Source of the DNA: Pseudomonas sp. 31-12
Lineage (GTDB): Bacteria; Pseudomonadota; Gammaproteobacteria; Pseudomonadales; Pseudomonadaceae
NCBI RefSeq assembly: GCF_003151075.1
Contig: NZ_CP029482.1
Coordinates: 4,712,001 to 4,776,000, forward strand
Direction: 5' to 3'
DNA length: 64,000 bases
Under the pieces are notes generated by a model. It made no database searches and was not told the origin of the DNA. It worked only from the letters and a program-made list of their open reading frames with translations. This document shows, piece by piece, positions 1 to 64,000 of this stretch. A program made the position numbers and the translations under genes. Every line of letters begins with the position of its first letter. Within the stretch, counting starts at the first letter, position 1.

Positions 1-378
1 CCGCCCATCGGCGCCTTGATGGATTTCATCCCCATCGAATGGTCGGCCGGGCTGTTCATTTTCCAGGGCACCCCGGATTCGCGGCATTACAACCCGCTGG
101 GCAGGGTGCATGGCGGCTATGCCGCGACTTTGTTGGATTCGTGCATGGGCTGCGCGATTCATACGCAGCTGAAAAAGGGCCAGGGGTATACGACGCTGGA
201 TTTGCGCATCAGCTACGTCCGCGCATTGACCGGTGCCAGCGGGCCGGTGCGGGCCGAAGGCAAAATTGTGCATCTGGGCCGTTCCACCGCGCTGGCCGAG
301 GGGCGGATTTACGATGTGGATGGGCGGTTGTATGCGACCGGGTCAACCACTTGCATGATTCTTGAGGCTCGGGGGTAA
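1..378 (+). CDS. PaaI-family hotdog thioesterase, 5' truncated by window edge
   Basis: Open from base 1 in frame to TAA at 376-378, so this is the C-terminal ~125 residues of a longer gene. The visible part carries the acyl-CoA thioesterase signature of the hotdog fold: a RHYNPLGRVHGGYAATLLDS stretch (HGG with the usual downstream Asp), then a strand-rich tail ending at the STTCMI segment. The family hydrolyses acyl- or aryl-CoA thioesters in the cytoplasm; the substrate cannot be told from this fragment. A TTG/ATG at 16-21 is internal, because the reading frame and family similarity (PPIGALMDF) continue upstream of it. The gene is followed by a REP palindrome and then dkgB on the same strand. 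Confidence 0.85.
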   Translation, partial: PPIGALMDFIPIEWSAGLFIFQGTPDSRHYNPLGRVHGGYAATLLDSCMGCAIHTQLKKGQGYTTLDLRISYVRALTGASGPVRAEGKIVHLGRSTALAEGRIYDVDGRLYATGSTTCMILEARG

Positions 379-400
379 GTTCCGAGACCGAGTCGGGGCC

Positions 401-468
401 TTCGCGGGCAAACCTCGCTCCTACAAACGCAACGCCGCCCCCTGTAGGAGCGAGGCTTGCCCGCGAAG
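401..468. repeat. REPIN-type inverted repeat
   Basis: Two inverted copies of a Pseudomonas REP core (TTCGCGGGCAAnCCTCGCTCCTAC and its complement) are separated by about 20 bases. The pair can fold into a long hairpin between the thioesterase gene and dkgB. Confidence 0.85.
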
Positions 469-614
469 ACGGCAGACCAGACACCCTCAATCCCCCAGGC
501 TGCCCCACGATTCATGACTTGCGGTAAACAGTGCTTTGCCCATCCAGCGGTTTTTCCCAGGGAGGCACGCGGGGATACTCCTGCCCATTCCCCCTGCAAC
601 CCCTGGAGTCATTG

Positions 615-1418
615 ATGTCTATTCCCGCATTCGGTCTCGGAACCTTTCGCTTGCAAGGCCAGGTGGTCATCGATTCGGTGAGCACCGGCCTGGAGCTGGG
701 CTACCGGGTGATCGACACCGCACAAATCTATGAAAACGAAGCCGAGGTCGGCGAAGCCATCGCCGCCAGCGGCATCGCCCGTGAAGAGCTGTTCATCACC
801 AGCAAAATCTGGGTCGCCAATTTCGCCAAGGACCGGCTGATCGACAGCCTCCAAGAGAGCCTGCGCAAACTGCAGACCGACTACCTGGACCTGACGCTGA
901 TCCACTGGCCGTCCCCGGAAGATCAAGTGCCGGTCGAAGAATTCATGGGCGCCTTACTCGAAGCTAAACGCCAGGGCCTGACCCGGCAGATTGGTGTGTC
1001 CAACTTCACCATCGACCTGATGCAACAGGCGATTGCGGCGGTCGGTGCCGAGCACATCGCGACCAACCAGATCGAACTGCACCCGTACCTGCAAAACCGC
1101 AAAGTCGTTGAGTTTGCTCAGCGTCAGGGCATCCAGATCACGTCCTACATGACCCTGGCCTACGGCGAAGTGTTGAAAGACCCGGTCATCCAGCAAATCG
1201 CCGATCGACTGCGGGCAACCCCGGCCCAAGTCACGCTGGCCTGGGCCATGCAACTGGGCTACGCGGTCATCCCCTCTTCCACCAAACGCGCCAACCTGCA
1301 AAGCAATCTGCAAGCCTGCGCCCTGCAGTTGAGCGAAGCCGACATGGCGTTGATCGCCAGCCTGGAACGCGGCCATCGTTTGACCAGCCCCAAAGGCATC
1401 GCGCCGCACTGGGATTAA
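615..1418 (+). CDS. dkgB: Aldo/keto reductase, 2,5-diketo-D-gluconate reductase B type
   Basis: A 267-residue cytoplasmic NADPH-dependent aldo/keto reductase. It begins [14 protein letters not shown], as DkgB does, and has the AKR tetrad: Asp and Tyr in [15 protein letters not shown] (about 40-55), Lys in FITSKIW (about 76) and His in LTLIHWP (about 103). The cofactor-binding [14 protein letters not shown] is near the C-terminus. The family reduces 2,5-diketo-D-gluconate, methylglyoxal and other carbonyls. The frame is open from 531, but the ATG at 615 is chosen because it follows a CTGGAG ribosome site, gives the family length exactly and removes a non-homologous extension. Its stop overlaps that of the convergent sensor kinase by four bases (a TTAA palindrome). 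Confidence 0.92.
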
Positions 1419-4400
1419 GCCTCAGCCGACTCAAGGCTCTGATCGAGACTTCGCATGGCGTCCTGCAATTGATCGACGGCTTCGTCGATCGATGTCGCAC
1501 GACCTTCGGCGCAGGCTCGTTCCAACGCTTTGCAACTTTCGATCAACCGTTGGGCCCGGACCATGCGCGCACCACCCTTGATACGGTGCGCCAGGTCTCG
1601 CAGACCGGGGAGATTGTTGTCGGCGTGAGCTTGAAGCAGATGTTCACGGTCGTTGCGATTGGTTATTGCCAATTCACGCAGCAGTTGATTGATCAAGGTC
1701 CGGTCTTCACCGACGTATTGCTCCAGCTCGCTCAAATCGATCTCGGATGATGGGGGTTGTTCGCTCGTCATCTCTGAAAACCGGTCGGCCAACCAGCTAC
1801 TCAGATCCGCCAACCGAATCGGTTTGAACAGACAATCGTCCATGCCCGCTTCCAGGCACCGGACCTTTTCCTCAGGCTGCGCATTGGCGGTAAAACCCAG
1901 GATCAGCGTCGGCAGCAGACCTTGCGCGCACTCTTCATCGCGTATCGCACCGGTCAATTCATAACCGCTGAGCCTCGGCATATTGCTGTCAGTTATGACC
2001 AGGTCAAACTCGTGTGCACGCCACAGTTCCAGCCCATGCTCGCCATCTTCGGCCTCCATCACGCGGTGCCCCAAGTAGCTCAGCTGACTTGAGAGCAACA
2101 GGCGATTGGCCGAGTGATCGTCGACCACCAGAACAGTCAGGGACCGCGTGGGGACCTGCACCAGCGCCCTGTTCGCCGATTCATCGGCGGGCAGCGGCTG
2201 CAACGCGATCAGCGACAGGCTGATCTCGACCTTCGAGCCCTGCCCGAGGACGCTGCGCAGCTCCAGGTGGCCACCCATCATTTCACACAACGTGCGGCTG
2301 ATCACCAGCCCCAACCCGGCCCCCTTGCGGGCGGATTGCTGGCTGTTGCCGCCCTGAACGAACGGACTGAACAACAGCTTCTGATCAGCTGCGCTGATGC
2401 CAATGCCGGTGTCTTCAATGCGCACATTGACCACCAGATGCCCCGACAATCCGGGCACCACACTCAACGTCAAACTCACCTCCCCTTCACGGGTGAACTT
2501 GGTCGCGTTGCTCAACAGGTTGGACAGCACCTGCTTGAAGCGCGTGGGGTCGATCAACACGTCGCGATCGCTGCGCGCGTCCATCTCGACATGCCATTCC
2601 AGGTTTTTCTGCCGTGCCAACCCTTCGAAAACCCGGCAGACCGACTCCACCAGCGCCCGCAGATTGGCGCGTTCTGGTGTCAGGGATAAATGCCCGGACT
2701 CGATGCGGGCGATGTCGAGGATATCGCCGATCAACCCCAGTAACTGTTGCGCGGCCGCTGACGCGACTTCAAGGGCCGTACGGTCTGCCACGCCCTCTTC
2801 TGCCCGCTTCCAGGCCATTTCCAGAAACCCGATCAGGGCATTCATCGGTGTACGGATTTCATGGCTCATGGTTGCCAGAAACGTGGTTTTGGCCCGGTTA
2901 GCATCCTCCGCTGCGTCTTTGGCGTCCTGCAATTGCTGCAGCCACTGCTGGCGCTGGCGGATCTGTCGGCGCTGCCGGGCGATCCAGGCCAGGGCCAGCA
3001 ACAACAGAACCGCGGCAGCGGCAAACGCCTGCAAAATGCCTTGGCGATGACGCAGCCAATAGCTGTCATCCACGACGACATCGTTGCTCCAGCGGGCGAC
3101 CAGATCGTCCATCTCCTCGGGCGAAATGCTCAGCAACGCCTTGTTCAAAATCGAGTTCAACACCGATTCATCACGGCCGGTTGCCATAGCGATGCGCGCC
3201 GGCTCATCGCCCACGGTGCTGCTGATGCGCAAACGGCCCTGGTAATACCGGGCAATCAGGTAACGGGTCATGAACAATGAACTGAGCGCGGCTTCGGCCT
3301 GTTCCTGCGCCACCAGTTCCAGACCCTGGGCCGGGTTTTGTACGTCCACCATCTGCACATCGGGTGCCTGTTCCTGAATGAATGCACGCATCGGGTGACG
3401 GGGATAAATCGCCAGACGTTTACCGGCCAGATCGTCCAGCGTCTTCGGGCTACCGGAGGTAGTTGCACTGACCAGCATGTACGGATTGGTCAAATAGGAC
3501 CGGGTAAAGTGCAGTCCGCGAACGCCTTCGGTCGTGGGGATGATGGCGGGCAAGACATCAATCTCGCCGGCCTTGAGGCGCTGGATCTGCTGGTCCAGGG
3601 TCTGGCCTCGCAACACATCGAAGTTCAAACCGCTGCGCTGGCTGATCAGCTTCAGCAATTGCGCCGTCAACCCACTGAATCGTCCCTCGGTATCGTAGAA
3701 CGTCAACGGCGCAAAGTCCCCGACGACACCCACCTTCACCATTGGATGCTGATCCAGCCAGCGCTGTTCACTCTCGCTCAGACTCACGCGTTGCTGCCCC
3801 GCCACTTTGGCCCTGCCGGCGCTCCAGCGTTGCTCGATAACCGAGCGCTGATCCATGGGGATCGCCGCCAGCGCCTTGTCGATGAGGTCCTTCAGCGCCA
3901 GGTTGTCCCGAGCCAGCGCGAAGCCGAACGGGTTAGCGTCGAGGCCCGACGGCCCCATCAGCTGAACGTCATTGAGGTAGTTATTGTTGATCAGGTAATT
4001 GGCGCTGAAGATGTCTACGAGAGAGACGTCAACCTGCCCATACGCCACCGCCCCGAGCGCATCGAGCGTCGACGGATAACGCTGCAGGCTGGCCTCGGGA
4101 TAGAACGATTCAACGGTCTGCGCCGGCAGGTAATCTTCGGCCATGGCAATCCGTTTACCCGCCAGATCCACGGGCATGTGCTCGTCCAGTCGGGTGACCA
4201 GCATCGGCTGATCATCAGCATAAGCACTGGACAGGATCAGCTCGGGGTCGGCCAGTTCAAAGTTGTTCGAAGTCCCCAGCACATCCAGCTCGCCGAATTT
4301 AAGCGCCTCCATGGCCGCTTCACGGGTGACATAACGCAGCACCTCGATCTGCACGTTGAGCATCTGCGCAATGAGCATGGCGTAATCAGCGGTGATACCT

Positions 4401-4642
4401 TCCAGCTCGTTGTGATTGCGCGTCACCTCGAACGGCGGGTAGTCCGGCCCGCTCACCCCAAGGCGCAAGACGCGTTTGTTGCGCAGCCATTGGCGGTCCT
4501 GTTCATCCAGACTGACCTCGTAGCCCTCCACTGTGGAACGCCCCAGCACCTGCAAGCGCTCAGGCTCGCCGGCGATGGCCGGCGCTGGCGGCACGAGGCA
4601 CACCATGAGGATAAGCAGCCATACACGCACGGGCGGGCGCAC
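1415..4642 (-). CDS. BvgS/EvgS-type hybrid sensor histidine kinase
   Basis: A 1075-residue inner-membrane phosphorelay kinase. Order seen: signal peptide (1-25); two periplasmic solute-binding (Venus flytrap) domains (about 50-275 and 295-525); one membrane helix (about 535-556); a linker coiled coil; HisKA with SHEIRTPMN (His about 594); HATPase with an N box ([11 protein letters not shown]) and the G boxes DTGIGIS and GAGLGL; a receiver with [10 protein letters not shown] (phospho-Asp about 880) and a CLFKP Lys; and an Hpt domain with HRIKGGA (His about 1017). This is the full four-step His-Asp-His-Asp relay of BvgS/EvgS. Translation starts at a GTG immediately after the TGA of the upstream response regulator, so the pair is translationally coupled. 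The ligand is unknown; flytrap domains of this class sense small molecules such as nicotinate or amino acids. Confidence 0.93.
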
Positions 4643-5263
4643 TCAGATCAGGTGATTGCGTATGGCGAAATCCCGCAGGTGCACCGCCGCCATAACCCCC
4701 AGTTTTATGATCAAACGCGTTTTGTAGGTGCTGACGGTTTTGTGGCTCAGGTTCATGGCTTCGGCGATCGCCTTGTTGGAGAAGCCTCGGGCAAGGGATT
4801 GCAAGATGGTCAACTCGCGGTTGGACAGTGAGTCGATCAACTTTTTTTCGCTGTGTTGCAGCGGGTTCATCGGTCTGGAAAGCAACTGCGTGAAATAGGT
4901 ATAACCCGCCATCAACGCATGCACCGCCTTGTGCAATTGATCCAGGCTGTTGGTTTTCGAGACGTACGCCAAGGCACCACCGCGCATGCAACGCTCCTGG
5001 AAAAACAGCGGATCGAGCGAGGTGAACACCAGCACCACACATTTCCAGTCGCTCGCCCTGATTCGCTCAAGCAAATCCAGCCCGTTGCCGCCGGGCATCA
5101 CCAGGTCCAGGATCAGCAGATCGACCAGATGCTCACGCAGTATCGTCAACGCTTCCCCAACGCTTGCCGCCTCATGAATCTGCTTGAAACCTTCCCGTTG
5201 AAGCACAAGCTTGAGTGCGGCGCGGATCACCGGATGATCGTCGACAATCAGCACTGACTTCAT
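4643..5263 (-). CDS. NarL/LuxR-family response regulator, partner of the BvgS-like kinase
   Basis: 206 residues. The N-terminal receiver has the acidic pair in LIVDDHP, the phospho-Asp in LLILDLVMPGGNG (about 54) and Lys in YVSKTNS (about 104). The C-terminal LuxR-type HTH is LSNRELTILQSLARGFSNKA followed by LSHKTVSTYKTRL. It resembles EvgA/BvgA/RcsB-like regulators that receive phosphate from the Hpt domain of BvgS-type kinases. It sits immediately upstream of the kinase gene with zero spacing. Targets cannot be deduced from the window. Confidence 0.93.
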   Translation of the reverse strand: MKSVLIVDDHPVIRAALKLVLQREGFKQIHEAASVGEALTILREHLVDLLILDLVMPGGNGLDLLERIRASDWKCVVLVFTSLDPLFFQERCMRGGALAYVSKTNSLDQLHKAVHALMAGYTYFTQLLSRPMNPLQHSEKKLIDSLSNRELTILQSLARGFSNKAIAEAMNLSHKTVSTYKTRLIIKLGVMAAVHLRDFAIRNHLI

Positions 5264-5405
5264 GACAACTCCCTGTGCAAAGACTCAACGAATGTTCGCC
5301 GGAAAACGCCGGGGCAGACGCAACGGCTGCGCCAAGACTGTTGCATGGAGGAAAGGCAGATTCTACCTGTAAGAAATGACAGTTCCGACGAACGGTGCGC
5401 CGCCA

Positions 5406-5813
5406 TCACCCGGCATACCGCTGATAAAACTCCGGCGATGGGTCAATGATCGTCATCAACTGCTGAATGCACGCCAGATCAGGCAGCACATCGTGACTCA
5501 CCCGAATTTTCTGTTGCCCGCAGGCCGGAATCGGCGGCAACTGCGCCTGTTGCCCGTCGAAAATCAGCGCGTGGCAAACCTGCCGGTTATCGAGAAAGTA
5601 CCCGAACAAATCCAGCTCGCCTGCCCCCAGCGCGGCGTTGACGACCACCAGGTCAAACGGCTCGCAACCGTACTCGACCAGGGTCAGCATTGACGCAAGG
5701 TCGTGCACCGGTGCCACCCGGTAATAATCGAGTTGGTTGAATAGCCGCTCGATGATCATCCGGTGAAAGTGCTGCTCGTCGGCGATCAGGATGCGCAAGG
5801 CTTTATTCGGCAT
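5406..5813 (-). CDS. Stand-alone degenerate receiver-domain protein
   Basis: 135 residues, essentially one CheY-like fold. RILIADEQHFHRMIIERLF retains the acidic pair (Asp-Glu), but the strand-3 phosphoacceptor is Asn, not Asp: FDLVVVNAALG, where active receivers have DLVxxDxxMP. A possible conserved Lys is in GQQKIRVSHD. No output domain follows. It lies upstream of, and on the same strand as, the response-regulator/kinase pair (142-base gap), so it may be co-transcribed and act as a phosphorylation-independent accessory. That role is inference from position. The start gives a family-length receiver. Confidence 0.75.
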   Translation of the reverse strand: MPNKALRILIADEQHFHRMIIERLFNQLDYYRVAPVHDLASMLTLVEYGCEPFDLVVVNAALGAGELDLFGYFLDNRQVCHALIFDGQQAQLPPIPACGQQKIRVSHDVLPDLACIQQLMTIIDPSPEFYQRYAG

Positions 5814-5916
5814 CGTAGCCTCATGTGTGAATAGCTGATTTTTGAAGCGGCGAGGCTACGGGAGGCGCACAGATGTTTCTGTAGGACTTTTCTGAAATAG
5901 CCGCAGCCTCCGACAA

Positions 5917-8619
5917 TCACTGCCAACCGAACCGCCGAATGTAAAAGCCCTTCACTGCCTGGGTCAGCACCATGTACGCCAGCAGAATCACCGGCAGGAA
6001 CACGAAATACAGCGACGGCAGCGCCTGCAATTTGAAGTAGTGCGCCAATGGCCCCATCGGCAGGAAAATCCCCACGGCCATGATGATCCCGGTCATGACC
6101 ATCAACGGCATCGCCGCGCGGCTTTGCAGGAACGGGATTTTCGGGGTGCGGATCATGTGCACGATCAACGTCTGGGTCAGCAACCCGACCACGAACCAGC
6201 CAGACTGGAACAGCGTTTGGTGGTCCGGGGTATTGGCGTCGAACACGTACCACATCAGGGCAAACGTGGTGATGTCGAAAATCGAACTGATCGGGCCGAA
6301 AAACAGCATGAAGCGCCCGACATCCGCCGGCTGCCAGCGCTGCGGTTGCTTGAGCATTTCGTCATCGACGTGATCGAACGGGATGGCGATCTGTGAAATG
6401 TCGTACAGCAGGTTCTGCACCAGCAGGTGCATCGGCAGCATCGGCAAGAACGGAATGAACGCGCTCGCCACCAGCACAGAGAACACGTTGCCGAAGTTCG
6501 AGCTGGCCGTCATCTTGATGTACTTGAGCATGTTGGCGAAGGTGCGGCGCCCTTCCAGCACGCCCTCCTCCAGCACCATCAGGCTCTTTTCCAGGAGGAT
6601 GATGTCGGCCGCTTCCTTGGCGATGTCCACGGCGCTGTCCACCGAAATGCCGATGTCGGCAGTACGCAGCGCCGGCGCATCGTTGATGCCGTCGCCCATG
6701 AAACCGACCACGTGGCCGTTGCCCTTGAGCAGACGCACGATGCGGTCCTTGTGCGACGGCGTCAGTTTGGCAAAGACATTGGTGGTCTCGACCGCCACTG
6801 CCAATTGGGCGTCGCTCATGCGCTCGATGTCGTTGCCCATCAGCAGGCCTTGTTGCTCCAGGCCGACTTCGCGGCAGATCTTCGCCGTCACCAGTTCGTT
6901 GTCACCGGTGAGCACTTTCACCGCGACGCCGTGAGCGGCCAGCGCCTTCAGGGCCGGGGCGGTGCTTTCTTTCGGTGGATCGAGGAACGCCACATAGCCG
7001 ATCAGCGTCAGCGCCTGTTCATCCGCCAGGTTGTACGTGTCGCGGCCTTCGATCATGGGACGCGCGGCGACCGCGACCACCCGCAAGCCTTCAGCGTTGA
7101 AGGCAGCAGTGACCTGGCGAATCCGCGCCAGCAGTTCCTCGCTCAGGGCTTCATCGACAACGCCGTGACGTACCCGCGTGCACACCGCCAGCACTTCCTC
7201 CACCGCGCCTTTGCAGATCAGCAGAGGCGGCTGATCGCGCTCGGCGACCACCACCGACATGCGCCGGCGAGTGAAGTCGAACGGAATTTCATCGACCTTG
7301 CGAAACGCCGTGCCGACCTTCAATTCACGGTGGATTTCCACGTGTTCGAGCACCGCCACGTCCAGCAGGTTTTTCAGGCCGGTCTGGTAGTAGCTGTTGA
7401 GGTAGGCCATTTCCAGCACGTCGTCGGAGTCGTTGCCCCAGACGTCGACGTTACGGGCGAGGAAGATTTTGTCTTGGGTCAGGGTGCCGGTCTTGTCGGT
7501 GCACAGCACGTCCATGGCACCGAAGTTCTGGATCGCGTCGAGGCGTTTGACGATGACTTTTTTACGCGACAGGAACACCGCGCCCTTGGCCAGGGTCGAG
7601 GTGACGATCATCGGCAGCATTTCCGGGGTCAGGCCCACGGCAATCGACAGCGCGAACAGCAGCGCTTCGGTCCAGTCGCCCTTGGTGAAACCGTTGATGA
7701 ACAGCACCAGCGGGGCCATGACGAACATGAAGCGGATCAACAGCCAGCTGATTTTGTTGACCCCGGTCTGAAACGAGGTCGGCGCACGATCGGTGGCGCC
7801 GACCCGCTGGGCCAGGGCGCCGAAATAGGTATTGTTGCCGGTGGTGAGAATCACCGCCATCGCCGTACCGGACACCACGTTGGTGCCCATGAACAGGATG
7901 TTGTCGAGGTCCAGCGGATTGCCGCTGTCGCGGTCCTGCTGGCGCGGGAATTTTTCCACCGGCATCGATTCGCCGGTCATCGCCGCCTGGCTGACGAACA
8001 GGTCCTTGGCGCTGAGCACCCGGCAATCGGCGGGGATCATGTCACCGGCCGAGAGTACGATCAGATCGCCCGGCACCAATTGCTTGATCGCCAGCTCGGT
8101 ACGCGGCGCTTCCCGGCGCAGCACCGTGGCGGTATTGCTGACCATGGCCTTGAGGGCGTCCGCGGCCTGGTTGGATTTGCTCTCCTGCCAGAAGCGCAAC
8201 AAGGTCGAAAGCACCACCATCGAGAAAATCACGATGGCGGCTTTCATGTCCTCGGTCAGCAAGGAGATCACCGCGAGCAAGGTCAGCAGCAGGTTGAACG
8301 GGTTTTTGTAGCAGTGCCACAGGTGAGTCCACCACGGCAGTGGCTGTTCGTGCTCGACTTCGTTGAGGCCGAATTGCCCGCGCAGGGTGTCGGCTTCCTG
8401 TTCACTCAAGCCGTCGGTGTGGCTGCCGAGTTTTTTCAGCAAGGAGCCGGTGTCGCTGTTAGCGGCGGTGACCAGGGTTTGCGCCAGCGTTGGCGGCACT
8501 TCACGGCTGACCGTGGTGTCGGTGAAGCTTTCCAGCAGCGCCAGTCGGCGAAAGTGCCGGCCGATGTGACGGGTGCGCAGGAATCCGGCGAAGAATTCCT
8601 TGAGCAGGGTAAGGTTCAT
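5917..8619 (-). CDS. mgtA: Magnesium-translocating P-type ATPase
   Basis: About 900 residues, type IIIB P-type ATPase that imports Mg2+ across the inner membrane. Motifs: a cation-ATPase N-terminal domain; TGES in the actuator (AAMTGESMPVEKF); the phosphorylation site VLCTDKTGTLTQ (Asp about 376); the nucleotide domain; LTGDNELVTAKI; the hinge GDGINDAPALRTADIGIS (about 645); and a C-terminal bundle of several membrane helices. The frame is open to 8748, but the ATG at 8617-8619 (MNLTLLKEFFAG) is preferred because it follows a GGGGGC ribosome site and matches family length. The roughly 400-base region upstream is rich in short hairpins and may be a regulatory leader. No functional link to the neighbouring pyoverdine genes is implied. 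Confidence 0.95.
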   Translation of the reverse strand: MNLTLLKEFFAGFLRTRHIGRHFRRLALLESFTDTTVSREVPPTLAQTLVTAANSDTGSLLKKLGSHTDGLSEQEADTLRGQFGLNEVEHEQPLPWWTHLWHCYKNPFNLLLTLLAVISLLTEDMKAAIVIFSMVVLSTLLRFWQESKSNQAADALKAMVSNTATVLRREAPRTELAIKQLVPGDLIVLSAGDMIPADCRVLSAKDLFVSQAAMTGESMPVEKFPRQQDRDSGNPLDLDNILFMGTNVVSGTAMAVILTTGNNTYFGALAQRVGATDRAPTSFQTGVNKISWLLIRFMFVMAPLVLFINGFTKGDWTEALLFALSIAVGLTPEMLPMIVTSTLAKGAVFLSRKKVIVKRLDAIQNFGAMDVLCTDKTGTLTQDKIFLARNVDVWGNDSDDVLEMAYLNSYYQTGLKNLLDVAVLEHVEIHRELKVGTAFRKVDEIPFDFTRRRMSVVVAERDQPPLLICKGAVEEVLAVCTRVRHGVVDEALSEELLARIRQVTAAFNAEGLRVVAVAARPMIEGRDTYNLADEQALTLIGYVAFLDPPKESTAPALKALAAHGVAVKVLTGDNELVTAKICREVGLEQQGLLMGNDIERMSDAQLAVAVETTNVFAKLTPSHKDRIVRLLKGNGHVVGFMGDGINDAPALRTADIGISVDSAVDIAKEAADIILLEKSLMVLEEGVLEGRRTFANMLKYIKMTASSNFGNVFSVLVASAFIPFLPMLPMHLLVQNLLYDISQIAIPFDHVDDEMLKQPQRWQPADVGRFMLFFGPISSIFDITTFALMWYVFDANTPDHQTLFQSGWFVVGLLTQTLIVHMIRTPKIPFLQSRAAMPLMVMTGIIMAVGIFLPMGPLAHYFKLQALPSLYFVFLPVILLAYMVLTQAVKGFYIRRFGWQ

Positions 8620-9021
8620 GGCGTTGCCCCCAGGGTCAGCCGGGAGACCTTCGAGCAGGCGTGTCGAGTCGCTGCGATGACGACAGGCACGTCGAACATC
8701 ACACACGGTCAGGCGTCGAAGAGAGGGACATCGGGAGTCGGGCCGCAACTGGCTCGATCGGGAGGCCGCTACTCGCTCTCAGGCGAGACAACGGCACAAA
8801 GGACTGCGCGTTATCTTGCCGGGAAGGTGCCGGTTATCGAGACCGGCCGACTACTGTCACTCGAACAAGTACCCACTGAGGGTCTCCGCTATTGATGAAA
8901 ACGCGCGAAGCTTACGCCCCGATTTCTGGAGAGTAAACGAAGGAACGGTGGGTGGCGGGGGAATTGCGGGGTTCTTCAGGAAGGGTTCAGCTTTGAAGAT
9001 TTGTGCTGCTATTGAGGGCCC
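8620..9021 (-). other. Leader/intergenic region upstream of mgtA
   Basis: No convincing gene. On the minus strand there are short hairpins, for example CCGGT-CTCGATA-ACCGG (near 8830-8850) and CTCGC-CTGAGA-GCGAG (near 8770-8790), consistent with a structured 5' leader. I recognise no known riboswitch. Confidence 0.35.
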
Positions 9022-9112
9022 TATCGCGGGCAAGCCCGCTCCCACAGGGATCTCTAGTGAACACAGATTTTGTGCCAATAGATCAAACTGTGGGAGCGGG
9101 CTTGCCCGCGAT
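9022..9112. repeat. REPIN between mgtA and pvdA
   Basis: Inverted REP copies (TATCGCGGGCAAGCCCGCTC and its complement) bracket about 40 bases and end just past the pvdA stop. Confidence 0.85.
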
Positions 9113-9137
9113 GACGGCCTCACAGCCGCCACACATT

Positions 9138-10475
9138 TTAGCTGGCAGTGGCCAACAACAAATCCACCACCGACCGGCTATGCCCACGGTGCTTGCCATG
9201 GTCATACAAGGAACCTGCAATCTCATCCGCGCGAATCGGCAGGATCGACAACAGTGTGTCGCTCAAACCATGGCTCGCCTGGCAGAAACCCTGCATATAG
9301 ATGCCGGCCTTGCAGCGCTCGTCGGTGATCAGCTTGTAGTTGCGATCCACTTCGAAATCACCCAGGTATTGCTCCAGCGGCGCCAGCAGTTTGCGGTGCA
9401 TCTGGCGCTCGTAGCCGGTGGCCAATACCACGGCATCGTACAGACGAACCGTCACTTCACCGGTGGCATTGTTGCGCACTGCCAGTTCGATACCGCGCTC
9501 GGTGGCGGTGGCTTTTTCAATAGTGGTCAGGGTGCGGAACGTGTGACGCGCGATGCCCGAGACTTTCTGGCGATAGAAGATGCCGTAGATGCGTTCGATC
9601 AGGTCGATGTCCACCACCGAATAGTTGGTGTTGTGGTACTCGTTGACCAGGCGCTCGCGCTCGCTGCTTGCCTGCTGGAACACCAGGTCGGTGAACTCCG
9701 GCGAGAACACTTCGTTGACGAACGGGCTGTCATCCGCCGGCTTCAGCGCCGAGCCACGCAGGATCATGTCCACCTGCACCGATGGGAAACTGTCGTTCAA
9801 ATCGATGAAGGCTTCCGCCGCGCTTTGCCCGCCGCCGATGATCGCGATGCTCATCGGTTGATTGTTCACGCACGGCTGCTTGGCCATCTGCGCCAGGTAC
9901 TGCGAGTGGTGGAACACGCGGCCATCATCTTTCAGCGCCTTGAACGCTTCGGGAATGCGCGGCGTACCGCCGGTACTGACCACCACCGACCGGGTGGTGC
10001 GTACATGTTGATGACCCGTGGCGTCGCGAGAGATGACCCGCAGCGCCTCGACCTGCTGGTTGTGCAGCACCGGCTCGATGGTCAGCACTTCTTCGCCGTA
10101 GCGGCTCTGGGCTTCAAACTGGCCGGCGACCCAGCGCAGGTAGTCGTTATACTCCATGCGGCACGGGTAGAAGGTGCCGAGGTTGATGAAGTCCACCAGG
10201 CGGCCGTGATGCTTGAGGTAGTTGACGAACGAATACGGGCTGGTCGGATTGCGCAGGGTCACCAGGTCCTTGAGGAAGGAAATCTGCAGCTCGCTCTGGG
10301 TCGACAGGGTATTGCCGTGCCAGCTGTAGTTGGGCTGCTTGTCGAGAAACAGAACATCCAGCTCGCCCTGGCTCGGCCCGCGCTCTTGCAGAGCGATGGC
10401 CAGCGCCAGGTTCGAAGGGCCGAAACCGACGCCGATCAGGTCGTGAACGATGGGCGATGCAATTGCCTGTGTCAT
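9138..10475 (-). CDS. pvdA: L-ornithine N5-monooxygenase
   Basis: 445 residues. A cytoplasmic FAD/NADPH-dependent hydroxylase that converts L-ornithine to N5-hydroxy-L-ornithine, the hydroxamate precursor of pyoverdine. The FAD-binding DLIGVGFGPSNLALAIAL is near the N-terminus, the class motif LDKQPNYSWHGNTL follows, the NADPH-binding AIIGGGQSAAEAF is near 215, and the C-terminal VVLATGYERQ (near 350) closes the flavin site. Length and order match PvdA of P. aeruginosa. It has its own exact PvdS-type iron-starvation box 88 bases upstream, just after the fpvI-like gene, so it is probably transcribed separately when iron is low. Its presence means the peptide contains hydroxyornithine units, in agreement with the last two adenylation domains of the NRPS. 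Confidence 0.97.
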   Translation of the reverse strand: MTQAIASPIVHDLIGVGFGPSNLALAIALQERGPSQGELDVLFLDKQPNYSWHGNTLSTQSELQISFLKDLVTLRNPTSPYSFVNYLKHHGRLVDFINLGTFYPCRMEYNDYLRWVAGQFEAQSRYGEEVLTIEPVLHNQQVEALRVISRDATGHQHVRTTRSVVVSTGGTPRIPEAFKALKDDGRVFHHSQYLAQMAKQPCVNNQPMSIAIIGGGQSAAEAFIDLNDSFPSVQVDMILRGSALKPADDSPFVNEVFSPEFTDLVFQQASSERERLVNEYHNTNYSVVDIDLIERIYGIFYRQKVSGIARHTFRTLTTIEKATATERGIELAVRNNATGEVTVRLYDAVVLATGYERQMHRKLLAPLEQYLGDFEVDRNYKLITDERCKAGIYMQGFCQASHGLSDTLLSILPIRADEIAGSLYDHGKHRGHSRSVVDLLLATAS

Positions 10476-10562
10476 TTCCAGTGTCCTCTGGATGAACCCC
10501 TCAACAAGGGGAATAAGCCTAAGTGACCTGATGCAGGACAGCAGGTCGTCTGTTGAGTAGGA

Positions 10563-10586
10563 ACGAGGACAATGAAAAAAAATTTA
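10563..10586 (-). promoter_or_regulatory. Iron-starvation (PvdS) box for pvdA
   Basis: On the minus strand TAAAT, exactly 16 bases, then CGT, matching the published PvdS-dependent promoter consensus TAAAT-N16-CGT. It lies directly downstream of the fpvI-like stop and 88 bases before the pvdA ATG. Confidence 0.85.
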
Positions 10587-10597
10587 GAGAGAAGGGA

Positions 10598-11080
10598 TCA
10601 ATGGGCGTCCCACTGGCGCATCCGTATGCGGCAGTGCTTCATGGCATTGACGATGTGCTTCTCCACCAGCGCGCGCGAGATGCCCAGGTGCTCGGCAATT
10701 TCCGGGTGCGACAGGCCGTCGATCTTGCGCAGCAGAAAACTTTCGCGACACAGCCGCGGCAATTCCGCCAAGGCACGCTGGAGCATTTCCAGGCGCTGGC
10801 CGTGGTCGAGGCAATTGTGCGGGGATGGCGTGAAGTAGCGCTCTTCGTTGTCGAGCACGTCCAGCGACTCGACCTGGCGCAAGGCATTGCGCCGATGATC
10901 GTCGATCACCAGGTTCAGCGCGGTGCGATAAAGGAAGGCCCGGGGCTGCTCGATCGGCGTATCACTGGAACGCTCCAGTACTCGCAGATAAGCGTCATGC
11001 ACCACATCTTCGGCCACCTGACGGTTGCCTAGCTTGGCGTTCAGGAAACACACCAGCTCGCGATAGTAGTTTTCCAACAT
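10598..11080 (-). CDS. fpvI: ECF sigma factor, FpvI type
   Basis: 160 residues from the ATG at 11080. Region 2 is seen in DVVHDAYLRVLER and PRAFLYRTALNLVIDDHRR. Region 4 is the HTH in ELPRLCRESFLLRKIDGLSH followed by EIAEHLGISRALVEKHIVNA. These are typical of iron-starvation ECF factors. Its position between pvdA and pvdR is that of fpvI in P. aeruginosa, where it drives fpvA transcription with RNA polymerase and is held by the anti-sigma FpvR. It does not resemble the PvdS sequence I know. The start is uncertain: the frame is open to a TTG at 11152 with an ATG at 11140, and the GGGAG before 11080 is very close. Family length favours 11080. A Fur-box-like sequence lies about 100 bases upstream. 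No fpvR follows. Confidence 0.85.
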   Translation of the reverse strand: MLENYYRELVCFLNAKLGNRQVAEDVVHDAYLRVLERSSDTPIEQPRAFLYRTALNLVIDDHRRNALRQVESLDVLDNEERYFTPSPHNCLDHGQRLEMLQRALAELPRLCRESFLLRKIDGLSHPEIAEHLGISRALVEKHIVNAMKHCRIRMRQWDAH

Positions 11081-11179
11081 GACTCCCGGCCGCACAGGGT
11101 GCGGTTTCTGTCCTTGAGCCACCTCGGCGACCGCCGACATAGGCAGTGGCAAGATGGTGGCAGTTCAAGCCGCGTAATT

Positions 11180-11200
11180 TATAGTAATTCTCATATAGAT
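11180..11200 (-). promoter_or_regulatory. Candidate Fur box upstream of fpvI
   Basis: On the minus strand CTATATGAGAATTACTATAA contains the TGAGAAT-ATT core of Pseudomonas Fur operators in an AT-rich island within GC-rich DNA. A TATAAA-like -10 overlaps it. Repression by Fe-Fur is inferred. Confidence 0.55.
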
Positions 11201-11226
11201 TTAAAGTGTTGGTTTGCCTTACCGGA

Positions 11227-11250
11227 TAAATAGTCTTGTGCTACACCTGT
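11227..11250 (+). promoter_or_regulatory. Imperfect iron-starvation box before pvdR
   Basis: TAAAT followed by 16 bases and TGT, one mismatch from TAAAT-N16-CGT, 152 bases before the pvdR ATG on the correct strand. Spacing is right, but the -10 core is not exact. Confidence 0.4.
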
Positions 11251-11401
11251 AACCCTATGTGTCCGCGCCTAAATTCCCCGCCACTTTCCTCGTTTACAGG
11301 ACAGCTCCCCGTGTCTGTCGGCTCCCCGACAGCGTTCGGCTGTCGCCGGTTTATCTGCGCAGGTTGAACGACGGGCCGATATCCATTGGCCGGAACCCTG
11401 C

Positions 11402-12574
11402 ATGAAACGTCCCCGACAGACCCGACGCGCCCTGCTTGTAGCACTTTGTCTGATCCCCGTTATCGCCATCGCCGCCTGGCAAGTGATCCCGCCTGGCCGG
11501 GATAAATTCGCCACCGTGCAAGTCAGCCGTGGCGACATTGAAAGCAGCGTCACCGCGTTGGGCACCCTGCAACCGCGGCGTTATGTCGACGTTGGCGCCC
11601 AGGCGTCCGGGCAGATCCAGAAGATTCACGTGGAAGTGGGCGACGTGGTCAAGGAAGGCCAGCTGCTGGTGGAGATCGACCCGTCGACCCAGCAGGCCAA
11701 GCTCGACGCCGGACGCTACTCCATCGAGAACCTCAAGGCGCAGCTCCAGGAACAACGGGCCCAGCACGAACTGGCCCGACAGAAATTCCAGCGCCAGCAG
11801 AACCTCAAGGCCGGCGGCGCGACCCGCGAAGAAGACGTGCAAACCGCCCAGGCCGAACTGCACGCCACCCAGGCGCGCATCGACATGTTCCAGGCGCAGA
11901 TCCGCCAGGCCCAGGCCAGCCTGCGCAGCGATCAGGCCGAACTTGGCTACACGCGGATTTACGCGCCGATGGCCGGCACCGTGGTCGCCCTCGACGCTCG
12001 GGTCGGCCAGACCCTCAACGCCCAGCAGCAAACACCCTTGATCCTGCGCATCGCCAAGTTGTCGCCGATGACCGTATGGGCCGAAGTCTCGGAAGCCGAC
12101 ATCGGCCACGTCAAACCCGGCATGAGCGCCTGGTTTACCACCCTCAGCGGTGGCAACCGACGCTGGAGCAGCACCGTGCGGCAGATTCTGCCGGTGCCAC
12201 CCAAGCCATTGGACCAGACCAGCCAGGGTGGCGGCAGCCCGGCCAGTTCGAGCAAAAGCGGCAGCGCGCGCGTGGTGCTGTATACGGTGTTGCTGGATGT
12301 CGATAACGCCGACAACGCGTTGATGGCGGAGATGACCACCCAGGTGTTCTTCGTTTCCGATCAGGCGAAAAATACCCTGACCGCACCGGTCGCGGCGCTG
12401 CAGGCCGGCACCGAAGCGAATAGGCAAATCGCCCAGGTCGTCGCCGAAAACGGCAGCATCCAGCAGCGCGACGTGCGCACCGGCATCAGCGATCGTCTGC
12501 GGGTGCAGATCCTCGACGGTTTGCAGGAAGGCGATCACCTGCTGATCGGCCCGGCTGACGGGAGGGGCGGCTGA
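11402..12574 (+). CDS. pvdR: Periplasmic adaptor of the pyoverdine efflux pump
   Basis: 390 residues, MacA-type membrane fusion protein. An N-terminal membrane anchor/signal (RRALLVALCLIPVIAIAAW) is followed by the lipoyl half-motif VDVGAQASGQIQKIHVEVGD, a long alpha-helical hairpin rich in Gln/Ala/Arg (about 95-185), the second lipoyl half (YAPMAGTVVALDARVG) and beta-barrel domains. It bridges PvdT in the inner membrane and OpmQ in the outer membrane. In P. aeruginosa PvdRT-OpmQ recycles pyoverdine from the periplasm and contributes to its secretion. pvdT begins on the base after its stop (TGAATG), so translation is coupled. Confidence 0.95.
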   Translation: MKRPRQTRRALLVALCLIPVIAIAAWQVIPPGRDKFATVQVSRGDIESSVTALGTLQPRRYVDVGAQASGQIQKIHVEVGDVVKEGQLLVEIDPSTQQAKLDAGRYSIENLKAQLQEQRAQHELARQKFQRQQNLKAGGATREEDVQTAQAELHATQARIDMFQAQIRQAQASLRSDQAELGYTRIYAPMAGTVVALDARVGQTLNAQQQTPLILRIAKLSPMTVWAEVSEADIGHVKPGMSAWFTTLSGGNRRWSSTVRQILPVPPKPLDQTSQGGGSPASSSKSGSARVVLYTVLLDVDNADNALMAEMTTQVFFVSDQAKNTLTAPVAALQAGTEANRQIAQVVAENGSIQQRDVRTGISDRLRVQILDGLQEGDHLLIGPADGRGG

Positions 12575-14548
12575 ATGCACACGCCCCTGATCGACCTGCA
12601 GGACATCCGCAAAGCCTATGGCGGCGGTGATTCACCGGAAGTTCACGTGTTGCGCGGCATCGACCTGTCGATCCATGCCGGTGAATTCGTGGCGATTGTC
12701 GGCGCCTCCGGTTCCGGCAAATCGACGCTGATGAACATCCTCGGTTGCCTCGACCGCCCGACATCGGGCGAATACCGTTTCGCCGGGCAAAACGTCGCCG
12801 CCCTCGACAGCGACGAACTGGCCTGGTTGCGCCGCGAAGCCTTTGGTTTTGTGTTCCAGGGTTATCACTTGATCCCGTCCGGCTCGGCCCAGGAAAACGT
12901 CGAGATGCCGGCCATCTATGCCGGCACCCCGGCCGCCGAACGCCACGCCCGTGCCGCCGCCCTGCTCGACCGTCTCGGCCTCGCTTCGCGCACCGGCAAC
13001 CGTCCGCATCAACTGTCTGGCGGCCAGCAACAACGGGTGTCCATCGCCCGCGCCTTGATGAATGGCGGCCATATCATCCTCGCCGACGAACCCACCGGCG
13101 CCCTCGACAGCCACAGCGGCGCCGAGGTCATGACCCTGCTCGACGAACTGGCGAGCCAGGGCCACGTGGTGATCCTCATCACCCACGACCGCGAAGTCGC
13201 GGCCCGGGCCAAACGCATCATCGAAATTCGCGACGGGCTGATCATCAGCGACAGTGCCCACGACAATCCTGAAGAACAGACCTCGACCAATCCCGGCGCG
13301 CTGCAAGCGGTGGATCTGCGCAAGCGCCTGACCGAAGGCGCGCAAGCCAACGGCGCGTGGAAAGGCGAGCTGATCGATGCGGTGCAAGCGGCGTGGCGGG
13401 TGATGTGGATCAATCGCTTTCGCACGGCACTGACGTTGCTTGGCATCATCATCGGCGTCGCGTCGGTGGTGGTGATGCTGGCCGTCGGTGAAGGCAGCAA
13501 GCGCCAGGTGATGGCGCAAATGGGCGCCTTTGGCTCGAACATCATTTACCTCGGTGGCTCATCACCGAACCCGCGTACGCCGCTGGGTATTGTCACCCTG
13601 GATGACGTCGCAGCGGTGGGCAGCCTGCCGCAGGTGACGCGGATCATGCCGGTCAACGGCCAGGAAGCCGGAGTGCGTTTCGGCAACCTCGACCACTTGA
13701 GCTACGTCGGCGGCAACGACACCAACTTTCCGGCCATCTTCAACTGGCCGGTGGTGCAAGGCAGCTATTTCACCGAGGACGATGAACGCAACGCGGCGGC
13801 GGTTGCAGTGATCGGCCACAAAGTGCGGACCAAGTTGCTGAAGGACGTGGCCAACCCGATCGGCCAGTACATTCTGATCGAGAACGTGCCGTTTCAGGTG
13901 GTCGGCGTGCTCGCGGAAAAAGGCGCCAGCTCCGGCGATTCCGACAGCGACGACCGCATCGCCATCCCGTATTCCGCCGCGAGCGTGCGGCTGTTCGGCA
14001 CCCACAATCCCGAGTACGTGGCCATCGCCGCCGCCGATGCGCGCAAGGTCAAGGAGACCGAAATAGCCATCGAGCAATTGATGCTGCGCCTGCACAACGG
14101 CAAGAAGGATTTCGAACTGACCAACAACGCCGCGATGATTCAAGCCGAAGCGCGCACACAAAACACCCTGTCGTTGATGCTGGGTTCGATTGCCGCGATT
14201 TCGCTGCTGGTGGGCGGCATCGGCGTGATGAACATCATGCTCATGACCGTGCGCGAGCGCACGCGGGAGATCGGCATCCGCATGGCCACCGGCGCCCGTC
14301 AGCGCGACATCCTCCGGCAGTTCCTGACCGAAGCGGTGATGCTTTCGGTGGTCGGCGGGCTCGCCGGTATCGCTCTGGCGCTGATCGTCGGCGGTGTGCT
14401 GATCCTCAGCGAAGTCGCTGTCGCGTTCTCTTTGATAGCGGTGCTCGGCGCCTTCGGCTGCGCCCTGGTCACCGGTGTTGTCTTCGGCTTCATGCCGGCC
14501 CGCAAAGCTGCCCGACTCGACCCGGTCACGGCCCTTACCAGTGAATGA
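12575..14548 (+). CDS. pvdT: MacB-type ABC permease/ATPase of the pyoverdine efflux pump
   Basis: 657 residues. The N-terminal ATPase has Walker [10 protein letters not shown] (about 46), signature [15 protein letters not shown] (about 146) and Walker [13 protein letters not shown]. After a linker come one membrane helix ([19 protein letters not shown]), a large periplasmic MacB core domain and three C-terminal helices of the FtsX fold, ending [17 protein letters not shown]. This is the mechanotransmitting inner-membrane engine that works with PvdR and OpmQ. It is the second gene of the pvdR-pvdT-opmQ operon. Confidence 0.96.
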
Positions 14549-14555
14549 TCTCTCC

Positions 14556-15950
14556 ATGAAGCCGCAACTGAGTTTACTGACCCTCTGCCTGTTGCTCGGC
14601 GCCTGCGGCACACCCGCCCAGCGCCCGGACAGCGGCATCCAGCCGCCCTCTTCCTGGCAATCGGCGCACACGCAAAGCGCCACCCGCAGCAACCTGCAAT
14701 GGTGGACGCAGTTCGGCAGCCCGCAGCTGGATCAACTGATCGAACAGGCGCGGGTCGGCAGTTACGACCTGGCCGCGGCCATCGCGCGGGTGCGCCAAGC
14801 GCAAGCCGAAACGGTGGTTGCCGGGGGTTCGCAGCTACCGGAGGTCAAGGGCGCCCTGAACGCCAATCGGCAAAAACTGCTGCGCGGCAACGGTTACAGC
14901 CAGCTCGACGCCGACAGCGACAACAAGGCCGTCGATTACTTCAATGCCAGCCTTAGCGCCACTTACGAAATCGATTTCTGGGGTGGTCAACGGGCTTCCC
15001 GTGACAGCGCGCAATTCGCGTTGCAGGCCAGCGAATTCGATCAGGCGACCGTGGAATTGACGCTGCTCAGCGGCGTCGCCAACACCTACGCGCAAGCCTT
15101 GTCGCTGCGTGAGCAAAGCCGCATCGCGGAGCTGAACCTGGCGAACGCGCAGAACGTGTTGAAACTGGTGCAGACGCGCTTCGATTCAGGCTCGGCAACG
15201 GCGCTGGAACTGGCGCAACAGAAAAGCCTGGTGGCGGCGCAACAACGGCAATTGCCGCTGGTGCAGCAGCAGGCGCAGGACGCGCTGATCGGTCTGGCCG
15301 CCCTGCTCGGCCGGCCGGTTCAGGAGCTGGCTCTGGGGCAGGAAGGCTTCGATCAATTGTCATGGCCGACCATCGCGGCCGGCGCGCCCAGCGAACTGCT
15401 CACCCGGCGTCCGGACATCGCCCGCGCCGAAGCGCAACTGGCCGCCGCGCAAGCCGACATCACCGTGGCCCGCGCGGCGATGCTGCCGAAGGTGACGTTA
15501 AGCGCGGAACTGGGGTCGGGCGCGGATCGTGCGGCGGATATGCTGCGCAATCCTTTCTACAACCTCACCGCCGGATTGCTTGCGCCGGTGTTCAACAATG
15601 GCCGCCTGAGCGCCGAGCGCGACAAAGCCACGGCCCGCCAGGAAGAACTGCTGGAGACCTATCGCGGGGCGATCATCAACGGTTTCGCCGACGTGGAAAA
15701 AGCCCTCAACAGCATCCGCGGGCTGGATGCACAGCGCCAGTGGCAAAGCGAGGAGCTGAACCAGGCACAGACTGCATTCAATATTGCGCAAAGCCGATAT
15801 CAGGCTGGCGCCGAGGATTTGCTGACGGTGCTGGAGACCCAGCGCACGCTGTATGCGGCGCAGGATTTGAACGTGCAGCTGCGGTTGTCGCGGTTGCAGG
15901 CGAGTATTGCGCTGTACAAGGCGTTGGGCGGCGGGTGGCAGACGCTGTAA
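14556..15950 (+). CDS. opmQ: Outer-membrane factor of the pyoverdine efflux pump
   Basis: 464 residues, TolC/NodT-type outer-membrane lipoprotein. Starting at ATG 14556 gives MKPQLSLLTLCLLLGACGT, a lipoprotein signal peptide with lipobox LGAC. The frame extends back to 14475 inside pvdT, but that extension has no signal-peptide logic. Two OEP repeats follow (for example WWTQFGSPQLDQLIEQA near the start and RRPDIARAEAQLAAAQADI in the second half) with long coiled-coil helices. The gene begins 7 bases after pvdT and ends the operon; a REPIN follows. Confidence 0.95.
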   Translation: MKPQLSLLTLCLLLGACGTPAQRPDSGIQPPSSWQSAHTQSATRSNLQWWTQFGSPQLDQLIEQARVGSYDLAAAIARVRQAQAETVVAGGSQLPEVKGALNANRQKLLRGNGYSQLDADSDNKAVDYFNASLSATYEIDFWGGQRASRDSAQFALQASEFDQATVELTLLSGVANTYAQALSLREQSRIAELNLANAQNVLKLVQTRFDSGSATALELAQQKSLVAAQQRQLPLVQQQAQDALIGLAALLGRPVQELALGQEGFDQLSWPTIAAGAPSELLTRRPDIARAEAQLAAAQADITVARAAMLPKVTLSAELGSGADRAADMLRNPFYNLTAGLLAPVFNNGRLSAERDKATARQEELLETYRGAIINGFADVEKALNSIRGLDAQRQWQSEELNQAQTAFNIAQSRYQAGAEDLLTVLETQRTLYAAQDLNVQLRLSRLQASIALYKALGGGWQTL

Positions 15951-15972
15951 CTGCGGCGCAAGTGGATACGCC

Positions 15973-16062
15973 ATCGCGAGCAGGCTCGCTCCCACAGGGT
16001 TCTATGTTTGCCACATATTGTAGGCACGACACATAACCTGTGGGAGCGAGCCTGCTCGCGAT
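15973..16062. repeat. REPIN between opmQ and pvdP
   Basis: Inverted REP copies ATCGCGAGCAGGCTCGCTCC and complement, between two convergent genes. Confidence 0.85.
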
Positions 16063-16087
16063 TGAACGATAACGCGGTATCACCTGC

Positions 16088-17716
16088 TTAAGTGGTGATC
16101 GGCTTGGCCTTCAAATGCCGCGCATACCAAGGTCGCTGCGGCACTTTGCGGAACAGGTCCGCCAGTTTTTTTTCGTCCTCGCCAAAGGTGATGCGCAGCG
16201 CCAGTTTCATGGTTTCCGGGTCCATCTCAACCGACTTGCCCGCCTGCAACCCCGGCGTCGTGCTGCAGCCATGGGTGCTGGGCCCCAGCCACGGATCATC
16301 CACCTCGACCCAACGCCCCGGCGCAAACCACGCCACCCCGTTGACCTCCAGCCGACTGACCTCCCCCGGATGAAAACGCTCATGGGCACGGAACCAGTCT
16401 TCCAGGCGATCATCGATCCAGCCGTGGAAATGCCAGAACACCGGGTTTACATGGGAAGAAAACGGGTCGCCAAGGAAATCGTTTTCCGGCGCATACCAGC
16501 GCGCGGAGAAATCTGCCGGATCCCGCGCAAACGGCACCGGCTGGCCATTGGACGGATCACGGGGCACCGAGGCCCAGCGCATGTGCAGCCAGTCATGCAG
16601 CCCCAACTCGACCTCTGAACCGAACTGCCCCAGGGTGAGTTTCGACAGATAACGCGGATCACGGTAGCGCGACTCCCAGACCTGGAAGTTGCTGTGATAC
16701 GTCTCGGCCGTCTTGATGTCGCTGACCCATTGCGAGTACTCGGCATCGTCATCGGCCAGCCAGGTCGGCGGCAGCGCGGTGCCGTCGTGGTTGTCGCAGT
16801 AATGGGCGAAGCCGATGCGATCCCGGGCCAGTTCCGGCTGTGGCAACGGAAAGTGCTGCCACGACGGCAAGTCCTGCATCGACCGCGCCGTGCCCAGCAT
16901 GTGCCGGTGCATGAAGAAAAAGTCCACGCCCGAACCGTTGCGATCCTTGCGCGCGCCCCGGGCATCGCGCTCCTTGTCTCGCGGGCCCGGCTGCCAGCCA
17001 ATGCCACGCAGAGCGTTGCGCTTGTCTTCGGACAGGGTGTGCCACTTGTCCCGCGAGGCATGCCAGAGCTGGTGAAACAGCCGATGCTCGGCGGACACCA
17101 GCCACGCCAGCAGCGGCGCATTGAGACCGGCGCGCTCGCGGGCCTCAGGGAACACCCGTTTGACGGCGATGAAGCGATTGTCCTGCGCGATCATCATCAG
17201 CGGCCGATCGAGGTTCAACACCCGCCCGCTGAGCGTGCCGCTGCCGGCATTGCCGAAACCGGCCCAGACTTCGTCCAGCGCCATGCTGAATTCGTAGTCC
17301 GGCGTGCCGTTGGCGGCGTTGGCACTGACCAGCCGCCAGCTCAACTCGGCCGGTTTGGCGTCCGCCAGATCGCCCAGCACCCGGTAGCGCGGCTCATCGC
17401 TGGAGCGCAAACGCTGGGCGGTGTCGAGGAACCCGATCAAGCCCCGCCCTTTGTGGCCAACGTCGAGAAACACTTCCAGCCCGTCCCGAGGCAGGCCTTC
17501 GATACCGGCGTCACGCCCTTCGAAACGAATCTGCCAGACGCCGCGCAAGGTATTCGCCAAATGCTGGCCGGCGACATCCGCCACATCGAATGAAGCTTCG
17601 CCGGGGGTGATCGTCGGATCCGGTTTCGTCCATTCGCGATGCCCATAAAAAGCCGCAGGCACGGCGGCGCCGGTCAGCGCCAGGCCTGCCATGAACCATC
17701 GTCGAGAAATCGTCAT
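16088..17716 (-). CDS. pvdP: PvdP tyrosinase of pyoverdine chromophore maturation
   Basis: 542 residues from ATG 17716 (the frame extends to 17755; AGGTAGGGCA before 17716 is the better ribosome site). The N-terminus MTISRRWFMAGLALTG is a Tat signal, so the protein is exported folded. The C-terminal half is a copper tyrosinase-like domain with many His, including HRHMLGTARSM, GLHDWLHMRW, HVNPVFWHFHGWIDDRLEDW and HERFH. The N-terminal part is a beta-rich domain. PvdP hydroxylates and oxidises the D-Tyr of ferribactin in the periplasm, which starts formation of the dihydroxyquinoline chromophore. It is transcribed from its own exact PvdS box, divergently from pvdMNO. Confidence 0.95.
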   Translation of the reverse strand: MTISRRWFMAGLALTGAAVPAAFYGHREWTKPDPTITPGEASFDVADVAGQHLANTLRGVWQIRFEGRDAGIEGLPRDGLEVFLDVGHKGRGLIGFLDTAQRLRSSDEPRYRVLGDLADAKPAELSWRLVSANAANGTPDYEFSMALDEVWAGFGNAGSGTLSGRVLNLDRPLMMIAQDNRFIAVKRVFPEARERAGLNAPLLAWLVSAEHRLFHQLWHASRDKWHTLSEDKRNALRGIGWQPGPRDKERDARGARKDRNGSGVDFFFMHRHMLGTARSMQDLPSWQHFPLPQPELARDRIGFAHYCDNHDGTALPPTWLADDDAEYSQWVSDIKTAETYHSNFQVWESRYRDPRYLSKLTLGQFGSEVELGLHDWLHMRWASVPRDPSNGQPVPFARDPADFSARWYAPENDFLGDPFSSHVNPVFWHFHGWIDDRLEDWFRAHERFHPGEVSRLEVNGVAWFAPGRWVEVDDPWLGPSTHGCSTTPGLQAGKSVEMDPETMKLALRITFGEDEKKLADLFRKVPQRPWYARHLKAKPITT

Positions 17717-17761
17717 TGCCCTACCTGTGTCAGCCATGAAGCAGGCTTTATCCAAGCTAGA

Positions 17762-17785
17762 ACGTTTGTTGCCTCCACAAATTTA
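17762..17785 (-). promoter_or_regulatory. Iron-starvation (PvdS) box for pvdP
   Basis: On the minus strand TAAAT-N16-CGT, an exact match in sequence and spacing, 45 bases before the pvdP ATG. Confidence 0.85.
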
Positions 17786-17790
17786 AAAGC

Positions 17791-17865
17791 ATCGCCAGCA
17801 GGCTAGCTCCCACAGGTGATCTGTGTCGTTCACAAATCCCCTGTGGGAGCCAGCCTGCTGGCGAT
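17791..17865. repeat. REPIN between the divergent pvdP and pvdM promoters
   Basis: Inverted REP copies ATCGCCAGCAGGCTAGCTCC and near-complement sit exactly between the two outward-facing PvdS boxes (17762-17785 and 17883-17906). Confidence 0.85.
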
Positions 17866-17882
17866 GGAGCCATCAGCCCCAC

Positions 17883-17906
17883 TAAATTTCCAACCGGGCC
17901 ACTCGT
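17883..17906 (+). promoter_or_regulatory. Iron-starvation (PvdS) box for pvdMNO
   Basis: TAAAT, 16 bases, CGT: an exact match, 63 bases before the chosen pvdM start. Confidence 0.85.
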
Positions 17907-17968
17907 TCTTCCCAGATAGCAAAGGCCCCTGCGCCCGCACCGGGGCGGCGAACCTGACTGAGATGGCA

Positions 17969-19318
17969 ATGACAAAACCACGTTCGAAAAAGGCTCTCTT
18001 CATCGGCCTGCCGCTGGCCCTGGCAATCAGTGCCGGGGCCGGCTTTGCGGCCTGGGATTACTGGTTCAAGGACAATCCAGGATACCCGGTCAAAGTCATG
18101 AAACAGGCCGATGAGCTGCAAGAGCGCATCCTCTCCTTCGACAGCCACGTCACCGTCCCGCTGGACTTCGGCACCGCCGGCAATGAAGCGGACAAGGACG
18201 GCACCGGCCAATTTGACCTGGTCAAGACCGGCCGCGGTCGCCTGTCCGGCGCGGCCCTGACGATTTTCGGCTGGCCGGAAATCTGGAACGGCGCCAATGC
18301 CCCCCATCGCCCCACCGCCGGTTTCGTCGACGAAGCCCGCTTCGAGCAGGAAACCCGCTACAAAATCATCAGCACGATGGTTCGCGACTTCCCCAACCAG
18401 GTTGCCATCGCCTACACCCCGGACGATTTCCGCCGCCTGCACGGCGAAGGCAAGTTCGCGATCTTCATGAGCATGCTCAACGCCTACCCGCTGGGCAACG
18501 ACCTGAACGCCCTGGACACCTGGGCCGCTCGCGGCATGCGCATGTTCGGTTTCAGTTACGTGGGCAACAACGCCTGGGCCGATTCGTCCCGACCGCTGCC
18601 GTTCTTCAATGATTCGCGAGACGCCCTCGGTGGCCTGTCGGAGATCGGCAAACAAGCGGTGCATCGCCTCAACGATCTGGGCGTGATCATCGACGTGTCG
18701 CAGATGTCGACCAAGGCCCTGGAGCAGGTCGCCCAGTTGAGCCGCACTCCGATGGTCGCCTCGCACTCGGCACCGCGCGCCCTGGTGGACATCCCGCGCA
18801 ACCTCAGCGACCAGGAAATGCAGCTGATCAAAAACAGCGGCGGTGTGGTGCAGATTGTCGGTTTCCCGACCTACATCCGCCCGTTGAGCCAGGCCACTCA
18901 GGACAAACTCAACGCCCTGCGCGCGCGTTTCGACCTGCAACCGTTGCAAGGCCTGGAGATGGCGCTGATGCCGGGCGATCCGATCATCACCGTCTGGTCC
19001 GAACAGCGATTCGGTGAGTACGCCAGCCAGCTCTACGCCATCGTCGACGAAGAACCGAAAGCCACCCTCAAGGACTACGGCGACGCAATTGATTACGCGG
19101 TGAAAAAAATCGGCATCGACCACGTCGGCATCAGTTCCGACTTCAACGACGGCGGCGGTCTGGACGGCTGGAAGGATGTCAGCGAAGCACGCAACGTGAC
19201 GGCCGAGCTGATCAGTCGCGGCTACAGCGAGGCCGATATCGCCAAGCTCTGGGGCGGGAATTTCCTGCGGGTCTGGGACCAGGTGCAGAAGTCGTCCAGA
19301 CCGGTGGCGAAAAACTGA
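17969..19318 (+). CDS. pvdM: PvdM, renal-dipeptidase-fold protein of pyoverdine maturation
   Basis: 449 residues from ATG 17969 (a second ATG at 17963 is possible). A positively charged N-terminus followed by FIGLPLALAISAGAGFAAW is a membrane anchor/signal, placing the protein in the periplasm. The body aligns with membrane dipeptidases (DPEP1 family) and matches PvdM length. The metal ligands are largely gone: the HxD motif reads DSHVTVP, the bridging Glu region reads AIFMSMLNAYP, and DLSH reads DVSQ; only SHS (VASHSAPRA) is kept. PvdM is needed for PvdP to oxidise ferribactin in fluorescent pseudomonads. First gene of pvdM-pvdN-pvdO with its own PvdS box. Confidence 0.93.
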   Translation: MTKPRSKKALFIGLPLALAISAGAGFAAWDYWFKDNPGYPVKVMKQADELQERILSFDSHVTVPLDFGTAGNEADKDGTGQFDLVKTGRGRLSGAALTIFGWPEIWNGANAPHRPTAGFVDEARFEQETRYKIISTMVRDFPNQVAIAYTPDDFRRLHGEGKFAIFMSMLNAYPLGNDLNALDTWAARGMRMFGFSYVGNNAWADSSRPLPFFNDSRDALGGLSEIGKQAVHRLNDLGVIIDVSQMSTKALEQVAQLSRTPMVASHSAPRALVDIPRNLSDQEMQLIKNSGGVVQIVGFPTYIRPLSQATQDKLNALRARFDLQPLQGLEMALMPGDPIITVWSEQRFGEYASQLYAIVDEEPKATLKDYGDAIDYAVKKIGIDHVGISSDFNDGGGLDGWKDVSEARNVTAELISRGYSEADIAKLWGGNFLRVWDQVQKSSRPVAKN

Positions 19319-19348
19319 TGCCCTCTTTTGCCAAAGCGAACCGAGCTC

Positions 19349-20629
19349 ATGACTAACCGCCGTTCATTCCTCAAGCAGGCCGGTATTCTCGCCGCAGGCC
19401 TGCCCCTGGCTTCTGCCGTGAATCTACGGGCACTGGCTGCCAGTCCAACGCCGCTGCCCAAGGACAAATGGGCGCAATTGCGTACGTTGTTCGACCAGGA
19501 TCCGGATTACCTGCACTTCGCCAACTTCCTGGTGACGTCCCACCCTCGACCGGTGCGTGAGGCGATTGAGCGCCACCGCGCCAACCTCGACCGCAACCCG
19601 GGCCTGGCAATGGACTGGGACCTGGGCGAAACCGAAAAACGCGAGCAAGCGGTGCGCGTCTGGGCCGGTCGTTACCTCAAGGCCAAGCCTGAACAGATCG
19701 CGCTGACCGGCAGCACCACCGAAGGCCTGTCGCTGATCTACGGCGGCATCCATGTGCGCCCGGACCAGGAAATCCTCACCAGCGAGCACGAACACTACGC
19801 CACCAACTACGCCTTGGGTTACCGCCAGCAAAAGGACGGGGTCAAGGTGCGCAAGCTCAAGCTGTTCGAGAACAGTCACAAGGTGTCGGCGGATGAGGTG
19901 CTGGGTTCGATCGCCAAAGGCATCCGCCCCGAAACCCGCGTGCTGGGCATGACCTGGGTGCAGTCCGGCAGCGGTGTGAAGCTGCCGATCGGCGAGATCG
20001 GCAAACTGGTGGAGGAGCAGAATCGCAACCGCGAGGAAAAGGATCGCATTCTGTATGTGGTCGATGGCGTGCACGGTTTTGGCGTTGAAGACCTCGACTT
20101 CCCCGACATGCACTGCGACTTTTTCATCGCCGGCACCCACAAATGGATGTTTGGCCCGCGCGGCACCGGGATCATCTGCGCCCGTTCCGCCGAGCTCAAG
20201 GATGTGACGCCGACGATTCCGACCTTCTCCGAAGCGACCACGTTCTCGACCATCATGACCCCCGGCGGTTATCACAGCTTCGAACACCGCTGGGCCCTGG
20301 ACGAAGCGTTCAAGTTGCACCTGGAACTGGGCAAGGCCGAGGTGCAGGCGCGTATCCACGCCCTCAACACTTATGCGAAAAACCGCTTGCTGGAACACCC
20401 GCAGGTCGAACTGGTCACGCCGAAGAGCCCGGACTTGTCGGCCGGTTTCACCTTCTTCCGGATCAAGGACCGCGACTGCGAAAAAGTCGCCGTGCAGTTG
20501 ATGGAGAACCGCGTGGTCTGCGACTCGGTGGACCGCGACGTCGGCCCGGTGATCCGCATCGCACCCGGCCTGCTCAACACCGAAAACCAAATCGACCGCT
20601 TCATGGCCGTGCTGAGCAAAGCCGTCTGA
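19349..20629 (+). CDS. pvdN: PvdN, periplasmic PLP-dependent enzyme modifying the Glu side chain
   Basis: 426 residues from ATG 19349 (the frame runs back to 19328). NRRSFLKQAGILAAGLPLASA is a Tat signal peptide. The fold-type I aminotransferase/cysteine-desulfurase-like body has substrate/PLP motifs TGSTTEGLSLIY, YVVDGVHGFGVEDL (Asp of the pyridine contact) and FFIAGTHKWMFGPRGTG (Schiff-base Lys). In P. aeruginosa and P. fluorescens PvdN converts the N-terminal glutamyl side chain of the chromophore to succinamide and is not needed for fluorescence itself. It follows pvdM by 30 bases; a REPIN separates it from pvdO. Confidence 0.95.
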   Translation: MTNRRSFLKQAGILAAGLPLASAVNLRALAASPTPLPKDKWAQLRTLFDQDPDYLHFANFLVTSHPRPVREAIERHRANLDRNPGLAMDWDLGETEKREQAVRVWAGRYLKAKPEQIALTGSTTEGLSLIYGGIHVRPDQEILTSEHEHYATNYALGYRQQKDGVKVRKLKLFENSHKVSADEVLGSIAKGIRPETRVLGMTWVQSGSGVKLPIGEIGKLVEEQNRNREEKDRILYVVDGVHGFGVEDLDFPDMHCDFFIAGTHKWMFGPRGTGIICARSAELKDVTPTIPTFSEATTFSTIMTPGGYHSFEHRWALDEAFKLHLELGKAEVQARIHALNTYAKNRLLEHPQVELVTPKSPDLSAGFTFFRIKDRDCEKVAVQLMENRVVCDSVDRDVGPVIRIAPGLLNTENQIDRFMAVLSKAV

Positions 20630-20639
20630 TGCGGCCCCT

Positions 20640-20732
20640 TGTGGCAAGGGAGCTTGCTCCCGCTGGACTGCGCAGCAGTCCCTTTCTTTGGGGCCGCTTC
20701 GCTGCCCAGCGGGAGCAAGCTCCCTCGCCACA
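20640..20732. repeat. REPIN, GGGAGCTTGCTCCC subtype, between pvdN and pvdO
   Basis: Inverted arms TGGCAAGGGAGCTTGCTCCC ... GGGAGCAAGCTCCCTCGCCA. The spacer carries a further hairpin GGACTGC-GCA-GCAGTCC and the string GGCCGCTTCGC. The same composite occurs at 27471-27577. Confidence 0.85.
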
Positions 20733-20766
20733 GAGACGCCAGTTTTCTTTTAAATCGAGACGACAA

Positions 20767-21645
20767 ATGAACCGAGATCTATTAACTGTGCCTCTAAAGG
20801 CCCTCGCCTTGTCCGCCCTCCTCGCCGGTCTGCTGCCAACCGCCGCCCAGGCGGCCACCGCCCCGCCACCCGGCAAAGTGTTCAAGGACTGCCGCGACTG
20901 CCCGGAAATGGTCGTGCTGCCCGCCGGCACCTTCACCATGGGTACGCCGGATGATGAAATCGGTCGCGAGCCCGACGAAAGCCCGATGCACGAGGTGACC
21001 TTCGCCAAACCGTTCGCCATGAGCCGCTTCCAGGTCACCGCCGGTGAATGGGACAGCTACGTGCGCGAGAGCGGCGTGACCATCGCCAACGGCGATACCC
21101 GGCCAGGTCGCGAGTGCGTAGCCAGCAAGCCACGGTATCCGCAAGGCCCGCGTCAGCCAGCGGTGTGCATGAACTTCGATGATGTGAAGAACTACGTCGC
21201 CTGGCTCTCGAAAAAGACCGGTCAGAAGTACCACATGGTCAGCGAAGCCCAACGCGAATACGCCGCACGCGGCGGCACCAAGGGTCCGTTTCCCTTCCCG
21301 TTCGATGAAGGCAAGGAGTACAGCATCAGCAAACTCGCCAACACCTACGGGCCGGCGGATGGTTACAGCTACAGCTCGCCGGTCGGCAGCTACGCGCCGA
21401 ACGCGTTCGGCATGTACGACATGCACGGCAATGTCTACGAATGGGTCGAAGACTGCGAGCATCCGAACTACGTCGGCGCGCCCACCGATGGCAGCGCCTG
21501 GGTAGAACCCAACTGCGAAGCCGTGCGCATTCGCGGCAACGACTGGGGCGAAGCGCCGGTGTTCTCCCGCTCCGGCAACCGCAACAGCCAGTACCCACAA
21601 GAGCGTGGCGACTGGATAGGGTTCCGTATCGTGCGTGACCTGTAA
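20767..21645 (+). CDS. pvdO: PvdO, FGE-sulfatase-domain oxidase of chromophore maturation
   Basis: 292 residues from ATG 20767 with GAGACGA ribosome site; the frame is open far upstream but only this start gives a Sec signal peptide (LKALALSALLAGLLPTAAQA). The formylglycine-generating-enzyme/sulfatase-modifying fold is seen in EMVVLPAGTFTMGTPDDE, SEAQREYAARGGTKG, FGMYDMHGNVYEWVEDC and the C-terminal GNRNSQYPQERGDWIGFR. PvdO acts in the periplasm and is required for the last oxidation of dihydropyoverdine to fluorescent pyoverdine. Last gene of pvdMNO, followed by a REPIN. Confidence 0.94.
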   Translation: MNRDLLTVPLKALALSALLAGLLPTAAQAATAPPPGKVFKDCRDCPEMVVLPAGTFTMGTPDDEIGREPDESPMHEVTFAKPFAMSRFQVTAGEWDSYVRESGVTIANGDTRPGRECVASKPRYPQGPRQPAVCMNFDDVKNYVAWLSKKTGQKYHMVSEAQREYAARGGTKGPFPFPFDEGKEYSISKLANTYGPADGYSYSSPVGSYAPNAFGMYDMHGNVYEWVEDCEHPNYVGAPTDGSAWVEPNCEAVRIRGNDWGEAPVFSRSGNRNSQYPQERGDWIGFRIVRDL

Positions 21646-21660
21646 GCCATAACCCCAATC

Positions 21661-21752
21661 CTGTGGGAGCTAGCCTGCTCGCGATAGCGGACTGACAGTC
21701 GACATATCTATCGACTGTGATGCAGTCATCGCTAGCAGGCTAGCTCCCACAG
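21661..21752. repeat. REPIN between pvdO and pvdE
   Basis: Inverted copies CTGTGGGAGCTAGCCTGCTC and GAGCAGGCTAGCTCCCACAG-like, with an imperfect second palindrome (GACTGACAGTCGA ... TCGACTGTG) in the spacer. Confidence 0.8.
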
Positions 21753-21795
21753 GGTCATGTGTTTGAGTCGCGATCACCGCCAGTCGGCAACCTTG

Positions 21796-21819
21796 TAAAT
21801 TAACCCCTCGATCAGACGT
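21796..21819 (+). promoter_or_regulatory. Iron-starvation (PvdS) box for pvdE
   Basis: TAAAT, 16 bases, CGT: an exact match, 42 bases before the pvdE ATG. Confidence 0.87.
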
Positions 21820-21860
21820 TCTACTGGGTATCTGCCTTTATACCCAAGGAACTGTCTTCC

Positions 21861-23510
21861 ATGACCCAGCCTCCCCGTGGCGCCATCGGCGAGTTGTTCG
21901 CCCTGTTGAAACCGTTTCGACTCATCGTCGCCGCGTCCATTTTCCTGGGCATGGTCGGCGGCTTGAGCGTCACGGTACTGCTGGCGACCATCAACAACGC
22001 CCTGCATTCGGACACCGGCCTGACCCAGGGCGTTGTTGCCTTGTTCGCCGGCCTGTGCCTGCTGGCGCTGCTGAGTTCGATCTGCTCGGACATCGGCACC
22101 AACTACGTCGGCCAGCACATCATCGCCAAACTGCGTAAACAGCTTGGTGAAAAAGTCCTCTCGGCACCGATCGAACAGATCGAACGCTATCGCAGCCACC
22201 GCTTGATTCCGGTGCTGACCCACGACGTCGACACCATCAGCGACTTCGCCTTCGCCTTCGCGCCGCTGGCGATTTCCGTGACCGTGACCCTGGGTTGCAT
22301 GGGTTACCTGGCCATTCTTTCATGGCCGATGTTCCTGATCATGGTCGCCGCGATTCTGATCGGCACAGCGATCCAGGCCTACGCCCAGAGCAAAGGTGTG
22401 CAGGGCTTCATGGCCGCCCGTGACGCTGAAGACGAACTGCAGAAGCACTACAACGCCATTGCCGAAGGCGCCAAGGAACTGCGGATTCACCGTCCACGTC
22501 GCCAGCGCATGTTTGTCTCGGGCATCAAGGCCACGGCCGAATTCATCTGCAACACACAAGTGCGTTCGATCAACACCTTCGTCATCGCCAAGACCTTCGG
22601 CTCGATGCTGTTCTTCGTGGTCATTGGTCTGGCCCTGGCGCTGCAAACCTTCTGGCCAAGCGCCGACAAGACTGTGATGAGCGGCTTTGTGCTGGTGCTG
22701 CTGTACATGAAAGGCCCGCTGGAACATTTGATCAGCACGCTGCCGATTGTCAGTCGCGCGCAGATTGCCTTCCGCCGGATCGCCGAGTTGTCCGAGCAGT
22801 TTTCCACCCCTGAACCGCACTTGCTGCTCAGCGATCAGGGCAACGTCAAGCAAGCCGTGCATGAACTGAAACTGGCCGATGTGCGTTTTGCCTTCCCGGC
22901 TGCCGAAGGTGCCGCGCCGTTCCAGCTCGGCCCGGTCAACCTGACGATCAAGCAAGGCGACATCACCTTTATTGTCGGCGAGAACGGTTGCGGCAAGACC
23001 ACGCTGATCAAGTTGCTGCTGGGCCTGTACACGCCGCAGCAGGGTGAGATCCGGGTCAACGGCGAGGCGATTGATGCGAAGAACCGTGATGACTACCGCC
23101 AATTGTTCACCACGATCTTCGCTGACTATTACCTCTTTGATGACGTGATCCAGGGCGACACGCACATCCCCGAAGACGCCAACAAATACCTGCAACGCCT
23201 GGAAATCGCGCACAAGGTCAGCGTCAAGGACGGCAATTTCACCACCACCGATCTTTCCACCGGCCAGCGCAAACGCCTGGCACTGGTCAATGCCTGGCTC
23301 GAGGAGCGCCCGGTGCTGGTGTTCGATGAATGGGCGGCCGACCAGGACCCGACCTTCCGCCGGATTTTCTATACCGAGCTGCTGCCGGACCTCAAGCGCC
23401 TGGGCAAAACCATCATCGTGATCTCCCACGATGACCGCTATTTCGACGTGGCCGACCAGTTGGTGCGCATGGAAAGCGGCCGGGTCGTTACCGAGCTGGC
23501 ACCGGCCTAA
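21861..23510 (+). CDS. pvdE: PvdE, ABC exporter of ferribactin
   Basis: 549 residues, fused permease-ATPase of the cyclic-peptide-exporter family. About six membrane helices in the first 300 residues (for example LIVAASIFLGMVGGLSVTVLL and TVTLGCMGYLAILSWPMFLI), then the ATPase with Walker A GENGCGKTTLIKLLLG (about 375), signature LSTGQRKRLALVNA and Walker B VLVFDEWAADQDP. PvdE moves the acylated precursor from cytoplasm to periplasm, where PvdP, PvdM, PvdN and PvdO finish the chromophore. An AAGGAA ribosome site precedes the ATG. pvdF, which lies beside pvdE in P. aeruginosa, is absent here. Confidence 0.95.
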   Translation: MTQPPRGAIGELFALLKPFRLIVAASIFLGMVGGLSVTVLLATINNALHSDTGLTQGVVALFAGLCLLALLSSICSDIGTNYVGQHIIAKLRKQLGEKVLSAPIEQIERYRSHRLIPVLTHDVDTISDFAFAFAPLAISVTVTLGCMGYLAILSWPMFLIMVAAILIGTAIQAYAQSKGVQGFMAARDAEDELQKHYNAIAEGAKELRIHRPRRQRMFVSGIKATAEFICNTQVRSINTFVIAKTFGSMLFFVVIGLALALQTFWPSADKTVMSGFVLVLLYMKGPLEHLISTLPIVSRAQIAFRRIAELSEQFSTPEPHLLLSDQGNVKQAVHELKLADVRFAFPAAEGAAPFQLGPVNLTIKQGDITFIVGENGCGKTTLIKLLLGLYTPQQGEIRVNGEAIDAKNRDDYRQLFTTIFADYYLFDDVIQGDTHIPEDANKYLQRLEIAHKVSVKDGNFTTTDLSTGQRKRLALVNAWLEERPVLVFDEWAADQDPTFRRIFYTELLPDLKRLGKTIIVISHDDRYFDVADQLVRMESGRVVTELAPA

Positions 23511-23523
23511 ATACCTTTTACTT

Positions 23524-23614
23524 GGGGGAGCGGGCTTGCTCGCGAAGACGGCGTGTCAGTCGCTGGCGATGTTGCCTGACACACCGCTTTCGCGAGCGAG
23601 CCCGCTCCCACAGG
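23524..23614. repeat. REPIN between pvdE and fpvA
   Basis: Inverted REP copies GGGGGAGCGGGCTTGCTCGC and GCGAGCGAGCCCGCTCCCAC. Confidence 0.85.
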
Positions 23615-23680
23615 TTTTACTTTTTGCCCTGTGAAAATTTATTTGACGGGTTTCTTTCCGGTTTTTGGTTTGTGCCGCGT

Positions 23681-23701
23681 CTAATAATCATTCTTATTAA
23701 C
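23681..23701. promoter_or_regulatory. Fur box upstream of fpvA
   Basis: CTAATAATCATTCTTATTAA is a near-palindromic AT-rich sequence matching the Fur operator (hexamers AATAAT/CATTCT/TATTAA), 41 bases before the fpvA ATG. No TAAAT-N16-CGT box is present here, which fits an FpvI-driven promoter. Confidence 0.7.
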
Positions 23702-23741
23702 AAAAACTCTGCACAATACTTTTCAGGAGCACAGGTAAGTA

Positions 23742-26207
23742 ATGCGACCTCAATCACGCCGCACACCTATCGCGCTGGCCGTACAGCGCCCGACATTGCA
23801 TCGCACCCTGTTCACCAGCGTACTGCTGACCGCCACCTTGCTGGGGAGCTCGATGGCCAATGCTGCACCTGTAAAAGTGAATATCGCCGTGCAGCCGCTT
23901 TCCAACGCGCTGACCGAGCTGGGCATGCAGACCAACCTGCAGATCCTCTACAGCCCGGATCAGGTGGCGGGCATCAAGTCCCGTGCGGTGTCCGGTTCGC
24001 TGGAGCCGTCCGAGGCCCTGAGCGCCCTGCTCAAAGGCACCGGCATTTCGTTCCAGATCAACGGCAACAGCGTCACCCTGGTCTCCGGCGGCGGTTCGGG
24101 CCTGCAACTGGGCGCGACCACGATTTCCGGCCAGGCCCTGGGCCTGACCACTGAAGACACCAATTCCTACACCACCGGCGCCACCACCACCGCGACCAAG
24201 TTGCCGCTGACCCTGCGCGAAACACCGCAATCGGTGACCGTGGTGACCCGTCAGCAAATGGACGATCGCGGCGTACAGAGCGTCGGCGATGCACTGCGCA
24301 ACACCCCCGGCATCACGTCGCAGAAATACGACAGTGACCGTACCGAATTTTCCGCCCGGGGCCAGGCCATCACCAACTTTCAGTACGATGGCGTCAACAC
24401 CATCTACGACGGTGTGTACGGTGAAAACCCGAACAACAGCGACGACTCGGCCAGCCTCGACCACATCGAAGTCATCAAGGGCGCTACCGGCCTGATGACC
24501 GGCACGGGCGATCCGTCCGCCACGGTCAACCTGATCCGCAAGAAGCCGACCAAGGACTTCAAGGCCTCGGTCAGCACCACCGCCGGCCGCTGGGACAAGT
24601 ACCGTGCTGAAGGCGACATTTCCGGTTCGCTGACCGATTCCGGCAACGTCCGCGGCCGCTTCGTGACCACGTATCAGGACGCCAACTCGTACCTGGATCA
24701 CTACAGCCAGAAGAAAGACCTGTTCTACGGCGTCCTCGAAGCCGACCTGACCGACGACACCCTGCTGACCTTCGGCATCGACAAGTCCAGCGCGACTCCA
24801 CGCGGTTCGTCGTGGACCGGTAACCCGACCTACTTCGCCGATGGCGGCCGTACCGAGTTCCCGCGTCACTTCAACCCGGCTGCCGACTGGAGCCGTCGAG
24901 ACTTCGACAGCACCACCTACTTCGCATCGCTGGAACAAGCGCTGGCCAATGACTGGAAACTCAAAGTCAGCCTGGACCAGAAAACCACCGATCACGACAC
25001 CCAACTGGCCTCGGCCAGCGGCGGCAACCCGGACCGCGCCACCGGTGAAGGCATGTTCCTTTACTGGGGTCGCTGGGAAGGCCATCGCGTGCAGAACACC
25101 GCTGACGTGAACGTCTCCGGCCCGTTCAGCCTGGGCGGTCGCGAGCACGAACTGGTCGCCGGTGTCATGGCGTCCCACTCGCGCCAGACCGGCGCGACTT
25201 ACGACACCAGCGCGTTCTCCCAAGTGCCAGGCAGCATCTATGACTGGAACGGCGAACTGCCGAAACAGGAATTCCCGAAGAACGGCAAATACGAGCGCAC
25301 CCAGAGCCAGAACGGCGTTTACCTGGCCACGCGCCTGCGTCCGACCGACGACCTGTCGTTCATCCTCGGCACCCGCCTGAGCACCTTCAAGTACAACGAA
25401 GACTACAGCTACAACCCGGGCGCCAGCCTGACCGACACCCACGCCAGCTACAAGGAACACGGCGTCGTCACGCCCTACGCCGGTGTGGTGTACGACCTGA
25501 ACGACACGTACTCCGCGTACGCCAGCTACACCAATATCTACCAGCCGCAAATCTACAAGGACGCCAACGGTTCGACGCTGCAGCCGGTTGAAGGCAACGC
25601 TTACGAGACCGGCATGAAAGCGGCCTACTTCGAAGGCAAGCTGAACGCCAGCCTGGCCTTCTTCCGCATCGAGCAGGACAACGTCGCTGAATCGATCGGC
25701 ACCAACCCGGTCACCAACGAAGGCATCTACAAAGCCATCGACGGCGCGACCACCAAGGGCGTGGAACTGGAACTGGCCGGTGAACTGGCCGAGGGCTGGA
25801 ACCTGTCCGCCGGCTACACCTACGCCCGGACCCGTGACCAGGACGAGCAACGGATCTTCGGCTACCCGCTGTCCACCACCCGTCCTGAACACGTCGTTCG
25901 AACCTTCACCACCTACCGTCTGCCGGGCGTGATGAACAAGTTCACCGTCGGTGGCGGCGTGAGCTGGCAGAGCGCGTTCTACGGCAAGATCTACAGCGCC
26001 AGCGCGGGCGACTACACCCAGATCAAGCAAGGTGGCTACACCCTCGTGGACCTGATGACCCGTTACCAGTTCGACGACCACCTGAGCTTCACCGTCAATG
26101 CCAACAACGTCTTCGACAAGAATTACCTGACGGGTTTGGGCAACTTCGATACCACGTTCTACGGCGAGCCGCGTAACGTGCAGGTCACCGCGAAGTATGA
26201 TTTCTGA
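23742..26207 (+). CDS. fpvA: Ferripyoverdine TonB-dependent receptor with signalling domain
   Basis: 821 residues. A signal peptide (to about 44) is followed by a secretin/TonB N-terminal (STN) domain (VNIAVQPLSNALTELGMQTN to GNSVTLVSG), a TonB-box region, the plug (LRETPQSVTVVTRQQMDDRG, then IEVIKGATGLMTGTGDPSAT) and a 22-strand barrel ending in YDF. It imports ferripyoverdine and, through the STN domain, signals binding to an anti-sigma factor (FpvR in P. aeruginosa) to activate FpvI and PvdS. No anti-sigma gene is in the window. A Fur box precedes the gene and a strong hairpin terminator follows. Specificity should match the pyoverdine made by the adjacent NRPSs. Confidence 0.93.
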   Translation: MRPQSRRTPIALAVQRPTLHRTLFTSVLLTATLLGSSMANAAPVKVNIAVQPLSNALTELGMQTNLQILYSPDQVAGIKSRAVSGSLEPSEALSALLKGTGISFQINGNSVTLVSGGGSGLQLGATTISGQALGLTTEDTNSYTTGATTTATKLPLTLRETPQSVTVVTRQQMDDRGVQSVGDALRNTPGITSQKYDSDRTEFSARGQAITNFQYDGVNTIYDGVYGENPNNSDDSASLDHIEVIKGATGLMTGTGDPSATVNLIRKKPTKDFKASVSTTAGRWDKYRAEGDISGSLTDSGNVRGRFVTTYQDANSYLDHYSQKKDLFYGVLEADLTDDTLLTFGIDKSSATPRGSSWTGNPTYFADGGRTEFPRHFNPAADWSRRDFDSTTYFASLEQALANDWKLKVSLDQKTTDHDTQLASASGGNPDRATGEGMFLYWGRWEGHRVQNTADVNVSGPFSLGGREHELVAGVMASHSRQTGATYDTSAFSQVPGSIYDWNGELPKQEFPKNGKYERTQSQNGVYLATRLRPTDDLSFILGTRLSTFKYNEDYSYNPGASLTDTHASYKEHGVVTPYAGVVYDLNDTYSAYASYTNIYQPQIYKDANGSTLQPVEGNAYETGMKAAYFEGKLNASLAFFRIEQDNVAESIGTNPVTNEGIYKAIDGATTKGVELELAGELAEGWNLSAGYTYARTRDQDEQRIFGYPLSTTRPEHVVRTFTTYRLPGVMNKFTVGGGVSWQSAFYGKIYSASAGDYTQIKQGGYTLVDLMTRYQFDDHLSFTVNANNVFDKNYLTGLGNFDTTFYGEPRNVQVTAKYDF

Positions 26208-26225
26208 GTCGTGAGCTGAAATGAA

Positions 26226-26260
26226 AAATGCCCGTGTCGTGAGATGCGGGCATTTTTTTT
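26226..26260 (+). terminator. Rho-independent terminator of fpvA
   Basis: Stem AATGCCCG / CGGGCATT around a short loop, followed by eight T. Confidence 0.85.
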
Positions 26261-26292
26261 GGGCCAGGGATTTGTGGTGAATGTGTGTCCGC

Positions 26293-26367
26293 CATCGCGG
26301 GCAAGCCCGCTCCCACAGTTTTTTGCGGCGTTCACAAATCCCTGTGGGAGCGGGCTTGCCCGCGATG
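26293..26367. repeat. REPIN downstream of fpvA
   Basis: Inverted REP copies CATCGCGGGCAAGCCCGCTC and complement, with about 30 bases between. Confidence 0.85.
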
Positions 26368-26406
26368 GCAATTGCCGGAACAACAAACTGCCCTGAGCCG
26401 GACACA

Positions 26407-26447
26407 AAAAAACCGCCACCCCTGATCCAGGCATGGCGGTTTTTTTC
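26407..26447. terminator. Terminator at the 3' end of the pvd-locus esterase
   Basis: AAAAAACCGCCA ... TGGCGGTTTTTTT: arms with A- and T-tracts on both sides, so it can act in both directions between the convergent fpvA and esterase genes. Confidence 0.8.
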
Positions 26448-26455
26448 ACTTCAAC

Positions 26456-27412
26456 TCAAACCCGCGAACGCACCCACCCCGCCACTTCTGCATGAATCCC
26501 TTCCACTTCGCTCAACAACCCCGCCATGCGCATGAAGTCATGGGTCATCCCCGGCTGCTCCAGCAACGTCACCTCATTGCCCGCCGCTCGCAACAGCTCG
26601 GCATACGCCAGCCCTTCGTCACGCAGCGGATCATGCCCGGCCAGGTACACCAGCGCCGGCGCCACGCCCGACAGATCTGCCGCCAGCAATGGCGAGCAAC
26701 GCCAATCCGCCAGGTCCTCTGACGTACGCCCGTAATGCGCGTAGAACCAGTCCAGCGTCGGCGTCTCCAGCAAATACCCTTCGGCGAAATCACGATGGGA
26801 GGCACGCTTGGTGGTCGCGTCGGTCACGGGGTACAACAGCACTTGCGCCTTGGGTTTGAGCGCCAGTTCCTGAGGCTCACGCACCGCCATGATCGACAGC
26901 ACCGTGGCCAGTGTCGCGCCCACGCTGTCGCCGACCAGCGCGACCCGATTCGCATCCAGCCCCCGTACCGCGCCTTCGCGCACCAGCCAGTTGCCGGCAT
27001 CGCAGGCGTCTTGCACCGGAGTCGGGAAACGCCACTCCGGGGCCAGTCGATAATCCACGGTCAGTAACGCAAACCCGCCCTGCGAGGCCAGTCGCCGGCA
27101 CAGTGCATCATGGGAATCGAGGCTGCCGACCACATAGCCGCCGCCATGGAAATACAACACCACCGGCTGCAAGCCGTCGACAGTTTGCCCTGCGCGATAA
27201 AGCCGCGCCGACAGGCTGTGGCCATCCCGTGCGGCGATGGTGAAGTTTTCACAGGCCACGCTGTCCAGCGGCACGTCGAGAAACCCGGAGGAGGCTTCAA
27301 AATCGATCCGCGCCTGTTGGGGCGACTGTTCATGCATCGCACGACTTTTGCCGGTCATCCGGCCGAACTCGGCGAGTTCGAGAAATGCTTCAAGTTCTGG
27401 CAACACGGCCAT
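26456..27412 (-). CDS. Alpha/beta hydrolase (HSL-type esterase) in the pyoverdine locus
   Basis: 318 residues from ATG 27412, which follows AGAAGGA; the open frame to 27613 merely reads through a REPIN. Hormone-sensitive-lipase family features: oxyanion motif YFHGGGYVVGS (about 85), nucleophile elbow VGDSVGATLA (about 160), acid and His near the C-terminus (AGHDPLRDEG and PGMTHDFMRM). No signal peptide, so cytoplasmic. It hydrolyses a carboxylic ester or a similar bond; the substrate is unknown. It sits between the receptor gene and the NRPS with the terminal thioesterase, on the NRPS strand, so a role in siderophore metabolism is possible but unproven. No iron-starvation box precedes it. Confidence 0.88.
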   Translation of the reverse strand: MAVLPELEAFLELAEFGRMTGKSRAMHEQSPQQARIDFEASSGFLDVPLDSVACENFTIAARDGHSLSARLYRAGQTVDGLQPVVLYFHGGGYVVGSLDSHDALCRRLASQGGFALLTVDYRLAPEWRFPTPVQDACDAGNWLVREGAVRGLDANRVALVGDSVGATLATVLSIMAVREPQELALKPKAQVLLYPVTDATTKRASHRDFAEGYLLETPTLDWFYAHYGRTSEDLADWRCSPLLAADLSGVAPALVYLAGHDPLRDEGLAYAELLRAAGNEVTLLEQPGMTHDFMRMAGLLSEVEGIHAEVAGWVRSRV

Positions 27413-27470
27413 GGGACGAATCCTTCTACACAAATAGGTCAATACAGAATCTTGAAACCAGCGAAAAACC

Positions 27471-27577
27471 CTGTGGCGAGGGAGCTTGCTCCCGTTGGAC
27501 TGCGCAGCAGTCCCCTTCTTATTAGGGATAAGGGGGGCCGCTTCGCAGCCCAGCGGGAGCAAGCTCCCTCGCCACAG
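27471..27577. repeat. REPIN, GGGAGCTTGCTCCC subtype, between the esterase and NRPS genes
   Basis: Same composite as at 20640-20732: outer arms CTGTGGCGAGGGAGCTTGCT and complement, inner hairpin GGACTGC-GCA-GCAGTCC and GGCCGCTTCGC. Confidence 0.85.
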
Positions 27578-27609
27578 GTCAGTGTCAGTCTTCACTGACA
27601 CCCGCAAAT

Positions 27610-39374
<11,765 letters not shown>

Positions 39375-39375
<1 letters not shown>

Positions 39376-42300
39376 CAGTTGATCTCCATCTCGTCGAGAA
39401 GCGACTCAAGCGCATCAAGACGTGCATCGTTGTCAGCCGGGGCGTGTTGCCCGGCCATGGCGGCATAAGCCTGAAGGTCGGTGGACTCGAACAGCGCGCG
39501 CAGCGGCAGCTCGATGCCCAGTTCCAGTTCCACGCGGGCGCTGGCCTGGGCGGCGAGCAGCGAATGCCCGCCCAATTCAAAGAAGTTGTCGCGTCGGCCG
39601 ATCTGCGCCACGCCCAGCACGTCGGCCCAGATCGCGGCCAGTTGCTGTTCGAGGTCGCCCTCAGGGGCTTCGAATGGACGTTGCCATTCCTGAGCGTCAG
39701 GCACTGGCAAGGCCTTGCGGTCGAGCTTGCCGTTGCCCGTCAGTGGCAAGGCATCGAGCAGTAGCCAGTGGCTCGGCACCATGTAATCCGGCAGATCGAC
39801 CTTGAGCGCGGCGCGCAGGTTGTCGCGCCAAGCGATCGGGGCAGTCGGGGTCTGCTCGGCTACGACGTAGGCGCAAAGTTGCGGCCCGCTTTCGCCTGCA
39901 TGCACACTCAACACCGCTTGGCGCACGCCCGGTTGAGCCAGCAACGCGGCTTCGATTTCACCCAGTTCGATACGGAAGCCACGGACCTTCACTTGCTGGT
40001 CGATGCGGCCGAGGTAATCGATGCTGCCGTCGGCACGCTGACGCGCCAGGTCGCCGCTGCGATAGAGCCGCTGCGAGGCCTCGAACGGGCTCGGCACAAA
40101 ACGCTCAGCGGTCAGGCCGAAACGGCCGTGATAACCCCGCGCCAGACCGGCGCCAGCGATGTACAGCTCGCCCGCCACACCCACCGGCACAGGTTGCAAC
40201 TGGCTGTCGAGCAAGTACCAGCGCAGGTCGCGGATCGGCAGGCCGATCGGGCTCTGGGCCTTGGCGTCGAGGTCGGCGAGGCGGATGGCGCGATAGGTCA
40301 CGTGCACCGTGGTTTCGGTGATGCCGTACATGTTGACCAGGGTTGGCTGTTGGTCGCCGAAGCGTTCGAACCAGGGACGCAGGCTTGCGACTTCGAGGGC
40401 TTCGCCGCCGAAAATCACCTGACGCAGCGCCATGCTTCGTGGGCTGGCGCAGGCAATCGGCAGCAATTGGCGGAACGCGGTCGGGGTCTGGTTTAACACC
40501 GTCACGCCTTCATCACAGAGCAAGCGATGGAACTCTTGCGGCTCTCGGCTGATGTAATACGGCACGATCACCAGACGCCCGCCGGTGCACAGCGAACCGA
40601 ACAGCTCCCACACCGAGAAATCGAACGCGTAGGAATGGAACAGCGTCCAGACATCGTCCGGGCCGAAGTTGAACTCGCCAGCGGTGGCCGTGAGCAGACG
40701 CCCGACGTTGCCATGGCTGAGCAATGCGCCCTTCGGCCGACCGGTGGAGCCGGAGGTGTAGATCACGTAGGCGAGGTTATCCGGCGTCGCCAGTGCCGAC
40801 AGGTTATCGTCGCTGAACGCGTCCAGTTGCAACGATTCCAGACTCAGCACCTGCAGACCGTCGAGAACCGGCAGACCGTCGATCAAGTGTTGCTGAGTCA
40901 GCAACAGCGTGATGCCGCTGTCTTCGATCATGTAGCTCAGGCGCTCGGCCGGGTATTGCGGATCGAGCGGCACGTAGGCGCCGCCGGCCTTGAGAATCGC
41001 CAGCAAGCCGATCACCAGCGGCATGGCCCGCTCGGTGGCGATGCCGACGCGCACTTCGGGGCCGACACCCAGCTCGCGCAGTGTGCGCGCCAGTCGGTTG
41101 GCCTGGGCGTTGAGCGCGGCGTAGGTCAGTTGCTCGCCTTCGTAAGTCAGTGCGATGGCGTTCGGCCGTTGTGCGGCTTGCGCTTCGAACAACTGGTGCA
41201 AGGTCGGCGACGTCGGTTGTGCCAGGAACGCAGGGTTCCAGTGCTGCACCAAGGCCTCTTGCTGCGACCCGTCAATCAGTGGCAGTTCGGCAACCCGTTG
41301 CTGCGGATCGCTGACCACCGCGCGCAGCAGGCTCAACCACTGCTCGGCGAGGCGCTGCATCGATGCCTCGTCGTAAAGGTCCGTGGCGTAAGTCAGGCTG
41401 GCATCGAGTGCTTCGCCCTGCTCCTGAGTGTCCAGCACCAGATCGAATTGTGTGGTGTGTTGCTGCCAGTGCAGACGTTCGACGTTCAAGTCAGCAACCG
41501 TGCGCTCAACGCTGGCACCCAACTGCTGCTGATGGTTGTAGAGCACCTGGAACAATGGGCTGTGATTGAGGCTGCGATCCGGTTGCAAGGCGTCGACCAA
41601 CTGCTCGAACGGCAAGTCCTGATGCGCCTGAGCCCCCAATGCAGTTTGCTTGACCTGTTGCAGCAAGGTGCTGAATGGCTGCTGCCCGTCGATCTCGGCT
41701 CGCAGCACTTGGGTGTTGATGAAGAAGCCGATCAGGCCCTCCGTTTCGAGACGCGAACGACCGGCGCTCGGCACACCTACGCTGATGCTCGACTGCCCGC
41801 TCTGGCGATGCAGTAAGGTCTGGAAACTCGCCAGTAACAGCATGAACAAGGTCACTTGCTGTTCCTGGGCGCGTTGACGCAAACCGGCGAGCAGGTCGCG
41901 ATCCACGTTGAGCATCAGGCTGGCACCGCGCTCGGTGCGACGGGCTGGACGGGTCAGTTCACTCGGCAATTCAAGCGGCGTTTGGTTGCCCGCCAGTTGC
42001 TCGCGCCACCAGGTCAGTTGGCGTGCGCCCTCGCCTGCTTCCAGCCAGTCACGCTGCCAACGGGCGTAGTCGCTGTAGTTCACCGGCAGGTCAGCCAAAC
42101 CGGCGGCGCGACCGCAAGCGGCCGCCTGATACAACGCACTGAACTCATCGACCATGACCTGCATCGACCAGCCATCGGCGGCGATGTGGTGCACGGTCAG
42201 CACCAGGACGTGTTCGTCGGTGTTCACTTGCAGCAGCAACACGCGCCACAGCGGACCGTTGCGCAAGTCGAATGGACGGGCGATTTCTTCGGCCACGGCG

Positions 42301-45300
42301 GCATCGACCGACGACTGATCGAGCGTGCGCTGTTCCAGTTGCAGCGTCAGAGTGTCATGCAGCACCGGACGCGCCTGCAGGCCATCCTGTTCGAAGGTGG
42401 TGCGCAGGGTCTGGTGACGGACCTGCAACTGTGTGAAGGCTTCACGCAAGGCGTCGCGGTTCAGCGGGCCCTTGAGGTGCAGCGCGGCAGGGATGTTGTA
42501 GGCCGGGCTCTGCGGGTCCAACTGCCAGAGAATCCATTGGCGCTGTTGAGCGTAAGAGAGGATCGGCGGCTGATCGACCGCAGCGTGTTGCAGCAAAGGT
42601 TGCCCGCTGGAATTGGCCAGTGCAGCCCGCCCTGCAAATTCCGCCAGGTTCGCGGCGGAGAACAGGCTGCTCACCGACAGTTCGAGCTGCAACTGCTGAC
42701 GCACGCGAGAGATCACTTGCAGCACCAGCAACGAGTGCCCGCCCAACTCGAAGAAGTTGTCGTCGCGGCCGACTTGCCCGACCTGCAACACGTCCTGCCA
42801 GATCAGCGCCAGTTGCGTTTCCAGCCCTTCGGCCGGGACGACGAAATCACGTAGGCCATCGCGAGCCTCGGCACGCGGCAAGGCCCGACGATCCAGTTTG
42901 CCGTTGTTGTTGAGCGGCAGTTTCGCCAGCAGGATCAGGTGATTCGGCACCATGTATTCCGGCAACGATTGACGCAAGACGGCTTTGAGGCCTTCCAGAT
43001 ACTCCGTCTCCGAAGCCACCGTGCCGTTGGCCACGATGTACGCCACCAGTTGCGAACCGTCCTGAGCGATGACCGCCGCTTCACGCACGTCTTCACGGGC
43101 TTGCAGGCAGGCTTCGATTTCACCCATTTCAATGCGGAAACCGCGGATCTTGACTTGATGGTCGATGCGGCCGACGTATTCCAGATGTCCTTCAGCGTTG
43201 TAGCGCGCCAGATCGCCGCTGCGGTACAGACGCGCGCCCGGCTCACGGGCAAACGGGTCTGGCAGGAAACGTTCAGCGGTCAGCGCTGGACGGTCGAAAT
43301 AGCTTTGAGCGAGGCAGGCCGGCGCGCCGATGCACAGTTCGCCGACGCCGCCGCTTGGCAACAATTGACCCGCCGCGTCCAGCACATACAGCGCACGACC
43401 GGCGATGGCGCGACCAATCGGAATGCCAAACGCGTCGCTGGCGTCTTCGAGACGGCATTCATGCACGCTGGACACCACGGTCGCCTCGGTCGGGCCGTAG
43501 GTGTTGAGCAATCGCACATGGCTTAATCCGGCCTGATGCCAAAAGCGCAGACCTTCGACCGACATCGCTTCGCCGCCGACGTGGACCTGGCGCAAAGCAC
43601 CGAGATTGCTGACCACGTCGCTCGCGCATTCGCGGGCCAGCAAATGCCAGTAAGCAGCCGGCAAGTCCGCCACGGTCACGCCGTGCTGGACGATTTCGGC
43701 GGCGAGACGACCGGCGTCCCACACCTCATCACCGCGCATGATCAACGCCGCGCCGACGCACAGCGCCGGGAAGCATTGCTCGACGAACCCGTCGAAGCTG
43801 AAGGTCGCGAACTGCAACACGCGGTCCGACGCCGACAGCAGCGAATAGTCGGCGGCGCCCTGGCAGAACTCGCGCAACGCGGCGTGGGCGATGGCCACGC
43901 CTTTGGGTTGGCCGGTGGAGCCGGAGGTGTAGATGATGTAGGCCAGGTCTTCAGCAACCGCGTGGTTGTGCGGATCGCTTTCCGGGTAGCCGGCGTTGTC
44001 GTCGAGGGTCAGACGTGGCACGCCTCGTACATCTTCCAGCAGGCCGGATTCGCACAGCAGCACGTCGAGACGGCTGTCGCCGATCATGTAGGCCAGGCGT
44101 TCGTTCGGGTATTTCGGATCGAGCGGCACGTACGCAGCGCCACTTTTCAGCACAGCCAACAGGCTGACAATCAATTGCGGACCACGGTGCAGCGCCAGAC
44201 CGACGCGTTTGCCCGGACCGGCACCGTTTTCAATCAGACGATGGGCCAGACGGTTGGCCTGGGTGTTCAATTGCGCGTAGCTCAGGGGCTGGCCGTCAAC
44301 CTGCAACGCCAGAGCGTCCGGGGTCGCGGCGGCCTGAGCGGCGATTTGCTCGTGGACCAGAAGTGTTGTGGATAACCCGATCGGCGGCGGTTGGCTGATC
44401 GCGAGCAGCGCGTTTTTGCCGTCGAGATCGAGCAGTTCCAGCGCGCCCAGTGCAGCGTCCGGCTGCGAAACCAATTGCGCCAACAGATGCTGCAAATTGG
44501 CCGACAACTCAGCGACCTGAGCCGCACTGAACCGCGCCGCGTCGTAGCTGAAGTCCAGGCTCAAGCCTTCGCCCAGTTCGATGCCCAGGGTCAGCGGGTA
44601 ATGCGTGCGCTCGTGATTGTGCAGGTTGCCGAACGACAACCCGGCCGGCGCGCCCTGTTTCAACGCTTCGGCCACCGGGAAGTTCTCGAACACCAGCAGG
44701 CTGTCGAACAGCGCCGAGCCCTGCTGCCCCGCCCACCCCTGAATGTCGTAAAGCGGCACATGCTCGAATTCGCGCATGGCCAGGTTCAGCCCTTGCAGCT
44801 CGCCGAGCCATTGGCTGACGGTTTGATCCGGCTTGATCGCGCAGACCAGCGGCAGTGTGTTGATGAACAAGCCGAGCTGCTGTTCGATGCCTGGCAGCGG
44901 CGCCGAACGCCCGGCCACGGTGGCGCCAAACACCACGCAATCCTGGCCGGTGTAGCGATGCAGCAACAGGCTCCACGCCGCTTGCAGCACGGTGTTGAGG
45001 GTGACTTTCTGCTGACGGGCGAACTCGGCCAGACGCTGTGTCGCGCGGCTGTCGAGTGCTACGCGGCATTCCTCACTGCCTTCGACACTAACCGGCGGGC
45101 GCAAAGCTTCGGCCAGCAAGGTCGGCGCTTCGAGCGGTGCCAGTGCAGCTTTCCAGAACTGCTCACCCGCGGCGGCCGATTGCTGCTGTAACCAGCCCAG
45201 ATAATCGCGGTATTGCCCGGTCGGTACCGGCAGCGATGGCCCGGCGGCGTAGTGCTGGATGACTTCGGCGAGCAACTGCGCGTTGCTCCAGCCGTCCATC

Positions 45301-48300
45301 AAAATGTGGTGGCTGGTGTAGATCAGGTGCCAGTCATTGGCGCCCGTGCGGACAAGCTTCAAGCGGAACAGCGGCGCGGTGCCCAGTTCAAAACCTTCGG
45401 CGCGCTCGGCGTCGGCCAGCGCATCGGTGTCGGTTGCTTCAAGCACTTCAAGCGGCAACGCGACGTTGCGGACAATCGCCTGGTGCGCGGTGTCGAGGCC
45501 CAGCCAGTGAAAGCTGCTGCGCAGAATGTCATGACGCTCCAGCGCGGTTTGCCAAGCCTGAGTGAATCGCTGCGGATCGAGGCCCTGAATGTCCAGGCGC
45601 AACTGACTGATGTAGGCGCCGACCTCGGGTTCGTAGAGGGTGTGGAACAGCATGCCCTGCTGCATCGGCGACAGTGGATATAAGTCTTCAAGCGTCGCGA
45701 CTGGCAATTCGTCGAGTTGCGTCTGACTGATGCGCGCCAGCGGGAAGTCCGACGGCGTCGCTTGGGTTGCCTCAACCGCGCAGCAATGCTCGATCAGCGC
45801 ATTGAGTTCTTGCGCGTAATCATCAGCCACACGCTGAATGGTCGCGGCATCAAACATCTCACGGCTGAAGCCCCAGCTCAGCGACAACTCACCGCCATAG
45901 ACCTGGCCTTCGACCGTCAGCCAGTTGCCCAACGGCGCCGATGGGTCCTGCGCCACGCCATTGCCTTCGGTGGACGGCACAAACATCGCCGCGTCGTCGA
46001 ACTGACGGTCGAACTGCCCCAGATAGTTGAAGGTGATGCGCGGTTGCGGCAACGCAGCCAGTTCGGCGCGGATCGCCGGGGAGCCGAGGTAACGCAGCGC
46101 GCCGTAACCGAGGCCTTTGTCCGGCACCGCGCGCAGTTGTTCCTTGATGGTTTTGATCGACGCGCCGAGCTCACTCGATGGCATCAGATTGACCGGGAAC
46201 AGGCTGGTGAACCAGCCGACGGTGCGGGTCAGGTCGATGTCGTCGAACAGGTCTTCGCGGCCATGGCCTTCGAGCTGAATCAGCGTGCTGCCCTGCCCGC
46301 TCCAGCGGCACACCGCCCGTGCCAGCGCGGTCAGCAGCAAGTCGTTGACCTGGGTGCGATATGCCGCTGGGGCGTGTTGCAGCAGTTTGCGGGTTTGTTC
46401 GGCGTCGAGTTTGATCTCGAGTTTGTGCTCGAAGCGGTTTTGCAGCGCGCCGTTCGGGCGGTCGCATGGCAGATCGCTCGGCGCGTTTTTCAGTTGGGTC
46501 TGCCAGTGTCCGAGGCTGTTTTCAAAGACTGGCAGATGATCCTGCAAGCGAGCGACCCAGCGCTGATAGGTGCTGGTTTTCGCCAGCGACACATTACCGC
46601 CGCTGTAGAACTGCTGAAGATCTTCCAGCAGCACGCGCCAGGAAACACCGTCCACCGCCAAGTGATGAATGACCAGCAGCAAACGCTGAGTTGCGTCGGC
46701 CATCGTCACCAGCAGCGCACGCATCAGCGGGCCATTTTGCAAATCGAGACTGCGCTGGGCTTCGTCGCACAGGGCGTTGAGTTCTTCGACCGATTGCACC
46801 TGACGCTGCCACAAGACCGACTCGGTGGTCGGCGCGGCATAGGCTTGCTGCCAACCTTCGGCAGTCTGTTCATAACGCAGGCGCAGGCTGTCGTGATGGG
46901 TCAGCAATTGCTCTAACGCGCGATCCAGCGCTTCGACGTTCAACGCCTCGCGCGGCACCAGCAGCAACGACTGGTTCCAGTGCTGACGCTCGGGGATGAC
47001 TTGCTCAAAGAACCACTGTTGCACCGACGCCAGCGCCACCGCGCCCACCGCCGGGCCTTGATCGATCAACGATTGCTCGCCGCTGCGAGCCGCCTGGGCC
47101 AGGCTGCGGATGGTCTGGTGCTGGAACAAATCCTTGGGGCTCAACACGATCCCGGCCTGACGCGCGCGGCTGACCACTTGCATCGAGACGATGGAGTCGC
47201 CGCCCAGTTCGAAGAAGTTGTCTTCCAGACCGACGTTGTCGATGGCCAGCACATCCTGCCAGATCGCGGCGAGGGCTTTTTCCATCGCCGTGCGCGGCGC
47301 GACGTGTTCGCGCTGTTGTTGCGAGCCATCGATTGCCGGCAAGGCCTTGCGGTCGAGTTTGCCGTTGGGGGTCAGTGGCAACTGCGCGAGGAACAGCAGG
47401 AACGCAGGGACCATGTAGTCCGGCAGATGCTGACGCAGTGCGGCTTTCAGGGATTCACGCAGAGTCGCTTGCGCATCGGCGTCGTCCATCAACGCCGGAT
47501 CGCTCGGCACGATGTACGCCACCAGTTGCTGCCCGTTGACGCCGTCCTGCGCCAACACCGCCAATTCGCGCACGGGCGCTTGCTGCAACAGCCGCGCTTC
47601 GATTTCACCCAGCTCGATACGGAAGCCACGGACCTTGACCTGATGGTCGATGCGCCCGACGTATTGCAGCGAGCCGTCGGCCTGATAACGGGTCAGGTCG
47701 CCGGTGCGGTACAGGCGTTCGCCGTTGCTGGCGAAAGGGTTCGGCACGTACTTCTCGGCGGTCATGCCCGGGCGTGCAAGGTAACCGCGGGTGATGCCTG
47801 CGCCCGACAGGTACAGCTCGGCGGACACGCCTTGGGGCACCGGTTGCAGGTCGGCATCCAGCACATAGCTGGCGGTGTGCTTGAGCGGTCGGCCGATGTT
47901 CGCGCGGCCACCGGCCTCACGGCGAGTCCAGGTGGAATAGGTGGTGTCTTCCGACGGCCCATACAAATCGTAGACGTGCTCGACGGTCGGTTGCTGATAC
48001 AGCGCCTCCACAAGGCTTTGCTTCAGCGGCTCGCCGGCCAGGTTGATGATGCGCACGCTCGGCGGGATCTGCCCGTCGCGCTGCAAGGCAGCGATTGCCG
48101 ACGGCACGGTGTTGATCAGGCGCACCTGATCCCGGGCCGGTAGTTGCGGCAATTCCAGGGCATTGCGGGCGATGATCACCGAGCCGCCGTTGGCCAGGGT
48201 CACAAACAACTCCCACACCGACAGGTCGAAGCACACCGAGGTCGAGGCCAGCACACCCTGGATGTCTTCGCGGCTGTAGACCGATTTCGACCAGTCGATC

Positions 48301-50342
48301 AGCGCCAGCACGTTGCGATGGGCGATGGCCACGCCTTTGGGTTTGCCGGTCGAACCGGAGGTGTAGATCACGTAGGCCAGATTGTCCGGCGCGACGCGGG
48401 TGACCGGCGCGCTGGTTGGGTAAGCGGCCCACGTCATGTCGTCCATGAGCAGCACTTGCGTTTCGGCTGCCACGGTCAAGGTCGCGGCGACCGATTGCTC
48501 GGTCAGCAGCACCAGGGCGCGGCTGTCTTCGAGCATGTAGGCAACGCGTTCGGCCGGATAATCCGGGTCCAGCGGCACGTAGGCGCCACCGGCCTTGAGC
48601 ACGGCGAGCAATGCGACCAGCAAGTTGTCGGAGCGCTGCATGGCCACGCCGACCCGGACTTCCGCACCGACACCCAGCTCGATCAACTTGTGGGCCAGGC
48701 GATTAGCCTGACCGTCGAGTTCGGCGTAGGTCAGTTGCTGGGTGGCAAAAGTCACCGCCAACGCGTCCGGGCTAGCCGTGACTTGCTGGCTGATCAGTTG
48801 ATGAATGCACAGGTCCTGCGGGAAGCTTTCGTCGGCGCGATTCCAGTCATGCACGATGCGCTGGTACTCGCCGCTTTCCAGCAGCGGCAAATCGCTGATG
48901 CGCTGCTGCGAATCGCTGACCATGCCCTGCAACAGATGCGTCCAGTGCTGCGCCATCCGCGCGATGGTCGCGGCGTCGAACAGGTCGTTAGCGTAGGTCA
49001 GCGCGGCGTGCAGCTTGCCACCTTTTTCGTAAGTATCGAGGGTCAGGTCGAACTGCGTGGTGCGCCCTTCCCACTCAATCACGCCCAGCGCCAGGCCGGA
49101 CGCCGTGCTGACCGTGGAAATGTCCGCGACCTGCGGCTGGTGGTTGTACATCACCTGGAACAGCGGCGTGTGGCTGAGGCTGCGTTCCAGTTTCAGCGCT
49201 TCGACCAGACGCTCGAACGGCAAATCCTGATGGGCCTGGGCACCGAGGGCGGTTTCCTTGATGGCGCGCAGCAACTCGTCGACGCGGGTCTGGCCGTCGA
49301 GCTTCGTGCGCAACACCTGGGTGTTGACGAAGAAGCCGATCAAGCCTTCGATTTCGGCGCGGTTGCGGTTGGCAATCGGCACGCCGACGCGGATGTCGGT
49401 CTGCCCGGTGTAGCGATGCAGCAGCGCATTGAAGGCGCCGAGCAACAGCATGAACAGGGTGATGTTGTGTTTCTGCGCCGTGGCCCGCAGTTGCTCGGCC
49501 AGTTGCGCATCCACCGCGAATTCGTAACGGGTGCCGCGATAGCTAGGCATCGCCGGGCGCGGGTGATCGGTGGGCAGTTCCAGCACCGGGTGCTCGTCGC
49601 CCAGTTGCGCCTGCCAGTAATCGAGCTGGAGCGCCTGTTCGCCCGCCTCCAGCCAGCGGCGCTGCCACAAGGCGTAGTCGCTGTACTGGATCGGCAACGC
49701 CGCGAGTTGCGGTTGCGTGCCGGCCTCGAAGGCGTCGTAGCAGCGGATGAATTCGTCGATCAGCACGTTCATCGACCAGCCGTCGGAAACGATGTGGTGC
49801 AGGGTCAGCAGCAGGACGTGTTCTTCGTCGGCGAGCTTGAGCAAGGTGACGCGTAGCAGCGGGCCGACGGACAGATCAAACGGCAACACTGATTGCTGCT
49901 CGGCCGCTTGAGCGACTGCCACTTCGCGCTCAGCGGCCGATAGCGCGCTGAAATCCACCTGATCGATGACCAACGGCGCGCTGGCCGGCACTTGCAGCAA
50001 GGTGTCGTCGGCCTGGCGCTGGAACACCGTGCGCAGGGTTTCGTGACGCGCCACCAGGCTGGCGAAGGCTTGCTCCAGCGCCGGCAGGTTCAACCGCCCG
50101 GTCAGACGCACCGCGCCGGGCAGGTTATAGGCGCCGCTTTGCGGGTCGAGCTGCCAGAGAAACCACATGCGTTGCTGGGCGTACGACAGCGCCTGGCGGT
50201 CTTCGGCTTCGACACCGGCAGGAATGGGAAACCGGGCGAAATCAACGCCTTCCTTTTGCAAGGCCGCAAGGAACATCTGGCGCTTTTCCAGGGGCAACCC
50301 GATAAACCGGCGAGCAAGTTTCAAGGAGTCTTCAGCATTCAT
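39375..50342 (-). CDS. pvdJ: Pyoverdine NRPS, three modules (C-A-T-E / C-A-T / C-A-T)
   Basis: 3655 residues. Module 1: LCL C (LSYAQQRMW about 50, HHIVSDGWS about 180), A (TSGSTGKPKG about 660), T GGDS (about 1048), E (HHLAVDGVSWR about 1230). Module 2: DCL C (EDLYPLSPMQQGM about 1554), A (about 2142), T GGHS (about 2534). Module 3: LCL C (LSYAQQRQW about 2597), A (about 3199), T GGHS (about 3592), no thioesterase, ending in an acidic tail (LDALESLLDEMEIN) that may dock to the next synthetase. Hand-read codes: DLWNNALTYK (close to an Ala code), DGEDHGTVVK (the Lys code as I recall it from pyoverdine NRPSs) and DFWNIGMVHK (Thr). Predicted output: D-Ala, Lys, Thr. The first C domain accepts an L-residue, as expected if it follows PvdL, which ends with L-Dab. 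Naming is positional. Confidence 0.93.
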
Positions 50343-50396
50343 TTCTAAGCATCCGGATCAGTGGCGGGAAGCACAAAGGCACGTCGTCCCTATAAA

Positions 50397-50438
50397 ACGA
50401 ATGCAGACCGGAAAAATTAGCGAATGAGAACAAGTATC
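50397..50438 (-). promoter_or_regulatory. Candidate iron-responsive promoter region of the NRPS operon
   Basis: On the minus strand TAATT-N15-CGT (50397-50419) is a poor version of the PvdS box, with one base wrong and spacing one short. It is preceded by an ATGAGAAC-containing, Fur-box-like stretch (about 50418-50438). Given the strong boxes elsewhere in the locus this is only a candidate. Confidence 0.35.
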
Positions 50439-50480
50439 AGGAAGGGGGATGGAACGAGGAAATACAGGGCGATGAAAAAA

Positions 50481-50573
50481 CCTGTGGGAGCGGGCTTGCC
50501 CGCGATAGGGTCGGCACATTCAACAGGTATGTGACTGACAGACCGCTATCGCGGGCAAGCCCGCTCCCACAGG
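50481..50573. repeat. REPIN between pvdG and the NRPS operon
   Basis: Inverted REP copies CCTGTGGGAGCGGGCTTGCC and complement around about 45 bases. Confidence 0.85.
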
Positions 50574-50596
50574 TATTGAGTGAAGCTTGAGATCTG

Positions 50597-51331
50597 TTAG
50601 CTGACGGCCATCAAGCCATGCCGGCGATGATGCACATCGAGCTGATCCTTGATCACCCGCAGCACCTTGGCCTCGTGCTCATGGATGAAGAAATGCCCGC
50701 CGGCCAGCATGTCCACGGAAAAGCTGCCGTGGGTTTCCTTGCTCCAGCCGATCAACTGCTCGGTGGTGGCGCGGTCGGCCTTGCCGCCGAGCACGTGCAC
50801 CGGGCACTTGAGCAACGGACGCTGCTGCGGTTCGAAACGCCCGCACAGCAGGAAATCCGCACGCAGCACCGGCAGCGTCAGGCTCATCAATTCCTCGTTG
50901 GCCAGCACTTCTTCGCTGGTGCCATTGAGGGTGCGCAGTTGATCGATCAACTCGGCATCAGTCCTGGGTTCAGCGAAACCGCGATCGTAGTCGGCCCGCA
51001 TGGTCGGCGCAGCGGTGCCCGAAGCGAACAGCGCCACCGGTTCCGGGCAACCCAGCGAGCGAAACGCATGGGCCATTTCACAGGCCAGCAACGCGCCCAG
51101 GCTATGGCCGAACAACGCGTACGGCGCCTTGAGCGTGGCTTTTTGTTCCTGCGCCAGTTGCAACGCCAGGCGCCGCATGTCGGTGTGCAACGGCTCGCCA
51201 TACCGCGCGCCTCGGCCAGGCAGCTCCACCGGTTGCAGCTTGAGCCACTCCGGCAGCTTGCGCCGCCACCGGCTGTAAACCATGGCGCTCGCGCCTGAAT
51301 AGGGCAGGCACAGCAATGTCAGCTGGGTCAC
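50597..51331 (-). CDS. pvdG: Type II (editing) thioesterase
   Basis: 244 residues, GrsT-like external thioesterase. LLCLPYSGASAMVYSRW at the N-terminus, PGRGARYGEP, the nucleophile elbow ALFGHSLGALLACEMAH (Ser about 92) and the C-terminal His in AGGHFFIHEHE are all canonical. Such enzymes clear misprimed or stalled acyl groups from NRPS carrier domains. P. aeruginosa pvdG is the pyoverdine-linked member. It lies upstream of the NRPS genes on the same strand with a one-mismatch PvdS box (TAATT-N16-CGT) 35 bases before its ATG, and a REPIN separates it from the NRPS. Confidence 0.93.
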   Translation of the reverse strand: MTQLTLLCLPYSGASAMVYSRWRRKLPEWLKLQPVELPGRGARYGEPLHTDMRRLALQLAQEQKATLKAPYALFGHSLGALLACEMAHAFRSLGCPEPVALFASGTAAPTMRADYDRGFAEPRTDAELIDQLRTLNGTSEEVLANEELMSLTLPVLRADFLLCGRFEPQQRPLLKCPVHVLGGKADRATTEQLIGWSKETHGSFSVDMLAGGHFFIHEHEAKVLRVIKDQLDVHHRRHGLMAVS

Positions 51332-51365
51332 CGGGCTTACCTCGAAAAGTTGTCTGTATTAGAGA

Positions 51366-51389
51366 ACGGATGAGCACCGCGCAGAATTA
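51366..51389 (-). promoter_or_regulatory. Near-perfect iron-starvation box for pvdG
   Basis: On the minus strand TAATT, 16 bases, CGT: one mismatch from TAAAT-N16-CGT with correct spacing. Confidence 0.6.
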
Positions 51390-51401
51390 GCCGTACCAAT
51401 G

Positions 51402-51487
51402 ACCCTGTGGGAGCGGGCCTGCTCGCGATAGCGGTGCAACAGTCACCATCAAGTTGACTGACACGCCGCTATCGCAAGCAAGTCCCC
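51402..51487. repeat. Decayed REPIN
   Basis: The left copy (CCCTGTGGGAGCGGGCCTGC) is normal. The right arm is degraded (GCTATCGCAAGCAAGTCCCC), so the hairpin is imperfect. Confidence 0.65.
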
Positions 51488-51592
51488 CGTTAATCTCTAT
51501 TTCAGGTGACGAAACTTTCATGGTTCGGCGTGAACTCTCGCCAGCACCCGCCAGTCAGCTGATTAAGCCCTCAACTCAAGGCGCCAACGCTG

Positions 51593-52381
51593 ATGCAGAT
51601 TTCCCTCGACCAACAAGTTGCCCTCGTCACCGGTGCCAGTTCCGGCATTGGCGCAGGCGCTGCCAAGGCTTTGGCTGCCGCTGGGGCTGCGGTGGTGATC
51701 AACTACCATTCCCAGGCTGAGCCCGCCGAAGCACTGGCCCGGCAGATCAACGCTGAAGGCGGTCGCGCCCTCGCCCTCGGTGCCGATGTCTCCAACGAAG
51801 CCGATGTCGAACGCCTGTTCGCGCAAACCCTGGAAGCGTTCGGCTCGGTGGACATTCTGGTGGCCAATTCGGGCATGCAGAAAGACGCGCCAGCAGTAGA
51901 CATGACCCTCGCCGACTGGAACCAGGTGATCGGCGTCAACCTCACCGGCCAGTTCCTCTGTGCCCGCGCCGCTCTGCGGATTTTCAACAAGCAAGGCATC
52001 CGTAAAGGCGTGTCCCGGGCCGCCGGCAAGATTATTCATATGAGCTCGGTGCACCAGCGCATTCCCTGGGCCGGCCACGTCAACTACGCCGCGTCCAAGG
52101 GTGGCGTGGACATGCTGATGCAAACCCTCGCCCAGGAAGTCAGCCACCAGCGCATCCGCATTAATGGCATCGCGCCGGGGGCGATTCGCACGGCAATCAA
52201 CCACGATGCCAACGAGGAACAGTTGCTCAAACTCATTCCTTACGGCCGGGTCGGTGAAGTCGAGGACGTCGCCAACGCGGTGGTCTTCCTCGCCTCGGAT
52301 GCCTCCGACTACATCGTCGGCACCACCCTGTTCATCGACGGAGGCATGAGCCTCTATCCGGAGTTTCGCGGCAATGGCTGA
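51593..52381 (+). CDS. SDR oxidoreductase, glucose 1-dehydrogenase type
   Basis: 262 residues. Rossmann motif VALVTGASSGIGAGAAKAL, NSG (equivalent of NAG) at about 90, and the catalytic Ser-Tyr-Lys in HMSSVHQRIPWAGHVNYAASKG. The C-terminal GTTLFIDGGMSLYPEF closely recalls Bacillus glucose 1-dehydrogenases, whose reaction is glucose + NAD(P)+ to gluconolactone. Substrate assignment is by resemblance only. It is cytoplasmic. The downstream GH15 gene starts inside its 3' end (8-base overlap), so the two are co-translated and probably metabolically linked. Confidence 0.87.
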   Translation: MQISLDQQVALVTGASSGIGAGAAKALAAAGAAVVINYHSQAEPAEALARQINAEGGRALALGADVSNEADVERLFAQTLEAFGSVDILVANSGMQKDAPAVDMTLADWNQVIGVNLTGQFLCARAALRIFNKQGIRKGVSRAAGKIIHMSSVHQRIPWAGHVNYAASKGGVDMLMQTLAQEVSHQRIRINGIAPGAIRTAINHDANEEQLLKLIPYGRVGEVEDVANAVVFLASDASDYIVGTTLFIDGGMSLYPEFRGNG

Positions 52382-54200
52382 TCATCATCCCGAACGACAA
52401 AGCAACATTGACGCCCACGGCATCATCGGCGACATGCGCAGCGCGGCGCTGGTCAATGACAAGGGCAGCGTGGACTTTTTCTGCTGGCCGGAGTTCGACA
52501 GCCCGTCGATCTTCTGCTCGCTGCTGGACACCCCCAAGGCCGGTATTTTCCAACTGTCGCCGGACTTGCCTGATGCGCGCCGAGAGCAGATTTACCTGCC
52601 CGACACCAACGTGCTGCAAACCCGCTGGCTCAGCGATCGCGCCGTGGTTGAAGTCACCGACCTGCTGCCGATCGGCGACAGCGAAGATGATTTGCCGGTG
52701 CTGATGCGCCGGGTTCGCGTGGTCAGCGGCCAGGCGACGTTTCACATGCGCTGCGCCGTGCGGCATGACTACGCACGCGCCAAGACCCGCGCGCGCCTGG
52801 ATGGAAAGGACGTGGCGTTCGAGGCGGACGATCAGCCCGCTCTGCGCCTGTCTTCAGACCAGGTGTTGAGCCTTGATGGCAACGCGGCGGTGGCCGAATT
52901 TATCCTCGAACAAGACCAGAGCGCGGAATTCCTGCTCGGCGGCATCGACGACCCGCGCTTCAACGAAGGCGCCGCCGACTTGTGCCTGGAACGCACGCTG
53001 AAGTTCTGGCGCGACTGGAGCGGCCAATCCAATTACCGCGGTCGCTGGAGGGAGATGGTCAACCGTTCGGCCCTGGCCCTGAAGCTGCTGACCTCGCGCA
53101 AACACGGCGCGATCCTCGCTGCGGCGACCTTCGGCCTGCCGGAAACGCCCGGCGGCGAACGTAATTGGGACTACCGCTATACCTGGATTCGCGACGCCTC
53201 ATTCACGGTGTATGCGTTCATGCGCCTGGGCTTCGTTCAGGAAGCCAACGATTACATGCGCTGGCTGCGTGGGCGGGTCAGCGATTGCCATGGCAAACCG
53301 ATGAAACTCAATATCCTCTATGCCATTGACGGTCGCCAGGAACTGCCGGAAACCGAGCTCCCGCACCTGTCAGGCCACGGCGGCGCGACGCCGGTACGGA
53401 TCGGCAATCAGGCTTACGATCAGGTCCAGCTCGACATCTTCGGCGAGTTGATGGACGCGGTGTACCTGGTCAACAAATACGGCGACGCCATCTCCCATGA
53501 GGGCTGGAAACACGCGGTGGAAGTGGTGGATCAGGTCTGTGAAACGTGGCAGCAAAAAGATGTGGGCATCTGGGAAATGCGTGGCGAGCAGCATCACTTC
53601 CTGCACTCGCGGCTGATGTGCTGGGTCGCACTGGACCGGGCCATTCGCCTCGCCTCCAAACGCTCCCTGCCAGCCCCGTTCGCTCGCTGGGACCAGACCC
53701 GTCAAGCGATCTACGCCGACATCTGGGACAATTTCTGGAACGAAGAACGCGGACATTTCGTCCAGCACATCGGCGGCACCGCGCTGGACGGTTCGATGCT
53801 GCTGATGCCGCTGGTGCGTTTCGTCAGCGCCAAGGACCCACGCTGGCTCTCGACCCTCGAAGCGATCCAGAAAACCCTGGTCCGCGACGGCATGGTCTAC
53901 CGCTATCGCAACGAAGACAACCAGATCGACGGCCTCGCCGGCACCGAAGGCGCTTTCGCCGCGTGTTCGTTCTGGTACGTCGAATGCCTGGCCCGGGCGG
54001 GTCAGGTGGAAAAGGCGCATCTGGAGTTTGAACAGTTGCTCAGGTACGCCAACCCGCTGGGATTGTACGCCGAAGAATTCGACAGCCATGCTCGGCATCT
54101 AGGCAACACGCCGCAAGCCCTGACGCACCTGGCGCTGATCAGCGCGGCGAGCTTTCTGGATCGCAAATTGAGTGGGGAGAAGAATTACTGGCAGCCTTGA
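52374..54200 (+). CDS. Glycoside hydrolase family 15 protein (glucoamylase/trehalase-like)
   Basis: 608 residues. The N-terminal supersandwich domain begins with DMRSAALVNDKGSVDFFCWP, where GH15 trehalase/glucoamylase-like proteins have IGNCRTAALVxxxGSIDWLC. The (alpha/alpha)6 barrel has NWDYRYTWIRDASFTVYAF (about 262-280) with catalytic-site residues, and a C-terminal region with DGLAGTEGAFAACSFWYVECLARAG. No signal peptide is visible, so cytoplasmic. The family releases glucose from alpha-glucans or trehalose; which one cannot be decided here. Coupled to the upstream glucose-dehydrogenase-like gene, which could oxidise the released glucose. Confidence 0.9.
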   Translation: MADHHPERQSNIDAHGIIGDMRSAALVNDKGSVDFFCWPEFDSPSIFCSLLDTPKAGIFQLSPDLPDARREQIYLPDTNVLQTRWLSDRAVVEVTDLLPIGDSEDDLPVLMRRVRVVSGQATFHMRCAVRHDYARAKTRARLDGKDVAFEADDQPALRLSSDQVLSLDGNAAVAEFILEQDQSAEFLLGGIDDPRFNEGAADLCLERTLKFWRDWSGQSNYRGRWREMVNRSALALKLLTSRKHGAILAAATFGLPETPGGERNWDYRYTWIRDASFTVYAFMRLGFVQEANDYMRWLRGRVSDCHGKPMKLNILYAIDGRQELPETELPHLSGHGGATPVRIGNQAYDQVQLDIFGELMDAVYLVNKYGDAISHEGWKHAVEVVDQVCETWQQKDVGIWEMRGEQHHFLHSRLMCWVALDRAIRLASKRSLPAPFARWDQTRQAIYADIWDNFWNEERGHFVQHIGGTALDGSMLLMPLVRFVSAKDPRWLSTLEAIQKTLVRDGMVYRYRNEDNQIDGLAGTEGAFAACSFWYVECLARAGQVEKAHLEFEQLLRYANPLGLYAEEFDSHARHLGNTPQALTHLALISAASFLDRKLSGEKNYWQP

Positions 54201-54215
54201 GACCGCGTCACCCCT

Positions 54216-54306
54216 TTCGCGGGCAAGCCACGCTCCCACAGGCCCCGTGTCGAACACGCCTTTTGCAACCGACACGAAACCTGTGGGAGCGCGGCTTGCC
54301 CGCGAA
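54216..54306. repeat. REPIN downstream of the GH15 gene
   Basis: Inverted REP copies TTCGCGGGCAAGCCACGCTC and complement; the spacer adds a palindrome (CCGTGTCG ... CGACACGA). Confidence 0.85.
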
Positions 54307-54526
54307 GAGGCTATCAGCCATACACAAAACTTACTGCCTACCCGCAAACCAGTAGCCAATGCGGGGCAAGCACCTACAACCATTAAACAAACCTGCCCAA
54401 TCACCCGAAACCGCTCATTCCAACCGCTCGAAAACGTTTGTTGCCAGCCGTTACATCCACCCCTAACATCCACGCTCAACGGGTGCAGCGGAGCTGCCCA
54501 ATAAAACCCGAATTCAAGGAACCAGA
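54307..54526. other. Intergenic region with no recognised element
   Basis: Somewhat lower GC than its surroundings. I see no gene, terminator or clear promoter. The last bases hold the AAGGAA ribosome site of the next gene. Confidence 0.4.
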
Positions 54527-54916
54527 ATGAGCCACCGCATCCACCGCCCCATCGACGCCCCGTTCCGTTCAGGCCTGAACCGCAACGAATTGTGGGAAGC
54601 CCACGACAAAGGGCTGATCAAATGCTGGGAAATCGGCCGCCAACGCGCCATCCGTTTCCCCGAGCTCGCCCAACGCTGCCTTGCCGGCGAACTGCCGGTG
54701 CTGGGCTGGAAAGGTGGCGTCAGCCGCAGCCTGAAAAAACTCGAAAAATACGGATCGCTCAAATACCTCGCCCAGTGGCAGGGTTTGCGCGGGGAAGATC
54801 TGGATGTGGGTCTTGATGAAGAGCGGGCGTTGACGTGTTCGCGGACCAGGATGGTGGTGACGTTTACGCCGGACCGATCGAAGTACTTCAACCAGGTGGC
54901 GGAAGTGGAAGCCTGA
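54527..54916 (+). CDS. Hypothetical protein, 129 aa
   Basis: I do not recognise this family. It starts at an ATG after AAGGAACCAGA, a good ribosome site, and ends 60 bases before the next gene. The sequence is soluble, basic and Trp-rich in the first half (ELWEAHDKGLIKCWEIGRQR, LGWKGGVSRSLKKLEKYG), with no signal peptide or membrane helix. GC3 bias is like its neighbours, which supports a real gene. Function unknown. Confidence 0.65.
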   Translation: MSHRIHRPIDAPFRSGLNRNELWEAHDKGLIKCWEIGRQRAIRFPELAQRCLAGELPVLGWKGGVSRSLKKLEKYGSLKYLAQWQGLRGEDLDVGLDEERALTCSRTRMVVTFTPDRSKYFNQVAEVEA

Positions 54917-54976
54917 GACGGCGGCCCTCTGGTCGATGTGCTTCATTCGTTTGAAAAAACACCTCCGGAGTGTCCG

Positions 54977-55879
54977 ATGAACCATGAAGCCTCGATCCAA
55001 TACGCCAAAACCCAGGTTTTGACGGTCGCCTACGAAGAACACGGCCCAACCACCGGCGACCCCGTCATCCTCCTCCACGGATTTCCCTACTCCCCCCGCG
55101 GCTACGACGAAATCGCCCCGACTCTTGCGGCAAAAGGCTACCGCGTCGTCGTCCCGTACCTTCGCGGCTACGGTCTGACGGTTTTCAACAACCCCGATAC
55201 CCTGCGCTCGGGCCAACAAGCCGCCCTCGCCCAGGACCTGTTGGACTTGATGGACGTGCTGGCCATCCCGAAAGCCGCCCTCTGCGGCTACGACTGGGGC
55301 GGTCGGGCGGCGTGCATCGTGGCGGCGCTTTGGCCGGAGCGGGTTCGTTGCCTGGTGACGGGTGATGGCTACAACCTGCAGAACATCCCCCATTCCACCG
55401 AACCGCTGGACCCGAAAACCGAGCATCGCCTCTGGTATCAGTATTACTTTCACACCCCGCGCGGCGTCGAAGGTCTGACGAAAAATCGCCGGGACTTTTG
55501 CAAATTGCTCTGGAAGTTATGGTCACCGACTTGGGCCAACGGCCCTGAGCGCTACCCGCTGAGCGCACCGGCCTTTGATAACCCGGATTTCGTCGAGGTG
55601 GTGATTCACTCGTATCGTCACCGATTCATGTACACGCCAGGCGATCCGGCGCTGGAGTGGATGGAAGAGACGCTGACCCGACAGCCGCCGATCAGCGTCC
55701 CGACGATTTCCCTGTGCGGGGCCGACGATGGCGTCGGACCGGCAGAGGAGATCGATGACGACATCGAGCATTTCACGGGGTTTTATGAGCGGCGAGTGTT
55801 GGCGGGCATCGGTCACAACATCCCCGAAGAAGCGCCCGAAGCGACCCTCAAGGCATTACTGGATCTGCTTCAGCGCTGA
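54977..55879 (+). CDS. Alpha/beta hydrolase, epoxide hydrolase-like
   Basis: 300 residues from ATG 54977, which follows CCGGAG with 8-base spacing; the frame is open from 54938 but has no better signal. HGF motif ILLHGFPYSPRGYD (oxyanion), then the nucleophile elbow GYDWGGRAA with Asp rather than Ser, as in epoxide hydrolases and haloalkane dehalogenases. The C-terminal His is in GIGHNIPEEAPE. A cap domain containing a Trp/Tyr-rich stretch (RLWYQYYFHTPRGVEGL) fits epoxide hydrolase. The natural substrate is unknown. Its 3' end overlaps the convergent GlxA-type regulator by 32 bases. Confidence 0.85.
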   Translation: MNHEASIQYAKTQVLTVAYEEHGPTTGDPVILLHGFPYSPRGYDEIAPTLAAKGYRVVVPYLRGYGLTVFNNPDTLRSGQQAALAQDLLDLMDVLAIPKAALCGYDWGGRAACIVAALWPERVRCLVTGDGYNLQNIPHSTEPLDPKTEHRLWYQYYFHTPRGVEGLTKNRRDFCKLLWKLWSPTWANGPERYPLSAPAFDNPDFVEVVIHSYRHRFMYTPGDPALEWMEETLTRQPPISVPTISLCGADDGVGPAEEIDDDIEHFTGFYERRVLAGIGHNIPEEAPEATLKALLDLLQR

Positions 55880-56831
55880 CGGAAAACCGCTCGCGATAGG
55901 CTTGTGGCGTCACGCCCATGGCCCGCAGAAAACTGCGTCGAAGCGTCTCTTCACTGCCGAACCCACACTGCACCGCCACCCGTTTGATCGGCAAACCTGT
56001 GTCGCTGAGTAAACGACGCGCGGTCTCGACCCGGATCAGCTCAATGGCCCGCGCCGGCGTCTGGCCGGTGTCGGCGCGGTAATGGCGAACGAAGCTGCGC
56101 TCGCTCATGCCGGCTTGCAAGGCGAGGGTCGGAATGCCCAAGTCCATGGTGAGATGTTCGCTGATCCAGGCATGAAGTTCGTCGAACCGGCTGCCTTCCT
56201 TTTGCAGCGACAAGGTCACGCTGAACTGCGACTGGCCGCCCGGGCGTTTGAGGAACACCACCAGTTGCCGGGCGACCTCCAAGGCCATCGTGCGCCCCAG
56301 ATCCTCTTCGACCATCGCCAACGAAAGGTCGATGCCCGCCGTGACCCCGGCCGAGGTCCAGACCGGGCCGTCGTTGATGAATATCGGATTGGGCTCGACC
56401 CGCAATCGGGGATACTGTTGCGCCAGTTGCTCGCAACGGGTCCAGTGAGTCACCACCCGCCGACCATCGAGCCAGCCACTGGCCGCCAGTAAAAACGCTC
56501 CGGTGCATACCGATGACACCCGCCGACACGCCGTCGCATGTTCACGCACCCACGCCACCAGCGGCTCGTCTTCGGCCGCGGCATAAACACCCCAGCCCCC
56601 GGCGATGATTAGGGTGTCGCTGCCTTGCTCGGGCAACGGCTCGGCCAACAGCGCCAGCCCCGCCGACGACATCACCGCCCCGCCGCCGCTGGCAATCACC
56701 GTTGGCGCGTAGGGCGGCGGCAAGCCGTGTTGACGGGCGATGTCGTTCGCCGAGGCGAACACCTGCAACGGCCCGGTGACATCGAGCAGTTGCACATTGG
56801 CGAACGCAAGCACATGAATGGTTTTCGGCAT
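55848..56831 (-). CDS. GlxA-type AraC-family transcriptional regulator
   Basis: 327 residues from ATG 56831 (MPKTIHVLAFANVQLLDVTG); the upstream open frame lacks homology. The N-terminal DJ-1/PfpI (class I glutamine amidotransferase-like) domain has TGPLQVFASAN and the elbow VSSVCTGAFLLAASG; the C-terminal AraC double HTH has LALQAGMSERSFVRHYRADT and VAVQCGFGSEETLRRSFLRA. Divergent from the isonitrile hydratase gene (89-base gap), which is also a DJ-1-fold protein, so it is the obvious candidate to control it. The inducer is unknown. Confidence 0.9.
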   Translation of the reverse strand: MPKTIHVLAFANVQLLDVTGPLQVFASANDIARQHGLPPPYAPTVIASGGGAVMSSAGLALLAEPLPEQGSDTLIIAGGWGVYAAAEDEPLVAWVREHATACRRVSSVCTGAFLLAASGWLDGRRVVTHWTRCEQLAQQYPRLRVEPNPIFINDGPVWTSAGVTAGIDLSLAMVEEDLGRTMALEVARQLVVFLKRPGGQSQFSVTLSLQKEGSRFDELHAWISEHLTMDLGIPTLALQAGMSERSFVRHYRADTGQTPARAIELIRVETARRLLSDTGLPIKRVAVQCGFGSEETLRRSFLRAMGVTPQAYRERFSVSAEADPVMP

Positions 56832-56920
56832 GTTGGCGTAATTCGTGGGGTGATTGGCGTATGCGCCAGATCCTACGAGCCTAGAGTGAAGCCGTCCACC
56901 CACTCCATGAGAAAAACACC

Positions 56921-57598
56921 ATGACGTTGCAGATCGGTTTTCTGTTGTTTCCACAGGTTCAACAACTGGACCTCACCGGCCCTTACGACGTACTGGCTTC
57001 GCTGCCGGACGTGAAGGTGCACCTGATCTGGAAGGACCTTGTGCCGGTGACTTCAAGCACTGGACTGGTGCTGAAGCCGACCACGACTTTCGACGATTGC
57101 CCGGCGCTGGATGTGATCTGCATTCCCGGGGGCAGCGGTGTCGGGCCGTTGATGGAGGACGAGCAGACATTAGCCTTCATCAAGGCTCAGGCGGCCAACG
57201 CGCGTTATGTCACGTCAGTGTGCACCGGGGCGCTGGTGCTCGGCGCGGCCGGTCTGCTGAAGGGCAAACGCGCGACCACTCACTGGGCTTATCACGAACT
57301 GCTGGCACCTTTGGGCGCGATACCGGTGAAGGATCGCGTGGTGCGCGACGGCAATCTGCTGACCGGTGGCGGGATTACCGCCGGGATCGATTTTGCTCTG
57401 ACCCTGGCCGCCGAGTTGTTCGATAAAGACACGGCTGAACTGGTGCAGTTGCAACTGGAATACGCCCCGGCACCGCCGTTCCATTCCGGCAGCCCGGAAA
57501 CGGCGCCGCAAAGCGTATTGGCAGAAGCTCATCGGCGTTCAGCGCAATCATTGCAGCAACGGGCGCAGATCACTGAGCGGGCAGCGGCCAAGCTGTAG
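56921..57598 (+). CDS. inhA: Isonitrile hydratase (DJ-1/PfpI family)
   Basis: 225 residues. IGFLLFPQVQQLDLTGPYDVL at the N-terminus, PGGSGVGPLMEDE, then the nucleophile elbow SVCTGALVLGAAGLL (Cys about 101) and ATTHWAYHELLAPLGAIPV, with GGGITAGIDFAL near 150. These stretches match P. putida isonitrile hydratase InhA, which hydrates isonitriles to N-substituted formamides using the elbow Cys. Cytoplasmic. Divergent from the GlxA-type regulator and followed by the rsmX pair on the other strand. Confidence 0.9.
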   Translation: MTLQIGFLLFPQVQQLDLTGPYDVLASLPDVKVHLIWKDLVPVTSSTGLVLKPTTTFDDCPALDVICIPGGSGVGPLMEDEQTLAFIKAQAANARYVTSVCTGALVLGAAGLLKGKRATTHWAYHELLAPLGAIPVKDRVVRDGNLLTGGGITAGIDFALTLAAELFDKDTAELVQLQLEYAPAPPFHSGSPETAPQSVLAEAHRRSAQSLQQRAQITERAAAKL

Positions 57599-57615
57599 GA
57601 GCACTTTTCGACAGG

Positions 57616-57735
57616 AGAAAAAAAACCCGCCTCGGCGGGTTTCTCAAGACCATTTTCGACATCCTGTCGGCAGCCGTCCTGGCCAATGGTCGATCATCCG
57701 TGATCCTGAGGCACTCCCTGTGCTTCAGTTGATGG
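57616..57735 (-). ncRNA. rsmX: RsmX-type small RNA, downstream copy
   Basis: About 119 nt on the minus strand, ending in the terminator CCCGCC-TCG-GCGGG plus eight T near 57616. Five GGA motifs: in ACAGGGAG (loop of GAAGCAC/GTGCCTC), TCAGGAT, CACGGATG (loop of GATCA/TGATC), CCAGGACG and ACAGGATG (loop of CGAC/GTCG). GGA in hairpin loops is the hallmark of the GacA-activated Rsm RNAs that sequester RsmA/RsmE (CsrA family). A -10-like TTATTC is at 57741-57746 and the TSS is inferred near 57734. The first half (ATCAACTGAAGCACAGG) is shared with the upstream copy. Confidence 0.85.
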
Positions 57736-57789
57736 ATCCAGAATAAGCGTATCGGCGAAGCATCAAAAGACGACATGCCCGTTAAGCCG

Positions 57790-57807
57790 TGTAAGCCTTT
57801 GACCATT
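57790..57807 (-). promoter_or_regulatory. Probable GacA upstream activating sequence, copy 2 (half conserved)
   Basis: The CTTACA half of the GacA box (TGTAAG-N6-CTTACA) is exact on the minus strand; the other half is poor. It is centred about 65 bases before the inferred start, the same offset as in copy 1. Confidence 0.5.
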
Positions 57808-57845
57808 CGAGCCATGAAGCACCACCGAGTGCAGTTTTCAGCAGA

Positions 57846-57964
57846 CGAAAAAAAACCCGCCGAAGCGGGTTTTCCCAAGACCATATCGACTCCCTGTCGG
57901 TAGCGAATCCTTGCTAATGGTCGATCATCCATGATCCTGAAGCACTTCCTGTGCTTCAGTTGAT
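57846..57964 (-). ncRNA. rsmX: RsmX-type small RNA, upstream copy
   Basis: About 119 nt on the minus strand; terminator CCCGCTTCGGCGGG plus eight T near 57846-57865. Six GGA motifs, three in small hairpin loops: GAAGCAC-AGGAA-GTGCTTC, GATCA-TGGA-TGATC and CGAC-AGGGA-GTCG, with CAAGGATT and others between. GACCAT/ATGGTC can close a larger stem. The -10-like TAATCT is at 57971-57976. RsmX of P. protegens is reported at about 119 nt, which agrees. It titrates RsmA/RsmE and so relieves repression of secondary metabolism and biofilm genes under GacS/GacA. Confidence 0.88.
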
Positions 57965-58020
57965 GAGGCTAGATTACGCATCGGATCCAATGTGCAACAG
58001 ACGACATAGCTACCATCGCG

Positions 58021-58038
58021 TGTAAGACATTCGCTATA
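58021..58038 (-). promoter_or_regulatory. GacA upstream activating sequence of rsmX copy 1
   Basis: On the minus strand TATAGC-GAATGT-CTTACA: one exact and one partial half-site of the GacA box TGTAAG-N6-CTTACA, centred about 66 bases before the inferred start. Confidence 0.65.
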
Positions 58039-58066
58039 CCCGCCCTTCCGAAAACCCTTAGACGCG

Positions 58067-58867
58067 TCAGGCATCCAGCATGGAAGCCGCGAGTTCAGCG
58101 GCCTGCAGCTGACCTTGTGCTGCAACGTCATCGTTATCCTCAAGAAACCATGCCGCCGACAATCCCGCAAACGCCAACACCCATTGCAGCAGCCGGCGAC
58201 GTTCAAGCCCCGCGACTTCGGCTACGACCTCGATTTGTCTTTGGAAGCGTTGTGGATGAGTCGCCGTCGGCAATTCGGGATTGCAGATCAGGTTGGCGTA
58301 GTCGAACCCGCGCTCGCCCATTACCCGCTTTGGATCGATGGCCAGCCAGCCTCGCGGGCCGAAATCCAGAACGTTGTCGTGGTGCATATCACCGTGCAAA
58401 ACCACCACGTCCTGCGGTGCGGCGAGCAACGCTTCGGCGGTTATCAGGCTGAACAAATAAGTGCCGCCCTGCCTCTCGGCCGCCAGGCGCAATGAAGCGA
58501 ACCATGAAGACAAGGGAATCAGCGGCGGTGGTGGTGATGGACGCGGAGCATGCAAACGAGCCAATGCCGCACACAGGATCCGGCTGGCTTCGTCATCCTG
58601 GCCGTTGAGCGCCATGCGCATCAGCGATCGCTCACCCTCGGCACGTTCAAGCACCAAGGCTTCGCTGTGATGGGCGTAAACCCGCGCGGCACCCTCGCCG
58701 CCCCACCAGGTCATCAGCAGATTGCCGAACTTTTCCTCGGCATCAATGGCGACTTTCAACATGGCCGGTGAATCATCCATCCGTACCGGCAGCAAACGAC
58801 TGCCGGGCGTGATGATCGGTTCGCCGTCCGGCACCAGGGCCCAGCGCTCCAACCAAGGTTCAAACAT
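58067..58867 (-). CDS. Aminoglycoside/hydroxyurea phosphotransferase-type kinase, APH(6)-like
   Basis: 266 residues. The kinase-like catalytic loop VVLHGDMHHDNVLDF (Asp about 170) and the metal-binding Asp in GWLAIDPKRVMGERGFDYAN are those of the APH(6)/streptomycin 6-kinase and hydroxyurea kinase family. Cytoplasmic, no signal peptide. Chromosomal members in Pseudomonas often have no proven resistance role, so I do not call it a resistance gene. Only 7 bases separate it from the upstream SRPBCC gene on the same strand, which suggests an operon. Confidence 0.87.
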   Translation of the reverse strand: MFEPWLERWALVPDGEPIITPGSRLLPVRMDDSPAMLKVAIDAEEKFGNLLMTWWGGEGAARVYAHHSEALVLERAEGERSLMRMALNGQDDEASRILCAALARLHAPRPSPPPPLIPLSSWFASLRLAAERQGGTYLFSLITAEALLAAPQDVVVLHGDMHHDNVLDFGPRGWLAIDPKRVMGERGFDYANLICNPELPTATHPQRFQRQIEVVAEVAGLERRRLLQWVLAFAGLSAAWFLEDNDDVAAQGQLQAAELAASMLDA

Positions 58868-58874
58868 GCAGGGT

Positions 58875-59363
58875 TTACTCTGACTGACTCTCGCGAGCCT
58901 TGGCGCTGGTTTTCAGAAACTCTTCGATATTGTTCATCTGCTCATCCCAGCCACGGCTGTCCATGCGGAATGCCTTGAGCCTGCGCGCTTGCGGGATGTG
59001 ATCAAAACCGGACTCGGTGACCTTCAACAAGGTGCCTTCATCCATGTCTTCGAGCTCGAATTTCACCAGCGTGGTGGGCTCCTGGGAGTAATCGATATCG
59101 GGCTCAATCGCATACGGGTGCCAGCGAAACGAAAACACCCGCTCCGGCTCGACCCGCTCTACCAACACATTCCACAGCAAGTGCTCATAACCTGGGTAAG
59201 TAATCTGCCCTTGCGTCCATTCACCGGCGACAAAGCGCTTGCCTTCCAGCGCCACGCCAAACCACTGCCCGAAGGCTTCGGCATTGGCCACCACACGCCA
59301 GACGTGCGAGCGCGGCACTCTGAGCAGGATTTTCCTTTCGATGCGATCTGATGCTGGGTTCAT
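58875..59363 (-). CDS. SRPBCC/AHSA1-domain protein
   Basis: 162 residues, START/Bet v1-like fold (activator of Hsp90 ATPase homologue 1-like). It begins after a very strong ribosome site, AGGAGGTGACTT. Motifs: LLRVPRSHVWRVVANAEAFGQWFG, then FSFRWHP and TLVKFELEDMDEGTLLKVTESGFD, ending in a GWDEQMNNIEEFL helix. This family binds hydrophobic ligands; function unknown. Probably co-transcribed with the downstream kinase. Confidence 0.88.
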   Translation of the reverse strand: MNPASDRIERKILLRVPRSHVWRVVANAEAFGQWFGVALEGKRFVAGEWTQGQITYPGYEHLLWNVLVERVEPERVFSFRWHPYAIEPDIDYSQEPTTLVKFELEDMDEGTLLKVTESGFDHIPQARRLKAFRMDSRGWDEQMNNIEEFLKTSAKARESQSE

Positions 59364-59635
59364 AAGTCACCTCCTGTACTGAACAGTAGGCCTGTAAGAC
59401 CACAAGACCAACCCTAAAGTTGTATCAATGGGGAGTTGTTATCAAGCATGTCTGAAATATTCCGCTGCATTTGCAGTGGTAAGTTCTGGCTCGCAGACGA
59501 ATGCCAGGCAAAGTATGGGACCGTTAACGCAGGCAAGCCCCTTGGCTAAAGAGGTGGCGCCTGACTTCGTTATTGGTTGACCACCCTCTTCGCTACACTG
59601 CATTTCAACTTTTACCCATCACAGCGAGAATCACT

Positions 59636-60037
59636 ATGTATCCACGCGTCCTTCTGGCGCTGACGCCGTTGTTGCTCACCACCGTTGCCCACGCCGCGGA
59701 CTGCGACAACGCCACCGACCAGGCCACGATGAACCAGTGCGCAGCGCAGCAGCACAAGACGGCGGATAAGGAGTTGAATGCGCTTTACCAGCAGATCACC
59801 AACCGTTTGAAGAGCAACCCGGACAGCAAAAAGCTGCTACTCGGGGCGCAGCGTTCGTGGATTGCGTTTCGGGATGCCGAGTGCAAGTTCTCGGCGTCTG
59901 CTGTGGAAGGCGGGAGTGTTTATCCGCTGATCTACAGCAACTGTGTGACTGAGTTGACCAAGGCGCGGGTGGAGACTTTCAAGAATTATCTGAAGTGTCA
60001 GGAAGGGGATATGAGTTGCCCGGTGCCGGGGGCGTAA
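59636..60037 (+). CDS. LprI-like secreted protein (DUF1311)
   Basis: 133 residues from ATG 59636. Signal peptide MYPRVLLALTPLLLTTVAHA, then DCDNATDQATMNQCAAQQHKTADKELNALY and LLGAQRSWIAFRDAECKF, the LprI/DUF1311 pattern with four conserved Cys. Members are periplasmic or secreted, and LprI itself inhibits lysozyme; that activity is not established for this protein. The upstream frame from 59573 lacks homology. Confidence 0.88.
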   Translation: MYPRVLLALTPLLLTTVAHAADCDNATDQATMNQCAAQQHKTADKELNALYQQITNRLKSNPDSKKLLLGAQRSWIAFRDAECKFSASAVEGGSVYPLIYSNCVTELTKARVETFKNYLKCQEGDMSCPVPGA

Positions 60038-60060
60038 TATTCGGGCGTCCTCAGGGGCCT

Positions 60061-60146
60061 CTTCGCGAGCAAGCCCGCTCCCACATTCGACCGCATTCCC
60101 CCTAAATAAACTCGGTTGTATGTGGGAGCGGGCTTGCTCGCGAAGG
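60061..60146. repeat. REPIN between the LprI-like gene and qhpB
   Basis: Inverted REP copies CTTCGCGAGCAAGCCCGCTC and complement, between convergent genes. Confidence 0.85.
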
Positions 60147-60166
60147 CGGCAGATCAGCCGCCGCAA

Positions 60167-61285
60167 TTACCGGACAAATATCTGCGCGGTGGTAATCGCC
60201 ATATCCCCACCCGGCAATTTGATGTTGCCGATCTGCTTCATGCTCTGCGGATCAAAAATCGCCACATCATTGAACGTCCCGGCCAGATAGATCTTGCTGC
60301 CGTCCTTGTTGAAGGAAATGCAGTAGTAAGAATGATCCAGCGTCGCCGCCTGCAGCATTTTCTTCTCCTTGATGTCGTACTTGGCCAAGCGGTTGAGCAC
60401 GCCAAACATCAGGTTCGGATCCTTGGGCGAGCGCATGCCACTGAAGTAGATTTCCGTCAGCGGACCAAAGTCGGTGGTTTCGGTCTTGCCGGTTTTCAGG
60501 TCGATGCTGAACAGTCCGTACAGGTATTCGGCCGTTGCGGGGTCCTGCTTCTTGTCCTTGAATTTCGCCGTGGTGTAAAGCAGCGAGAAGTCGTGGCGAT
60601 AGGTCTGCTGGTTCCACACGTAAAGCACGTCCGGCGCACTGTAGTTCGGTCGTTTCCAGTGGCGACTGGGGATCAGCACGTCGAACTTGCCGGTCTTCAC
60701 ATCGACCTTGTAGACATCCGCCCCCGCCACATACAGCGTGCCGTCGTCACCGCTCTGCATGATGGTCAGCTGCCGTGGTGCCGGGAAACTGCGCACGGGT
60801 TTGGCGTCCATGCCAGCGTCGGTGGCGTAGACATCGAGCCGAGGCTGTTGCACTTCGTAGCGGTCATTGAGCATCAATGTCGGGTTGGCGATGGCGAACA
60901 GTTCCTTGCCATCGTGGCTGAGGGTGAAGGCGAACATCGACTTGGCTTTCTCCCCCGGTTTCTGGGTGATGCTGGCGTGGAACACCTGCTTGCAGCTGTC
61001 GAGTTCAACGCCGTAGACATCGGCGTAGTGATTGTTCAGCACGTAAGCGGTCTTGCGATCCGGCGACAGCTGCACGGTGCCAGGGCCGAATGCATCCGGC
61101 ATCTTGCAGGTCTTGAGCACCGTGTCGGTGGCCAGGTCGATGATGTGCAGGTTGTTCGGATAATTGGTGGTCACCATGTACTCGTGACCGGCTTGTAATG
61201 CGGTGTTTTCATCGGCCAGAACAGTGAGCGCAGAGGTGCTCAGGACGGCGAATGCGGCCAGGCCGCAGGCTTTGATGCTAGGCAT
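60167..61285 (-). CDS. qhpB: Quinohemoprotein amine dehydrogenase, beta subunit
   Basis: 372 residues from ATG 61285. Signal peptide KACGLAAFAVLSTSALTVLA, then a seven-bladed beta-propeller of WD/YVTN type (NLHIIDLATDTVLKTCKMPD, VQLSPDRKTAYVLNNHYADV, YCISFNKDGSKIYLAGTFND). Length and sequence agree with the roughly 37-kDa beta subunit of QHNDH from Pseudomonas and Paracoccus. It forms the periplasmic heterotrimer that oxidises primary amines to aldehydes and packs around the CTQ site of the gamma subunit. Last of the four genes visible; 25 bases downstream of gamma. Confidence 0.93.
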   Translation of the reverse strand: MPSIKACGLAAFAVLSTSALTVLADENTALQAGHEYMVTTNYPNNLHIIDLATDTVLKTCKMPDAFGPGTVQLSPDRKTAYVLNNHYADVYGVELDSCKQVFHASITQKPGEKAKSMFAFTLSHDGKELFAIANPTLMLNDRYEVQQPRLDVYATDAGMDAKPVRSFPAPRQLTIMQSGDDGTLYVAGADVYKVDVKTGKFDVLIPSRHWKRPNYSAPDVLYVWNQQTYRHDFSLLYTTAKFKDKKQDPATAEYLYGLFSIDLKTGKTETTDFGPLTEIYFSGMRSPKDPNLMFGVLNRLAKYDIKEKKMLQAATLDHSYYCISFNKDGSKIYLAGTFNDVAIFDPQSMKQIGNIKLPGGDMAITTAQIFVR

Positions 61286-61310
61286 GCTGGAATCCTTCTT
61301 CTCTGTCCGA

Positions 61311-61634
61311 TCACTTGTCTTTAGGGAAGACAGTGCCAAGGTTGCGCCAGTTGTCGTTGGACGCCTGGGCATCCTTGTTCCAGTCCGGGTAGGTGCTCAT
61401 CATGTCGGGCACCTGGGCCGGCCACCAGCAAGGGTCGGAACAGCCATAAAGGTCGGCTTCCATCGGCTGGCACAGCGACGACACCCCGCCAAACGCATCG
61501 ATCTCCCAACCCGGGTCGGTGGTCGAGGCGCAGCCCGCAACAGAGCTCATCGCCACCACTTCTTCGATACGGTTTTCGGCCGCGGCCTCATCGAGTTTCA
61601 ACGCTTTATTATTGATTGCCTTGAGATGTTTCAT
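61311..61634 (-). CDS. qhpC: Quinohemoprotein amine dehydrogenase, gamma subunit (CTQ-bearing precursor peptide)
   Basis: 107 residues from ATG 61634, one base after the qhpD stop. The first 28 residues ([10 protein letters not shown] to EEVVA) form a leader with no classical signal peptide. The mature part carries the published cross-link residues at exactly the right spacing: Cys35-Glu44, Cys55-Asp61 and Cys69-Asp77 thioethers, and Cys65-Trp71 forming cysteine tryptophylquinone. In mature numbering these are 7-16, 27-33, 41-49 and 37-43. The key stretch is [16 protein letters not shown]. QhpD installs the thioethers; the peptide is then cleaved and exported. The frame extends upstream to 61733 but that overlaps qhpD. 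Confidence 0.95.
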
Positions 61635-61635
61635 A

Positions 61636-63066
61636 TCAGTGAGCCTTGCGCGGAGTGATGTAGCTGCTGATAAACGCAGGGTTGTGGGCCATGATCCGGG
61701 TGTAGACCTCGATGCCGAAGTCGACCCAGTCACGCATCAGTTCGCAGTAGTGATAGGTCGGGTGGGTCGGGTCGCCGTAACGGGCGTAGCTCTCGTGGTA
61801 GCAACCGCCGGAGCACAGATTGCGGATCTGGCAGTCCTCGCAACCGGTGTTGGTACGGTCCAGGCGCTGGGACAGGAAGTCGTTCAATTCCACCTGTTTC
61901 ACACCGCTGTGGACGTTGCCGAAGGTCGGCAGTGATGAACCGGTAAAGCGATGGCACAGGTTCAGCTCACCCTTGTGATCCACCGCCAGCATCTTCAGGC
62001 CCGCGCCGCAAGGCAGGGCTTTTTTGTGGCCTTCGTGGATGTCGGTGATCAACTGGTGCAGGTTGGAAAAACCGATGTTGCGGTGCTCCAGCGCGGCTTC
62101 CAGATAACGACGACCCAGCCTCTTCATGCTGGCGAAGACTTCGATCAGTTCGTCGCTGGACAGGTTGAAGGTGCTGATGTCGCCGGAGGTCACGGGGGCA
62201 AAACCGACTTCGGCAAAACCCAGTTCGTTGAACAGGTGGTCCCAGATGGTTTCCACATCGGTCACGCCCGTCGTCAACGTGACCCGGGCGCCCACCGGAC
62301 GGCTGTTGTAGCGCGACAGCAGCATCTCGGCCTTGCGCCGCACCACGTCATACGTGCCCTGCCCGCCCACGGTGATGCGGTTGCGGTCGTGCACGGTTTT
62401 CGGTCCGTCGATACTCACCGAGAGCCCGAAACGGTGGGCATTCAGGTAGTCCACGGTCTCTTCGGTGAGCAGCGTGGCATTGGTGGTCATGACGAACTCG
62501 ACGAACTTGCCGGCCTCGCGGAAACGCTTCTCGCAATAATCGACCATGTACTCGATCAGCTTGCGATTGCTCAGCGGCTCGCCACCGAAAAACACCACGG
62601 TGAAACGCTCTTCATCCGGCGATTCGCGCAGCAGCATTTCCACCGACGCGATCGCGGTTTCGACGTCCATTTTCTTGCCCGCCGAGGGTTTGTCGAGGTC
62701 TTCCTTGTAGCAGTAGGTGCAGCTCAGATTGCAGCCGGTGTTGACGTTGAGCACCACGGTATTGATCGCGGTGCGCTCCACGCGTTTGGTGCCGATGTCC
62801 GGGGTCAACGGCGAGCCGTCGCTGACCAGCTCCAGGGACATCAGCTCGCGCAGGGTCTCGGTAATTTCTTCGCCGTTGAAACGCGAGGCCAAACGCTGGA
62901 TCAAGTCCTCCGACGAACAGCCGGGACCGCGCAAGGTATCGATGATGGTGCCCGTCAGTTCATCGCTGGCGAACAGCGAACTGCTAGGGATGTGGAACAA
63001 CATGCGGTCGGCATCGACGTGCACTTCGTGCAGGTTCCGCTCAACCAGATTCAAAATAGCGCCCAT
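61636..63066 (-). CDS. qhpD: Radical SAM peptide-thioether synthase for the gamma subunit
   Basis: 476 residues. An N-terminal peptide-recognition-like region (1-95), then the radical SAM cluster [10 protein letters not shown] (Cys112, 116, 119) with FFGGEP, and a C-terminal SPASM region with Cys in [34 protein letters not shown] and YHYCEL, enough for two auxiliary Fe-S clusters. QhpD forms the three Cys-to-Asp/Glu methylene thioether bonds in QhpC. It sits between the alpha and gamma genes, the standard qhpADCB order, and is coupled to qhpC (one-base gap). Confidence 0.95.
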
Positions 63067-63147
63067 TGCAACCTCCTGTGCAAACCCCGTTTGACGGGGC
63101 CTGCGGTCATTCCGAAAAAGTGTCTGAAGCCTGCGGTTTCAGCCAAC

Positions 63148-64000
63148 TCATGGAATGGGTGGATTGTTCCAGCGTTGCACGGTGACGATCATGTGGCCCT
63201 CGCCGGTCAGGGATTTCCCTGCATCGTCGACGGCGGCAATCACCTTGAGGTTGCCGGCATTGTTGGTGGACATCTTGCGTTGCGGGTTCGGCCCGGCATC
63301 GCCCGGTGTGAACACGCCACTGTCGGCCTGCATGGTGCCGGCGAACTTGACGTCTTCGTCTTCCTTGGCGCGATCGTCAAAGGCTTCGACCGACCACTGC
63401 GCCGGGAACACACCGATGCGATACGGCTTGCCATCAGCCCCCTTGCCCCAGGCTTCGGCATCGAAACGGCCCTGGACTTTCGGCGTCGAACCACCGCCAT
63501 CGCCGATCCGCGCCACCGAGAATTCGGGCACGACTTTGACTTGGTTGATCTTGCTGTAGACCGACAGGGTCGGGCCTTTCAACGTGCCGACGGTGACGTT
63601 GCGCAGACCCGGTTGGGCGTTGGCGGCGGCCTTGAGCTTGACGCGCATACGCTCAGGACTTTGCTCGATGACGTCGACCACTTCCACGCCTTTGCCGAAA
63701 TTCGGCTTACCGGTGAGACCACTGCCGATCAAGGTGATTTCCGTCTCGGCACCCGCCTTCAGATAACCCGGCTGCACCGCCAGCAAACGGCTGCTGCCCT
63801 GCTTGGCGGCGACGAAGTCCAGACCACGTTCGTCATGCTCGGCCTCGAACATCCTGCCCTGCATCGCGTTGCCTTGGGCGGCAAACACCTGGCGCATGGT
63901 CACGCCTTCAATGGTCACGTTGCCGCGCCATTCGTAACCGGTATAGAGAATCGCGCTGCCGTCGCCGTTGAACGGGCTGCCGTCGGCGTATTGGCCTTTG
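63148..64000 (-). CDS. qhpA: Quinohemoprotein amine dehydrogenase, alpha subunit, 5' end outside window
   Basis: The frame is open to the window edge (upstream of an apparent GTG at 63918 the sequence still reads YADGSPFNGDGSAILYTGYEW), so about 284 C-terminal residues are visible. They form the beta-sandwich part of the alpha subunit: an IPT/TIG-like domain (LLAVQPGYLKAGAETEITLIG) and a final domain with RIGVFPAQWSVEAFDDRAKE. The diheme cytochrome c domain lies at the missing N-terminus. With beta and gamma it forms the periplasmic amine dehydrogenase. qhpD follows after 81 bases. Confidence 0.92.
   Translation of the reverse strand, partial: KGQYADGSPFNGDGSAILYTGYEWRGNVTIEGVTMRQVFAAQGNAMQGRMFEAEHDERGLDFVAAKQGSSRLLAVQPGYLKAGAETEITLIGSGLTGKPNFGKGVEVVDVIEQSPERMRVKLKAAANAQPGLRNVTVGTLKGPTLSVYSKINQVKVVPEFSVARIGDGGGSTPKVQGRFDAEAWGKGADGKPYRIGVFPAQWSVEAFDDRAKEDEDVKFAGTMQADSGVFTPGDAGPNPQRKMSTNNAGNLKVIAAVDDAGKSLTGEGHMIVTVQRWNNPPIP

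Follow-up and report, generated by a model that had tools for sequence, protein, structure and literature searches.

On the chromosome of Pseudomonas sp. 31-12 (6.73 Mb, one contig), a sequence-only reading of the window (the whole 64,000-nucleotide stretch of DNA analysed here) had placed a tandem pair of RsmX-type small RNA genes on the minus strand, about 230 bases apart. The pair is flanked by an APH(6)-like kinase gene at 58067-58867 and by a DJ-1/PfpI gene at 56921-57598. The locus raises the questions of whether both units are rsmX, how old the pair is and whether the downstream copy is a working paralogue, a recent duplicate or a remnant.

Two tandem rsmX genes and their genomic partners

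The Rfam covariance scan that had been proposed for the pair was passed by both units, each of which spans all 114 positions of the rsmX model RF02144 at a score far over its cut-off (gathering score, 56 bits):

57850-57964, minus strand: rsmX, upstream copy (RF02144, 109.8 bits, E = 6.7e-20, model positions 1-114)
57620-57733, minus strand: rsmX, downstream copy, paralogue (RF02144, 103.9 bits, E = 1.5e-18, model positions 1-114)

Both genes are rsmX and form a pair of tandem paralogues, as first identified, lying head to tail with a start-to-start spacing of 231 bases. Direct repeats of 72 nt (85%) and 74 nt (73%) connect the units; the RNAs are 83% identical over a 115-column alignment and the promoters 61%. 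No further Rfam family matched at or above its gathering score anywhere in the window, and no other rsmX copy exceeded the cut-off elsewhere in the genome, where two weak matches (34.4 and 32.6 bits against a cut-off of 56) were treated as chance. Other identities for the two units were considered and rejected: RsmY (RF00195) scored 42.3 bits on the downstream and 32.3 bits on the upstream copy against a gathering score of 57, the sole genome match to RsmZ (RF00166, gathering score 44) sits elsewhere, and istR and other families matched the same stretch weakly, below cut-off. A minus-strand open reading frame across the pair (57570-57932) had no Pfam match and was taken as chance.

The genome also carries the partners expected of an Rsm system. 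One RsmY (125.8 bits, cut-off 57) and one RsmZ (138.7 bits, cut-off 44) lie away from the rsmX pair, and three CsrA-family genes were found above cut-off, together with one GacA-family regulator (316 bits against 280 for NF007018, which we take to be the model for UvrY/SirA/GacA). The flanking kinase gene places the window near Pseudomonas sp. BGI-2 (90%) and P. mandelii 6A1 (88%); its product matched four APH(6) models, in each case under the NCBIfam cut-off (for example, 306.6 versus 460 and 257.5 versus 325). Elsewhere in the window, positions 60167-63066 encode quinohemoprotein amine dehydrogenase beta and gamma subunits and a radical SAM maturation protein, all above cut-offs.

RNA structure and control elements

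The upstream copy contains six GGA motifs and the downstream copy five. These counts agree with the earlier reading, which had placed all of them in loops; that placement does not hold, since the Rfam structure puts four per copy in hairpin loops. Nor did the stem co-variation reported between AAGTGCTTC and GAGTGCCTC survive inspection, as the two copies share the 5' arm GAAGCAC and an A-C mismatch is present in the downstream one. Hairpin 1 of the downstream copy contains one mismatch. Against shuffled sequences, the RNA strands folded only moderately better (z = -4.3 and -3.6), and the opposite strands scored better still (-7.9 and -4.9), so the fold score cannot choose the strand, which is chosen by the Rfam match. 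The minimum-energy fold of the upstream copy lacks Rfam hairpins 3 and 4 as drawn.

Base pairing was assessed in an alignment of 32 copies (31 distinct), hand-picked from about 70, using the structure of the Rfam match adjusted at hairpin 4. Pairing was kept in 95.8% of 1059 cells and fell to 26-43% when partners were slid out of register. Six pairs were altered on both sides (shuffled mean 3.5, attained by 2 of 500 shuffles) and 13 further pair types were present (shuffled mean 11.2, attained by 31 of 500), both counts being inflated by related rows. The alignment supports the rsmX structure, with caveats on this kinship and on hairpin 1, which a gap misaligns in many rows (one pair has 18 unpaired cells and the next has 19 gaps).

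Each copy is accompanied by its own set of candidate control elements, the hexamers being read from the sequence by resemblance only:

58021-58038, minus strand: GacA-type upstream activating sequence (UAS) of the upstream copy, TATAGCGAATGTCTTACA, which fits the published UAS of P. brassicacearum NFM421
57971-57976, minus strand: -10-like hexamer TAATCT of the upstream copy
57848-57873, minus strand: terminator of the upstream copy, stem CCCGC/GCGGG and eight T
57790-57807, minus strand: GacA-type element of the downstream copy, AATGGTCAAAGGCTTACA, right half intact and left half diverged
57740-57745, minus strand: -10-like hexamer TATTCT of the downstream copy
57618-57643, minus strand: terminator of the downstream copy, stem CCCGC/GCGGG and eight T

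The terminators with eight T, the -10-like hexamers and the CTTACA half-site some 65 bases before each start had all been noted from the letters, and all are present. Counted from the first model base, the hexamers span roughly -12 to -7 and CTTAC starts 62 bases ahead in both copies, and each terminator would end its transcript in the 105-120 nt range expected of rsmX. A simple terminator scan called no terminator in the rsmX stretch, a result that we set aside because the eight terminator pairs are intact in every lettered cell across the 31 distinct copies. A two-hexamer sigma-70 scan called no promoter in the same stretch and was likewise set aside, because activator-dependent promoters often lack a -35 element.

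The NFM421 UAS pattern, searched with its three centre bases left free and up to 3 mismatches, matched the upstream element with 0 mismatches and nothing else in the window (0.26 matches expected by chance). The palindrome TGTAAGN6CTTACA, at up to 3 mismatches, gave 9 window matches versus 7.4 expected by chance, including the upstream element. At this tolerance the downstream element was missed by both patterns in the window; its left half fits the palindrome poorly, so activation of the downstream copy by GacA is not certain. In the same genome, rsmY is preceded by a complete palindrome with six-base arms, TGTAAGAGAATGCTTACA (given on the strand opposite to the RNA), and rsmZ by a palindrome with six-base arms and one mismatch, TGTAAGTCTTTGCTTACT.

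Distribution, age and divergence of the pair

At least 178 of 298 genus genomes contain rsmX above cut-off. Relatives of the flanking kinase were located at 75 loci, 38 from Pseudomonas and 37 from other organisms. In 33 of the 38 Pseudomonas loci, rsmX stands beside the kinase, roughly 100-210 bases beyond its gene, and blastn at E 1e-5 gave no match in the 37 others. Judged by this position, the upstream copy is the one that stands at the same place in relatives. More than one rsmX was present in five of the 33 loci (two copies in L042, L045, L077 and L114, three in L058), a count in which L110, whose sequence stops 42 bases past its copy, could not show a second. Once stretches of further genomes were included, 18 loci besides the window were counted as having a pair of the window's own type, at spacings of 213 to 638 bases, with at least one repeat among them (L077 and L145 are identical, on contigs of equal length, 32634).

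These relatives bear on whether the downstream copy is decaying into a pseudogene, its promoter weakened. The left half of its GacA element has diverged and hairpin 1 carries a mismatch, and such loss does occur: in Pseudomonas sp. ANT_J12, a third rsmX (L058:6485-6596) has a palindrome that we take to be REP-like on its promoter side, where the CTTAC element belongs, and no CTTAC element in the preceding 100 bases, and is probably silent. The downstream copy of the window, by contrast, retains a full-length Rfam match (103.9 bits), the right half-site and the terminator; its RNA is 87-96% identical to downstream copies at 15 other loci, and of 20 downstream copies, 17 have five GGA motifs, two have six and one has four. 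We consider decay quite improbable. The 21-base spacer between the window copies aligns at 5-69% with those 15 loci, a rough figure given spacer lengths of 10 to 428. Palindromes of the same REP-like kind lie in the inter-copy spacers of L042, L058 and L146 (start-to-start 430, 346 and 638 bases), the motif having been counted in L058 and recognized by eye in the other two.

Same orientation and a 231-base unit would also be expected of a recent tandem duplication within this lineage, a reading to which we give almost no credence. A tree with the two window copies as sisters was rejected (p = 2.6e-5), and in a 33-row tree of 21 hand-chosen loci, the rows of which carry 15 promoter bases, all 12 downstream copies fell to one side of a branch supported at 99/99 (in this tree, as in the 46- and 70-row trees, the bootstraps were still unsettled). 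The window pair is firmly not a recent duplication, and its two copies are not sisters. The 70-row tree was poorly resolved, with 33 of 61 inner branches open and four changes needed for the downstream group. In the 46-row tree, which was built without the third copy of L058 and without 18 loci that are distant or of another type, the downstream group takes three changes, and a single clade was neither shown nor rejected for all 19 downstream copies (p = 0.098) or for the 18 that remain when G010 is left aside (p = 0.275). On these results we do not claim a single origin of all downstream copies. The pairs at L005, L007, L009, L010 and L148 cluster in a clade distinct from the window's type (100/99), a split that points to more than one origin of tandem rsmX; the pair of G010 (spacing 213) may be a separate duplication.

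The earlier reading had described the second half-site as decayed in copy 2. The divergence is real; private decay is not, as 15 of the 19 downstream copies carry the core TGGTCAA (14 of 18 when the repeated locus L145 is discounted), the exceptions being L011, L141, L142 and L144. The whole motif ATGGTCAANNGCTTACAC occurs in 11 of the 19, and the right half is CTTACA in 18 and CTTACG in L114. Across the genus, the ATGGTCAANNGCTTACAC pattern was found in 16 of 296 genomes, once each, with none for the backwards control; of the eight of these sites that were extracted, seven precede a downstream copy (the window, G005, G052, G082, G086, G113 and G219) and that of G028 a single rsmX. A smaller genus genome, G028 (L133), has a single rsmX with a ATGGTCAA..GCTTACAC element like those of downstream copies. 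The element has the form TATAGC[G/C]AAAGGCTTACACG at many rsmX loci in the genus, and upstream copies of the window's type have TAT[A/G]GCGAATGTCTTACACG in 13 of 19, with deviations in L042, L114, L142, L143 and L144 and no CTTAC visible in L147, where the copy lies at the contig start. Compared with one another rather than with a reconstructed ancestor, the elements suggest that upstream copies altered the centre and kept the left half, and that downstream copies did the reverse. On this comparison, the "decay" of the downstream element is better termed an old divergence.

Such a divergence could mean that the downstream paralogue has been subfunctionalised and is in part controlled differently, through a UAS variant that binds GacA in another way or binds a further factor besides. 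The shared TGGTCAA core and the genus-wide ATGGTCAANNGCTTACAC counts point in this direction, as does the comparison within 16 loci, in which the two promoters are 55-67% identical versus 79-88% for the RNAs. However, the relatives share ancestry, so common letters are no proof of selection, and the second copy of P. brassicacearum is described as exclusively GacA-dependent (PMC7911923). We regard this reading as possible but rather unlikely. We would be equally tentative about its extension, that the downstream lineage kept its own variant of the GacA element (core TGGTCAA, right half CTTACA) over many species and that the two genes have long and stably divided their tasks, the second perhaps answering a different level of GacA-P or a further factor.

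Proposed function and known tandem systems

We consider it very probable that the locus holds two paralogous tandem rsmX genes, separately transcribed from GacA-activated promoters, the RNAs of which sequester RsmA/RsmE-type proteins. The RNA family, predicted structure, promoter element, terminators, partner genes and non-recent origin of the pair are observed in this genome; transcription, GacA dependence, sequestration and a weaker second promoter are carried over from work on P. brassicacearum. By that analogy, each gene would be transcribed on the minus strand from its GacA-activated promoter to its own terminator, yielding RNAs of about 115 nt whose GGA-bearing hairpin loops would bind and sequester RsmA/RsmE-type proteins, lifting translational repression while GacS/GacA is active. 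The second copy would raise dosage and would probably respond more weakly to GacA.

Paired rsmX genes are already described in related Pseudomonas, and the window pair is real but ordinary. According to Lalaouna et al. (2021; PMC7911923), P. brassicacearum NFM421 has rsmX-1 and rsmX-2 in tandem; northern blot, 5'RACE and a lacZ fusion showed that transcription of rsmX-2 strictly requires gacA, and gacA phenotypes were restored when rsmX-2 was overexpressed. The gene is expressed 8-fold less strongly, which the authors suggest UAS mutations may explain, and RsmA/E sequestration is likewise their inference (PMC7911923). Extra titration capacity and separate control, as raised in the sequence-only reading, are in print there for a relative. 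NFM421 resembles the present genome in its tandem rsmX (spacing 211 versus 231 here), a GacA UAS or GacA-type element before each copy, RsmY and RsmZ besides, and three CsrA/RsmA homologues; it differs in that its copies are 75% identical (83% here), its second UAS is "almost identical" (left half diverged here) and its GGA motifs number 6 and 6 (6 and 5 here). The spacing of 213 in G010 is near the 211 of NFM421.

The same source also lists tandem rsmX in F113 and P. stutzeri (as potential) and in three P. syringae strains, where rsmX-3 and rsmX-4 lie 292 bases apart (PMC7911923, Table 1) and where, unlike in the window, there are five rsmX copies. The pairs at L005, L007, L009 and L010 are spaced 290-314 bases, near this value, and may be called syringae-like by inference; the L148 pair is spaced 238. 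Work on P. syringae names rsmX1 and rsmX5. In contrast to rsmX, PrrF1 and PrrF2 act in iron regulation by base pairing, not by protein sequestration. Like the rsmX pair, these two RNAs of Pseudomonas aeruginosa are tandem duplicate regulatory small RNAs (from a title cited in PMC7911923). In the literature searched, we found no paper on rsmX in Pseudomonas mandelii and none that treats the GacA upstream activating sequence and linker of rsmX and rsmY together.

What is new here is that the pair is old, that its two GacA elements appear to have diverged in different halves and that the claim of co-variation is corrected. The locus adds one more Pseudomonas lineage with a duplicated, non-recent rsmX, and Rsm RNA dosage and promoter divergence thereby become comparable across species, with the general picture unchanged.
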